Source: Bursaphelenchus xylophilus
Lineage: Eukaryota > Nematoda > Chromadorea > Rhabditida > Aphelenchoididae
Direction of reading: 5' to 3'
Length of the DNA: 64,000 bases
Assembly: GCA_904066235.2 (NCBI GenBank)
Contig: CAJFCV020000004.1
Span: 11,284,001 to 11,348,000, forward strand
Position 1 is the stretch's first letter, and the number at the start of each line of letters is the position of its first letter. This document shows positions 1-64,000 of this stretch, piece after piece. The notes beneath the pieces were generated by a model that saw nothing but the letters and a program-made list of their open reading frames with translations, made no database searches and had not been told where the DNA came from. The position numbers were made by a program, and so were the translations under genes.

Positions 1-337
1 CACAATTCGCAAAAAAAAGGGGCGGAAAAACTTTTTGTCGGGGAAGAAATGGGGAGTTTTTGGGGCGAGAGAGTACGTTTTGCGCGGCTTTTCTCTGTCT
101 TCTTTGTGAAATGAAGACGAAGTGTAAAAAACCGATAGCGAAGAGTCTATTCCGATCACCGGACTCCTCAGTTTGACGTGCATCGCCTTAGGGCTCCACA
201 GTTTAAAGTGCCTCGTTCTCTGACTAAAAAAAAATCTTTTCGTTTGTGAAGAATTTTTTTCTTCACAAGGAGTATATCACTCGTTGTGTACCTTTGTTTT
301 CAAGACAGAGCGTAAAATTCTGGTTTTCTCTGTTTAG
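1..337. other. 5' flank of membrane-protein copy 1; first exon unresolved
   Basis: The two downstream copies each have a first exon encoding a membrane segment and ending in phase 2. No matching ATG exon is clear here. A segment at 246-283 weakly resembles the end of that exon but begins with GTG, and an in-frame stop lies just upstream. The acceptor ending at 337 (CTCTGTTTAG) is convincing. Exon 1 is therefore degenerate, divergent or further upstream. Confidence 0.4.
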
Positions 338-932
338 ACTCTATTTGGTCCTTATTGCTGTTTGGGACCGAGAATATTACCTTCTCGCAGCGCCTGCGGC
401 ATGCCTATTGGCCAATGCTATATTCTACGTTGGTTTCTGTGTTAAATGGCGATTTTTTTGTGTTCCCATTTTCGTTGTTGAGGTAAGGACGTTTACAGAA
501 CGCCAACTTGCCGTTTCATTATTTAATTTTTTTACTGGATCCTTTCAGCTCGTCACAACGCCTTTTTATTTCTACCTATTCTTCCACTACATGCCGATGG
601 CATTTAACGTCGATTACGACACCGAATACTACAAGACGTTTCACATCGCCCACATCGTTGCAGTTTTTGTCTCGCTTGTGGTTGGATTCGCAAAACTCTC
701 TACGTTTCCGATCATCTACCATGCGTTTCGAATGCTGCCTTACCCTGACAAGCACAAAATGGGAAATGATATGGCTGAGGCGGCACTTGTTGCTGTCGTA
801 TTTTTTGCCGTTTTGCTGTTTGCAATGGCCACAGGCAAAGGCCAAGTAATTAACTTGTGCCAACCTTGTCCTTGCTGCAAGGGGGATGTAGAAGATCAGC
901 CGGAAAGGAGGGATATTTCAACAATCACCTGA
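338..932 (+). CDS. multi-pass membrane protein, tandem copy 1 (exons 2-3, start not found)
   Basis: First of three tandem paralogues; function not recognised. Supported exons are 338-482 and 549-932. Exon 2 is 145 nt, exactly as in the other two copies. Intron 483-548 is 66 nt with no stop, so the frame also reads through if it is retained. The protein has hydrophobic segments around LLAAPAACLLANAIFYVGFC, a conserved FCVPIF motif before the intron, two more membrane segments in exon 3, a conserved FPIIYHAFRMLPYPD loop and a cysteine-rich tail (CQPCPCC) ending STIT. The ending STIT is shared with copy 2. An AATAAA-like site lies near 1092. With no resolved first exon this copy may be a pseudogene or have a divergent N-terminus. 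Confidence 0.6.
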
Positions 933-1572
933 AATTTTTAGTTTTTGACGTTGATGGTGTGCGCCTTCAGACCCGAAACCCTTGGAACCATTTCGTGAAA
1001 ACTCAGCATTTTTTGGCAAGCCATGCTTTATACGCACCACATACATCGAAAAATACCCTTTGAAATTGTTGTGAGATTGATTCATATCCAAAATAAAAAA
1101 GTTTTAGCTTTCAGCTCACAAAACGGAACTGCAAAAAAACCTTCAAAAAAAGGTAAAATTTTATGAAATTTCCAGTTGCTTGTTTTGACTCACAAGGATT
1201 ACTCACACAACTATTACTGTAAGCATCGAACGATTTTTTTTTCTCTCCACTTTTTCCCACGCATTTTACGAAATTTTGGATTTGCCGCGTTAAAGAGACG
1301 TTATCATTTCCATTTGCGTTCAAAGACCTATCCCTTTCCGCGTTTGCTTGCGTAGACACTCGTTTATTATTTTATTTGTTTCTAAAACTTGCATAAAAGA
1401 GCCTTTAATCTTGTTTGACCCGGAAGGTGGCAGAAATATGTACAGAGGATTTTTTGTTCTTAAGAATTGATCATCCAGATTGAAAGTGTTTCAAGTGCGA
1501 CGTTCAGGTCTTGATGAAACTCGGCACATTTCCGAATATCCTGGTTCATAGAGTTGAAGAAATCTCTTCAAA
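933..1572. other. intergenic, copies 1-2
   Basis: No coding signal. AT-rich sequence with a possible poly(A) signal near 1092 and a repeat fragment around 1470-1530 (AAGTGCGACGTTCAG..TTGATGAAACTCGGCACA) belonging to the interspersed family described at 21560-22000. Confidence 0.6.
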
Positions 1573-2829
1573 ATGGGATTAAAGCCGACTTCCTCCAATC
1601 CAAATTGTTGCCTCTATGGAAGATGCATGCAAAAGTTTTACATGCTACTGCACTTTATGTTGGTTTATATACAGTAAGTGCCTTCTCTAATCGTCCGGAT
1701 GATGTTTTTCGCAATTTTAGAGGCTACTTTATCTTCATGGCCATCATGGATCAAGATTATATTCTCATCGCAATGCCGGTTATATGTTTTTTAACTTATG
1801 CAATATTCTACGTTGGGTTTTGTTTGCAAGAGAAGTTATTCTGCATTCCAGTATTTTTAGTGGACGTAAGTTTGTGTGATGGAGAATTTTGCAAACGGGG
1901 TTTTTGAAAAGGTTTTTTTAGTAAAGTAAAATCAGTTTTTTACCAACAAAGTAGCATTAATTTGTCTTACTCCTCGCGCCATGCAGAAAATTTTATCGGG
2001 GATGTTGCGCGCCAAGATTAAGAAAAAATGGCATGTCGCTAACAGAGAAGTTGCAGCAAATACTTAACTATGGCATACTGAACCCACAGTGAAAAGTCGA
2101 AGAACCGAGCCAGGCCTTTTTGGCCCTGTTATCCTGAAATGCCCTAAAGATAAACGTTCCTGGCAAGTGCTCCAAGTGCGACGCTCAGAACTGCATGAAA
2201 ACCTTTATGGTAATATTCGCAAAAAATGTCATAGTTTTTTCCCAATTTCGACCTAAAATTGCAGTTATTTCTTCTAAGCGCGAGTTATCAGTCTTGCATG
2301 TCTTATAAAAAATTACACTAAATTTCAGCCAAGTTTTACAAAGATACGATCCTCGCACTTAGAGTACTTCCCTTATTAGTTAAATTTAAATTCCTATTGA
2401 TCCAATTAGCTTACATGTTCCAATACTTCTCATTTTCAGCTCATTTCCATTCCCTATTTTTTCTACCTCGCCTATTACTACTATCAGCCCGCTTTCGATG
2501 CCGAAGGCGATCGGTCTCTACATATTATTGCATTTGCCTGCGCCTTGACCACGGCCATTCTTAAAACCACCGTGTTCCCCGTGATATACCGTGCATACAA
2601 GCTGCTGCCATACCCGGAAGATCATGAGATGGGCAGTGATATGTTGACAATGGGAGTGTTCAGCATCATCTTCCCGTTGCTCCTGGCATGCGCCTTCCTG
2701 ACGATCAGTGGAGGAAACAGCGGTGGCAGCAATTGTGGCGGCTGCGCGTCGTCAGGCAACGGTTGCAATTGCAGTGATGACAGCGATGACGAGGGGCCGA
2801 GAATGGTTGGAGTCTCAACGATTACATAA
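1573..2829 (+). CDS. multi-pass membrane protein, tandem copy 2
   Basis: Three exons, 1573-1673, 1721-1865 and 2440-2829, give 211 residues. The start at 1573 was chosen because the frame upstream of the splice matches copy 3 (NPNCCLYGR..QKFY against RPNSCLYGP..RKFY) and the phase-2 join restores it. There are about five hydrophobic segments: residues near 20-35, 50-70, 83-98, 108-130 and 150-170. Conserved blocks are CLYG, FCIPVF, VFPVIYRAYKLLPYPED and a C-terminal STIT. The tail after the last membrane segment is Gly/Ser/Cys rich (GGSNCGGC..CNCSDDSDDE), suggesting an exposed cysteine-rich end. Intron 2 (574 nt) holds a repeat copy. A poly(A) signal (AATAAA) lies near 2886. Family unknown; probably nematode-restricted. 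Confidence 0.8.
2158..2380. repeat. interspersed inverted-repeat element in intron 2 of copy 2
   Basis: The left end GGCAAGTGCTCCAAGTGCGACGCTCAG and the right end CTCGCACTTAGAGTACTTCCC form an imperfect inverted pair. Same family as the element at 21560-22000, shortened here. Confidence 0.65.
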
Positions 2830-3979
2830 ACTTTTTTGAAGGATTGGAGGAAAAAACGGTGATATTGCCGTCGAAGTATTGGTAAAAATAAACGCCTTGA
2901 CTTGAAGCTTGAAAGGGCGGGCCCACATTTTGCGGGCAGCTAGAAGAAACAAAAAAATTCTGCAGACATGTCTGGAAATCAGCCAGCATTTTCTTACAAC
3001 AGAAAATTCAAACGATGGATTGGGCAGCTAGTTGTTGCAAATTAAGTTTCCAGGTGGATAAGTGGCTTGAGTGGTTACCATAAGGTCATTTTTGAAGGCA
3101 TTTTTGAAGGTTCAGAAACCATTTTTTGAAAACAAACTCTCATAACTTCGCACATGGTTCATTAATTCAATAGATTCGTATACTAATCTGTATCCTGAAA
3201 TTGCCAACGCAAAATTTCTGTCATCTTCGGAGATTATGGTAGAAAAATCGTAATTCTAATCGGTAACCGTTGGCTGTCCGCAAGTGTTGCGACCGCAGAA
3301 TAAGGGAAAGTGAAATCTGGTGCCCCATGTGAAAAGAGCACTTATCTTTTCAGACGCTGGGGCTATCACAAAGTACGGAGCGTCAGAAAAACGCCTATGA
3401 TTTGACTTTTTTTTGCAAGTTCCAAAAATATCTTGTTTATACAAAGTTGCGCTGTACGAAGGTCGATATTGTCCTGAACCTGGTCCATGCGACCTTTGAC
3501 GTCGTTCGCCATTGACAGGTTTTGTTCTATGGAAGTTTGTTGAGTAAAATTTCCATTGTATTTCGTCTGTCGGGAAAATAATGAGCATAATGTTGCTGTG
3601 CCCATTGCGTCGCTGAATTGAAAAGCAATTCGATTTTTCCAGGACAAAATTCATCTTCTCGGCGGCGATGCGATTTTCGATGCGACAGAGTGCTCATTAT
3701 TTTCCCGACAGACTGATATCTTACAAGATAAAATTATACAAAAAAAAACATTTGTATCGCACAAAAATTTGTGCAAACCCCCGCAACCTAGACAGAAATC
3801 GAGCCTTCTCACCACACTAAATCCGCTTACAGGCCGCTCCTTTTTCTCATCACAAATTTCAGTCATAATTTGCCGCACACTTTTTCACACTCAAGCCGTT
3901 GTCGGCGCTTATGCGGATTCAATTTCTTCTAATTTTGGCCAACAAAAACTCCTATTATTTTCTGGGCAAGTCTTTCACA
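2830..3979. other. intergenic, copies 2-3
   Basis: No gene seen apart from the MITE at 3566-3712. Short frames on the minus strand across 3256-3654 lack coding character. Confidence 0.6.
3566..3712. mobile_element. MITE, CTGTCGGGAAAATAATGAGCA family, copy A
   Basis: About 147 bp with terminal inverted repeats TCTGTCGGGAAAATAATGAG and CTCATTATTTTCCCGACAGA. The interior carries GTCGCTGAA..GAAAAGCAAT and GGCGGCGATGCGATTTT. Related copies lie at 13259-13407, 17555-17700 and, more diverged, 60009-60154. No coding capacity. Confidence 0.85.
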
Positions 3980-5030
3980 ATGTCGTCGCTGAAGCCGGAT
4001 GCCGCACGGCCAAACAGTTGCCTGTATGGCCCTGTAATGCGGAAATTTTATATTTTGATCCATTTTATATTGGCGTATTTTCTGTAAGTTGGCGTCTTTC
4101 GTAAGATCTTTGCTTTTTAGAGTATATTTCATTTTATTATCATTCTACGACGATGAATATATGCTCGCCGCAATGCCGATTATGTGCATGATCAGCTACG
4201 TTCTTTTCTACATTGGATTTTGTGTTCGACAACAACTATTCTGCGTCCCAATTTTTGTGCTTGATGTGAGTGTATTAGAGGGATTTATGGGTGCAGTAAA
4301 AGCCGGGATGCAAGCGGCAGCCCAAGATATTGAATGCAAAGACCCAAACATTGCATAGTGCAAAGCGAACTTCTGTTTTCGCACAGTGCATATCGTCAAA
4401 GTCGCTCCACCGACCTTACGCACGGACCCGTATGCTTCCAACGACAAAGCTTCAAAACTTTTTGAACTTTCGCCAGTTTTCCACCTAAAAATCTCCGTTT
4501 TTTCGGCAAAGCGCGAGCTAAAAATTTCGGAAAGGGAGGACTTCCTGGGTTATCGTCCGCCTTTTGTGAATTACGCTGATCTTTACAACACTTGGTTTCA
4601 GCTCATTTCCATTCCATACTTCATTCTTCTAACCGTTCACTATTACGAACCAGCGTTTGAAACCGCCTATTCAAGCGTCAGAACCTACCATATCGTCGCA
4701 TTCTCTTGCGCCATCGCAACGGCCCTCCTGAAATGCACAGTGTTCCCTATAATCTACCGCGCCTACTCTCTGCTGCCCTACGACGACGACTTCGAAATGG
4801 GGATGGAGATGGCGATAATGTCGTTGGTCAGCATTCTGTTTCCGCTAGTTTTGGCGTGCGCTTTACTGGTGTTTAGCGACGGTGCGGATCCCAGTGGATG
4901 TGAGGGCTTTTGCCACAACAATCCCGCACCAGCACATGTTGATACTTGCTGTGCGCGTTGCGGGCCAAGAGAAGAGGAGCCGGAAGTAACGCCTGTTCCG
5001 GGATTCACGGGTCTGTCGACGCTTGTATAA
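3980..5030 (+). CDS. multi-pass membrane protein, tandem copy 3
   Basis: Exons 3980-4083, 4121-4265 and 4602-5030 give 225 residues. Exon 2 is again 145 nt. The first intron is only 37 nt and the second 336 nt. The N-terminal stretch with RPNSCLYGP leads into membrane segment 1 (KFYILIHFILAYF). Next come LLSFYDDEYMLAAMPIMCMI, FCVPIFVLD, a segment starting LISIPYFILLTVHYYEPAFE, the VFPIIYRAYSLLPYDDD loop, a final membrane segment (ILFPLVLACALLVF) and a longer cysteine-rich tail (C x3 C, CCARC) ending LSTLV. A poly(A) signal (AATAAA) is near 5084. Acidic residues after the last IYRAY loop are conserved in all three copies, suggesting a shared cytoplasmic function, unknown. Confidence 0.82.
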
Positions 5031-5690
5031 TATGTATTTTACATAGTTGTGCAGCATCTACAATGAAGAGAATCTATTTGTAAAATAAACCCGACCTCAT
5101 AGAAAATATCAATGTATGTATGTAATAAAGCAAACTGTCAAACGTACAAATTAGAATAGTGTGTTTTTACCAGTTACGTACTATTCTTAAGATACTCAAT
5201 AAGCGATGGTAATATATATTTTATAGACCAATATTTACACAAGTACCATAATCTGTTCCATCCTTCGTCTCTCGTGTAGGCGTGTTCTTGTCTTATGCTC
5301 GCTCTGACAATATCTCCTTTTCTTCACATCCCGTCGTATCGCAGGTTAGGATGTTCCACTGATGGCCCACAGGATATGTTAATCCAAACTCTCTGATGTC
5401 CTCAAATCTTCCAACCAAGCTGTATTTGTGACCCATGAAGAGAAGGGGGAGTATCTTGTGAGACTGAATAGTCTGGGTTTATATAAACATGGTCACAGAA
5501 ATTCTTGGATTCCGTCCTCGCCCATGAGGCGTAAACCACTGCAAAAATCGATGTGCAGTGATTTGGAAAACCTAGTGCAGGGTTAATTTTAGGTCGGAAA
5601 TGATTGTTAAAATTCGGTGCATTTTTTTAAGTCAGTAATGATTTTTCAAATTCACTGAACTTCGGTGAAAAAACGATCTCCTTCAATTCA
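5031..5690. other. intergenic, no gene seen
   Basis: After the poly(A) signal of copy 3 the sequence is AT-rich with no convincing coding frame, hairpin or tandem repeat. Confidence 0.5.
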
Positions 5691-5719
5691 ACATGGGGCA
5701 TTCCATCGCGGACCATCTT

Positions 5720-6389
5720 TGAGACGTTGTCCAAACTGAATCCATCGTGAAATCAAACTTCTCCCAATGCAGCATGTTGTTTTCCGGATGAAGAACTTGG
5801 CGAGTTCCAAGGGTTGGACCAGATTAACATCTTCTAGAACGACGTGATCAGCTCGGAATCCGGTTACCTCGGGGCCTCGATTTCTAATAGTAGTTACCAA
5901 AATTGGAGTCTCCTAAAATACGACATCATTGTGCAAAAACTGAACCTAAGCAATAATACAGTGCCGAAGAACAGTGGCAAATCCAGCAATTATCCTCATT
6001 TCGTCAGCTCATTCGTCTATTTCAGGTTGCTGGAGAAGAAATATACCACAATCGCCACTGCGCCCAAGTAAATCACGTTGGCTGCGGTTGCGAATGGCCC
6101 CAATTTCGAGAGCTTTCGAATGGAACAGAAGCCCAGCACCGAAATGCAGATGAAAACCATCCAGACGGACTTTGGAAATACGATACCAACATTCTCCCGG
6201 AAGAAATCCTCCAAATTGTCCGCCATGAAGACGAAATACACACAACAGAAGCCGAGTTGAGCGATGAAAACATTGCAGTTGACGAGTTGTTTGAAGAAAT
6301 ATCCGCGATGTCTGATATACGACGGGTCCGCTTCGAACGCACCTCGCATAATACTATTTCCATAATCGATTCCATCTCGGCCGTTTCTG
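5720..6389 (-). pseudogene. SLC36-type proton-coupled amino-acid transporter, degenerate fragment
   Basis: On the minus strand an exon begins after TTTGCTTTCCAG at about 6389 and encodes NGRDGIDYGNSIMRGAFEAD, a loop, and then QLGFCCVYFVFMADNLE, which is the hallmark third membrane helix of SLC36/PAT transporters (AA_trans fold). IRKLSKLGPFATAANVIYL follows. About 15 residues later the same frame continues with LPLFFGTV, also a conserved SLC36 block. Between them are three in-frame stops (TAG, TGA, TAA, about 5990-6020). Further on, EN(N)M-like traces of the next conserved block appear out of frame. No N-terminal exons were found upstream, where a foldback element (6549-7300) sits. It is therefore a decayed copy, not a working transporter. 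Confidence 0.8.
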
Positions 6390-6548
6390 GAAAGCAAATA
6401 TTTTAGGTGTCTGCCGACCAACAAATATTTTTTCTGCTAAATTTATCGTTAGTTTTCCTTGAAGAAGCCTGATACTAAACAAGGTCGAAAATTACACTGA
6501 AAAGCGACAAAACTTCGCAAAAAAGATAAAAAAGCCAGCAAAAAGAGT

Positions 6549-7300
6549 CTGACAAGGGAAGTCACTTAAATCACGGATCGATTTTGCGAAACGGCTGATA
6601 CAGCGATGGAAAGAGTGGGACGGTGATATCCAATCTTAAAACCGCTACCTCCACCGGCCTCTGGGAGCCGAGATAATCGACCAACAAGTTTGGCCAAATT
6701 CCCTCCGAAAAGGTCTCCCTTCCAAAAGCAAAGGGAGAGCGACCTGAATGGTCCGGTGGTCTGGAAGTGCGCTTCCAGGCCTTCGCCTTTTGAGGTTCGA
6801 GTCCGCACGGGTTCGGACTTATATTAAAAAATTTACGAAACTGTTGCTGTAATCCACCAGAGTTACAGGTAAAATAAATTTTCTAGTTTTTCCATATTTT
6901 ACGTCGATTTGAACTTTATAATTCAAACAGAGTGAAATTTCATCGCAAAATATGGAAAAATAGAAAATTTTATTTTACCAGTACATATATTTGCTGGATT
7001 ACAGAGAGTTTGATAAATTATCTACAAGTTCGAACCCATGCGGACTCGAACCTGAAAAGGCAAAGGCCCGGAAGCGCGCTTCCAGACCACCGGACCATTC
7101 GGTTCGTTGCCTTCTTTTTTTCGAAAAGCAGAGCTTTTCGGGGCAATCTTTTTTCGGCCAAACTTGTTGGTCGATTATCTCGGCTCCCAGAGGCCGGTGG
7201 AGGTAGCGGTTTTTAAATTGGATATCCCCATTCCACCCTCTATATTGCCGTAACAGTCGTTTTTAAAAATCGATCCGTGACTTAAGTGACTTCCCTTGTG
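6549..7300. mobile_element. foldback element, about 750 bp
   Basis: The arms are near-perfect inverted copies. The left end GACAAGGGAAGTCACTTAAATCACGGATCGAT mirrors the right end ATCGATCCGTGACTTAAGTGACTTCCCTTGTGAGTC. Both arms carry CCACCGGCCTCTGGGAGCCGAGATAATCGACCAACAAG and a GGTTCGAGTCCGCA segment. The centre is near 6910. The outer ACAAGGGAAGT resembles the ends of the main interspersed family. Frames on both strands are mirror images of each other and not genes. Confidence 0.85.
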
Positions 7301-8129
7301 AGTCAAACAAATCTAATTAGCGAGGATCCGATGCGCGACGAGATCCTACGCACGGAAGACGACACATCAGATGCGGGATCCAAACCACAACGCAAACGAA
7401 GCCGGCGAGAAAACGATCCCACAATTGAAAACCGTCGGAAACGTGGTGAATCCCAGCAATACTGAATGAGGAGAATGTGAGCTCCTCTGCACGTGTTTTG
7501 CCATCAGAGATAAGGTCTGGCTTCCCATTCAAACTGCTCTTCGTCTTGAACAGCGAAATCCGTCGGTGGCTGGACCAGTTGCCATGTTCTTTGAGGACCA
7601 AATTGAAGCGAATTTGAACGTTGAGTTGGGTTTCAGCGACGATCAGGCATGTTTTTCTTGTTGTTCTCGAAATTTAGGTATGTAAGTTGAAAAAGAATCA
7701 GAAAAGTTTGTTGATGTTCTAGCCTTGAGCTTTTGAAGTTTAATAAAAGTGAAAATCAGCCATTAGTGACCTAGAAATTACTGGATTTGGCAATAAATCT
7801 CAAGATTCAAAAACAGCTCGAGGAAGAGGCCTTGGCTCTAAATCAATGTTATTCGATCAAATCGCTGCACATCGTTTTTTGCAGTGGTTTACGCCTCATC
7901 GGCGAAGATCGAATCCAAGAACTTCTGTGACTATATACGTTTATATATGCACAGATTATCTTATCAACTCTCAGGTATGGGCGGAGACAGGTAAAGTCGT
8001 ACACGACATGATAAGGTACCAATAACATTTTGAGGTTAGTGCAGTACCCATTACATTACGTTTCTCTGCTGCCCTCACAACCACGACGTCGCATTGCTCC
8101 GGCGTCTACGTCGTTTTATTGTAAACTGA
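7301..8129. other. no supported gene
   Basis: The stretch 7317-7640 is less AT-rich than its surroundings and has short frames on both strands, but no recognisable domain or splice pattern. The rest is AT-rich filler. Confidence 0.4.
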
Positions 8130-8740
8130 TTAAGAATTAAGAGTCGTCACATGCTGCTCTTCCAAATCATCGTGTACCACTATGTCCACCCGATCATGTG
8201 CGTTGGCGGGAATTTTGCGATTTCGGTGATTACGGTATACACGATCCTTGATGCCACAGCTCTCCGATTCGACTACGGTCTGAGTGTAGTTGACGTGTGA
8301 TTTGGCTGCCACTCCCTAAAGGTGGAGCCAGCCGAATCCGGTACCCTGCCAAGACAATTCCACGGAGGATGGTGTTGTCGTCTTCGAAATTGATGCCATG
8401 AATATGTATACTCATACACCACTAGAATTGCCCCGAGTGGTGTCGTCGGGACAATTACGTCTCGCGTACCGACGGGGATGAACTCTGGTTCCATGCCGTA
8501 ATTCTCCTGTCGGTTGAACCCCAATGGAAGGATACCATTGTTGTAGCATACCACACATTCTACGCCACCTCCATCAACCATTCTTCGAATCATTACGGTC
8601 TCTGTACCAATCATACGATGGAAAACAGGAAGATTACCATTTATGTCGCTGAGTCCCATCTCCAGAGAGTGGTCGCTGCGACCTCGTCGCCAATTACGAG
8701 TGTGCCCACCCTGCCTGGGTTCGCCACCCTAAATAGTTGT
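8130..8740 (-). pseudogene. unidentified decayed coding relic
   Basis: This minus-strand stretch has near-50% GC and protein-like composition in three successive frames. It starts with a segment containing RRMVDGGGVECVVCYNNG and PEFIPVGTRDVIVPTTPLG, then shifts frame to INFEDDNTILRGIVLAGYRI, then shifts again to a segment ending NAHDRVDIVVHDDLEEQ before a stop near 8133. A possible acceptor (TTTGTCTCAGCCTCAG) lies near 8757. The handoffs look like frameshifts within one former exon. I do not recognise the family; it could be a host gene or a retroelement fragment. Confidence 0.35.
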
Positions 8741-11689
8741 TCCCAGCGGTCTGAGGCTGAGACAAAGTTGTAACTTACGTAGGATTTTAAATGTACAGTA
8801 TGATTAGGTTTCCTACCAAACTGCTGGTTTAACTTTGTCTCGAGCTTCTTCCTTCGCGTATGTCGTTTGGCTGATTTGCCTTGGGTTATCTCTGGAGCTA
8901 TTGTCCATCTATACAGGATCATCGGCAGCTTTTTTTTGGCTTGTCCTTGACGATTTTATCGACGTGTTCCTGGACGACCTTACCGCTAGCCCAAATTCGA
9001 GGGCCTTGATCTACCTCATCAAGTAAGGGCGTTCAAGCCCTCGCTGGCAGACATCTTACCTTTCAGCCAACATTTAGAGGTCGTAAGGGCGATCAGGAAG
9101 ATCACCTTCTCCACAGTGCTTGATGAACTCTTCTCTGTGCATCTTAAAAACAAGAAAAAATTAAACAGTATTAAAAACGGGTAACAAAAACCAAAAACTA
9201 AAAATGCCACCTCCCATCGAGGTTTGACCGCTCTATTAATGACTTTCTGAATATTTTTAAGGCGTGGTTTGAGCCTCCAAAATCGGCGTTCTTTTGATTA
9301 TGCAAAAAGGCGTTCGATGGCTTTGGGTGGTCTAGGAAATTTTCTGTCATTCTCTATCTCAACCGTTTGTTGCGTTGGCATGGTCTTGATCCTGCCGCTT
9401 CATTTGAGCAGATAAAACAATATTTTAAGCATTTTCAAACTAATTTTATTTTAAAAAACACATGTAATTTGTGGCCCCAACAAGGGCCTTTTGTGGTCAT
9501 TGCCAAATCCGTTACTTATCATTTTCCGTATGCTCCAAAGGGTTGTAAACAGCCGCCCTTTCAAAGCCGTTGTAAGCGCTGTTTTCCGGTTCTTGATCAT
9601 TAATTCCGCTCAGACTTTATTTAGTTTTCGTCTCGGCCGTACTTGGGCCTAATTTGACCAGGAATCCCCTCCTTGCCCTTGTAAAACGATATTACAGCAG
9701 TGCACTTTTTTGTGTACACAACAAGACTTGACTGCATTCTACTCGCGTTGAAGTCATCTCGGTCTCCGACTAAATAGGATTTTGCCGACTGTCTTCTTTT
9801 GTCCATACCACCCAAAGGCAATGTGCGCATTTTGAAGAGTGCATTTTTAAGGTCGGCTGCGTTGGCGATAGGGAAATTTATTGGGTCCATAGGGCTCGGA
9901 AGGGCACTGCAGATGTGGTATAGCACCATTTTTCAGAGGGCTTGTAAAATCCGGACATGGCTTATGGGCCGGGCCAATGGCGTGTTAGAAAATTTTCAAA
10001 GCCCTACCCGGCCCTAAATTTTTTTTTTAATTTCACTTTTTTCCATTTGCCTAAATTTACTCCGAAATGTCTGTCATGGTCCCTTCTTTGTAAGAAATAT
10101 TCAACACTCTTCATCTACCACCTTCAATTACCATCTTTCTATGATTTCTAGCTACGTCTAGCCGTCGCAAAGCGATGATGGTCGATTCCAAGGCCCGAGT
10201 ACCAGACACTATTTCCTCGACAGGCTGGTGTCTCAGCTGCCATTGCAGTAAAAATTTTCAGGAATGATAATGTCTGCGCAGAATTTTAAACAAATCTGAG
10301 CGTCGCACTCCAAGCACTTCCCTCGGAGACAAAAGAAAGAAGGCATTCTTGATCGTTCCCGACACATAAACAAACCCGAAGAAAGCCTCATAAATACGTT
10401 GTTTTTATGGATTGGAGAATGATGTATCAATAGGAATAATAGTCATAAAATTTCAAATGGATTCGTTTTGAATTTGAAATTTCCGCATGTGCGAAAATCG
10501 GAAATTTTAAGTCGAAAGTTTTTTGTTTTATACTTACCTCAAAACATTTTGAGAGCGGCCTTGGACAGTGAAACCTCTCTAGACAAACCTTGATGCGTCA
10601 AATCCTCTTTATAGCTACGTGTATCCAAGGTCCCGTGAGCCAGTTCTAGACCCAAATGGACCTCCGTACAACTAGACTTTACCGAGTAATTATATTTCGG
10701 TGCATTGGGTTGATTTCCCTGGCCGATTGTCTAAGTTCTGCACTTTTTTTGATTTCCCGAAAAGCTTCGGTAAAATCCCTTTACGTTCTAAGAACAAGCT
10801 TGAGGCAACCACTTTTGACATCTAGCCGCAAGTTGACCCGACTTCCTGCAACCATATTGTCGAGAGGCCCGGGGGACAACCACACGATAAGACGAGAAGC
10901 TCGAGTTCAAGTGATTTATTGAGTGAAAAGCGGCCCTTATATAGGGGAATCCCACGTAGGAAAGTACAATCAAATTTGAATAATAAATGATGATTTCCGT
11001 TGGAATTCGGGCTCGAAGTTCGGTCGTTACGCCTCACATATATAATCGAACTCTTCGCAGGTATGTCATAAATTCCACAGTAAATATATATGTTCCCCAA
11101 CATAGTGCATGTCGCGGAACTCACTCCAGCGACTTTGCGAATGGACTAGCTGTACTCTCATGTCATATACAGCTTTTTTCCGAACTGTTTTTTTGCAAGA
11201 AAAATCGAAAGAAATATTCATTTTTTTGACCGACCCTGTACAAAGGATGAGCCAAAATTTTTACTGTAGAAAAAGCCATTATCGATACCAAGCAAAAAAT
11301 CCCATTCATTTGCTAACTTTAAGGCCATTACGACCCAATAAGGACCAGCTTCATTGACGTTTCGACACTCTGTTCGGCGGCTTAATGACATAAAGCGCCT
11401 TTATTTGGATGCTTTTCCGGGGAAATTCCAAATATAAAAGACGCCCGGAGGAGGAAGGGATTTTGTTTTGGTTCGTTTCCGTTCCTCTTCGAACTGTTGC
11501 TTAAAATTTTGTTTTTGGTTTTGAATTTCAAAATGTTTTTTGAATTTCTATGTGTCCATTGTTAGTCTTTGGCCCTTCTAATGGAATTTTAAAAAAAATT
11601 TTTGTATTCTTAATGTGGTTATTTTTGGGGTTTTTAGACTTTTAAAATGTGAAGGGAACTGTTTGAAAGGCGACGCAGAGATTTATTAA
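8741..11689. other. repeat-rich intergenic sequence, no supported gene
   Basis: No frame has convincing coding character. At about 10565 the sequence CAGTGAAACCTCTCTAGACAAACC resembles the ends of pogo/Tigger-type elements, similar to the repeats in ASCC2 intron 6. Around 11430, CAAATATAAAAGACGCCCGG is TATA-like but leads to no gene. Confidence 0.4.
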
Positions 11690-12755
11690 TTAGATTTTTT
11701 AAATCATGCACACGCGTCGGATATGTGGCGTGTATAAATTCGTGAAAGTTTTAGCCCACGTGTTGCAGGCGGAGCCGAGATATTCAACGGTCTTTTTTGC
11801 CGAGAGAGTATGCAAAAGGCGGAGAGCGGCCAGAGACAGTATAAACACTTTTTCGCCGTTTCTTTGCCAGTTTGGAGCGGAAAAATAGATTTTTTTTGCG
11901 GAAACATTACCTCTACAGAAGAAATAAGTATGAAACTTTTCATGTCAAAATTTTACAAAAAGTACTGGTAAAAGTTCCTTATTTTGGCCACAACTTATAA
12001 CTTTGCGGAAACTGGTCGGAATTAGCCCAAATTTAGCGTGCACGCTCAATTCGTCGTTGTCAATGCCCGGACAGTAGATTTAGTTAGCAAGGTACCTTCT
12101 TTTTTACGTACCACCTTACCCTGCAAAAACGGCTGCAGCCTGTGATTTTACACTTTATACGATGTAACATGTCCGGAACTAAACTTATTGCCTCCGTATG
12201 GAACTAAATGAGTCGTCATAGCCTTTGTAGGTACCCTTAAAACTATAGAGTTATTATAGTAATTCAGTTCCAGCTAGGTCGAAGCGTTTTTTCTTAACTT
12301 TAGTGCCCAAGCTTGGGCGGAGTTTGCGGAGTACCTTTGTTGTGGCCAAAATAAGGAACTTTTTCCAAAGTATTGAATTTTTGCTTACTTTCGACCTAAA
12401 AATATCGGTTGTTCTTGGAATGCAATCTTTTGGCCGAGAGAATACGCGAAAGGCGGAGAGCGAACAAGGACAATAAAACACTTTTTGGCCATACCTTTGC
12501 CAGTTCCGTGCGAAAAAAATTGATTTTTTGTGGAACCAATACCCTCTACGGTAGAAGTAAGTACGAAACTTTTAATGCCGAAATTAGGCAAAGGGTGTCA
12601 AATTTTTGCACAGCTTTCCATCTAAAAATCTCGTGTGTTTCTGCAAAGCACGAGCCAGAAATCTCTCATATATCATAGAAAACATTATCCAAAACTATGT
12701 CAAGTTTCATCAAAATCTAAGCGTCGCACTTGGCGTACTTCCCTTGTAAATTTGT
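11690..12755. repeat. two decayed copies of the main interspersed family
   Basis: Internal landmarks of the family recur at 11760-11940 and 12400-12600: a GCCGAGATATTCAACG-like block, GAGAGAGTACGCGAAA, GCGGAGAGCGGCC, then ACC(C)TCTACGGTAGAAATAAGTATGAAACTTTTCATG. The second copy closes with GCGTCGCACTTGGCGTACTTCCCTTGTA at 12720-12750. Confidence 0.7.
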
Positions 12756-13258
12756 CTCATCCGCACGGAGTTTGCACTCTGGTTCTCTAGACCTTTGTAG
12801 GATAAATTTCATTATACGTAGCGACCAAAGATTCATTTCTTATAAAAAATTTATTAATTTTTTATAGACAAAAAATATTTTTTCCCAATTTATAGAAGCA
12901 ACTTGCACGTTTCCCAAATCTCCTCCTTTCAGATTCAGACCTTTTTTGTAGCATCATCCACCCAAAAAACACAAAATTTCATCAAGCGTAAAAAAGAGAA
13001 AACAACAAAAAACTTGGACTTTATCAAGTACTATTTATTGGGGCATTCGTCTTTCAGAGGAAACCAAAAAGTTCCGGGAATTAAAAATATGTTATTCTGA
13101 AAGTTTTATGAACTTCCTTCCTACTAGTCGATTTTTAGTGCATCTTCTTTTTTTGATGATTATTCAAAGAGATGTAGCTTTATTTCAATCGGCAAGGACA
13201 ATGTTTCTACACACAAAAGATTTTTTTTGTGCAAATTGGCCAGAAATATGTAAATCAA

Positions 13259-13407
13259 TCTGTCGGGAAAATAATGAGCATAATCTGTATAGCTGCGCTG
13301 ATCGCGTCGCTGAAGTGAAAAGCGTTTTTTTTGCTTCGACACAACTCATTTTCAAGGCGGCGATCCGATTTTCTATCTGATAGAGTGCCCATTATTTTCC
13401 CGACAGA
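13259..13407. mobile_element. MITE, CTGTCGGGAAAATAATGAGCA family, copy B
   Basis: Terminal inverted repeats CTGTCGGGAAAATAATGAGC and CATTATTTTCCCGACAGA; interior matches copy A. A half copy (GTGCTCATTATTTTCCCGACA) lies at 13527-13547. Confidence 0.85.
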
Positions 13408-14015
13408 CTGATAACAACATAAGAATTTGTCAGTTTCAAGATATTCTCATTTTCTTTGCTGCCGGGGCAGCGGCGTAGCAGGGTATTCGTATCTTTACAA
13501 AGAAAACTTTTTACACGATAACCCGCTCCTCTGTGCTCATTATTTTCCCGACAAACCGCTACCATAAAGCCTTTCTCTCTTTCCCACCGATCTCCGCGTT
13601 TCGCGTACTCTCTCGGCCGCAAAGCTCGTTGAATATCTCGGCTGCTACTGCAATCTACTCAATTTTTTCAGCCAACCCTTATTCTACCGTAGTTTACTTC
13701 ACTTTTCCTCTCCCTTGAAGGGTCCCAAAAGGCCAATTGTTTGTTTCTGATGTTGTTGTTGACTTGGAAAATTTTATGTATTGTTATAAATTTTTTTATG
13801 AAAACCCCCTTTTATGGACAGAACTCAATTTGTCTGAGACGCGCAGAAAACACTGTTTTGGATGCAAAATCGCGGTGGGAGGTTACTATTAAAAACGGAC
13901 TGGACTTGAAGCGAAAATAAGGGATAATTTGAGTTCAGCACGGCAAAATAGAGCAGACCGGAGAGGACGGTTGACTTTGTTGTCGGTGGTAACATCAATT
14001 TCTGAATATCCGCAC

Positions 14016-14114
14016 CGCTCTCGGGAAAATGAATTGTGTCGCGGCAAAATCAAATTGCTTCTCACTTTTGCGACACGATCGGCGCAGCGGCTCATTATTT
14101 TCCCGACAGACTGA
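14016..14114. repeat. partial MITE of the CTGTCGGG family
   Basis: The left end is altered (CTCTCGGGAAAATGAATTG) and the right end intact (GCTCATTATTTTCCCGACAGA). A decayed segment of the main interspersed family (GCCGAGAGATTCAACCG...) follows at 14150-14300. Confidence 0.7.
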
Positions 14115-15419
14115 TAAATATTACATTTTCAACTCGTACTTTGCAGTGGCGGCCGAGAGATTCAACCGTTTTCGCCGCCGAGAGAGCACGCGAAACACGG
14201 AGAGTGGCCAATGAAAAACTTGGTTTTTGACCATTCCTCTGAATTTTCCTCGGGTAAACTTGCGAAAACGTTCCTGTAGCTTTGGTAATTTGGAGTAAAG
14301 ACATGCAGAGAATAATAAGACTTTCTGAATAATGTAATAAGAGCTATGTTTGAAGGTTGAAACTGTTCATACATAAATGTTCCAAAAAAATGTTGAATTG
14401 TCGCCAAAGTCAGGCCTAAATATTTTGCTTGTTTCGGCAAATCGAGCATGGAATTTTGCGCATGTCTTGGAGGAAATTAGTCTAATTTTGTGCCAAATTT
14501 CATTTATAGAATAAAAATTTGAACTTCGTCTGTTAGAGAACCCTGGCACTGAAGGTTCACCTTTTGTTTAATCCCATAATTACCGTTAAATTTAGCCATA
14601 TATGCCTGTTAACAACAATATTTATAAGAGAGTTTTTTACAAACTGAAGCTTCCCTACAAGGGGCCCGGACATTGTTGCAACGACCATCACCAAATTTCT
14701 TGAAACTTGGCCAGTAGAAGGGCCTGAGCATGCTGATGAAAAGCGTCAAACGTTTTCCCAAAATTTGCATTATTTCGGGATTACTGTAACATTTTGTGTT
14801 TTATAAAGCGGCCGTTGTCGTGAACCAGGTGATCGCCCTACGGGTCCGAAACTTCTTGTCTGTATGTTTTCGAACATGGTCAACATTTTTCTAATTGAAA
14901 CTTTTTTTGTATCTTTTCGTCTTTCGGTAGTACCGTAATCGTCATCATACCATATCGATTACTGTCAAAAATTGGAACAAGTGTAACAAGTTTTCAAACC
15001 TGATTATAAAAGTTGGACACCCTTCCCGTAAAATAAGACAAAAAAATCAAAAATAAAAATATAAGTTTTTGAGATATAAGCGTTCAAAGTTGCCATGTTC
15101 GGTTACTGTAGGACCAAAAAGGAGATGATCAATTTTCAAACGGTACGATTGATTGCCACGCCTCACCCATTAATAGATCAGCCTGAGAAAAATATTTTCA
15201 GGTCAAAAAATAAATATTTGAGGCTTTATTTGAGGCTTTATACGATGGTTACTGTAGTTTCTAACTTTTGTTAATTTCGCTAACAAATTTATTGGAATGA
15301 CGAATTTAGACAAGCTATCCGGGTCAGAAACGCGCATACATCATGGAAGGCAAAAATCAGAATCGTAATACTACCCATTCCTGAAATAGTGGGAGATTAC
15401 GGTAGCCGTACCCACTTTT

Positions 15420-16060
15420 TTCGCTGTTTGGCCGCGGCATTCTTTGGAGCTGCGAGTGTAACAACTTTTGAGGCCTGAAATTCATTCATGATGGATAGAG
15501 GAGTATTTCAGCAAAAAATCGCGAAAATAAAAATATAAGTTTTTGAGAAAAACCTGGATTACGGTCATTTTAGGGGGTTTTTGGGCCGTCTGGCCGCGGC
15601 ATTCTTTGGACCTGCGAGTGTAACAACTTTTGAGGCCTGAAATTCATTCATGATGGATAGAGGAGTATTTCAGCAAAAAATCGCGAAAATAAAGTATAAG
15701 TTTTTGAGAAAAACCTGGATTACGGTCATTTTAGGGGCTTTTGGGCCGTCTGGCCGCGGCATTCTTTGGAGCTGCGAGTGTAACAACTTTTGAGGCCTGA
15801 AATTCATTCAGGATGGATAGAAGAGCATTTCAGCAAAAAATCGCGAAAATAAAAATATAAGTTTTTGAGAAAAACCTGGATTACGGTCATTTTAGGGGGT
15901 TTTTGGGCCGTCTGGCCGCGGCATTCTTTGGAGCTGCGAGTGTAACAACTTTTGAAGCCTGAAATACATCCCCGATGCTCTAGAAAGTACCTATGTAAAA
16001 AAGCCCGAGAATAAAAATATAAGTTTTTGAGAAAATCCCGGATTACGGTAGTTTAGGAGA
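15420..16060. repeat. tandem array, ~160-bp unit, left arm
   Basis: Four units begin near 15431, 15593, 15753 and 15914 with GCCGCGGCATTCTTTGGA. Each unit continues with GCGAGTGTAACAACTTTTGA, CAGCAAAAAATCGCGAAAAT, ATATAAGTTTTTGAGAAA and GGATTACGGTCATTTTAGG. Confidence 0.9.
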
Positions 16061-16064
16061 GGAA

Positions 16065-16560
16065 ATCCCCTGAAATGACCGTAATCCCGGATTTTCTCGA
16101 AAACTTATACTTTTATTTTCGCGATTTTTTGCTGAAATACTCCTCTATCCATCATGAATGAATTTCAGGCCTCAAAAGTTGTTACACTCGCAGGTCCAAA
16201 GAATGCCGCGGCCAAACGGCCCAAAAACCCCTAAAATGACCGTAATCCTGGATTTTCTCAAAAACTTATATTTTTATTTTCGCGATTTTTTGCTGAAATG
16301 CTCTTCTATCCATCCTGAATGAATTTCAGGCCTCAAAAGTTGTTACACTCGCAGGTCCAAAGAATGCCGCGGCCAGACGGCCCAAAAACCCCCTAAAATG
16401 ACCGTAATCCAGGTTTTTCTCAAAAACTTATATTTTTATTTTCGCGATTTTTTGCTGAAATGCTCTTCTATCCATCCTGAATGAGTTTCAGGGCTCAAAA
16501 GTTGTTACACTCGCAGCTCCAAAGAATGCCGCGGCCAAACAGCGAAAAAAGTGGGTACGG
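16065..16560. repeat. tandem array, ~160-bp unit, right arm (inverted)
   Basis: Three inverted units of the same sequence, with GAATGCCGCGGCC near 16201, 16363 and 16526. The unit number differs from the left arm (four), showing expansion or loss after the palindrome formed. Confidence 0.88.
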
Positions 16561-17554
16561 CTACCGTAATCTCCCACTATTTCAGGAATGGGTAGTATTA
16601 CGATTCTGATTTTTGCCTTCCATGATGTATGCGCGTTTCTGACCCGGATAGCTTGTCTAAATTCGTCATTCCAATAAATTTGTTAGCGAAATTAACAAAA
16701 GTTAGAAACTACAGTAACCATCGTATAAAGCCTCAAATAAAGCCTCAAATATTTATTTTTTGACCTGAAAATATTTTTCTCAGGCTGATCTATTAATATG
16801 TGAACCGTAGAGATTAATGGAAAAGTATAAAAATTGATCGTCTCTATTTTGGTCCTACAGTAACCGAACATGGCAACTTTGAACGCTTATATCTCAAAAA
16901 CTTATATTTTTATTTTTGATTTTTTTGTTTTATTTTACGGGAAGGGTGTCCAACTTTTATAATCCGGTTTGAAAACTTGTTACACTCTTTCCAATTTTCG
17001 GCAGTAATCGATATGGTATGATGACGATTACGGTACTACCGAAAGACGAAAAGATACAAAAAAAGTTTCAATTAGAAAAATGTTGACCATGTTCGAAAAC
17101 ATACAGACAAGAAGTTTCGGACCCGTAGGGCGATCACCTGGTTCACGACAACGGCCGCTTTATAAAACACAAAATGTTACAGTAATCCCGAAATAATGCA
17201 AATTTTGGGAAAACGTTTGACGCTTTTGATGTATGCCTTGTGGGTGTTCTATGAGCCAAATTTGAGGAAATTCGGTGATGGTCACCGCAACAATGTCCGG
17301 GCCATGCTTCACTTTGTAAAAAAGTCCGTTTTATATCATCGAGAAACCTGCAATTTGAAGCAACTGCTTTTGAATGTTTTCAAGATTTCACAAAAACATG
17401 TTGAATTCTCGCTAACGTTAGGCCTAAAAGTATCGTTTGTTTCTTTAAATTTTGAGCTAGTAATTTGGCTTATATGTCATCATGATCTATTCCAAGTTTT
17501 GCTAGAATACAAGGGTTGCACTTCGAGCGCTTCTTGTGTAAAACTTATCTTCAG

Positions 17555-17700
17555 TCTGTCTGGAAAATAATGAGCACAACGTCGCTGTGCCCACCTCGTC
17601 GCTGAAGTGAAAAGCAATTTGATTTTGTCACGACACAATTCATTTTTCGGCGGCGATGCGATTTTTGATGCGCCATAGTGCTCATTATTTCCCCGATAGA
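17555..17700. mobile_element. MITE, CTGTCGGGAAAATAATGAGCA family, copy D
   Basis: Ends TCTGTCTGGAAAATAATGAG and CTCATTATTTCCCCGATAGA; interior carries CGTCGCTGAAGTGAAAAGCAA and GGCGGCGATGCGATTTT. More diverged than copies A and B. Confidence 0.82.
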
Positions 17701-17899
17701 CTGTTAAATTCATTAAAGGGCCCTTATTTTGATGACGCTTGTTATTTCCCATTTCCAATTTCTCTAATTTCTCTTGTTTACTCGTCCCAGACTGATCGCA
17801 AAATTGGAAATCTTGGGAAGAGCCGTTAGCAACTGCCTCAGATTACAGGTTGCTCAAATATATTTTTTTTGTAAACAAGCCCGTGTGACAAAATTTCAG

Positions 17900-18250
17900 C
17901 GATAATTATGGGATTAGATTAAAGGTAAATGTTTAGTATCGTTCTTACGAAAAAAGTATCTAATTTTAATTTTCTTAATGAAACATGGCACAAATTTAGA
18001 TTCGAAGAGGGTAATTTTCCACAAAAAATCATTTTTTTCGATGAAAATTGGGCAAAAATGCGGCATAAAAGCGTTTTTGTCTCTGGCCGCTCTCCAAATT
18101 TGGCGCACTCTCTCGTCGACAAAGATCGTTGAACATCTTCGCAGACCTTGCAAATCGGGAATTTTCAGGAATTTTTATATGACATTCGATCAAATCCTAC
18201 GCAAAATTTAGAGAAAATTCGAGCATTGCACTGACGACACTCCCATCATA
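17900..18250. repeat. decayed interspersed-family copy
   Basis: Inverted relative to other copies. It holds the blocks CGCTCTCCAAATTTGGCGCACTCTCTCGTCGACAAAGATCGTTGAA and AATTCGAGCATTGCACTGACGACACTCCC. No gene. Confidence 0.6.
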
Positions 18251-18292
18251 TAAACGGTAATCTCAAAGGAAATTTGGCAGCTTACGCCAATG

Positions 18293-18403
18293 GTAGGGCG
18301 CAGCTCGGAAAACAACCTTTCGCAGCTCGCCAGAGCTAAGTTCTGCTTGTTTTCGAGCTGCGCCCAAGACCGTGCAAGTTCTCCGAGCTGCGCCCTATGA
18401 TTT
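18293..18403. repeat. short inverted repeat (AGGGCGCAGCTCGGAAAAC)
   Basis: TAGGGCGCAGCTCGGA at the left pairs with TCCGAGCTGCGCCCTA at the right. An internal GTTTTCGAGCTGCGCCCAAG gives an alternative pairing. It could form a hairpin of about 110 nt. Confidence 0.7.
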
Positions 18404-19740
18404 TCAGCAAACTTTCAGATCATTCACTACAGCGCATTGGCCCCTGCCGTCGGAAAAATAGGGACCACCCCTGATACTGACGTAAGGTAAATTCATTCCA
18501 AATAAACCCTTTATCTACCGACCCCGCAGCTCCCACATTATTCAGAGAATCTTATTGTTCTCTGCACCAAAAGGTCGTTATTCGGAAGAGTCACAAGTTA
18601 TTTCCCCTTTGTCCTGTTTTCTGCTCCCTTACCGAGAAGATGACTCTTTGACTTGGACTCCGGAAACGGTCTGTCTCATTTTTTGTCTGATAATTTACAC
18701 TGTAAATTGCTCTGGAATGTGAGGGAAAAGTTGTAAACTATAAATTGTACAGGGCACTTCAAGAAGTGCGGAGACAAAAGTAGTCGTTTTTTCATGGCGC
18801 AGGGATGGCTCAGAAGCTTAAATTGAACCCATTGGAAGACGAGACGCTATAATTTTATGCTACAAAGGTCTAGAGAGTGTATACTCAGAGCCGCTTTAAA
18901 ATTGTGGACGAGAGAAGTCGGCAAAACACCGCTGAATTTACAAGGGAAGTACTCTAAGTGAGACGCTCAGATTTCAATGAAACTTGGCAACAATTCAGAT
19001 TGATCTTTTCTAAAGTGTATGCGAGATTTATAGCTCACGTTTTACAAAAACCACCAAGATTTCTAGGTCAACGTGTGACGTTTTTTTTGCGATTTCTGAT
19101 ATGCGAAGTTTTATTTCTACCGTACTGCATCCACAGAAAAGTGAATTTTGTTTTTATTCAGCTGCTCCTCGGTCCGCCCATTGCTGCAAACTAGGTAATT
19201 ATTGCTTTTCTCCACATCTCTTGAAGCACCCATTAAGATATGATTCCCACTCTCCATTTTTGTATCCTCGTACAAAATATTCCGCAGTGATGTCAACGTA
19301 TAAATCTCGGGTACAAAATGGGCTGAAATGTCACATACGTAGTGGCCTGTCCTTCAATTACACTGTCTATGGCTGCGGGTTGTTTGGAAAGAAATCCTTT
19401 ATGGAATTAGCTTGCCATTCGCGGTTAAGTTGGTTAAGTTTATTGTGTTTTACAATAAAATTGGATGCGAATTACCTTAGTATTTCTCATTTTTGCAAAA
19501 GTCCTGTTCAGTCAAAAAGACTCCACCTTTTGTTCTTGCAGCAAAAACAAGTTTCTATTTTTGCAAACGGTTCATCCATCTTTGATGCGGACCGTGAGAG
19601 TCCCACATAAATTATGCATACATCGTCTATACATCTTCATCATCCTTTATTTGCCTATATTTTTGCCAAATTTGGCCGCTTCCGCGTCAATATCTGTCTT
19701 GCGGAACGGACGTCCAGTTTTTTACTGTTCTCTCTACTTA
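18404..19740. other. no supported gene
   Basis: There is a partial left end of the interspersed family at 18940-18995 (ACAAGGGAAGTACTCTAAGTGAGACGCTCAG). A 169-codon frame at 19101-19610 has no recognised motif, is serine/cysteine rich without order and is probably chance. Confidence 0.4.
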
Positions 19741-19986
19741 CAGTGAGGGACCTGATCCAATGGCAAAAAACGTCTCATTTTGCATCCAGGAAGGGACCAA
19801 AATGACTCCAAACCCTTCCCTTCTCTAAGCTAAACAACTCCGCTTTGAAAAGCGCGCCCTTTCCTTCAAGGCGGGCTCTTCAAATCGGGGTTTTTTAGCT
19901 TAGGGAGGGAAGGGTTTGGAGACATTCTGGTCCCTTCCGGGATGCAAAATGAGACGTTTTTTGCCATTGGATCCGGTCCCTCGCTG
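19741..19986. mobile_element. palindromic MITE (GGACCTGATCCAGTGGCAAAAAACG family), copy 1
   Basis: 246 bp flanked by TA on both sides. Ends CAGTGAGGGACCTGATCCAATGGC and GGATCCGGTCCCTCGCTG. The two halves mirror each other through CATTTTGCATCC..GGAAGGGACC and a GCGCGCCC loop. TA flanks suggest a Tc1/mariner-mobilised element. Confidence 0.88.
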
Positions 19987-21559
19987 TATGTATATAACAG
20001 TTGTATTCCCAATTTCCGACATTCGAATTGAGGTAAATCTTCCGCTGGAAGAGCCAATTAGAAGCTTAGGTCCTTCAACGATATCCCATTGCCGGAGGAT
20101 CTGACATTTGCATTTGTTTTTATATCCCTTGCGGATTTCGTGGTATGAGGCGAGTGCAGGGATTATGATGAGCAGAAGTTATCCGTTACAACCGCAGAGC
20201 CTTCGGCTTTACATTTATTATGTTTTTACATCTATTATGTGTACGAATTGACGGTTGAAAACGCTAAATGCTTTCGCATTTCGCAGGTTTTTGTAGCCAA
20301 AAGTTTGTCTATAGAAATGGAACGCCGTAGTCTTAAAACTTGCGTGCATAATGTAGGAAACAGCCTCTTTTTTGATTTGTAGAAATATAAAGTAAAATAC
20401 ATTATCATTTCATTATGCAATGGTAGAGAATAAGCTGAGTGCACTTTAAACCGCCTCACGTATAGTATTAAATATTATTACCTACAAAATTTCAACGCGT
20501 TGGCAGTCTCCTAATCCTCAGCGACCCACTTTATCCAGTTTTTGCCATCCGGCCTTGTTTTGTCTCCAAGTACTCCTATCCTCAATGAAAAGATTAGTTT
20601 CTGCATCCCTAGCCTGTGGGCGATGAGCATAGCGCCTGCAAAGCCGATGCCAGTCGGAATCTTGGCTGAGTTCTGTGCAGCTTTGCCATCATCTTGGCGG
20701 AGACTCGGCCCACCCTTGGCGCTTACAAAATCTTTCAACCTCCGCGAAGGGCAAGGCAAAGCAAGCAATTTTTTCGACAGTAATCAAAGTGGGTGTCGGA
20801 TGTGGTTTAGCGTTTTCCAAAATGCCCGCAGAACTCCATGGTTCTTCTAGCCGCCCGCAAAGTGGTTGGCTCAGACTTTTCTCAATTTCTAGAAATCTGC
20901 GAAATTACTAGCACTTACAGAGAAATTACTCCAAGTATGACGCTCAGATTTTGATGAAACTTGGCACACATTTCGATTAAACTTTTTTATAACTTTTCGG
21001 ATACTGCTAGCTTGCACTTTGCATAAAAGACCGCGATTTTTAGCTCGAAAGCTGTCGAAATTGTGGCTCAGTTATCCCTTCGGTAAAGTCATCAAAACTT
21101 TTCTGATAATTTCCTCTTCTGAAAACCCCAAAGTTTTCATTTCCCACCCTTTTCAACCGATTTTACAGACAGCAGACTGTTTACTAGTCTCTCAATTTGC
21201 AGACCTTTTTATGACTCATCAACAATTCCATGGCAAAATTAAACGGCCCACCGAAAACAAACAACCCCCACATTAGCATTTGCAAAATGTCACAGGACTG
21301 TTCTTTTTTTCTTGTTTACACCGTTCATCCGCTTTTTGTACTTTGAGTATATACATAATTAAACAAAGCTGCTCGAACGCCGCTTTCATTAAGCTATTTC
21401 GGGCTTATATGGCCATGTGCGCAATGAAACCGAGAGAAATTAAAAGTACCTTGGGCAATCTATCTTTCCAGTATTTTTACATTACTTGTGGCCGTGTCTT
21501 AAGACGTTCTAATTGAACTTTTGTGAACATCTGTTGGTCGCCCTTTAAGGCTTTTTTAT
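19987..21559. other. no supported gene
   Basis: A minus-strand frame at 20511-20768 (ending RPDGKNWIKWVAED) is less AT-rich and somewhat protein-like but unsupported by splice signals or a known family. An isolated left end of the interspersed family is at 20925-20965. Confidence 0.35.
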
Positions 21560-22000
21560 TAACAGGGGAAGTACTCCAAGTCTGACGCTCAGATTTTGAT
21601 GAAACTTGGACGAATTTAGAATAATTTTGTCTAGGACATATACGATTTTCAGCTCGAATTTTGCAGAGATGACATAGATTTTTAGCTCGAAATTTGGTAA
21701 AAATGTGACACTTTTTTTGTAAATTTTGACATGAAAAGTTTCATGCCTATTTCTACCGTAGAGGGTAATGTTTCGGCAAAAAAATATTTTTTTGGCGTGA
21801 AGTAGACTATTAAAACAAAGATCATTTTCTGTATGACCGCTCTCCGCGTTTCGCGTGCTCTCGGCCTCAAAGATCATTGAATATCTCGGCTGCCCCTGCA
21901 AAGCACGAGCTAAAATTTTCAGCAATTGATGTGTAGCTCATGCCCTGAGTACCTGTAAAATTTAAAGAAAATCTAAAAGTCGCACTTGGAGTACTTTTCC
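21560..22000. mobile_element. interspersed inverted-repeat element, reference copy
   Basis: Best-preserved member of the window's commonest repeat. Left end AGGGGAAGTACTCCAAGTCTGACGCTCAGATTTTGATGAAACTTGG; right end AAAATCTAAAAGTCGCACTTGGAGTACTTTTCC. The interior holds TTTCATGCCTATTTCTACCGTAGAGGGTAATG, CCGCTCTCCGCGTTTCGCGTGCTC and AAAGATCATTGAATATCTCGGCTGCCCCTGC. Length about 440 bp, no coding capacity. Related full or partial copies are at 2158, 11690, 12400, 17900, 22593, 28463, 29318 and 45440. Confidence 0.8.
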
Positions 22001-22592
22001 AAATTCCACGCAAAAGCAAACCCATTACAGGAAAGCCTCAAAAATTACTTTCTTATTCTCAGTAAAGTTACACCCAGATTTTGTAATGTTGCTCAAAAAA
22101 CGGGATCTCAATGCTTACCACTCCCCATTCCAGCACTTTAATTTTACATTTCTGGCGTGCAATAAACTGAAAATCCTCCCTGCTTCTCGTTTGCCACGAG
22201 CATTATCCGTTGCTCTGGCATTCGGCCGCCGTTTAATCCGCCGCCGGCGCTAAGGTTCCAGTAAGGTTACACTGCCCGGTGTACACGGAATTAATGAGCG
22301 TTTACTCGATTCGGCCCGTTATGCATGTGTGCATATTGACTGCGGCGCATTCCTAAGCAGAATGGTCCCAATTTTTTACGGCCGTGTTTTGTTTTGATGC
22401 CTGAGGGCTTTTGATTGTCGAATTATTCGTGTTTTTGCATGGATGATGTAAATAGCATTATATTACAGACGGCGTAAGGAGATTTACGATGACCTCGAAG
22501 AGGTCATTTTTTCGCAGACATGTTTTTAGTATTATTGCAGACGATACTTGTGAAGTCAGAGGTAAAAAATGAGTTTTTTTTTTAGATTAACA
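22001..22592. other. no supported gene
   Basis: A somewhat GC-richer patch (22170-22400) has no frame of note. A short hairpin GATGACCTCGAAGAGGTCATTTTTT occurs at 22488-22512. Confidence 0.4.
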
Positions 22593-23080
22593 GGGGTAGT
22601 ATAGTACCCAAGTGCGACGCTCAGATCTGAATGAAAATCGGCACAAATTCTGAGCAATTTTTTCTAAGGTATACACGAGAATCCTAACTCGCGCTTCGCA
22701 GAAAAAACCGAGATTTTTATACCGAAAGTCGGCGAAAATTCGAGACTGTTCGAAGAACTTCGGCATAAAAAGCTTCACGCCTATTTCATAGCGTCATGTT
22801 TCCACAAAAAAATCACTTTTTTCGGAACAGCGGCAAAGCGCGAACTAAAAGTTTCACCAACTTTCAGAAAAAATTGATTTTTTATGGAAACGTTACACTT
22901 TGCGCCAAAAATGAGTATTAAATTTTTCATGCCAAAATTCGCAAAAAAATGCTAAATTTTTTCCAACTTTCGAACTAAAAATCTCGGTGGTCTCGGCCGC
23001 ACGAAGCTAGTCTTGCACTTTAAAAAAATTAATCTAAATTTGTGTCCAGCTTCATCAAAATCTGAGCCTTTTGTTTACTC
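22593..23080. repeat. interspersed inverted-repeat element, diverged copy
   Basis: Left end GGGGTAGTATAGTACCCAAGTGCGACGCTCAGATC; right end GCTTCATCAAAATCTGAGCC. The interior appears partly duplicated, with two CATGTTTCCACAAAAAAATCA / GGAAACGTTACACTTTGCG segments. Confidence 0.65.
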
Positions 23081-23426
23081 CTCCCAAAGTCTTGTTTTCC
23101 ACGTTGTGTTTTGTTGTTTGGTTCCGAAATGAAATTTGATAATTTTATTTTCATTTTCTAGCCAAGACGAATAAAAACTTCCGTATCGCGAGTAAGTAAT
23201 AGCCTCGGAACAGCCGAGATTTCCGGCTTGGTTCCACAGCCATGTCTAGCTGTGAATATTAATATAAGCCGATTTGAAGTCGTTATCAGTGTTATCTCTA
23301 ACAAGTAAAAATTGAGAGAAAACATCCAATTTTTCTTCATTTTTCCGATAAATTCAGGATTTTCAAACCCTCCCACCCCATGGACCTGTTCAAAAAAAAT
23401 TAGTTTTTTCTGTGACCGAGGACCTG

Positions 23427-23845
23427 AGGGAAGATTTGTCTTTGACTCACAAAGGCTCAAGACCGAGTATAAGAAATTTTGAACCGGACCGGGCCGGTAG
23501 TTACAGTAGGAGACCCGATCCAGTGGCAAAAAAAGCATGATTTTGCATCGAGGAAGTATCAAAAATGTGGCAAAATGCTTCCCTCTCCAAGAGAAAAAAC
23601 TTCGTTTTGAAGGGTGCGCCCTATTTCCGTACAAAAAGAGCGGGCGCGCTTTTGAAATCTGAGTTTTTTTACTTGGAGAAGGAGGTATTTTGCCACATTT
23701 TTTGATACTTCCTGGATCCAAAGTGGAACGTTTTTTGCCACTGGATCAGGTCGCCCACTGTAACTAACTGCCCGGCCCGGTCGGAAAATTTTTTTATACT
23801 CGGCCTTGAGCCATTGCCAGTCAAAGACAAATCTTCCCTCATTTT
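23427..23845. mobile_element. inverted repeat with nested palindromic MITE (copy 2 at 23514-23760)
   Basis: The outer arms read AGGGAAGATTTGTCTTTGACT..CTCAAGACCGAGTATAAGAAATTTTGAACCGGACCGGGCCGG and its mirror on the right. The loop is filled by a 247-bp palindromic MITE (CAGTAGGAGACCCGATCCAGTGGC .. CACTG) with TA on both sides. The MITE inserted into an older hairpin element. Confidence 0.82.
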
Positions 23846-24278
23846 GGCTTTTTCAAGAATTGATAAGGCCAAAAACAACTATTTTATTTTTACAATTTTC
23901 CCAAGACATTTCCAGTTAGTCCTTCAACCCCGCTTTTATCTTTCCGCCTACCACTTTCGGCTCGGCCAGAATTGTAGCCCTACTCATTGCTCATTGCCCT
24001 TACGAGGGCACAATAAATTTCAATTTTCATTTTATAATTTATTGTTACGTTTGTAATTTTCATAATTTATCTCTTTCTAATCCCATTAGTTTTGGGCCAC
24101 ATGATTTTAGTATTTTGGAGGCTCCAAGCCATCCAATCTTGTTGTGGAAAAACGTTGTCAAAGTTCTAGGGTTATTATGGGAAATTTAAGTGGTCACTTT
24201 ATACAACTGCGTTTTTGAGCGTGCCAATTTTTGCCTTGTTTATTAGCCTGACCTCTAACTTGTTGTTGACGATTGCAG

Positions 24279-27200
24279 ATGCTCGATAATGTCTCGAATT
24301 TCACGGAATACTACGATGACATTCCGATGGACGCAGGAGACGGTGAAATGAGTTTTCTGGCCCTCTTGTACCTCAGCTACATGCCGTTGTGTTGTTTGGT
24401 CGGGTTGACGGGCAATTGCATGGTCTACATTCTAATCAGGTAAGAGTTTGGATTTTTTAAAGCTCTAGGAATGTTATTTAGATCTTAGCGACGCAGAGAG
24501 TGATCTATCGTATTCCAAATTTAATTAGTTTTCATTTGCAGGACAAATCAAATATTTCGAAGGCTCCCTTCCTCCGTTTATCTGCAAACATTGGCCGGAA
24601 TGAGCTCACTTTTTCTTGTTTCGTTGTTATCTTTTTGGGTTGATCAGGTAACTTTTATATGCTTTTCTTCAAAAATTCATATCGCGACTGATTAGATATA
24701 GGCAATAAAAAAAGTCGGAGCGCTCGAAATGAGCCTGAAATTTGGTATCAAAAAGTATCCCAGAGACATTAAAAAGATACAGTGGGGGGACCTGACCCAG
24801 TTGCAAAAAACGTACCATTTTTCATTCGGGAAGTATCAAAAATGTGGCAAAATGCTTCCCTCTCCAAGTGAAAAAACGCAGATTTCAAAAGCGCCCCGAT
24901 CTTTTTGTGAGGGAAAGGGCGCGCTCTTCAAAAAGAAGTTTTTTTCACTTGGAGAGGGAAGCATTTTGCCACATTTTTAATGCTTCCCGGATTCAAAATG
25001 GTACGTTTTTTGCCACTGGATCGGGTCCGTCACTCTAATTCTTAAAAATTTTCTCTTTTTTCTGTCTCTAGGATAATTTTTGATACCAAATTACCAAGTG
25101 AGGCTCATTCTTTCTTTCTTTTTTTTTACTTTTTTTGTTGAAAAAAAGAATTGCAAACTTCAGTCGTAACTGTTTTGCAGACCTTAAAAAGTAATCCTGC
25201 AAACCAATTGTGGTTCTTTCCCCTCATTTTAATGCTAAACCGTCGGATTAGAATATGATACAAGATTAAAAAATGACTCATTTGATCTTCCAGGGCTTCA
25301 TCCAGCCATCAGCACAACGCTCAAAGTACTTCTGTAAGGTTTCAACATTCCTCACGCACTTTTGCGACTTCGCCAGTGTCTGGCTTATTGTTCTTGTCAG
25401 TTTTGAACGACTGACCTTACTTTACAAGGCGACGTAAGTTTTTCGGATTTTTTTTATAATTTTGTGAGAGAAAAAAATTCAATTTGAAAATTGTAAGCCA
25501 CAATTTTAAATTTTTTACATATAAATTTTAAAAAACCATAATTTTTTTAAATTGCGTTTAGATTTCGCCGATCAATGACCAATTCAATGCGTCAAGTGGG
25601 CGTTCTAATCACCATAACATTTTGTTGCAATCTATGGATTTTACTGGTCGCCGAGATTAACGAAATTGGGATTTGCGACATCAAACCGGAATATGAGCAT
25701 ATTTATCATGTAAGTAACAAAAAAATTATCTTTTTATTTTTTTATTTTTATTTTCCGGCTATAATTACCCAAACATATACAGTAGCTGCCAAAAAACTGT
25801 CAATTTTTTTGTTTTTTGTGTAACTCTGCTCAACGTGGACGGATTTAAACGAAACAAATACTATTCTGTAGAGAATTATTGCTGTTATCGAATGGCTTAG
25901 CGGTTAGAGCGATTTTACATCTTAGTGTGTAACAACTGTCGATGTAAATTTTTTGGAAAGACAAAAAACTGTCAATTTTTCCAAAAAAATTTTACCACTT
26001 GCACAGGTCGCGGCGAATCATGGGCTTATACATCACGATTTCTAAATAAAGTCTCTCTGTACATTATTGACCATCAAACGGAGCCAAGAAACTTAATTTA
26101 GTTGACCATTTGGTGGTCCCAAGTTCGATACCCCAAAACATGACGTTTAAGGAAAAATCGATTTTTTTCTTTGGCTTAGAATTAAGAAAATGCCTTGCAG
26201 TAGAAGCTAGACAACCTACATTTAAAATAGAACAATGATTGGGAGCCGCACTGTAAGTCTACGGACTCCACTGGATATTCAAGTTTCTCCGGTAACCGAG
26301 TGTCTGTAGAGACTTGGCCTTGTTGCCCCCGCCTTTGTAACAACTTGCTAATGTTTTATCAATACATGATCACAGATGTTCTAGAAGCATTTTATGGGCA
26401 TTTGTAGGACGGCGATGCAAGTCACATAAGAATTACGGAGGGTTATGTTGTCATTAACAAAAAAATTTTTTTTGTGGAAACTTGCAAGGCAGATTAAGAC
26501 TTTAGAAACATATCAGAGGGAGTGAAACTGCGTTAGAAATGTCAAGAATGGCTGTAAATCTATGGCACAATATCTTGCTTGTTCTTGCACTGGGTTACTT
26601 CTATCCTATGGAGAGTGAAAATCAAGACAACAATTTTTCTTCAAAAATTCCGTTTCGGAGTTTGTTCTTTTACACGCAAAGTACGGGCCTGCCGCGATAG
26701 CGATTCTAAACTGTTCACTGTTCACATGGGTGCCTTCTGTCGCGTTGGAACAACGACTAGAGTTGTCTACGGAAGCACCCGGGCTAAAGTTTCACGGTAC
26801 ATCTACTGCCAGAAAAACTTGAATGTCAAGTGGAGTCCGTAGACTTACATTGCGGCTCCCAATCATTGTTCTATTTTAATTGTAGTTTGTCTAGCTTCTA
26901 CTGCAAGACATTGTCTTAATGCTAAGTCAAAGAAAAAAATCGATTTTTCCTTAAAAGTCATGTTTTGGGGTATCGAACTTGGGACCACCAAAAGGCCTAC
27001 TAAATTAACTTTCTTGGCTCCCTTTGATGGTCAACAATGTACAGTGGGACTTTATTTAAAAATAAGACTATATAAGCCTATGATTTGCCGCGACGTATGC
27101 AAGCGAGAAAATTTTTTTGGAAAAATTGACAGTTTTTTGTCTTTCCAAAAAATTTACATCGACGGTTTTAACACACTAAGATGTAAAATCGCTCCAACCG

Positions 27201-29151
27201 CTAGGCCATTGGATAACAGCAATAATTCTCTACAGAATGGTATTTGTTTCGTTTAAATCCATCCACGTTGAGCAGATTTACACAAAAAACAAAAAAATTG
27301 ACAGTTTTTTGGCAGCTACTGTAAGTATTAAGCATTAAAAGATACTCCAAAAATAGGGTTTAATTACCCAAATAGAGTTTGTTTTTACGAAAAAGTGCGG
27401 CCATTTTTTTTGGCCAAGGACCAAAAGTTCGGAGAGGCCAACTGAAATTTTTTTGCGAATTTTCGGCACAAAAGATACGTAATCATCCGGAAAATGGGCG
27501 TAAAATTACGGAAGTACAAATTTTAAAAACCCGAAAAAATTGTTACGCATAATAAATTTTTTTTGGCTGATGCTTTCAAAAAAAGCCAAGTTCATATAGT
27601 GGCGGACCTGATCCAGTGGCAATAAAGATAACATTTTGTATCGGGAAAGTGTCAAAAATGCAGCAAAATACCTCCCTCTCAAACTGAAAAAGCTCCGTTT
27701 TGAAGTGGGCGCTCTTTATGTCACAAAAACAGTGATCGCGCTTTTGAAATCGGAGTTTCTTCACTTGGAGAGGGAGGTATTTTGCCCCGTTTTTGATACT
27801 TCCTGGATACAAAATGGTATTCTTTTTGCCACTGGATCAGGTCCGCCACTGTACAGGTCATATTTTCACATTTTCTTTGCAGGCCTTCAGCTTGATGGAG
27901 ACCGGGATTTGCATGATCATCCCGACCGTTCTCATCATCCTCTTTAATGTGCTCGTCATCCTGAAGCTGCGCTCACACTTCAAGAAGATCCCCGCTTCTC
28001 CGTCCGTTTCGTTCAATACGGCCGACACTGTCTACTCTACGGGCCCATCACATACGATTAAATCCATGAAAATCTCAAAGTGCGTTTTATACTACGTATT
28101 TCAATCTCCGATGGCAAAAACAAATTCCATGCCTTTAGGCTCTTAATTTCGCACATCGAAAAAAACGTCAAAAATAGAACTTTTAAAAACATTTTTCAGA
28201 GCCAGTTTGCACCATCTAAGTGTAAATGGGACAAACAACGCCGAAACGATCGCATTACGTTATAAGCGGTGTAGCCTACGGTATGCGGACCTACAGCTGA
28301 CAAGGTCGCTGGTTATTGTTACAAGTGTTTTTATTTTGCTCAACTTGCCCAATTATTTGTATCGGATTGCTGTGCAGTACTTGAAGATCAGCGATCAGGT
28401 GAGGAATTCTTACTTTTCGTATATTTGCAACAAAACTGCTCTAATTTTGGCAAAATTCTTTTGAAAGAGGAGTATTCCAAGTGCATTTTCCTTAAATTTT
28501 GCTCACGCTTGTGGCAAGGCCCCCTGTATCGATCGCTGTAGAGTTTAGCTCGCCCTCTGCAAGGGCAGCCGAGATATTCAACCATATTTGCGGCTGGGAG
28601 AGTACGCGAAACTCGGAGAGGGGCGATACAGAAAAACACTTTTTAGCCCTTTCTTTGCCATTTTTGCGTGGAAAAAATATTTTTTTTGTGGAGACATTAC
28701 CGTTTACGGTAGAAATGAGCATGAAACTTCTCATGCCAAAATTCGCGAAAAGTTCTCACATTTTATGCAGACTTTTCGATCTAAAAATCTCGGTTGTTCC
28801 TGAAAGGCGCAAGCTAAGAGGGTCGCATAAGTCTTACAAAAACTTATTCTACATTTGTGCCAAGTTCCATCAAAATTTGAGAGTCGCACTTGGAGCACTC
28901 TAATTCATACCATGACCATCTAACTCGCTAAATGACCATCTAACTTGCTAAAATTTCAGTCCGAGCTCATGCAACGATTCTCCTTCGCCGCTCACGTCCT
29001 CTTATACACCCATCACGCCTGCCTATTCTACATGTATATCTTCAACAGCCCGCAGATGCGTCGTCGTTTGCTGCCGACGGCGTTGAAACTGCTGGAATGT
29101 TACTGTCTAAAGCCGGTACAAGACTACTCCGAAAACGGGATAAACTACTGA
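24279..29151 (+). CDS. rhodopsin-class G-protein-coupled receptor, probably a neuropeptide receptor
   Basis: Seven exons: 24279-24439, 24542-24647, 25294-25433, 25562-25709, 27883-28079, 28200-28398 and 28960-29151. All phases join; 380 residues. An acceptor (GATTGCAG) lies directly before the ATG, suggesting trans-splicing or a 5' UTR intron. The N-terminus has two N-glycosylation sites (NVS, NFT). TM1 carries the GN motif (LTGNCMVYILI), TM3 ends SFERL in place of DRY, TM5 is METGICMIIPTVLIILFNV, TM6 has the proline of LLNLPNYLYR, and TM7 has HHACLFYMYIF instead of NPxxY, followed by NSPQMRRRL of helix 8. Cysteines before TM3 (FCKV) and in loop 2 (GICD) can form the usual disulphide. The overall look is of nematode FMRFamide/myosuppressin-like receptors; the ligand is unknown. 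Introns hold four repeat insertions. Confidence 0.85.
24780..25035. mobile_element. palindromic MITE (GGACCTGATCC family), copy 3, in GPCR intron 2
   Basis: Flanked by TA; ends CAGTGGGGGGACCTGACCCAG and TGGATCGGGTCCGTCACTC. The arms pair through GGCAAAATGCTTCCCTCTCCAAGTGAAAAAA. Confidence 0.88.
25780..27321. mobile_element. 1.54-kb Tc1/mariner-type foldback element in GPCR intron 4
   Basis: Terminal inverted repeats begin CAGTAGCTGCCAAAAAACTG and end CAGTTTTTTGGCAGCTACTG, with TA on each side. The arms remain inverted for about 500 bp or more, to the CTAGACAAC..GGGAGCCGCA..GTAAGTCTACGGACTCCACT block, leaving a core of about 560 bp (26280-26840) with no recognisable transposase. Each arm carries a tRNA box A-like sequence (25893-25910; 27191-27208) and a box B-like sequence (26115-26134; 26967-26985). 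Confidence 0.85.
27599..27851. mobile_element. palindromic MITE (GGACCTGATCC family), copy 4, in GPCR intron 4
   Basis: Starts GTGGCGGACCTGATCCAGTGGC after TA (the first bases are truncated) and ends CACTGGATCAGGTCCGCCACTG before TA. It lies 32 nt before the exon 5 acceptor, close to the branch-point region. Confidence 0.86.
28463..28902. repeat. interspersed inverted-repeat element in GPCR intron 6
   Basis: Left GAGGAGTATTCCAAGTGC, right TTTGAGAGTCGCACTTGGAGCACTC. The interior has CCGAGATATTCAACCATATTTGCGGCTGGGAGAGTACGCGAAAC and ACCGTTTACGGTAGAAATGAGCATGAAACTTCTCATG. Confidence 0.8.
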
Positions 29152-29317
29152 TCTACATATGTGCAACGACCGTTGTGTTTTACAACTAGGTAGTTGCTAG
29201 GATCTCATTTTATTTGTTGATTTGAATTTTGTAATTTTCACTGTACATTAAACATGATCTCATATCGAAATGCGGTCGGAAAGCAATAATTTGTTGGGGT
29301 AAAATCATATTCCTTAC

Positions 29318-29721
29318 AAGGGAAGTACCAAAACACACACTTCGGACATATCCCTTTCTAAATAGAAAGTTTAGCTCGCGCTTCGTAGGTCAGCCGAGAA
29401 TTTCAATGATATTTGCGGCCGAGAGAGAGTATGCGTAAAAAGGAGAGCGGCCATGAAGAAAAATAAATTTTGACCATATTGTTGCCAGTTTCGTGTAGAA
29501 AAAATAATTCATACATTACCATGCCAAAAATAGATGTGAAACCTTTCATGCCAAAACTGGCAAAAAAATGTCCCATCTCGCCCAAATGTCAACCTAAAAA
29601 CCTCGGTCGTTTCTGCAAAGTGCGGGGTAGGAACCTCACAAGTGTCTCACACAAAACTAACCTCATTTTGTGCCGACTTTCATAAAACTCTGAGCGTCTC
29701 ACTTGGGACAGTTCCCTTGTT
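29318..29721. repeat. interspersed inverted-repeat element downstream of the GPCR
   Basis: Left ACAAGGGAAGTACC; right TCTGAGCGTCTCACTTGGGACAGTTCCCTTGT. The interior has GCGGCCGAGAGAGAGTATGCG and AAACCTTTCATGCCAAAAC. The GPCR poly(A) region (ATTAAA near 29246) lies just before it. Confidence 0.8.
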
Positions 29722-30149
29722 AAACGTTGAGCCCCTAGCCCTTACCCTCCTAGACTACCACCGCCTTGGAAAACCACTAAACCATATTTCGACACCTCAA
29801 AGCTCACAATTCAGCAACAATAACACCCTCATACAACGAACTCACTCCCCAATCATCAATTTTTCAATCGAGTGCAATTCCTGATACGGCATGCTCTGCT
29901 TTGTTCCACTAATCACACTTCCCCATTATCTACCGTAACTCTTCTGCTTAATGTGCCTACAGTTTTCTTCCCGGTAACTCTTTCGTTTGGTGTTCGGTCT
30001 TATGTACCGTCTAGACGCCGTTCCCCCTGCAAACATCGCATTTGCCCGCACAGTAACGTTTGTAAAAACATTCGGGGAAGGATGTTTTATTTCCTCGTTG
30101 CGGAATCCATTAACGGCCACCCATGTGCTGCTTCCTCATTGAGAGTTTT

Positions 30150-30230
30150 TTTTTCGAAGAACCTCTTAACGGCGCTGAGGGGTATAAAAGAGAAAGCGAA
30201 CGTGAGTTTTGTTCAACAGTGTGCAGAACT
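30150..30230 (+). promoter_or_regulatory. TATA-box core promoter
   Basis: GGGGTATAAAAG (30178-30189) is a textbook TATA box. An initiator would be expected near 30212 (TTCAACAGTGTGC). TTCGAAGAA at 30153 resembles half of a heat-shock element but is too short to be firm. About 340 nt of apparently unspliced leader separates this site from the ATG at 30554, and no trans-splice acceptor sits near that ATG, which fits direct promoter-driven transcription. Confidence 0.55.
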
Positions 30231-30553
30231 TGCAAACACCAAAAATCAAGCTTTTTTGGGGATTCTAAAGCTTGTAAAGTCCCTACAACTGAACTGCAAG
30301 GACGTCTAAGTCCTGCAGCTGATCAGAGACCTCCAAGTCTCTATTGCTCATTTTTAAGGCTCCAACAGCTTATTCAGCCGATTCTAACGTCTTCCCAAGG
30401 CCTCAACCAAGTTTAAACGCAGCAACAGGCGGTTGAAGTCAATAGAAGCCCTTCTATAGCCGTTTCGCCGACTCCACAACCATTTATCTGCTTGAAAAAG
30501 CAGTCTACAACCAACAATATATCCCAATTCCACTTCAATCTTCTCCATCTACA

Positions 30554-31834
30554 ATGGCCTACACCAACCCAGCAACCAAATCTGCTCCAGCTCCCATCAA
30601 CCCAATCACTGGTGTTCTCCTGGCCATCAATTGCGTTCTACTCTTTACCGGCTTTATTTGGCATTCCCTAGTCGGCTTCTGCAACTACCTTGAGTTCATC
30701 CTGATTCCCCACTCCTTCTCCACCGAAATGGAAGAGCCGTTGTTGCGGAAGATCAGCAAACTCTTGGCAGTGCACGACCATCTCAAAGACGGCTCCACCT
30801 ACTCGGGCCGGCTCTCTCAACTTGTCCAGAAGGCCGAATACGAACCGCGCCGCAAGCTGGCCACCTTCCGCTCCACTCGCCGCAACATCTACGAACTCCG
30901 TGGACTTTTGGAGCTGGTTTTGCCCATGTTCAACGAGTACCCGTGGAGTCAAATGGTCCCAAATGCAGGCCTCAACATGTCCGTTCTTTGCGGACTGGTC
31001 CGCAAACTTTTGATCGAAGACGAAGGGCTTTCCTATCAACCGAAAACGGTTACAGTCGCCGTGAACGACGACTACAACCGATGGTGTGCGGTTCTGGAGG
31101 TGGAGCACTTGACGTTCGGGTTGAGCGACATGGTCGAGGAGATTTTGTTCAACTACCGTTTCCATCAAGGGCGAACCGGGAAAATGACCAAATTCGGTCG
31201 ATTGCCCACCGAAATCCAATGCATGATTGTGTAAGTTAACGATTTTTGAAAGGAATTTTTCACATTTTTTTCAATATAACCAGTCCAGTGACGGATATGA
31301 TCCAAGTTGTAAACAAGTCTTGTGAGAGCCTGACGGACCAGACTCAGTGGCAAAAAACGTACCATTTTGCATCCGCGAAGCATCAAAAATGTGGCAAAAT
31401 ACTTCCCTCTCCAAGTGAAAAAACTGAGATTTGAAAAAGGGCCCTCAGAAAAAGAGAGGCCGTGCCTTTGAAATCGGAGTTTTTTCACTTGGAGAGGGAG
31501 ATATTTTGCCACATTTTTTGATACTTCCCGGATGCAAAATAGCATGTTTTTTGCAACTGAATCAGGTCCGCCACTCCAATTCAAAAAATTTTCCGGCTTT
31601 CAGAGTTGTTTACAACTTTTTCCCCTATTTTTTAAAATTAACCATTTTTCTTTCAGCGCCAAAGTCCCTGTTCCATTCAGTCAGCATTTCGTCCGTGACG
31701 ACAAAAAGGACCTGCGACGGGTCTGGTACGGAGTTGAAGGGAAACGCAGCGATAAACAAGCGTTTCTGGCGAGCTTCGGCAAAATCAACAGATTCACCGA
31801 AAAAATCGCTTATAACGTCTTGAAAACGTGCTGA
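30554..31834 (+). CDS. nematode-type protein with N-terminal membrane segment, function unknown
   Basis: Two exons, 30554-31230 and 31657-31834, give 284 residues. Residues about 18-40 are one hydrophobic stretch (ITGVLLAINCVLLFTGFIWH), a likely signal anchor. The rest is helical and charged, with EPRRKLATFRSTRRNIYELR, a predicted helix bundle (LLELVLPMFNEYPWSQMVPN) and a basic C-terminus rich in Lys/Arg/Phe. Codon use is GC-rich in third positions compared with the flanks, which suggests high expression. The intron contains a palindromic MITE. Promoter: TATA box at 30180. I do not recognise a domain. Confidence 0.75.
31327..31575. mobile_element. palindromic MITE (GGACCTGATCC family), copy 5, in an intron
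   Basis: Left GCCTGACGGACCAGACTCAGTGGCAAAAAACGTACC; right TGCAACTGAATCAGGTCCGCCACTC. The arms pair through TTCCCTCTCCAAGTGAAAAAACT. Confidence 0.85.
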
Positions 31835-32238
31835 ATTCGGTGCGAAACGGTTGTATATTTGTTGTAAAATACATATTTTTGAGCATACGGGTATAAACTA
31901 TTCGAAATTTTGGTTTTGTGCTCAATGATAATATAAGAGTGAAGACAGAAGATTTCGGAGGAAAATTTTGAAAATTTTTCGAATTCACTTTTTTTTCGAT
32001 TTTGGAGTAAAAATTTTTTTTACTCCCAAAAATGCCAAAAAAAAAGTAAACACGAAGTTTACTCCAAACTTTGGAAAAAATTTTGATTTTCGGGAGTAAA
32101 CTGGGAGTTTACTCGCCGGGGCCGAGAAACCGAATGGCGGCGAGTAAATCTGGATTTTGCTCGCTTCCAATTATTTCCTCAGCTATCACAGAGGCACAGA
32201 TGACCCAGGACGTAAGGCGGGCGCGTTAGTAAATATCA

Positions 32239-32551
32239 GTCTGGCCGAAAAAGAACCGGCCTCCCCGGACCCTTCCGTCGCACTCACCCCAAACCCCAAT
32301 TTGCATCGCCGAGAAATTTGGAGGGCATCGCCGAAAGAAAGAGCAAAAACAACGCATCGCCAGCGATAAAAGTGGGTTTTGCACAGTGCAAATGCCCTTT
32401 TTCTGCTGTTTCGCACTGTGCAATCAACAAAATTCCCACAAATTCAGCGATCTTTCGATGTCGCGCGCCTTTTGCGATGCATCGCAAAAACATTCAATTT
32501 CGAGGTTGCGATTTCGAGGCGCGAGGGGGGCCGGTTCTTTTTCGGCCAGAC
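32239..32551. mobile_element. nested inverted-repeat element (GTCTGGCCGAAAAAGAACCGGC ends)
   Basis: Ends GTCTGGCCGAAAAAGAACCGGCC and GGCCGGTTCTTTTTCGGCCAGAC. The interior has a GCACAGTGCAAAT / GCACTGTGCAAT hairpin similar to 59755-60001. Confidence 0.8.
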
Positions 32552-32589
32552 TGATAATTCGCGCCAAACTTACGAAAAATTTTGCCGAA

Positions 32590-33115
32590 TCCTGACTGGG
32601 AGCCTCCCAGTCAGGAATCCCGCGATTCCTGCAGTCAGGAACGTTTTTGACTGGGCGGCCTCAAAATCGACATCCCAGTCACCTGAGACGAAGAAACGGG
32701 GAGAAAAAACGAAGAGAGCGAGAGAAACGCGCGCTATTTCGTGCTCTCTCTGCCTCCCTGCGCCCTCTCTTCGTTTCCCGCTCTTTCGCTCTCTCTCTCC
32801 TTTTTTTGCGCTCTCTCGCTCTTTCTTTCGTAAAAGAGAGAGAGAGCGCGAAACGGAAAGAGGGCGCTGAGAGGCAGAGATAGCACGAAATAGCGCGCGT
32901 TTCTCTCGTTCTCTTCGTTTTTGCTCCCTATTTCTTCGTCCTAGTCAACAGTTATTGACCCCTCACCCAGTCAAGAATCGCGGGATTCCTGAATGGACCA
33001 CAGTCAGGAAGTTTTGACTGTACGAAGAGTCAGGAACCCCGCGAATCCTGACTGGAGCCTCCCAGTCAGGAACCCCGCGAATCCTGACTGGAGCCTCCCA
33101 GTCAGGATTCGGCAA
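32590..33115. repeat. CAGTCAGGA-type repeats around a GA/CT-rich stretch
   Basis: Near-identical 36-bp units CCCAGTCAGGAACCCCGCGAATCCTGACTGGAGCCT occur in tandem at 33015-33110, with mirrored or diverged units at 32590-32660. Between them lies a purine/pyrimidine tract rich in GAGAGAGCG and CGCTCTCTC (32690-32900), which is itself palindromic. Confidence 0.8.
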
Positions 33116-33810
33116 AATTTTTCAAAAGTTCGGCGCGAATTACTAACGCAAATAAAAAAATTTTTTTGCGCCCAGGGGTCAACTGTTCCCCGGGAGTAAA
33201 CTCTGGATTTACTCGCCGGCACCTTCGGCGAGTAAATTCTGAGTTTACTCCAAAAAAAGGCGAAAAAAAAAGTAAACTCGGAATTCACTCCAAAAATGGA
33301 AATTTTGAAAGCTATTTCGATTCCTACTCGCCGACCCATAAAATTTCTCGATTTTTACTCTCTTTTTCAAAAAAAAGTGAATTCGAAAAATTTTCAAAAT
33401 TTTCCTCCGAAATCTTCTGTCTTCACTCTTATATCGATGAAAAAATTGAAAAAAAAATTAATTTCAATATCGCAAACAAGACAAAAGTCGTTTTAAAGGT
33501 TCTTCCTTATATTTTCCAACAAAAAATCCCATTTTTATCTGATTCAGGCCCAAAAATCTAACAAACCTGATTTTTCGAACATTTTGATATTACCCATGCA
33601 AAAACTTATGCCAAAAAAATTTTTTCTGACTCCACCACTCTTTCTAAGCCCACATCAGTTAATATTTAGCCAATCTCTATCAATTCCATCCAAAAATTTT
33701 ACAAAAATAAAAACTTTTTATATTATCCATGCCTATCTGCTATAAATATAAAATAATTTCTCACAAATATCACCAATTTGGTTTCCTGTTATGTTTTTCT
33801 CTCCACATAT

Positions 33811-36800
33811 TTATTTTCCAGCCATAAAGGCTTCAATTTCTTCTACCGTACGTGGTACCTGGTTCATGCATTCATTGCCGGCGGCCAAAATGATGACGTC
33901 ATCTTCGATGCGAACACCGCCGAATCCTCGGTATTCATTCAGTTTGTCCACGTTGAAGTAATGTTTGATGTCCGGGTTCTGGAGTGCTCGATCGAGCAGC
34001 TGAAAGTGTAAAAAATTGGATTTGAGTTTGTGTTACCGTAACCGTTAAGGAAGTAAGGTTAGAAGGAAAGGCAGAAAAAAACAAAAAAAGCCCTGTCACG
34101 GCCGGGAATAGGCTCGGTGACAATTTGGGAGTCGGCCGGCTGGGTTTGCCGACTCCTTTTGAGAATCTTACAATTCTCCTACCTTTTCGCGGGGGTGCTG
34201 GGGATGGCGACGTTGACTGACAACAACAACAGTTGATTTTGCGATATATTTATTGTGGGAATTTTCAGGCTTATATATTATCATCAAAAGGGCGGGATTA
34301 GCTGGAGTGTCCTAGGGCTGGGCCAAGGGGGTTGGGTCCGGCCCTAGGACACCTCATAAGTGGAATCATAAAGCAGGAGATACGGAGTGAATGATCCGTG
34401 CTTACTCAGGCGTTTGCACGGAAAGCGGTGATTAAGAGGCAGGGGAAATGAATGTTATGGCAATCAAGAATCTTCTCGGCCCAAATTAATCATCCAATCG
34501 GCCTATTGAGAGAATTCCTTTTTGCTATTTTTAGTATCGCGAGGGTGTCGCGACACTCCGGGGGAGGGAGAGGGAGGAAGAAGAGGAGGGAATTTTTGGG
34601 TTACAAAAGTTTGGAACAGGGTACAGAGATTACAAAATTTTACAATAAATTTATAGTGAGCTTATCTAATTACAATAAATTTTATAGACAGGTTATCTTA
34701 TCTTTTTAGAAAGTGGGTTCCTCCGGTTCCTCTGGGCTGGTATCCGGTTGGCGGTGGCGGGAGTCGATATGTAGAGGGGCGCGGCAATTGGGGCACGTCG
34801 GGTTCTGATGTTGGTTGAGCTGGCTGGTGATCCACTCGTCTAGGCAGATCTGGTGGAAGAGATGACCGCAGTATGTGCGGGTCACTGGTCGGTCGTCCCC
34901 GGTGAGGCATATGGGGCACTGGTCCTCGTGTGCTCTGGAGGTGCTGGGCCCAGGGACGTCGCGGGGGGTTCCCAGGGCGCACAGCGAGGTGTGATGCCAT
35001 TGTTTGCAGTGTAGACACGTTTTTCTGCTTGGGCATCTGATGACATCGTGTCTTCCCAAACAGTTGACGCACCGGTCGCCGATAAGTCTTCGGCGGACCG
35101 AGCGGTCAACAACGACCGTGCAGTCGAGAGGGTTATGGTCAGCCGAGTTACAGTAGGGGCACGGCTGACGGCGTGCTTTATGGGGCCTCCTCATTTCTTG
35201 CTCCAAATTGTGGCGGAGGGAGGCGGCCAGGGTTTCGGCTTCATCCAGTCTGGTCAAACTTCGCCGATGCCTTTCTTCCTCGTTTTGTAACAAGGCGCTG
35301 AGCTGATTGATCTCCTCGGTGAGCTGAGCGCCCACCTCCGCTGCGGCTAGCTGCTGGTTTCGCGAGGCCTCCCGGAGTGCTTGGATTGCCCGGTAGTGCC
35401 TCTCGTTGTCTTCTGCTAAGATGCGCCGGGTTCGGCGAGCTTCGTTCAGGGTGTCGGTGAGGGCCTGTGCCTCCTCCTCCGCCTGGTTACGGGCGGCGGC
35501 GGAGGAAGAGGCTTCGGCAGACAATTCCTCGTTGCGTTTCCGGAGTTCTTCGTTCTGTCTCAGGAGGCGCTTGGCCTCCTCCTCCGCCTGGTGTCGGGCG
35601 GCGGTGGAGGAGGAGGCCTCCGCGGTGAGCGCTTCGTTCTGCGCTCGGAGAGATTCTACCTCGCGTTGAAGTTCCTGGATTGCGTCCGACATGGCAGGAT
35701 CTTGTGGTGCGGACGTAGATGGGCCGGGGATGTCGGCGAAGTTGATTATGTCTAGCAGCGGAATTGGGCGGCAGTGGCGGTGGCGTTCGATAAATTCTTC
35801 GTATTGAGCTTGGGTGAGGTCATCCAGGTATCTGCAGCTGTACTGGAAGACTTTGAAGAGTTCGGTCGCGACGGTTGGGTTGTTGGATTTATCCGGATGT
35901 AGACGGAAAGCGGCCCGCCTCCGGATGCTGGCCCATCGGGACTGTGTGCGGCTTTGGAGATTTATCAGACCTAGTGCTAGGATGGTTGAATATATGGTAA
36001 GCAGGTCTTCTTCGGAGGGGTCGAAAAGATGGCGACATTCGTCGTTTTGCTCCTTCTGTTGGTTTCTTTTTCCACTCATGTCTGGAAAGATTGGTATGAG
36101 ACGACCGGCCATAGATTCCGGATTTTTTCGGGGGAGGGTGTTGTTTTTCAGCATTACAGTTCATTTGTAAGTGAACTGCTAGTGGTGACGCTCCCGCGGA
36201 GGGAAGTGTTGAGGAACCGGAGGGGATGTGGGGTTTAGGATACGAATTTTGACGACAATGGTTAGGATAAAGCAGTGGTAAAATTTTGGCAAAAGATGTG
36301 GGTTGCGTGGAAAAAACTTCTCCCGATCCATGTTTTTTTTTTTTTTTTGTGTGTCGAAAAATAGGAGTTGTGGTTTTTGCTAAGGACGAAAGGGATCGGA
36401 AGAAGGGTAAGGGACCAGTGGTTGGTTAATGGTGGTGGGGCTTAGCCCGTTTGGGCAGGAGACCACGGCTTTCGGGGAGTTGTTGGTGCGGGCGAGGGTC
36501 GAGAAAGATCGCAGGTGGGGTGGAAGGAAAATTGTAGCGGAAAAGAAAATAAAGCATGATAACGACAGTTGCCATAACAAGTAACATAAGGAGGGGATAT
36601 TGGAAGATTAAAGAAGGGAAAAACCAAGCGACTTTTTCCAGAAATTGTGTAATATCGCGTAGAATGTTTCCGATCGGAACTTCATCGGCGGCTCTTGCCC
36701 ACCACTGTCCAAGTTCCTTGGACGGGGGAGGAGGAATCGTCATGGTGTGAAGTTTTCCGAAAAGGTGTAGAGTTCCGTCAGATTTATCGGAGCAGGAGTA

Positions 36801-39800
36801 GGAACAGTTTTTGTTGAATTCAGCTTCATCGGTGTAGATGTTGAGTTGGAACGTAATGTTGTTGCAGGGAAATGATTGGACATTTGTTCCATCACAATCG
36901 ACATTGATAGTCGTTGGGAATTTGGATTGGCAGAAAATGATAGCTTGTGCTCCCGAATGACAAGACTTGCATCCGGTCAATTGTTGTATCACGGAAGGTG
37001 CACACTTTGCACGATAATGAAACGTAGATATCGTTGCGTTTTGGAAGGCGATGTGAACCAGAATGGCGGTCTGTTGAGCGATTTCTGCCGTGATGGTGTG
37101 ATTTTGATAGTCGATCTTTATTGGACCCGAAGTGAACGGGAGTTTTACCTCCTGGCTGTGCCATAGGTCCATAGGGTTGCGGTAGTTGCATGTGCATTTG
37201 GTGTGGAAGTCGCTGGGGCTGCATGAACAAGTTTCATGGGGGAATGTACACTGGAATCTTCTGGCATCGTCTTCTGAGCGGCATTGGAAGACCCCTAGGC
37301 TGCCCGGAGCAGGTTGTTGGGGGTCAGAGGCTGCGGTGGTGATGGCCTCGTTGGTTCCCACTTTTATAACCATAGGTTGATACAGAATCGGTACCTGCGG
37401 AGTGGATATGGCCTGTAGAGTGAAGATCTCGTCTCCGACGTGGACGGGCTTGGCGGCCACCAGTTGTATGAGGGACGTTTTGCCGCCCACTTCTAGGATT
37501 ACTGACGCGGTTATAGTCCACGTGGGGCAACGTCCTATTAGGTAAATGTTGTTGGTTTTTGGTAAGGCATAGAGGCGCCAGAAGTTACATCCCGGACTGC
37601 AGAGGAAGCAGCCGCAAGTGGCGCACCCACAGGCCCGGGTACAGTGGGAGTAGCCGGGGGCCCGACGGGCTAATAGTGAAAATTCGGGGAGGTCGTCGGA
37701 CGTGGAGACCTTTTCACATTGATATCCTTGACAGTACGAATTCGATGCCATATCACATCGATGGACGGATTCAACTGTAGTGGCAAAGTCTCGTGTATGG
37801 TAGCCGTATTTAAAGTTGCATTTAAACTTTAGCTGGAGGGTAGTCAAGCGGAGCATATATGATCCGTTGAGTGGGGTGGTGATTCGAAGACAGCTTGTTT
37901 CGTTGATGGGCCGTAAACTGAGTTGGATGGATTGGGAGAGGGAACAGGTCTCGACGTTGGATTCTTCATCAAAACGGCAGTTGTGAGTGCTCGCGGTTAA
38001 GGCGGTTACCTCTGAGCAACCATTAACCCACGGAAAGAGTCCGAAGAGGAGGTAAATGGTGCCTGTCGTCCGAAGAAGACGTCGAATTCGGTGTGGAGCC
38101 TGGTATCGTGGTTGCCGAGGGTTTTGTGGACGGCATCGAGTCCAGATCCATCTGGCTGTTCGCCAAATCCAAGTGTGTATGGCGAGTAGGACGCAAATGA
38201 AAGGTATCAGAGCGAGTAATACTCCCATCCAGATGAAGATTCCTGTTTTTTGGATAGCTGTGCAGCAATCCCACCTCCAAGGGGCACAGTCCTCTGCTGT
38301 ACAAGGGTTGGGCAGGGAATCCGTAGCCGAAACGGTGTTAATAAGAACTACGCCTAGAAAATAGGCGACTAGTGTGGTGGAAGAAGAATTCTTTCTCGGA
38401 TTCCGTCGGGGTGGCGGTGGGCTATCTTGCTGGTTGGACGTTCTTGGGATTCCTTCAGTTGCGTTTGGGATCTCGGGTTGAAGTTCGAGCGGATAGAGGT
38501 GTTTCGGGGATCGGTGGAGGACCAAATGGGGCGGTGTAGCGAGTTGAATTTGGATTTTGTTTGGAGTGACGATCTCCAAGATCTTCGCCATTTGCCACTT
38601 TCCTCTTCCGAGTCCTTCCTCATGGACAAGCACAACTTCTCCTTTCACTGGGAGTCGATCGATCGCAGATCTGTCCTGTTTGTGGGTTGTTTGATGTCGC
38701 TCGGCCAGAGTGAGGAGGTATTCCGAGCTCCAAATTTTCCAGAATTGGTTAATGATTCTTTGTTGCTTTCTCCAAAGATCCATTAACTTGGTGACCGATG
38801 ACGGCTTAGGCTCGAAGGTGCCATCCTCGGGGTCCCAAGGGTCGAGGAGAGGGACTCCGATGAAGGCTCCTGGTTGGATGCAATCGATGGGTCGGATCGG
38901 GTGAAATGATTGATCATCGATTTTTGAGGGTACAAATGTCAGTGGACGGGAATTGACGATAGCTTCTACCTCGGTTAATACCGTCATCATTTCAGGCAGC
39001 GAGATCTTTTTCTTGCCGATGGCTCTCTTGAGTGCCGTCTTCGTTACTCCCATCAATCTTTCCCACGATCCGCCCTGCCAAGGGGCAGATTCGGTGATGA
39101 AGCTCCATTTAATTCCGCGCGTTGCCAAATACGATTGTACGTCTTCGGATTCAGCCCATGCAAGGGTGATTGCTTGAGTTGCGAGGCGGAATTGGGGGGC
39201 ATTGTCGCTCCAGACTTCGGCTGGGGTGCCCCGTCGAGAGATGAATTTTCGAAGGGCCTGGAGGAAGGCGAGGGTGGAAAGGTCCAATACGAGCTCGAGG
39301 TGTACGGCCCGTGAGGTGAGACAAGTGAACAAACAGATGTATGTTTTTATGGTGTCGGTAGTGGTGATGCTGACGGAGATGGGACCACCGTAATCCAGGC
39401 CTGTGTAGTGGAATGGAGGGTTTGGTTGTACACGCATGTGTGGGTAATTGGGAAAGGGTGGAAGCGCGAACGGCTTCAACGTTCGGCAAGAACATTGACG
39501 AATGCTGGATTGGACAAGGCGTCTGGCTTTTGGAATCCATACGCGGTAACGAAGGTGACATAGCGTAGTTGAAGTGGACGCATGTCCCAATAGTTGGTGG
39601 ATATGATGGATGTAGAGTGCGGTCCCGTAATGGGGAGATGGTAGGAAGATGGGGTTTTGTGCTGTCGTAGGGAGAGAAGCATGGGCGAGCCGAGTACGAC
39701 AGCGAAAAATTTGTTCAGAATCTTGATACAGGTTGAGCTCGTGCTGTTGAGCTTTTGTTGGGGGTCGTTCTTGTTGCATTAACCGAAAGAACAATTTCTC

Positions 39801-42800
39801 TGCAGTATGAAATTGGGTTGTGTGTGGGGTGGACGGCGTGGTGTACACGGAAAGCCAGGGATATTTCCGTTGAGCGGTATTGCTGGTCGAGAGTACGGTC
39901 GCCAGGTACTGCAGTACACACACAAGGGTGTGGATGAGGATGGTCCAACGGCTGAACCGAGTAGCATCGATGAGGGGTATAGGTGCCGTTGTTACTTCGG
40001 CGACAGCAGTGATATCCTCCGGAGCTTCGTAGAGTTCCGGTTGATTTGGCCATTGGCTTGGTGACTGCCGGAGCCAAGCGGGACCTTCGAGCCAAAGTTG
40101 TGATGGTGGACAACGTTTGGTAGCCGAGTCAGCTGGGTTTTCTGCCGTGGGAACGTATCGGATCGAGGCGTTGGGGACATTCTGCCAGATGGAGTTGACT
40201 CGATTCTTGACGAAGATTGGAAGTGTTCGACGAGAAAGAAGCCATGTGTGGACGATCCGTGAGTCTGTCCAGAGGAAGATGTTGGTGAGCCGAATTGACG
40301 GTAGCTCAGTCGCAATTGTGCGAGCAAGGTTAGATCCAATGAGAAGTCCGAGGAGTTCCAGGCGGGGCACGGTCATGCCTTTTATGGGTCCCAGACGGCT
40401 TTTACCGATTAGGAATGACACATCGATAAGGTCGCCTGACTGAGTGCGAAGATAAGCGACTGCGGCATAAGCTCGGTCAGAAGCGTCACAGAACACGTGA
40501 AGTTCAGCGGAGTCAGAAGAAAATGGGCATACGTGGCGTTGGAGTGTGGGCATTGTGGATGTCTCGAGTAACGATTGAATTTGATTCCATTCAGAAAGAA
40601 GGTCTTCCTGTAGTGGGATGTCCCAGTCTTTACCTTGTTGCCACAACTTTTGGAGGAGGAGTTTAGCTTGGAGGATCAAAGGTGCATGAAAGCCTAAGGG
40701 GTCGAACAGGCTAGCGATCCTTTTGAGGATGGTTCTCTTTGTGGCAAGCTGTTCGGAGTTTGGGGTTTTCCAGGGCACGAGAGTGAGGATATCGGTGTTT
40801 GTATTCCACTGTAGGCCTAGAAATTTGACAATTTCCGGGATCTTTTCTCCTTGTTGTTCCAAAAAGGCCTTGACTGTTGGATGGCTGGATTGAAACTCTC
40901 GGAGGTTCATTTTTGCTTCGCTGAAGATTTGTCGTGAGAGGTGATAAGCGTCGGTAGCTTCTTGGACGTCGGAACATTCGATAAGTACGTTATCGACGTA
41001 CGAATTTTTTCGCATTGCTTTGGCCAAGGGATGTGGGTAGTGTTGGAGATGGTAATCCACGCAGGCGGCGAGGAGGAAGGGTGATGAAACGACTCCAAAA
41101 CAAACCCGATTGAAGCGGAAGACCATCAGGTTGGCACCTTCCGCGGGTTGGGTGACGTCACGGACCCAGAGGAAGCGGGTACAGTCGCGGTCACGTTCGT
41201 CCAGTGATAATTGGAGGAAAGCTTTCTCAACATCGGAAAGCAATGGAATCTTGGTAACACGAAATCGAAGAAGCATGCCAACCAGTTCGGGGAGGAGGAC
41301 TGGTCCGCGGAACATGTGGTCATTCAGGCTCTTTCCGTTGGGAGTTTTACAGCTAGCATCATAAACCACACGTAATTTGGTCGTGGTTTTGTCGGGGGTG
41401 ATGACGGGTTGGTGGGGGATGTAATGGAGAGGTCCCTGACTCGGTTGATTGAGAGGGACTTCCTCGATAATGCCCTTGGTGAGTTGATCGGAAAAGATCT
41501 CACTATATTGTTGGAGGAGGGTTGGATTAGCGCTAAGGCGGCGGAGTGTAGAACGGAGTCGCCCGAGGCAACGGCCGAAATTGCTTTGAAGAGTGGTAGG
41601 AGTGCCTTTCCATGGCCATCGACAAACGTATCGACCTTCTTCATTACGAGTGACGGTTTTAAGGAAGGCTTCCATTGCGAGGTCGTCGTCGTTACGACTG
41701 GGGTCGTCGTGGATTCCCAAGTGTTCGAGGGTCCAGAATTTTGTGAGTAAGGAACTGAGCTGCTTTTGTTCCGTATGTTTCACGCAAATCGACACAGGCT
41801 CGGTTGAGGAATCTTTGGGGGTCTCCTCTGTCGGAATGGATATGTGGAATACTTGTGGGGAATGCTGGGTGGTGTATGCTGTATCACAAGTTGGGCAAAG
41901 AGTAGCATACTTGTCCTTACCGCCGACCCACTGAGAAATATCGGTGGGATCGGTGGGATTCGGGACAATCCTTTTGCTGTAAGAGGCCGGTTCACCACAG
42001 ATATCACAATTTCCGAGCAGAGTATGACGGAGATCCGCAATGGCCCATAATGGAGCGAAGTTGTAGTTTGTCTTCGGCGTAGGATTGTCGAGATAAGTCC
42101 CGTTTAGGAGTCCTGTGACGATGATAGTCTTACCGAGGTCGCGAATCTTCTGGCAGACTACAGCCAATTCGGGGAAAAAATGGGCACCGTCGATGGCCAA
42201 CACGTCGTAGGCATTCAGTAAGGCAATCGTACTGTTGAGGTCGGCGATTCTCATGCAGGCGTGGGTCTGGCCGTCATGAGTCACAATTTGGTTATCTTCG
42301 GTGTATCTGATGTCCGCAACGTGCCGTATTCTCAAGATGCGGGATTGCTCAGGAAACTCATTCAATTTTTCCAAGAGGAGAGTTGTTTTTCCTGACCACA
42401 TAGGTCCAGCGATGGCGGTGATGGATCCTTCTGTTGTAGGCAGAGGGATCGCCATTTCCATCATGTAAGAATGGTGGGTATGGGCATTGGTTCGAGGCAC
42501 TGGACTTGCCTTTCCTTCTCCATAGATGAATCGCCCTATCTTTGAGTGTGAGAGCTTGAAGCCCGAGGGGAGGTCGACTGGCTCTCCGGTGCTCCGACAG
42601 ATGTCGAGATTGTCCATTCCGAGAAGGATGGAGGGCCGGACTTTCGTCACGGTCAGTGGCGTTTCATGGAAATCGGTAGGGAGGGCAGCCAGCATCGAAC
42701 TGGTCATATTGGGAATGGAGAGAACGGAGATTTTGGTTGTCTTCTTTGGGTGCGCTGGATCGCGGATGAGTAAGTTGTACGTTTTGGTGTTGAAGGTCTC

Positions 42801-45800
42801 GCTGTGATCTCCAAATGTGTTGACGTTGACTGTGGTTATCTCGTCGGAGAGGGGTCTCAGTTTTAAGTTGGACGCGAGTTTTTCGGTGATGAAGCTGCGA
42901 GTGCTTCCGGAGTCACTGAAAAGAACAGCAGGTCTGCTTACCTTCGAGATGTCGGGGTTGATTGCTTCCACTTCGGTGGTCATGAGTAGAGTTGTTGATA
43001 GTTTGGGCTTTGGCTTGGTATTTGTCAGGAAGGCTTGTTCTGACTGGTCATTGTCGTCCAATTCATCTTCGTTAATAACGACATGAGTCTTTTCCTTTCG
43101 TGGATTGGAAGGCGGCCTAGTTTTAGCCGAAGGGGTGGTTTTGGCGGGTATCGGAGCAAAGGTTACTTTCTGCGCTGGTTTGCTTTTTTGAGCTGGTCTG
43201 CTTGGCCCGGCCGGGTTGTTACGGAAGCACATTGAGGAGTGGTGCCGTTGGTTGCAATGGCGGCAGGAATGTTTGGAGGGGCATTCGGGGACGAAATGTC
43301 CAGGTAGAAGACAATTGCGGCACAATTTCTTCAAACTTGCTTGTCGTTGTCGTTCTTGGGGTTCGCCATATTTGGAACACTTGTAGGTGAGATGTCGGCC
43401 TTCGCACAGGTGGCAGGAGGGCCCATTGGGATTTTTCTCGTCTTGGTCAGCGTTATAATGAGAGATCAATTGGTCGGGCCGTCGGGGTGTATTTGGCCGA
43501 TTTGGGAGGCGTTTCTGGTCTCCATGGTTGTCGGAAATCATTCGATCGATATTTGCCTCTTTGCGGAGGACATCTCCTACGGCATCTAACATTTGTTTTC
43601 CTTTAGGGATGATGGTGGCATCCTTGTATACTTTTTGGAGTACGTAGCGCGGGAACTTGCTTTCAATGACTTGGGCTAGGAGGGTGGTGTCGGCTGGGTC
43701 ACCCATGGACAGGAGTTGGGAGTACAATTGGTGTAGACGGGACCATCCTCGGTAGAGGTTGATGGATCCCTTGTCAAGGATACGGAATTGAAGGATTTCT
43801 GCGCGGAGTCTGTGGGTGACTCTGAGGGGGTCACCGTAGAGGTCCTTGAGGGTTTGGACGGCAATGTTGTAGTCGGCGTTAGAATTTCCAAGGTGGGAAA
43901 GTGCTGCTTTTGCCTCACCTTCGAGGCATGATCGGAGTTGGAAGAGCTTCAGGCACGGTTCCAACTTTCGGTTGTTTACCATGGCGTTGAACAGATCCCA
44001 GAATTCATTCCATCGGCTTGGGTTGCCGTTGAATTGGGGGATTGAGACGTTTGGAAGGAACAGGAGGTCCATCCAGCCGGGAGAGGGCTGGTTTAGTTCG
44101 GCGGGAGGGTTTACCTGAGTCGCAGGAGTAGCCGGCGTGCTGGGACGGGTCGGCGTGGTTGGGGTGGAGAACACGGCCTCATTAGAGGGGACGATGTCCA
44201 GTGTTCCCTCGCCATTGTCGTACAGGTCATTAGGGTCGGTCAGTTCGAGTCGGTTTGATGTGGCTTCGCGCAGAAGCCCGATGCGGAGTCGGAGGTGGTC
44301 GACGGCGGTGCGACCTTCCTCGACGAGGGGGCGGAAGTCTCCATGAGCGGTAATGTAGTTGTCGAAGGTGGTCTGTTCGGATGGGTTGGTTTCGATGATG
44401 CGTTGCCATTGGTTGTGGAGCTCGTCTAATCGTTGAACATTTCGGGATAGTCTTCGGAAAACATCATGGGCAGTTTCGAAGGTGTTATAGAGTTGCTCGT
44501 CATTGATTTCAGCGGGATTTAGGTCTATTTCCTTTTGGATTTGAAGGTAGGATCGGAGGGCATCTTGTAGGCGGCGTTTTGCCAAGCCGATTGCTTGGCG
44601 GATTTTGCCGGAAGGGGAGTCCATAGTTCGGGGGGACTTTTTTGAGTTGATATCGCCTTTTAGCACAAATCAGATAAGCACAGGTAGAAGATTCAGCAAG
44701 TAAAAGGATACAGGTAGAGGTTGGGATCAATCTTCGAAGCAGGGATCCTGCGTTGGGGACTTGCGCGTGGTCTCCGCGGTAGTTGAGCTTCCCTTTAGGG
44801 AGCTGACTTCTTAGCTACCCTTTTTTGGGAGCTGCCGTTGGTTTCAGAGGCGCGATCTAGGTCTACCTTTGGCGGACCTAAATCACGTCGGGGTCACCAA
44901 AAATTGTCACGGCCGGGAATAGGCTCGGTGACAATTTGGGAGTCGGCCGGCTGGGTTTGCCGACTCCTTTTGAGAATCTTACAATTCTCCTACCTTTTCG
45001 CGGGGGTGCTGGGGATGGCGACGTTGACTGACAACAACAACAGTTGATTTTGCGATATATTTATTGTGGGAATTTTCAGGCTTATATATTATCATCAAAA
45101 GGGCGGGATTAGCTGGAGTGTCCTAGGGCTGGGCCAAGGGGGTTGGGTCCGGCCCTAGGACACCTCATAAGTGGAATCATAAAGCAGGAGATACGGAGTG
45201 AATGATCCGTGCTTACTCAGGCGTTTGCACGGAAAGCGGTGATTAAGAGGCAGGGGAAATGAATGTTATGGCAATCAAGAATCTTCTCGGCCCAAATTAA
45301 TCATCCAATCGGCCTATTGAGAGAATTCCTTTTTGCTATTTTTAGTATCGCGAGGGTGTCGCGACAAGCCCTTCGATTTTCTTCAAATCTCACAAACTAA
45401 ATCTGAATACAGCACAAATCAATGTCCAAAATTTTAAGCACAAGTTGTGTAGTGAGGGCCGAGATATTCCAAAAGCGAGAGATAATGAAAAATGAGGAGT
45501 CAGTCAGAGAGAAAAACACTTTTTGGCTATATCTTTCTTTTTTTTTATCTTTCCCAGTTTCGCGTGGAAAACACTGATATTTTCTGGAAAAATTACTCTA
45601 TACTTTAGAAATATGTGCAAAAAATTTCACGCCAAAATTTGCATAAAAGTGCCACATTATCGTCAAATTTCCGATCAAAAAATCTCGATAGAACAACATA
45701 TTTCTAGAGTCAAAAATCTGACATAAGCCTTCTAAAATGTTGCTCTAAATTCGTCCAACATTTTCATCCAATTCTGCGCCCTTCAATTCCACTTATAAAC

Positions 45801-48058
45801 TCCAATTCGACCGTAATCCAACCCCAAAAAATCCCCTACCGTATCAATAAAATAGCAGCCCGGTTCGATCGTCAGGACCATTCGTTCCTTCAGGGTTCTG
45901 GTAAGTCTCAACGACTTCAATCCGGGCAAATGTGAACGTGGCAGGGCGTCGCCCAGGTAGCCACCACAATCATGAACATCAAGTCCAAGAAGATGACCAA
46001 GTCCATGCGGCTGGAAAACGGCGCCGACCCGCTTCTCCACCATCTCGTTCACATCTCCGTTGAGGATTCCGGCCTTCACCAAGTGTTCGAGGACCACTTT
46101 TTCGGCCAAAATATGCATATCGTTCCAGCGGACGCCCGGTTTCGCGTTCTCGAAGACGGCGCAACGTGCCGCCCACACGGCGTTGTAGATGACTTTCTGT
46201 TTTTCGGTGAACTTCCCGTTCGCTGGGAAGGAGCAGGTCACGTCCGAGGCTGAAATCCAAATATTTTTATATCGCACTAGGCAAGAGTTTGAAATTTTGA
46301 TTTTTAACTTCAAAATCAGCAGCTTAGAAGGCAAAATGGGCAATAAAAATATTCTAAGGGTATTCTTTGTTAATTCTATCAAACGAAAAATCGCACAATA
46401 CTTTGTTTTCTACATAAAATTTACAAATTTATATTACACTAGGTCGGATTCGGAAATTTTGATATTAGGCTCAAAAATCAGCTGTTTCAAAACCCAGTCA
46501 AATAATCAACGCGTGTCGCAAACCTTTTCCACAAATTCTGTAGCAAAAAAATCTCATTTTATCTTGTTTTAGACATCAAAATAAAAAAAAATTATATTGT
46601 ACTAGGACCAAATTAAAAAATCCCAAAAGCCCTCTCTTACCGTAGCAATTGTATTCCGGACCCATATCGAACAAGCACATGTCGCCGTCTTGGATATGAC
46701 GGTCATTTGGAGCTCCAGCGTGGCCGTAATGCAGAACTGCGCCGTTTTCGCCGCTAAAATTTAATGAAATCACGATTTTTTGCCATTTTACACAGCCTTA
46801 CAGAGGGCTGTAAAATTCAAGAAGCATTATAAAGGGTCAAGAGACTTCTCATAAACTTCTGAGGCCCAAATGAACCCACCTTCCCGCGATGCAAGTATAG
46901 GCAATATGCCGACATCCTCCAGTGTAATATGAGATGTGTTTGAAGAGACTTTCCAGCTGGTATTCGTACATTGGGGGCTTGATATGGCGCATCACCTCTT
47001 TGTGGGCCTCGGAGGCGATTTTGGCGGCGTAGCGGAGGACATCCAGCTCTTGGTCGGTCTTGATGACGCGCTCTTCGGCGATTATCGGGTACAAAATTTC
47101 CGTGTCTACGTTGAAATCGGATTTTCCCTTGAATTCGGCGGGCTCCAGAACCTTTCCACTGTCCGTGTTGGGGGCTTTCTAAAGTCGGAAAGACAAAAAA
47201 AAATCAAAAAAAATGCAAAAGCTCACCAATAACAGCAAATTTTTGACGCTATTAGTCTTCAAGTAGTCGGAAATGACGTTCTCCTCATGAAAGACAACAT
47301 CATCCACTTCGTACTTCTGCTTGAACCAACTTTCCGGCTTGATGCTAAAAAAATTTTGATCAAACTTGAAGAGGTATGAAATTTCAGAAAATTGCCTAAA
47401 ATACGGTTAAACTTTGACTAAAACAACGTGCCACAGATTAAAATTGCATCTAAGATAATCGTTCTTCAGCTAGTTATCGAAATTAAGCGTGAAAACGCGC
47501 AAAAAACACTCAAAAATTCAAAAAAATCAAAAATTTGTGATCGATACCTAAAATAAGGTCCACAGGTGGAAAAAACAGAGCGAACACCTCCGATTTTGAT
47601 TTTAAATATCCCATAGCACTTTAAATTTACTAACTATAGCAAAACATTCCAGAAGAACATTCATAGTTTCTTGCAGAATCCAAAAAACCTAAAATTAGGT
47701 ACCAAGTTGACTAAAACAACGCAGCTAAACCCCTCTGAGCTCACCATCCTTGCCAGATTGCATAATCTGGATGTAATTTCGGCGGGAATAACGTGCTTTT
47801 TCCAGAGTTCACATCAATAATTGCGTAACAATCGGCTTCATGGACGCCAAACGCCCAGAAAAAATAAGATTCCTGGCGGAATGCCAGCTCCTCGGCGTCA
47901 GTATTGTATCTAGTCTTCTCTTCACCTCCTTGAAGGACGACCGCAGTGTTTGCGGAGACTTTACCCGACTTTTTTAGGGCCTCAACGAGACGGCGACGAT
48001 TTTCGGCGAAGAGGGAGGCCGAAACTTTCAGTGTCTGATTTCCACGCCAAAACGACAT
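33811..48058 (-). CDS. PEPD: prolidase (Xaa-Pro dipeptidase)
   Basis: Hydrolyses dipeptides with C-terminal proline in the cytosol (M24B metallopeptidase). Exons in transcript order: 48058-47745, 47344-47227, 47178-46880, 46753-46641, 46249-45840 and 33999-33811; all phases join to give 480 residues, close to the usual ~490. The metal ligands are all present: D273 (LFDMG), D284 (ASDVTC), H367 (HGLGH), E410 (VLTIEPG) and E450 (RIEDDV). [10 protein letters not shown] and CSFPANGKF are family signatures. TTCTTCCAG six bases before the ATG suggests trans-splicing. The last exon, holding E450 and the C-terminal MAGK, is 11.8 kb from exon 5 because a full BEL/Pao element lies in the intron on the same strand. 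The gene looks intact; whether the intron is spliced well is untested. Confidence 0.95.
34094..34555 (-). repeat. 3' LTR of the BEL/Pao element
   Basis: 462 bp, identical to the copy at 44905-45366. On the plus strand it opens TGTCACGGCCGGGAATAGGC and closes GGGTGTCGCGACA. Confidence 0.96.
34556..34705 (-). other. 3' spacer with a polypyrimidine (coding strand) tract next to the LTR
   Basis: Plus-strand bases 34556-34593 are almost all purine (GGGGGAGGGAGAGGGAGGAA). In the element's own orientation that is a pyrimidine run, the opposite of the polypurine tract expected just before a 3' LTR. Only GGAG directly abuts the LTR as purine on the RNA strand. Confidence 0.7.
34706..36154 (-). CDS. 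retroelement accessory protein: J-like HPD segment, coiled coil, zinc knuckles, RING-H2
   Basis: Intact 482-residue frame with its own ATG, on the same strand as and 271 nt after the envelope stop. Residues about 50-122 resemble a J domain, with HPD at 86-88 ([13 protein letters not shown]) in the expected helix II-III loop. Residues 155-325 form a long coiled coil with an internal duplication ([19 protein letters not shown] at about 176 and [19 protein letters not shown] at about 211). Residues 332-392 hold three zinc knuckles whose spacing and the CPS(R/K)..C..C..HH..C ending match the gag knuckles of the same element. Residues 413-457 are a C3H2C3 RING finger: C413, C416, C429, H431, H434, C437, C454, C457. 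Inferred role: an Hsp70-linked or nucleic-acid-tethered ubiquitin ligase acting on host or element proteins. Likely expressed from a spliced RNA. Confidence 0.9.
   Translation of the reverse strand: MLKNNTLPRKNPESMAGRLIPIFPDMSGKRNQQKEQNDECRHLFDPSEEDLLTIYSTILALGLINLQSRTQSRWASIRRRAAFRLHPDKSNNPTVATELFKVFQYSCRYLDDLTQAQYEEFIERHRHCRPIPLLDIINFADIPGPSTSAPQDPAMSDAIQELQREVESLRAQNEALTAEASSSTAARHQAEEEAKRLLRQNEELRKRNEELSAEASSSAAARNQAEEEAQALTDTLNEARRTRRILAEDNERHYRAIQALREASRNQQLAAAEVGAQLTEEINQLSALLQNEEERHRRSLTRLDEAETLAASLRHNLEQEMRRPHKARRQPCPYCNSADHNPLDCTVVVDRSVRRRLIGDRCVNCLGRHDVIRCPSRKTCLHCKQWHHTSLCALGTPRDVPGPSTSRAHEDQCPICLTGDDRPVTRTYCGHLFHQICLDEWITSQLNQHQNPTCPNCRAPLHIDSRHRQPDTSPEEPEEPTF
36155..36425 (-). 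other. spacer, envelope stop to accessory frame
   Basis: No frame. It contains a run of about 16 A on the element strand (T run on plus near 36333-36348) and purine-rich stretches. A splice acceptor for the accessory RNA would be expected here. Confidence 0.5.
36426..38345 (-). other. envelope region of the polyprotein (phlebovirus Gc-like class II type)
   Basis: About 640 codons after the integrase. It opens with a signal-like segment ([16 protein letters not shown]), then a membrane helix ([20 protein letters not shown]), a second signal-like segment ending FPWVNG, a large cysteine-rich ectodomain with several NxS/T sites and the [15 protein letters not shown] block typical of nematode retroelement envelopes related to phlebovirus Gc, and a C-terminal anchor ([19 protein letters not shown]). 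It is fused in frame to pol, so it needs proteolytic release or a spliced RNA with an internal start. No breaks seen. Confidence 0.85.
36426..44624 (-). CDS. BEL/Pao gag-protease-thymidine kinase-RT-RNase H-integrase-envelope polyprotein
   Basis: One uninterrupted 2,732-codon frame from the first ATG (44624). Approximate residues: gag core 190-300 ([17 protein letters not shown]); three zinc knuckles 400-466; aspartic protease near 570 ([10 protein letters not shown]); TK1-like kinase 730-915; reverse transcriptase 950-1260 with YVDN near 1210; Pao-type linker and RNase H near 1383 (FCDASD); integrase 1690-1900 with the zinc H2C2 module and D, D, E near 1743, 1807 and 1855 (GLDYGG, SDNAPQF, GSWERL); DUF5641-like C-terminal module 2010-2055; envelope from about 2095 with internal signal and membrane segments, a cysteine-rich fusion-type core near 2338 ([11 protein letters not shown]) and a C-terminal anchor near 2675. 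No stop or shift separates gag, pol and env. The thymidine kinase is not a normal BEL/Pao component. Confidence 0.95.
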   Translation of the reverse strand: MDSPSGKIRQAIGLAKRRLQDALRSYLQIQKEIDLNPAEINDEQLYNTFETAHDVFRRLSRNVQRLDELHNQWQRIIETNPSEQTTFDNYITAHGDFRPLVEEGRTAVDHLRLRIGLLREATSNRLELTDPNDLYDNGEGTLDIVPSNEAVFSTPTTPTRPSTPATPATQVNPPAELNQPSPGWMDLLFLPNVSIPQFNGNPSRWNEFWDLFNAMVNNRKLEPCLKLFQLRSCLEGEAKAALSHLGNSNADYNIAVQTLKDLYGDPLRVTHRLRAEILQFRILDKGSINLYRGWSRLHQLYSQLLSMGDPADTTLLAQVIESKFPRYVLQKVYKDATIIPKGKQMLDAVGDVLRKEANIDRMISDNHGDQKRLPNRPNTPRRPDQLISHYNADQDEKNPNGPSCHLCEGRHLTYKCSKYGEPQERQRQASLKKLCRNCLLPGHFVPECPSKHSCRHCNQRHHSSMCFRNNPAGPSRPAQKSKPAQKVTFAPIPAKTTPSAKTRPPSNPRKEKTHVVINEDELDDNDQSEQAFLTNTKPKPKLSTTLLMTTEVEAINPDISKVSRPAVLFSDSGSTRSFITEKLASNLKLRPLSDEITTVNVNTFGDHSETFNTKTYNLLIRDPAHPKKTTKISVLSIPNMTSSMLAALPTDFHETPLTVTKVRPSILLGMDNLDICRSTGEPVDLPSGFKLSHSKIGRFIYGEGKASPVPRTNAHTHHSYMMEMAIPLPTTEGSITAIAGPMWSGKTTLLLEKLNEFPEQSRILRIRHVADIRYTEDNQIVTHDGQTHACMRIADLNSTIALLNAYDVLAIDGAHFFPELAVVCQKIRDLGKTIIVTGLLNGTYLDNPTPKTNYNFAPLWAIADLRHTLLGNCDICGEPASYSKRIVPNPTDPTDISQWVGGKDKYATLCPTCDTAYTTQHSPQVFHISIPTEETPKDSSTEPVSICVKHTEQKQLSSLLTKFWTLEHLGIHDDPSRNDDDLAMEAFLKTVTRNEEGRYVCRWPWKGTPTTLQSNFGRCLGRLRSTLRRLSANPTLLQQYSEIFSDQLTKGIIEEVPLNQPSQGPLHYIPHQPVITPDKTTTKLRVVYDASCKTPNGKSLNDHMFRGPVLLPELVGMLLRFRVTKIPLLSDVEKAFLQLSLDERDRDCTRFLWVRDVTQPAEGANLMVFRFNRVCFGVVSSPFLLAACVDYHLQHYPHPLAKAMRKNSYVDNVLIECSDVQEATDAYHLSRQIFSEAKMNLREFQSSHPTVKAFLEQQGEKIPEIVKFLGLQWNTNTDILTLVPWKTPNSEQLATKRTILKRIASLFDPLGFHAPLILQAKLLLQKLWQQGKDWDIPLQEDLLSEWNQIQSLLETSTMPTLQRHVCPFSSDSAELHVFCDASDRAYAAVAYLRTQSGDLIDVSFLIGKSRLGPIKGMTVPRLELLGLLIGSNLARTIATELPSIRLTNIFLWTDSRIVHTWLLSRRTLPIFVKNRVNSIWQNVPNASIRYVPTAENPADSATKRCPPSQLWLEGPAWLRQSPSQWPNQPELYEAPEDITAVAEVTTAPIPLIDATRFSRWTILIHTLVCVLQYLATVLSTSNTAQRKYPWLSVYTTPSTPHTTQFHTAEKLFFRLMQQERPPTKAQQHELNLYQDSEQIFRCRTRLAHASLPTTAQNPIFLPSPHYGTALYIHHIHQLLGHASTSTTLCHLRYRVWIPKARRLVQSSIRQCSCRTLKPFALPPFPNYPHMRVQPNPPFHYTGLDYGGPISVSITTTDTIKTYICLFTCLTSRAVHLELVLDLSTLAFLQALRKFISRRGTPAEVWSDNAPQFRLATQAITLAWAESEDVQSYLATRGIKWSFITESAPWQGGSWERLMGVTKTALKRAIGKKKISLPEMMTVLTEVEAIVNSRPLTFVPSKIDDQSFHPIRPIDCIQPGAFIGVPLLDPWDPEDGTFEPKPSSVTKLMDLWRKQQRIINQFWKIWSSEYLLTLAERHQTTHKQDRSAIDRLPVKGEVVLVHEEGLGRGKWQMAKILEIVTPNKIQIQLATPPHLVLHRSPKHLYPLELQPEIPNATEGIPRTSNQQDSPPPPRRNPRKNSSSTTLVAYFLGVVLINTVSATDSLPNPCTAEDCAPWRWDCCTAIQKTGIFIWMGVLLALIPFICVLLAIHTWIWRTARWIWTRCRPQNPRQPRYQAPHRIRRLLRTTGTIYLLFGLFPWVNGCSEVTALTASTHNCRFDEESNVETCSLSQSIQLSLRPINETSCLRITTPLNGSYMLRLTTLQLKFKCNFKYGYHTRDFATTVESVHRCDMASNSYCQGYQCEKVSTSDDLPEFSLLARRAPGYSHCTRACGCATCGCFLCSPGCNFWRLYALPKTNNIYLIGRCPTWTITASVILEVGGKTSLIQLVAAKPVHVGDEIFTLQAISTPQVPILYQPMVIKVGTNEAITTAASDPQQPAPGSLGVFQCRSEDDARRFQCTFPHETCSCSPSDFHTKCTCNYRNPMDLWHSQEVKLPFTSGPIKIDYQNHTITAEIAQQTAILVHIAFQNATISTFHYRAKCAPSVIQQLTGCKSCHSGAQAIIFCQSKFPTTINVDCDGTNVQSFPCNNITFQLNIYTDEAEFNKNCSYSCSDKSDGTLHLFGKLHTMTIPPPPSKELGQWWARAADEVPIGNILRDITQFLEKVAWFFPSLIFQYPLLMLLVMATVVIMLYFLFRYNFPSTPPAIFLDPRPHQQLPESRGLLPKRAKPHHH
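41870..42440 (-). other. thymidine kinase (type II, TK1-like) domain inside the polyprotein
   Basis: About 185 codons between the protease tail ([16 protein letters not shown]) and the reverse transcriptase opening ([13 protein letters not shown]). Order of TK1 motifs: P-loop [15 protein letters not shown]; (T)[11 protein letters not shown]; Walker B region [34 protein letters not shown]; zinc half [15 protein letters not shown]; and lasso/zinc half [14 protein letters not shown]. All four zinc cysteines are present. The canonical IDEGQFF (Glu is the catalytic base) is replaced by IDGAHFF, so activity is uncertain. Expected substrate by family: thymidine, raising dTTP for reverse transcription. 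Confidence 0.92.
44625..44904 (-). other. 5' leader of the BEL/Pao element
   Basis: Between the primer-binding site and the first ATG. The frame is open upstream to a GTG at 44666, but the first ATG is at 44624. A splice donor for env or accessory RNAs may lie here, but none is certain by eye. Confidence 0.5.
44882..44899 (-). promoter_or_regulatory. primer-binding site for tRNA-Trp
   Basis: Five bases inside the 5' LTR, the plus strand reads ATCACGTCGGGGTCACCA, the 3' end of animal tRNA-Trp including CCA. The element RNA therefore has the complementary TGGTGACCCCGACGTGAT. Confidence 0.88.
44905..45366 (-). repeat. 5' LTR of the BEL/Pao element
   Basis: 462 bp, identical by reading to 34094-34555. 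Right flank AGCCC repeats the left flank of the element. Confidence 0.96.
45440..45775. repeat. decayed interspersed-family copy in prolidase intron 5
   Basis: Contains GGGCCGAGATATTCCAAAAGCGAGAG, an AATTACTCTATACTTTAGAAATATG block and TCACGCCAAAATTTGC, matching internal landmarks of the family. It predates the retroelement insertion next to it. Confidence 0.6.
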
Positions 48059-48612
48059 TTTTTCTGGAAGAAAAGTTGTCGATTATGTAACAAACAACCT
48101 CAAAAATTTATTGCACGCAATTAAAATTCAAGTTCAAGCGCAAAATTTTTCGTCAGACCAAAAAATATTATTCATGGCAAAATTGATGGATAAGATGCGA
48201 AATTCATGTCATTTCGATCAAATTTGATGTCCAAAACACCTTACCACCTATTTTCTACTCTAATATAGCTTTTCAGCTTCGTCTGACATTATTCTAGGCA
48301 ATTTCGAAGCAAAAATGAAATTATTTTAGGTAAACGTGACCTCAAAATGACTTTATTCTTGCTTAGGTCGATCTCAAATCCTCTAAAATCTATACGACGT
48401 CTCATTTTCCACCCTATCCCAAAATATTCTCTCCCAAAAACTTCATTTCCCCACCAAAAACCTTCCAAGACCGCAAAATCAGCCAAAAATAACCAAAAAT
48501 CGTTATCAATCAAAGTAGTGATTTGTTGATAACCTTCATAATGGAGAACAAAGACTAGTCAAACAATCGGAATTTATTCTTAAAAGTTCGGCTACATTAT
48601 TTTCGCTTTTGT

Positions 48613-51600
48613 TCAGCGCTCTCTGTCCTGTAGGTCCTGATAACGTGCCAAAGTCGACTGTTTGACGCGCTCTTTCCACGTCATTCCCGCAACCTTCGAG
48701 CCGGCGGCACCGAGGCCAACGCCTTGGACGCGTTGTTCGGCGGCGATTGGGTTTACAATGCCTAGAATTAAATCATTTTATAGATCCATATCAAACTTTT
48801 TTCGATGTAAAAATCTCGACCAAACCTACCCTGTTGTGCTTTTCCTAGCCCAGTGCCTTCTTGCCATCCCATGTTCTTCAAGAGTTTATTTCCAATGTTA
48901 GTCTCATCCAAGGGTCGAATCGCTTTTTGTGCCGCTTCTTCAGCAATATTTGCCTCGGATTGTGTTCCACCGAGTTCGTCAAGCCCTGAAATTCATTTTT
49001 GTTCACATTTCTTTCGCCCTCAAGCCCTCAAATTTCCAGTAAACCATAAAGACCTCCAAAATTCTGTCTAAAATTCGACAAAAACTCAAAAAATCATTAC
49101 CTGGATCAATTCCGTAAAGTTGCCGTCGTTCTTTAGCCCGGTCCCGATATGGCAATGAGGGCTTAGGCTCCTGAGTGGTGGGGTTACCTAGCTGGATGCC
49201 CATTTCGGCCATTTTATTCGCGACATTCGTCTGAAATTGAGGAATTTATATTGTAGTAGGCACCAGGATAAAAATCAAACAAAAAAATATTTCAAAATTT
49301 CCCCCAGGCACTCCAAATGTCTTATAACTTCGTTAGGTTTCGTAAAATTCCACAAAACCTCATTTTCAAACCAAAAACCTCTAAAAAATTATATTACACT
49401 AGGCAAAACTTTGATACAAATTCCATCCAAAACCTCGACAAATCCAGTAATACCTCTACTACAGCAAATCCTAAATAAAATACGAGATCTAAAGCCTAAA
49501 TTCAACCCAATTTCTCCACTCCTCACCTTATGGAGATCACTTTTTTGGCAGTGCTTCTCCAGGACATCGAGGCTTTTGAACTGGCGTTGGCACAACAAGC
49601 ACGCGATTAGAGACTTGTCCAGGAATTCATTAATGTCGAACCGAATGGGTTCTCTGGTTTCGGATGGTTCTGGAATAAGGCACAGTCAGTTCGAAATTCC
49701 TTCAACGAAAGCGATTTTTGGGCCAAAATCGGGTTTAGAAAACTTGTGTTTCTTGCAAAGTGCCGCCGGCAAACGGGCTGCGCGTGGCTTTTAAAAGTTG
49801 CCAGAGTCTGTGTGGCGGGTGTCAAATCCAATTTCACTTGAATTTGGGGTCGTTTTCGGCGAGAAACGAGCCCTTTTCTCACGCCACCACTAAGATATGA
49901 TAGATACCGTTTCTGTCGAGGGTGCTGGTCGAGACCTCGTCCACTTGCTCATCCGCTTCTTCATCTGCCTCCCAAGTGTTCTGTAAGTAATTGTGGGTTA
50001 AATTCGTGTTTCGCGGTCCACGTTACCGTAGGAAACACAACGAAATTTAAAATTGTATCAACCTTATGCCCAAAAATCCTCAAACTCCTAATTTTTTCGA
50101 CTCCAAGATCAAAAAAATGCACAAAAAATAATTCACCCTCTAATTTATCCCTTTATCTCCATTTCCCTGCCAAATTAGCAATAAAATCCACGCAAAAATC
50201 CGATAATAATATAAAAATCATCAATTTTCCCGCTAAACTCACAGCTGTTGATGTCACCGCGGGTTTGTCATCCGAATCCTTGACCGCATTGAAGGACATC
50301 TTGATTTTCTCTTGTCGTTTGGCCCACTGGTTCATCTCTCTTTGGATGTCCTTAGCTGTTTTTGGCTAGAATTCAAATTTCGATATTACACTAGTTTTAA
50401 GTGATTTTCGATAAAAATTTTCTATGACTCCAAAGCAGATTGTCTGATAAACCATTTTAGAGGGCTAGAAATCCATCCCAATCCAAAAACTTCCAGTAAA
50501 TCAGTATATTAAAAAAAATTTAATCCAAAAAAGTCATGGATAATATAATTGATGCCCCGCCATAAATTTTAATCCAAAATCCGGGAAAATCTACCGTTAT
50601 TATCTCCAAATAACCTACCTTATTTGGATCTTCCTCTTCTTTGACCTTCTTTTCTTTCTTCTTCTTTTTCTTCTCGTTTTCAGCGTTGGCTTCCGGGTTC
50701 TAAACAAAAACTGGATTATAACACATTCTCAAACGTCTCCATAGGCCTCAAAATCCATCACAAAATATATTTTATGACACTACACAAGAAAAAACAAGAC
50801 AAAAATTAGGGGGTGGCTCAAAAAAACAGAGAAACTCATAAAAATTAGTGGGAAAATACAGAATTAGAGGGTAAAACAAGATAAACGATCCATTTTCTAA
50901 TGCCCAAAGCAGGTTGGAAGTTCAAAATCTCTGCTGGTTTTCATGATCATTCTCTTTATCGTCTTTTGCGGCTTCAAACAAGGCTTTGGGTGTGATTTTT
51001 CGGAAAAGTTTTGGGGTGGGGCAGTCCTCGGTGAAATCCTCGGCCAAGCCTTGGAATCCCTGGTCCGCCAAAGGTTTGGATGGCTTTTCCAACTCATTTC
51101 TGATATTCTCGCATTCTTCTTCCATTTCCGTATAGTTCAGCAAGGAATTTGTGACGTTCAAATTGCCAGAAAAATCGTTTTCCTCAAATCTTTTCGAATT
51201 TTCATTGTTATTTCCATCAAATTTCGATTCACTTCGATTTCCCTTGAGTTGTGAGTTCTCTACACTGTCTTCTCCTTCAATATTCTTCAAGTTCTCAACA
51301 TCCTTCTTCATTTTCTGATCATTTTTTACCTTATCCATGACCTTCTCTTCATTTTTGATATAAAAATCCGGGTTTTTCTCATCGACAAGACTTTCTGCTT
51401 CCTTAAAACTCTCCCCCTGGTCTGCAGTATCGTTGAAAACTCCATTTACCGCATAAAAATTAGGGCTATAAGTCGTGTCCAGCTGATGAATCGAGAAAAA
51501 CGTCTCATTTAGACCTGACTTTCTGCGTTCAAACGGCGTACTTCCCGCATTCTTCAGCAAATTTCGAACAATTGGGTTGTAAACATTGGTCGTCTGTGCT

Positions 51601-54360
51601 TTTTGATCATCCTCTTGAGTGCTCAAACTTTCCGCGAGACTTTTTCCAGACCATTTTTTCGATGGCGCCTCATCTGATATTCCAAAAATTTGGAATCGTT
51701 GATTCGTCGACAAAATCCTAGTTCTTCGTGCAGATTCTTCAAGGAAATGCTGCGTGACAGACTGACAAGACCGAGGGGACATACTGGGCGGTGGGATTAG
51801 GTCAAAATCGAAGACTTTTGGCGAGTTTAGGAACGAATCCTCCGTCTTCGTCGGCTGAAATCGAAGAAGACGGTGGGGATTCAGACTTGCTAGACTGTTT
51901 AATAGCTATTTTAGGACTTAATACAACACTATCATGTCACAAATCACCTTTTTAGACATTCTATCATCAAAAACTTATATTACACTTGACCTCATTTTTA
52001 AAATTTTATACTCACCTCTGGCTGAGCTTCCTTCTCTCGCAGATTCTTCTCATTCTGTTGTAGTCTCATTCTGATCTCTGGATTTTCGCCATTACACGGG
52101 ATAAAAGTCGTAAATTCCGTGGTCCAAAAGCACCATTGGCAAGTGACCGGATCATAGTAGTAATCGGTCTTCGGATCATAGTAAAATCCAGTGTTCGGTT
52201 CGTAAAAATAACCAGTAGTCGGTTCTAGTTGCAATACCCGCGGATCTGGCTTCGCTGGAAACAAAAAAAAATAAAAATTATATTACCCATGAGAAATTTA
52301 AACTACTCCTGACATAAACCCATATATTTCGCTTACGATAGATGGGGAAAACACCCAACGGTGTGGAGATTGTCTGTCGGTCATTTGGGTTGGGAGCACG
52401 ACCCATCTTGGACATCTGAATCGCATTGTAGGCCAGCATTGCGGCCGAATTTGTGGGGTCCTTCTGCACTTGCGAGGTGCTGACTCCGGTCTGACTTTTG
52501 ATCTGTTCGACCGAATCCGCCATTAAAACTTTGTTCAGGGATACCCGGGAGTAGGAGACGATCACCACACAGTTATTTATCTGCGGGACAATTCGATTGA
52601 AGGCCTGGAGGAAGTAGCTTGCTTCGTCGATGGACCTCATCTGCATCAGACAATATCTCTTCGAAGCGCCGAGGTGGACTCGCTGAATTGGAATGGACGA
52701 GTAAAGTGAGAAGGCTTGGATAATTCCGAGCTCATTCGCGGTGGCTGGGAGTTCTCGGACCAAGAGAGCTGAAAATTTTGACATTTTTATATTATGCATG
52801 ATTAATATCAAAAACAATACAAAAATGTAAATTTTTCACAGTCTTAACTTATAAAATTCACACACATTCAATTTCAGTCCTTCCCTGATTCGAAAAACCT
52901 CAAAACTTATTAAAAACAACAAAAATTTTATATTATCCATGACCCAACTTCAACTTACTATCGCAAGGCTCAGATCCCACCATACTGTATCCTTTGGCTT
53001 CCAGATCATCCGAATCCCTCTTGTTTATTCCGCATTTGAAGCAATTTTCACGTCGATTGAAATTGTTTATTCCGCACTTTGAACAGTTCCAATCGGCCGG
53101 GCCACCCGCCGTATTGCCTAACCTCGAATTATCCGGTGCATGCGGTTCCCGGGCGTACTCCAAGCGACAATTAAAGTTGTTGGGGAATTTGAGGAACCCC
53201 TGAAAAGCATTTATACATCTCTGTTTACCTAAAAGTCGAAGAAATTTTATAAATCCTTACATTGTTATACTTCATATACTCCTTGGCCTGATCGATAGTG
53301 CTGAATTCGATGAAACCAAAAGAGCGAGTGCCAGTGTCAGTCGGTTTGTGGATAATTCGGACATCAATCGGGCAAAAGCCATGTTGACTTATTATGATGT
53401 TCATTTCATCTCGGTCGATGGCTTCTGGGACGGTTGTCAACATGATTTTATTGGTTGCATTGGCATCCCGACCCTCTCGCCGAGGCTGAAAATGAAATAA
53501 ATTGTAGAATACGTCTGAACACCTCATACCGAAGCAATTTCACAAGTCAAAACGAGATTTTTAGACGTAAAATCGCTCTTACCGGAGATCTGCTCCTTCT
53601 GGGTGGAGTTCTTCGATAATTTCGGTCACGACTGTCCCTTCTTCTCCAAGAATCTCGATCATCACGTGGCGAACGGTCTCTGTAGTCTCTATCCCGATCA
53701 TCTCGAGGTCCGCGACGATCGTTGTAGTCGTTTCTACGCCTAAACAACAACAATAATACCAAGCGCAAAAATCTTACCAATCACGATCATCATCGTTTTG
53801 GGAGTTTCTAGAGGTCGTGGAACTGTCGTATGATCGCCTAGAAAGACGGATAATGTGCTAATTGCAAAGTTGTTGCAGTAATGAAACGGTTTTAGCCAAG
53901 TACAATCAGTCCTACCAATTTTGTTGTTCTCTATCGTCAAACCTTGGAGGAGGCCGCGAATAATCCGGTTGACTGTCTTTAGAACGCCAATCCCGACCAT
54001 TTCCTTCATTCACTGAGCCAGAGTTATTACCATAGCTGTCGTTTCGCCTGAAACAAAAAAAAATGCACCATGTGTAAGATAAATCAACAAAAAACATGAG
54101 AAATTGAACTAAATCAACGAAAAACCAATATAATAAAGCAAGGACATCGAGTTACACACAACATACCAACTCTGTCCCGGCTGCTGCGCGTAAGTGTCAG
54201 CCATATTCAACTCATTTGGAGATCGCCTAAACGACTAAAACAACATGAAAAAAACTCACCAATCCTCATCGGTCGCTGGCGGATACTGCTGTTGATCATA
54301 TGGGCGGTTCTCAAATGAGCGACCGTTGTTATTATAGCCGCTGTTAAAATAACCAGACAT
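48613..54360 (-). CDS. RBM5: RBM5/RBM10-type RNA-binding splicing regulator
   Basis: Nuclear splice-site choice factor. Main-form exons: 54360-54260, 54226-54167, 54047-53916, 53837-53778, 53739-53583, 53485-53261 (RRM1), 53199-52959 (RanBP2 zinc finger, WNCSKCGINNFNRRENCFKC), 52768-52337 (RRM2), 52254-52016 (OCRE repeats, GYFYEPNTGFYYDPKTDYYY), 50699-50619 (lysine-rich), 50365-50243, 49980-49908, 49669-49527 (C2H2 finger, CLLCQRQF..H..H), 49230-49101, 48985-48830 (G-patch, KLLKNMGWQEGTGLGK) and 48761-48613. All phases join; 833 residues, like the vertebrate proteins. The N-terminus is rich in Arg/Asp/Ser and WRS/WRN repeats. TATTTCAAG directly precedes the ATG, a likely trans-splice site. 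A skipped exon at 51854-50922 gives a second C-terminus. Confidence 0.93.
50922..51854 (-). CDS. RBM5: RBM5 alternative terminal or poison exon
   Basis: After the OCRE exon (which ends in phase 0) an acceptor at 51855 (GATTTCAG) opens a 311-codon frame in the correct phase, closing with TGA at 50922. It is long, acidic and Ser/Asn/Glu/Lys rich with no known domain (for example ENLKNIEGEDSVENSQLKGN). Use of this exon would replace the lysine-rich, C2H2 and G-patch regions by a 310-residue tail (about 859 residues total). Skipping it also joins in phase 0 (QPE to NPEAN). Its length and open frame argue for real coding use rather than retained intron. Confidence 0.65.
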   Translation of the reverse strand, partial: PTKTEDSFLNSPKVFDFDLIPPPSMSPRSCQSVTQHFLEESARRTRILSTNQRFQIFGISDEAPSKKWSGKSLAESLSTQEDDQKAQTTNVYNPIVRNLLKNAGSTPFERRKSGLNETFFSIHQLDTTYSPNFYAVNGVFNDTADQGESFKEAESLVDEKNPDFYIKNEEKVMDKVKNDQKMKKDVENLKNIEGEDSVENSQLKGNRSESKFDGNNNENSKRFEENDFSGNLNVTNSLLNYTEMEEECENIRNELEKPSKPLADQGFQGLAEDFTEDCPTPKLFRKITPKALFEAAKDDKENDHENQQRF

Positions 54361-54527
54361 CTTGAAATAGATCTGCTTTTACATTAAAAAATTAATATTG
54401 TTAATGATGGCAATGGATTATAAATTTACAACCAATTCAAAAGAGAAGTACTTCTTTTGCAAGGCAGTAAAATGTGTTTTCCTCGAAAGTTCGGAAGCAA
54501 GGATAAGTTGCGGCGGAGTGCCAAGAA
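54361..54527. promoter_or_regulatory. divergent promoter region between RBM5 and the ADAR-like gene
   Basis: The start codons are only 168-297 bp apart on opposite strands, so the two genes probably share one control region. No TATA box is evident; the segment is AT-rich on the RBM5 side. Confidence 0.5.
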
Positions 54528-57048
54528 ATGACCGCTAAATTATTTTCGTGGTGGGACGCAGAAACGAGCTCAGCGAAAGGAGAAAAGCTATCGAAAAACA
54601 TTGTTTTCGTTCGTATTTTATGTGAAAACTTTTGCTCTCGAGGAACTCAATCAAAAATGACCAAAGCAGCAGCTGGAGAGGCAATCGAAGTTGATAAAGT
54701 TGTTGATGTAGGTTCTTTGGTATAATATAGGATATTTTTTGTTTTTTGCTTTTTTATGTGTCCACTTGCTATTCCAAATTTTTCAGACAGTACGTTCGTT
54801 AAATCCTTTGAAAGAAGGAGAAGATCCGGAGGTGTTTGAAGAGGTTATCACAAGATTAGAAGATGCCATCGAGAACGGAGAGATTGCTACGCACACCGTG
54901 GACGACGACCAGGCCTACAAGGTCAAAGCCGCATACGCGGTATTCAACAAGCACTATTCGAAAGAACCTCCCGAATTCTACTGCTTCCAAATTCCTGTTT
55001 CCAAAGGTTCTGCGTAAGTCCTCTTGTATGGTATTTATTCTGTTTTTAGGGAGAAGTTCGTCGATATTCTACGCCATAATGGTTTTTTGTTGGTTGGAGA
55101 CAAGTGTAAGTCCAAGGCGGAGGCAAAGTTTGTTGTCATCTTGGGATTCCTCCGCCATAACGGCTTTCTGAACGAATACCTCGATAGAATCAAGAAGGAG
55201 AAGATTCTGGGAGGCGATTTGGGGCTGAAACGGAAGAACGGATCACACGAAGAGCAGGTAGGCACCTCCATAAGTTTATTAATTCGTATTTTAGCCGGAA
55301 GCAAAGAAGGATACACCAGCGCCATTGCAATTTGATCCTGCTGAAGGTCTGTCTCCTGGAACACAGTTCTTCCTGATCTCCAACAATAAGCCGCCAAATT
55401 CTTTGCTTAATGAAGTCCTGGTAACTAAAGGTCACAAGGCCGCTCAGTATTCTGTCACCGACACTAAGTAAGTGTTTATTTTTTCTTGTATCTTATTTTA
55501 GGTAAAGCTGTTCTAAAATTAGATTTTTCTTATTTTTAGTGGTGGATTTATTGCTGAATGTGTGGCAAACGAAGTGACTATTCGTGGAGTGGTTGCTAAG
55601 AGCAAGCAGCTTGCAAAGCACTCTGCTGCAAGGCTTATGATCAACTATTTGGTCAGAAGTGGAGATATCCCAACTCCAGAAGAGATCCATTTGAATCATT
55701 CTCAATTTGTTGCTCCAAAAACCTTTGAACAGTTCGCAAGACACATCTGTTTTGAAGCTCTGATCTCGGTAAGTAATTTACAATTTGCTTTTTTACTGTT
55801 TTAGGCAATCCAAGAGAATCCTCTGGCCTCTTTAACCGACACTCATCTGGCTGGAATCGTGATGGTGAATGCAGCCGACAGAAAGGCCACATTGATCGCT
55901 ATGAGCACCGGCTCATATTCAGGGCCTCAAATCTACAACAACGGATTTGATGTGAGGGATTGCGATGCGATTGTCACTTGTAAACGGGCTCTACAAAGGT
56001 ATCTTTTGAGATCCTGATATTACCCATGGTTTTCGGAAAAGGAAAATTTGAGTTTTTTAGATTTTTGATGAAAGAAGTTATCGTTTTCTGCGCCAATCCG
56101 GCAGCTTCGATCTTTTGTCAAGAAGAAAAATCGATTAAATTGAAGCTCCGCCCGAACGTCTCTTTCCACCTATATTGCAATTACAACCCCTTACCAGGCG
56201 AACAAACCTCCTCTTTGAGGACGAAGAAGCCAGTTGGGATTAACAAATTCGCACCTAGAAGGTTTGTCCCACTCTCGATGGTCACGGCGGACAAGATTTT
56301 GAAGTGGAATGTGATGGGAGTTCAAGGCGCCATCCTCACTCAATCCATGGAGCCAGTCTTCCTGAAAAGTATCATCGTTAATGCCAATGCCGACTACGAT
56401 GAGCTTCATTTGATGCTCTGTGGAAGATACAAGGACTCGAATGCCCCAAAAATTGTTATCATGCCTCCGGTAAGTTGATTTGGAAAGTTTTATTTTTCGA
56501 ATTTTAGATTGCTCCCTATGACCTTAATATTGCTCCATATCAACCAGGAGAACGTTACGGATTACTGTGGTCGATCACTGAACCCGATGAAACGAGTATT
56601 TTGTCGTGCTCGTCGGGATTCAACTGGGATGGGTGAGATTTTTGATTTTTTTGGGATGAGGTCATCATGGATAATATAATTTTTGATCGAATTTTGTTAT
56701 TCCTTGATGCAAGTGGAAGTTTAACTGAATTTTTAGGTCTCTTCTGTTTAAATTTTGGGTTGAAAAGCATTCTGGATGGCTGAAAAATTGAATTTTGTTA
56801 ATTAGACTGTGGATAATATAATTCTTACAATCTTTTTCAGATCCCCTTCAATTATCTCCCGAATTGGTCTGTTCAGCGTGGTGAAGAAGATTTACAAAGC
56901 ATTTGGAATGGACATTGGAGAAGCCCAGTATTTGGATATTAAACACGCCGCCAACACTATTGAATACTTCTCGAAATTGGGGGTCTTCAAAAGAACTCTA
57001 GAGGAGAGTAAACTCGGCACATGGATTCAGAAGAACAATCGTTGTTAA
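54528..57048 (+). CDS. ADAR-like dsRNA-binding pseudo-deaminase
   Basis: Exons: (54528 or 54657)-54707, 54787-55013, 55050-55257, 55295-55467, 55540-55768, 55805-55998, 56061-56469, 56508-56632 and 56841-57048. It has 607 residues from the ATG at 54657 or 650 from 54528. A dsRNA-binding domain spans exons 4-5 (LLNEVLVTKGHKAAQYSV..SKQLAKHSAARLMINYL); a weaker one may lie in exons 2-3. The C-terminal half is the adenosine-deaminase domain of ADARs (WNVMGVQGAILTQSMEP..IIVN). All catalytic positions are changed: DCHAE is DCDAI, the SPCG block is NPLPG, and the second zinc cysteine (MSCSDK) is MVTADK. It cannot bind catalytic zinc in the usual way. This matches the C. elegans ADR-1 type, an inactive dsRNA binder that guides an active partner. 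Poly(A) signal AATAAA at about 57155. Confidence 0.9.
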
Positions 57049-57215
57049 ACTTTTTTTTGGAGTAACTTATTGCAACGGATTTGGTTTTCATTTTTTAATG
57101 TAAATATGTGGACCTTGGTTGGCAGTAATTTATTTGTTTTGGACTGAAAGTTGTAATAAATAATGGATAAAGAAGTGTAATAGTGATGATGATATTTTAC
57201 TTGGCCAGGTGCTGC

Positions 57216-57827
57216 CGTTTAGAGCGAAGTTGTGAGCCTAATTGTCAGGGGTGGTCAGTGGGCCGGCCCGTGACGGGCCGGCCCAAACGGGCCGGCCGGG
57301 CTCAAAAATGGAAAATTATAAACGGGCCGGGCCCGTCACGGGCCGGGCCGCGGGCCTGGGGTTTTTTCCGGCCCGGCCCGTCTAAATTACAATGCCAAAC
57401 CGTTGGCATTCATTGTTTTCGCGCCGGGAAAATTAATTGATGTTGTTATAGTTGCTGTTTCTCAAGTTCTAACACGTTTACAAGTCTATAGTTCCATTAT
57501 AGAACCACAAAACTATCACATTGATCCTTTACTAGCTAGATCAACGCTTTTTTTGCCTCAGTTTAGATCCCGAGCCTGGGCGCAGTTCGCAGAACCCTCT
57601 ATAGACGGGCCTGCACGGGCCGGGCCTGGAAAAAGACTAGACGGGCCGGGCCGGTAATTAGACGGGCCGGGCCGGGCCAAGCCCGTCACGGGCCGGGCCG
57701 GGCCTGGAAAAAGACTAGACGGGCCGGGCCGGGCCGGTGATTAGACGGGCCGGGCCGCGGGCCGAAAATCGGAAAAATAGGGTCTGCTGACCACCCCTGT
57801 TTACAGCGAAGTTGTGAACCTAATTGT
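57216..57827. repeat. GC-rich GGGCCGGGCC element with hAT-like ends
   Basis: The core 57244-57799 is bounded by CAGGGGTGGTCAGTGGGCC and its mirror CTGACCACCCCTG. It is packed with ACGGGCCGGGCC and GGCCGGCCCG repeats in both orientations, hence many self-complementary hairpins. A 29-bp direct repeat (GTTTAGAGCGAAGTTGTGAGCCTAATTGT / GTTTACAGCGAAGTTGTGAACCTAATTGT) lies on both sides. Confidence 0.75.
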
Positions 57828-57931
57828 AGGTTTAGGACAAGTTTTCTCCTTTTGGGTCAAGTGTTCCTCTCAAATTTATATTTTTTTGGAAATAAAAAAT
57901 TGGAGTTTTTTAGAGAAGTTTGTGATAAACC

Positions 57932-60900
57932 ATGATCAATTTAGCAGCCAGTGTTCGAATTGTAAGTGATTTTTCTGGTCGGAGGTTTTTTCCGGCATTT
58001 TTTTTTGGTTTTTAGGTCGTTTTAGGTCAGGAGTAATAGAAATGATGGATAAAAAATGGCGTATTTCATCACCTAAAAATTCCAAATGAACGAAATTTGT
58101 AGTTCAAGATGTGAGACTGGAGTTGACAATATGGGCTTTTGTTTGGCAGCAATTTTTCCGTTAAAATCGTAATTTTTGGCGGAAAATGTCATGTTGAACA
58201 TGATGAATGGAAAAAATGGGAAATTTCGTCATTGAATATGGTGGAAATGGGTTTGTGAGGTATAGGGACTCGCAAACTAACTTTAAAATACAACGTTGAC
58301 TTCTCTCCGCATATATTTTTGTTAAAAATTAAGGTTTTTTGAGGTGATGTCGTCGGAATCATGGAGAAGATCAAAATTTGCGATTTTTTTCGTCGAATCT
58401 TCAAAAAAAACTCTAGTATTTTCTTTTAGGAAGAGCAATTTGCCTCGACAGTACCGGAAATCCTCCTTCCAGTCGCGCAGCCCGACGCTTCGAACCTATC
58501 TCAGTGGATTGTTAGAGCTGAAGCTCTCTCAAATTTGTTTCAATCCCTAGTCACTTCGAATTCCAACGTCTTCTGGTCCACGATATGTCTTCGTCCGGTG
58601 ATTCTCAGAGAGATCGACCACACTTTGGCCAACTTCCCATTCTTCGAAGACCTCGAGGACGGATCGATTTTGCGAAGAGCGGGTCAAACCAAGAAAATTG
58701 TGAATATTTTCCAAAATTTGTGGATTGTTTTTGTCCGATTGACTGTGAATTGGGAGTCTGAGGTGAGTCTTTACTTTTTTGAGCTTTTTTTTGTTTTTAG
58801 AATCGACATTTTTATATTAACTTACCTTATTCAAGGGTGTTTCCGAAGAAGAATATAAAAATAAAGCTGCGGAACACAAAATCATCACGCTGGAAAGGCT
58901 GAGGCTGGCTTCTGGATTGTTCAGCAAGAATTTCCCGGAGGTGATGAAAAGAATCATCGCAAGAATTCGCAAAATTTTACCAAGTTTGTTCAATTCTGTG
59001 CAAAAAGATCTGGAGGAGTTTCAAAATGTAAAAATTTTTTAAAAATCTGTTTTGTTAGCTCTTTAATGAGCATGAAAGATCATTTTAGTAACATTAAATT
59101 AACTTTCAGCACCTCCAAACCTTGTCCATTGAGGTCCGCTCAACTCATAATCGGATCTCAACTCATGAACCCCGAAAAACCGAAAATGTTTTGGAGTTTC
59201 TGGCGACATTGGAAGGTTATCGACGCAGAATTTTTTCTTGGTCTGAATTTCTCAGGTTCTTCCCGGAAATTCGATGTTCCGAGGAAATGGCGGGCATTAT
59301 TGCTGAGGCTTCCCAAGTCATCGATGAGTCATTAAACTCGAGAATTGTGATGAATTTGGGCGCGGAGTCGCAGGAAATCGCAATGTAAGTGGTTTTGAGC
59401 TACTTCGGAGGGATTTGTGACAAGAATTTGAAAAAAAAAATTATTTTTTTGACAAGATTACCTTATTTTTGATGATTTTGGATAATATTTAGGATTTTTT
59501 TGATGAGTACTTGTGTTTTTTTTGCATTTTTACTACTAATTTTTAATAATAATCTGCATTTTCAGCTCTCTAACCCGTCAAAAAGCCGCCGTTCTCCAAG
59601 CCCTGACCCATCTTTTTGTCCGGTTTTACGAACGATCCGATGAAACCGAACGAATCGAACTTTTATTTGGCCTACGCGATCAGTCAACGTATGTTTCGAT
59701 GGCTTGATTTTTATCGGATTTTTTTCGCTCCGTTCGCAAAGTTGCTGGAGTGATTTTCGGCGACATGCACTGTGCAGAAAAAGTCAGGGTGCGGGCGACA
59801 ACCCAAAAAAGCCGATTGCACAGTGCAAAAAACCGAAAATTGCACAGTGCAAAGTGAAATTTTGTTTTCGCGACATGCATTGTGCGAAAACAAAAGTTCA
59901 CCTTGCACTGTGCAGTTTCTTGCTTTTCGCACCGTGCAAAAGGCTTTTTCGGGCTGTCGCGCGCACCTTGATTTTTTTCTGCACCGTGCATGTCGCCGAA
60001 ATTATCGGTCTGTCGGGAAAAAAACGGCGATCGTCGCGCCTCCGAATCGCCCATCATCGCTTTGCGACTGCAAGCCGCGGCTTGGGATTTGGTGCGCGAC
60101 AGCGGCGAGGCGAGACATTTTGATGCGACGATCCGCCGTTATTTTTCCGACAGACTGATACATCAGCGACCATCGCTTTTTCAAAAGTGCGTAGGCTTTT
60201 TTCGGCCTGTTTTCGCACCGCACAGTGCAAGTTGCGCGACGTTATCCTTTTCGAAAAATTTCGCACTGTGCAATTTCTTTTCGCTCCGCCCAAAATCGCG
60301 ATTTTTTTCCTTATGCTTTTTTAATTTTTAATTCGAAATTTTATAATTTACCCCCTTTCAGGCTCCTTTGCCGACTTGAAGATCGTCTCAAAATCAAGGA
60401 CAAACTGCCATATCTAATCGAGAAGTCCCAAATGCCCGATCACGGCGCAATTATCAAACGAGAAATCGACAAAGCCATGGAAAAGAAGTCCAGAGAGGTG
60501 GTGGAAAATCTCGAAAATTCGGGGATGTTGGCTCATCTCGGCGATTTCATAAACCCAGTAGTTCAGGAGAATGTGGGAACGCTGAAGGATATTGTTCCAT
60601 ATTCGACCGAATTTTTGCATGTATGTTGGGAAAGGGAGGGCTTTTTGAATACGAAGAGGCCCTGGGGGTTAATCAAATCGTATAAAATTACAGTACAGCC
60701 TCTGCGCAACGAATCGCAATGGGCAAAAAGATTTGTTTGTTATAGAAGGGATTTGTTCTATGGCCGTTCATTTTTGGCCTGAAATTGCCTCTTAACACCG
60801 CAAAAAATGTTCGTTATATAAAGGTTTTGTGGTATGGCATGTATGTTGGAAAGGGAGGGCTTTTTGAATAAGAAGGGGCCCTGGGGTTGATCAAATTGTA

Positions 60901-63805
60901 TAAAATAACAGTGCAACCTCTGCACAACGAATTAAAAATGACTAAAAGATTTGTTTGTTATAGAAGGGTGTCGCTATATGGCCGTTCATTTTTGGCCTGA
61001 AATTGCCTCTTAAGACCGCTAAAAGTGTTCGTTATATAAAGTTTTTGTGGTATTGCATGTATGTTGGGAAACAGAAGGCTTTTAGGATACGAAGGGGACC
61101 TTGAGGGATTCGTTAAATCGTATAAAATTACTGTGCAGCCTCTGCACAACGAATCGCAATGGACTAAAGATTTGTTTGTTATAGAAAGGCTTCGTTATAT
61201 GGACGTTCATTTTTGGCGTAAAATTGCCTCTTGAGACCTCTAAAATTGTTTGCTATAGAAAGGTTTTGTTGTATTGGAGTGGGTTGTGGAGGATCCTTAT
61301 TGTGATAACTCTGCACAACCACTCCCGTACACCAAAAAAAAGAACGGTTTTAGAGATCTCAAGAGGCAATTTCAGACCAAAAATTAACGTCCATACAACG
61401 AAACCCCTTTATAACAAACTCATCTTTTAGTCCTCTGCGATTCGTTGTGCTGAGGCTTCACTGTAATTTTATACGATTTAGCGAACCCCTCAAGGTTCCC
61501 TTCGTATTCTAAAAGCCCTCCGTTTTCCAACATGTATGCCATATAACGAAACCTCTCTATAACTGAGGTTTCGTAATGTTTTTTGTTTTTGTCCCTTGCG
61601 ATTCGTTGCACAGAGTCGACGAATTTTTTCAACGGTTGTATTTTTTTCAGCTAGTCTTCCGTCATTATGGGTATGATTTGGAGAAATCAATTGCTGCTTT
61701 AATGGAGCCTGACCAGAATTTGCCTTTCAATTTGAGACTTTTACTCAAAGATTCAAGCAATTTGAAAGCCGCCAAGCCCTCGCAAAGACAGCAGATCAAC
61801 TTGAAGGAGATTTATGAACAAGGTGAATATAAATTTTAAGATTTTTGGAAATTTGAAAAAAAAAGTTTTTTTGAAAAATTATTTTTTTTTTTGAAAAATT
61901 TATTTTTTTTTTGAAAAATTAATGTTTTTTCCAGACAGTGAAGCCGACTCCGACCACGAGGACGACGCTGACGCCGCTCAAAAAGCCCAAAACATTGATA
62001 TCGTCCAACTCCTGACCGGCCCCGTCTCTTCCAAGGCTCCGCTTGGCCCAGTTTTAACTGAAAAGGAGATAAAACAACGGAAAATTGAGGAAAAATTAAA
62101 TAAGCTGATGAAAACCTCCGGCGATCTGTTCAACTTGCGGCATCTTCATGGAGTCGTCGAAAAAATGCAACAGATAAAGTCGGATCAAAAAATTACCGTC
62201 AACGTGGGTGGCAAGGAGTTTGCCAAGTTCAGGAAAGGAGCGTAAGTGGAATGGAGAGGGTTTTTAGTGGTGGAAAGGATTTTTTTATTTGAAAAAGGCC
62301 TTTCGAGCGGAAAAATTATGATTTTTGGAATAATTAGGAATGTTAGCGGACTTTGCGATGATTTTTTTTCAAGTTTTTACTATAAAAAATTTCCAGTTAA
62401 TACAGCGGCGGAGCTGATCCAACGGCAAACTTTTTCTCATTTTTCAGCTCCAAAATTTAAACCGTTGAATACCTAGGCTCTACGTGAAAACGGGGACTAT
62501 AATTTTCAGGAATTGATATGCAGTGGCTGACCTGATCCAGTGGCAGAAAACGTACCATTTTGCATCCGGGAAGTATTGAAAATGCAACAAAATGCCTCCC
62601 TCTCCACGTGAAAAAAACTTCTGTTTGAAGGCTTCTCTCACAAAAAGAGCGGGCGCGCTTTTGAAATCGTAGTTTTTTCACTTGGATAGGGAAGCATTTT
62701 GCCATGTTTTTAATACTTCCCGGAAACAAAATGGCACGTTTTTTGCCACTGAACCAGGTCCGCTACTCTGATGCTTAAAATTTTTAAAAATCTCACATTT
62801 TTCTTATAAATTTTTTTTTCGGTATTAAAATTTCTCATTAGAGAGGTGTTTTTAAAGGGTCATGTTGAAATTTTTATTTTGCAGAATTGACGATGAACTG
62901 GATGAAGCGGATCGAACCGCAATTAAAGAGAAATCAACCGCGTACAAGTACGAACTTAGCGATGAAGACGATGAGGATGGCCGCTATGATCTGGACGCCA
63001 AGTTTCGCGACGAAGTTGGGGCGTCCGGACGGTTTAATCGGGGCGAAGTTGTGGCAGTCTCTACCAGGCATTTTGTTGATGAAGAAGATGAATATGACGA
63101 CTCGTATGATGATGTGAAAATCGCGGTGGACGAGAATGCCAGGTAATTTGGCCATTTAGAAGGGATTCAGAGAGATTTTGAAAAAAAAATCCAAAAAAGA
63201 AGTCATGATGACATTTTAAAATTGGATTTTTTTTTGATATTTTGTTTGGTTTTGTGGATTCTAGAGGCATTCTAGAGGATGTAAAAAATATTTTTAAGAG
63301 TGAAAGTCTTTGTCTGGCGACAAAAAACGAGATTTTTCCCCAAAATTTTCGAAAAATTGGAATTTTCAAAATTTTTTTCTATTTTTTTTCTTTCAGAATC
63401 CCGGAAGAACGCCATAAAGCTTCGGAATATGGGTACGAAGGAACGCAAGCCAGTGGTCCCGCCGGCGGTTATGCCGAAGAACACGAACGCCGTCAAAAGT
63501 TGAACAAGTACAATATCCCCGAATTAAACCGACCAAATGCGAACCGTCCCCCGGAAAAAGCCCCCAAAATTTATGTGGCAAGGCCCCCGAGAACGGATCA
63601 GAAACAGCAGAGTCAAGCCGGACCTTCAGGCAATCCACAGCCGAGGTCCCAAAAAACGAGCGCTTTCCAGCCGACCGCCGCGACTTCGGCCACCAAAAAG
63701 GACGGATATACGGGCGGGAAACAGCGATTGAACAAGGAGAGGAACAAGAATAAGCACAAGCAAAGAGGTGCTGACAAGAAAATGGCCCGAGCTAATCCGT
63801 TTTGA
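57932..63805 (+). CDS. ASCC2: ASCC2, activating signal cointegrator 1 complex subunit 2 (CUE-domain protein)
   Basis: Exons: 57932-57961, 58430-58762, 58836-59027, 59110-59384, 59566-59688, 60362-60620, 61651-61822, 61935-62241, 62885-63142 and 63397-63805; 785 residues, close to the human length. Family role: ubiquitin-binding subunit of the ASCC helicase complex in alkylation repair and rescue of collided ribosomes. A helical N-terminal half is followed by the CUE domain at about 375-425 (VQENVGTLKDIVPYS..FRHYGYDLEKSIAAL), split between exons 6 and 7. Next is an acidic linker (DSEADSDHEDDADA), a block typical of ASCC2 C-termini (YELSDEDDEDGRYDLDAKFR, DEEDEYDDSYDD), and a basic tail (NKERNKNKHKQRGADKKMAR). 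Introns 5, 6 and 8 hold repeats. The tiny first exon and the TTCAAG acceptor of exon 3 are the least certain parts. Confidence 0.88.
59755..60001. repeat. palindromic GCACAGTGC element in ASCC2 intron 5
   Basis: Ends TTTTCGGCGACATGCACTGTGCAGAAAAA and TTTTTCTGCACCGTGCATGTCGCCGAA pair end to end. The interior repeats GCACAGTGCAAA / TTTGCACTGTGC at least six times in both directions, giving a strong hairpin. Similar motifs at 4347-4390, 32378-32425 and 60220-60275. Confidence 0.85.
60009..60154. mobile_element. MITE, CTGTCGGG family, diverged copy E, in ASCC2 intron 5
   Basis: Ends TCTGTCGGGAAAAAAACGGCG and CGCCGTTATTTTTCCGACAGA, 146 bp, same length as copy A. The interior is replaced by GTCGCGCCTCCGAATCGCCCATCATCGC and a mirrored GGCGAGGC..GATGCGACG. 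Confidence 0.8.
60618..61560. repeat. tandem ~219-bp repeats plus an inverted copy in ASCC2 intron 6
   Basis: Direct units start with GCATGTATGTTGG at about 60617, 60837 and 61055. Each holds CCTCTGCACAACGAAT, ATTTGTTTGTTATAGAAG and TGGCCGTTCATTTTTGGCCTGAAATTGCCTCTT. An inverted copy covers about 61340-61560 and ends CCAACATGTATGCC. The CAACGAATCGC and TATAACGAAACCTCTCTATAAC motifs resemble pogo/Tigger-type ends. The exon 6 donor lies exactly at the start of the first unit. Confidence 0.85.
62403..62456. repeat. half copy of the GGACCTGATCC MITE
   Basis: CAGCGGCGGAGCTGATCCAACGGCAAAC after TA, then unrelated sequence. It lies 65 bp before a full copy. Confidence 0.65.
62521..62770. mobile_element. 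palindromic MITE (GGACCTGATCC family), copy 6, in ASCC2 intron 8
   Basis: Ends CAGTGGCTGACCTGATCCAGTGGC and GCCACTGAACCAGGTCCGCTACTCTG. The arms pair through CATTTTGCATCCGGGAAG and TCCCTCTCCACGTGAAAAAA. Confidence 0.85.
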
Positions 63806-63880
63806 GATTTTTTGAGGGCTTTTTGAAATTTTGTGGACAAAATTGAGGTATCTTAGAAAAAAGTGGGTGATAAAGTAATA

Positions 63881-64000
63881 TTAGGTTGTTACATAAGTTT
63901 CCGGACTTTTTCAACAACGCTTATTTCAACAACAACAACAAAATCAAAAACAACTAAAATTAAAAATAAGTTATTCAAAGTATTCTCCACCAGATTCAAT
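63881..64000 (-). mobile_element. mariner-type transposon end, cut by the window edge
   Basis: TTAGGTTGTTACATAAGTTTCCGGAC at 63881 is a mariner-style terminal inverted repeat. On the minus strand 64000-63971 encodes IESGGEYFE followed by TAA, matching the usual C-terminal end of mariner transposases. The rest lies outside the window. Confidence 0.75.

What the first reader, a model, noticed from the sequence alone, without database searches (positions are those of the whole stretch)
41870..42440. Thymidine kinase domain embedded in a BEL/Pao polyprotein
Seen: in one uninterrupted frame, between protease and reverse transcriptase, there is a complete set of type II thymidine kinase motifs in order (P-loop GPMWSGKTT, IDGAHFFPEL, GKTIIVTGL, CDICGEPASYSKR, GGKDKYATLCPTC). 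Known: TK1-family kinases phosphorylate thymidine; some retroviruses carry dUTPase, but I know of no LTR element with a TK. Inference: captured from a host or DNA virus to supply dTTP for reverse transcription in cells with low nucleotide pools.
Basis: partly seen in the sequence, partly recalled or inferred. Interest (0 to 1): 0.96.

Follow-up and report, generated by a model that had tools for sequence, protein, structure and literature searches.

The report
Retroelement carrying a thymidine-kinase-like domain
A family of virus-like jumping genes in the pine wood nematode carries, inside its main protein, a domain related to thymidine kinase, an enzyme that helps make a DNA building block; two distant relatives keep it in the same place, which suggests that some retroelements took over part of their own DNA supply.

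Summary
A full-length type II (TK1-like) thymidine kinase domain (PF00265, E=7.7e-26; 41886-42428, minus strand) lies in one 2747-codon Gag-Pol-Env frame, between protease and reverse transcriptase, of an LTR-bounded BEL/Pao element (34094-45366) of Bursaphelenchus xylophilus. It is no assembly accident: four full-length copies, each with its own 5-bp target duplication and LTR pairs differing at 0-1 of 462 sites, all carry it. Two distant polyproteins from other sources carry it in the same slot. The TK-bearing reverse transcriptases sampled form one clade (100/100); no PF00265 match was found in the genome's other BEL/Pao elements. The domain is under purifying selection between copies, and its model matches solved TK1 structures. 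The tree puts these TKs next to eukaryotic TK1, though not clearly as offspring of this host's gene. A dTTP-supply role is plausible for the lineage, uncertain for this family and unlikely for this copy. I found no report of a TK in an LTR element in the open-licence papers searched.

The parts
34089..34093 (.). target-site duplication AGCCC (left)
34094..34555 (-). 3' LTR, 462 bp, identical to the 5' LTR
34706..36160 (-). second ORF (484 aa): weak J-domain-like stretch (below cut-off), coiled coil as read from the sequence, Gag-NC-like CCHC cluster, RING-H2 finger (34781-34924)
36426..44669 (-). single Gag-Pol-Env open frame, 2747 codons; a Met codon near its start at 44624
37053..38018 (-). 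envelope: Phlebovirus_G2 fusion-protein domain
38562..38774 (-). DUF5641
39093..39617 (-). integrase: H2C2 zinc-binding and rve core matches (rve below its cut-off)
40260..40742 (-). Pao peptidase A17 / RNase H region
40899..41243 (-). reverse transcriptase (RVT_1, below its cut-off); YVDN motif within 40983-41003
41886..42428 (-). thymidine kinase domain (PF00265, full length); piece used for searches 41820-42461
42165..42194 (-). TK motif IDGAHFFPEL: Walker-B-type Asp kept, next residue (TK1 catalytic-base position) is Gly here
42381..42407 (-). TK P-loop GPMWSGKTT
42798..42959 (-). aspartic protease (DUF1758, just below its cut-off), DSG motif within 42891-42923
43632..44033 (-). gag (DUF1759)
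44882..44899 (-). primer-binding site complementary to the 3' end of host tRNA-Trp(CCA)
44905..45366 (-). 5' LTR, 462 bp
45367..45371 (.). target-site duplication AGCCC (right)

Best explanation
An Env-bearing BEL/Pao lineage captured a TK1-type thymidine kinase, most simply once, before the split of at least three deeply diverged elements, and keeps it as an extra Pol domain between protease and reverse transcriptase. SHOWN by sequence: domain identity, slot, single frame, presence in all four full-length copies, recent separate insertions, purifying selection between copies, and presence in the same slot of two distant relatives. INFERRED: the kinase is made in fixed ratio with reverse transcriptase, is packaged or released with it by the protease, and raises dTMP/dTTP next to the reverse transcriptase in cells with small nucleotide pools (nematode somatic cells are largely non-dividing; recalled). 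In the B. xylophilus family the catalytic-base position has drifted: Asp in three copies, Gly in the window's. There the domain is probably a weak kinase or only a nucleotide-binding module, and the window's copy is probably not catalytic.
For: PF00265 E=7.7e-26 over 175 of 176 positions. AlphaFold2 model of the window's domain: pLDDT 78, pTM 0.78; of 71 PDB chains with E<=0.001, the 50 listed are all type II TKs, TM-score by target 0.67-0.88. 4 of 4 full-length copies carry it at 98-100%, each with its own 5-bp duplication and LTR pairs differing at 0, 0, 1 and 0 of 462 sites. P0002 and P0003 carry TK in the same slot, 40% and 32% identical in TK, 70% and 69% in an RT piece; PF00265 E 1.7e-38 and 1.9e-32. 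RT tree of 20 rows: the 5 TK-bearing rows form one clade, 100/100, one change of state. TK changes between copies: 3 nonsynonymous to 10 synonymous and 4 to 12, where a fraction of about 0.71 nonsynonymous is expected (p 5e-4 and 2e-4). Both relatives keep Glu at the catalytic position, and all keep the P-loop and the Met28, Asp58, Arg60 and Tyr181 equivalents (residue roles from passages of PMC8757434 and PMC7694900).
Against: The catalytic base (Glu98 in human TK1) is Gly in the window copy and Asp in the other three. The Phe128 equivalent is Tyr in the window but not aromatic in the two relatives. The nematode has its own TK1-like gene with an open spliced reading, so a supply role would be additive. 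TK evolves much faster than RT (32-40% against about 70% identity between lineages). No expression, cleavage or enzyme data. Only two relatives outside B. xylophilus were found, and the TK-alone searches found no further one.
Confidence: 0.6

Rival explanations
1. The domain is kept but no longer as a thymidine kinase: it is a nucleotide-binding or oligomerising module of Pol (for example a dTTP/ATP sensor or a scaffold for reverse transcriptase), at least in B. xylophilus.
For: Catalytic-base position Gly or Asp in B. xylophilus while the P-loop, Walker-B-type Asp and four zinc Cys stay; purifying selection on the domain as a whole; TK1s form dimers of dimers and are inhibited by bound TTP (passages of PMC8757434).
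Against: The two distant relatives keep Glu, so the ancestral state was probably that of an enzyme; Asp can sometimes serve as a base (general knowledge).
Confidence: 0.3
2. The TK is a recent passenger: a chance capture in one element that then spread by copying, without function.
For: TK evolves faster than RT; one of the few amino-acid differences between copies is at the catalytic position.
Against: Same slot in two relatives whose gag, protease and RT differ deeply; normalised nonsynonymous/synonymous ratio 0.12-0.14 between copies; a decayed relative at C2:9015247-9015822 with a diverged TK P-loop.
Confidence: 0.05
3. Assembly or annotation artefact: a host TK gene joined to a retroelement in the assembly.
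For: None found.
Against: Four loci on three contigs with clean target duplications; the host TK1 gene lies elsewhere, has introns and shares only 30% identity; proteins from other sources have the same layout.
Confidence: 0.005
4. The TK was taken from a eukaryotic DNA virus rather than from a cell (this concerns the donor and can hold together with the best explanation).
For: A profile of the element TKs scores poxvirus (132), T. brucei (132) and human TK1 (about 129 bits) almost equally; Foldseek against viral models lists squirrelpox, cyprinid herpesvirus 3 and klosneuvirus TKs first.
Against: No virus of eukaryotes was placed in the tree. In viral contigs one scan matched no pattern and another matched 43 stretches of which none encoded a relative. 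The question is open.
Confidence: 0.25

Closest known systems
Belpaoviridae (BEL/Pao; genus Semotivirus), nematode branch with phlebovirus-like Env, e.g. Atlas virus of Ancylostoma ceylanicum (PMC9094657, passages seen)
   Same: LTRs, DUF1759 gag, protease, RT with YVDN as reported for Atlas virus, Pao A17/RNase H, integrase, phlebovirus-type G2 envelope, 5-bp target duplications
   Different: TK domain between protease and RT; extra J-like/CCHC/RING ORF; 11.3 kb where the ICTV profile gives 4-10 kb; tRNA-Trp primer site where it gives tRNA-Arg or tRNA-Gly. The words thymidine and dUTPase do not occur in the main text of PMC9094657.
TK1-like (type II) thymidine kinases, PF00265 (human TK1, vaccinia TK, bacterial TKs)
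   Same: fold, P-loop, Asp/Arg loop, Walker-B-type Asp, zinc-binding cysteines, Tyr of the GGxxxY stretch
   Different: embedded in a retroelement polyprotein, intronless, and with a changed catalytic-base position in the B. xylophilus copies
dUTPase of retroviruses (lentiviruses, betaretroviruses; recalled, not tested)
   Same: a nucleotide-metabolism enzyme carried in or near Pol by a reverse-transcribing element
   Different: dUTPase lowers dUTP, whereas TK would raise dTMP; unrelated fold (recalled)

Membership tests
BEL/Pao (Belpaoviridae) | LTRs of 0.2-1.2 kb flanking the element | tested here: met
   462-bp LTRs, TG...CA, identical pair; range
BEL/Pao (Belpaoviridae) | Pao-type A17/RNase H and BEL-type gag domain (DUF1759) | tested here: met
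   PF05380 2.5e-19 and 1.7e-22; PF03564 1.1e-19
BEL/Pao (Belpaoviridae) | Pol order PR-RT-RH-INT | tested here: met
   order kept, with TK inserted between PR and RT; PR, RT and rve profile scores are below their own cut-offs
BEL/Pao (Belpaoviridae) | RT groups with BEL/Pao RTs | tested here: inconclusive
   RT piece 28-39% identical to 24 other matches in the genome and in one tree with 15 of them; no outgroup from other retroelement families was included
BEL/Pao (Belpaoviridae) | tRNA primer site after the 5' LTR (Arg or Gly in the ICTV profile) | tested here: not met
   A primer site is present but complements tRNA-Trp(CCA). I take the choice of tRNA as typical, not as an excluding feature.
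BEL/Pao (Belpaoviridae) | genome 4-10 kb | tested here: not met
   11,273 bp (34094-45366); a stated range, which I take as not excluding
TK1-like thymidine kinase | PF00265 profile over full length | tested here: met
   positions 1-175 of 176, E=7.7e-26
TK1-like thymidine kinase | TK1 fold | tested here: met
   model pTM 0.78; the 50 PDB matches listed are all TKs
TK1-like thymidine kinase | catalytic Glu (Glu98 in human TK1) | tested here: not met
   Gly in the window copy, Asp in three copies; Glu in P0002 and P0003. Homology holds; activity of the B. xylophilus copies is not claimed.
TK1-like thymidine kinase | zinc-binding Cys153, Cys156, Cys185, Cys188 | tested here: met
   all four in the window copy and P0003; in P0002 the last Cys is replaced, with a His near by
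TK1-like thymidine kinase | phosphorylates thymidine | not testable with these tools
   needs an enzyme assay

The most novel reading that the evidence does not exclude
A clade of retrovirus-like elements supplies its own reverse transcription: its Pol polyprotein contains a working thymidine kinase that is packaged with the reverse transcriptase and makes dTMP on site, with loss of the catalytic base in B. xylophilus marking a recent shift from enzyme to binding module.
Probability: 0.4. Interest if true: 0.93.

Novelty: new variant of a known kind. Interest (0 to 1): 0.84.

Why it matters
Retroelements are thought to depend on the host's dNTP pool, and host defences such as SAMHD1 exploit this (recalled). 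A nucleoside kinase fixed in the Pol polyprotein of one BEL/Pao clade would be an answer to low dTTP on the supply side. It makes a question directly testable: does nucleotide supply limit retrotransposition in non-dividing animal cells? It also gives a natural series (Glu, Asp, Gly) of an enzyme domain possibly turning into a non-catalytic one.

Tried and rejected
Searches that found little: the TK piece alone against 5.8 billion proteins (659 candidates, none at E<=0.001); P0002's TK alone (101 candidates, only itself). The latter missed P0001 and P0003, so these searches are blind to distant TKs and absence there means little. Viral contigs with the single sequence and with an alignment: no relative. 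Genome contigs: 88 stretches, 2 relatives, both TK-like genes of archaeal MAGs. Rfam and tRNA scans of the window: none.

Host-gene origin: the B. xylophilus TK1-like gene (six exons as I placed them by GT/AG sites, C4:5079374-5081033, no transcript seen) is only 30% identical to the element TK. A tree holding the element TKs with it alone is 10 log units worse, p-AU 0.046, so recent capture from this host is unlikely. Origin from bacteria: 'AGL', 'ADE' and 'CGxPA' stretches first looked bacterial to me (impression, no call); the tree did not support this. One phage TK (L072) was fetched and left out of the tree as near-identical to another.

Motif spacing: a first pattern gave no protease distance in any TK-less locus; a second worked in 5 of 16 TK-less loci, three of them identical stretches; the other 11 were only looked at. 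The PF00265 genome search did not report the C2 relic that the protein search found, so it can miss short or decayed TK pieces. Domain-by-domain BLAST for the integrase and env pieces used pieces out of frame; those rows are void and not used.

A model of P0002's TK domain is weaker than the window's (pLDDT 69.6, pTM 0.66, four rows) and was not searched against structures.

Papers: 7 searches with no hit; one search listed two irrelevant reviews (listing only). 'bel-pao' and 'bel pao' may not match the printed form 'BEL/Pao', so these absences are weak.

Full report
WHAT IS THERE. The window is G000:C4:11284001-11348000 of a 78-Mb assembly of 8 contigs, six of them 12-15 Mb long. A protein in the public database that is 98% identical over the searched PR-TK piece, and lies on a contig of the same length as C1, is named as Bursaphelenchus xylophilus. 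The element spans 34094-45366 on the minus strand: identical 462-bp LTRs and a 5-bp duplication AGCCC. Five bases after the 5' LTR comes a site complementary to the 3' end of tRNA-Trp(CCA). The genome-wide 15-base pattern had 14 hits: 4 at the full copies, 2 at relics and 8 elsewhere. Three of those 8 were checked and all three are tRNA-Trp genes.

THE FRAME. One frame (36426-44669) encodes, in order, DUF1759 gag, CCHC-type knuckles (seen in the sequence; Pfam knuckle scores below cut-off), aspartic protease (DUF1758, E=2.3e-4, just under its cut-off), TK (PF00265, E=7.7e-26, positions 1-175 of 176), RT (RVT_1 7.5e-6, under its cut-off; YVDN), Pao A17/RNase H, integrase pieces, DUF5641 and a phlebovirus G2-type envelope (2.2e-17 and 2.6e-48 for its two pieces). 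A second ORF (34706-36160) follows.

NOT CHANCE, NOT AN ARTEFACT. The TK domain is in 4 of 4 full-length copies (C4 window, C5, two on C1) at 98-100%. Each copy has its own 5-bp target duplication, and the LTR pairs differ at 0, 0, 1 and 0 of 462 sites, so these are recent separate insertions. A genome-wide PF00265 search found over the cut-off only these four and three exons of one host TK1-like gene. The RT search gave 28 matches: 4 copies of this family and 24 others at 28-39%, some of them fragments of one element. In 5 of 16 inspected TK-less loci the protease motif could be measured: counted to the same point of the RT query it lies 49-60 residues upstream, against 283 in the TK family, so the insert is about 223-234 residues (match starts). 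Three of the five are identical stretches.

AGE AND SPREAD. Two polyproteins from other sources (P0002, 2743 aa, 'jgi' and 'lgn'; P0003, 2774 aa, 'lgn'; metagenome-type as I read these labels) hold PF00265 together with BEL/Pao and G2-envelope domains. Their TKs sit in the same slot and are 40% and 32% identical to the window's, while an RT piece is 70% and 69%. In an RT tree of 20 rows (window, 2 of its 3 sister copies, P0002, P0003 and 15 of the 24 other matches; near-copies and fragments left out) the five TK-bearing rows form one clade (100/100) and the label needs one change. One decayed relative in this genome, C2:9015247-9015822, has a gag start 55% identical over 131 residues, followed within 100 bases by a TK P-loop 69% identical over 29 residues. 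Further relics and a 91% LTR copy exist.

SELECTION. Between the window copy and C5 the TK shows 3 nonsynonymous and 10 synonymous changes; against C1, 4 and 12 (the two C1 copies are identical in TK, so they count once). A fraction of about 0.71 nonsynonymous is expected without selection: p 5e-4 and 2e-4, normalised ratio 0.12 and 0.14. RT is tighter (0 to 4 and 1 to 16). A protease piece is not significantly constrained (3 to 3 and 4 to 1), so TK is not the weakest part of Pol.

THE ACTIVE SITE. Residue roles come from passages of two papers: Glu98 of human TK1 takes the proton of the thymidine 5'-OH, and Met28, Asp58 and Arg60 lie at the site (PMC8757434); Glu98, Phe128 and Tyr181 are named for thymidine binding and four Cys bind zinc (PMC7694900). 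By alignment the window copy keeps Met28, Asp58, Arg60, Tyr181 and the four Cys, has Tyr for Phe128, and has Gly at Glu98. The other three copies have Asp there. P0002 and P0003 have Glu there but no aromatic residue at Phe128. Since both relatives have Glu, an enzyme-like site is most likely ancestral. This tells against a simple dTTP supply by the window's copy and leaves the family's activity open.

FOLD. AlphaFold2 on the window's TK with six relatives gives pLDDT 78, pTM 0.78. Of 71 PDB chains at E<=0.001 the 50 listed are all type II TKs, best E 6e-14. In the viral library the first rows are mostly TKs too, led by squirrelpox, cyprinid herpesvirus 3 and klosneuvirus. P0002's TK gave a weaker model (pLDDT 69.6, pTM 0.66), not searched further. 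A model built with TK relatives supports the fold, not the activity.

ORIGIN. In a 15-row TK tree (3 element TKs, host, human, T. brucei, 6 bacterial, 2 archaeal, 1 phage) the three element TKs group together (92/85, not starred) and join host TK1, human TK1 and T. brucei TK (97/97). Holding them with the host gene alone is 10 log units worse (p-AU 0.046). Two of the element branches are long, so this is weak. Viruses of eukaryotes were not in the tree.

HOW IT MOST LIKELY WORKS. Made as part of Gag-Pol, the kinase should be present at the ratio of RT and travel with it. The simplest role is salvage of thymidine to dTMP close to RT; in B. xylophilus the domain may have slid to nucleotide binding only. 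The first half is inference from position and selection; the second from one residue.

LITERATURE. The ICTV profile of Belpaoviridae (PMC8742986, whole text as held) lists capsid, nucleocapsid, PR, RT, RH, INT and Env-like, no kinase. The words kinase and dUTPase do not occur in the main text of the metazoan BEL/Pao survey PMC3118150 (passages), nor thymidine and dUTPase in the Atlas virus paper PMC9094657 (passages). Six word searches found no paper holding thymidine kinase together with the terms given for such elements or this nematode, and one none with the nematode and 'bel-pao'; only open-licence papers are held. A database entry already bears the name 'Thymidine kinase, cytosolic' for a B. 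xylophilus copy, and 'thymidine kinase' for P0002, so the domain has been annotated by sequence before.

Noticed in passing
34706-36160 (-): Second ORF of the element: weak J-domain-like stretch (PF00226 E=0.01, below cut-off), coiled coil, a CCHC cluster resembling the element's own Gag NC (33%), and a RING-H2 finger (PF13639 2.6e-9). Open in all four copies, with partial copies or relics on C1, C2, C3, C4 and C6. A possible ubiquitin-ligase accessory protein.
   Followed up: partly
44882-44899 (-): Primer site matches tRNA-Trp(CCA), not the tRNA-Arg or tRNA-Gly given for the family.
   Followed up: yes
34556-34595 (-): Just upstream of the 3' LTR, in element sense, lies a long pyrimidine-rich stretch and no obvious polypurine tract.
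   Followed up: no
G000:C5:10626303-10639400: The C5 copy is about 1.8 kb longer than the window copy; the alignment of the fetched piece to the window copy stops near window-equivalent 37826, in the env part. Content not examined.
   Followed up: partly
45783-48082 (-): Host gene fragments next to the element: M24 peptidase and aminopeptidase P N-terminal domains.
   Followed up: partly
G000:C5:2923445-2927403: Scrambled relic with LTR pieces 72-85% and gag pieces about 66-89% identical to this family; no TK match found in it.
   Followed up: partly
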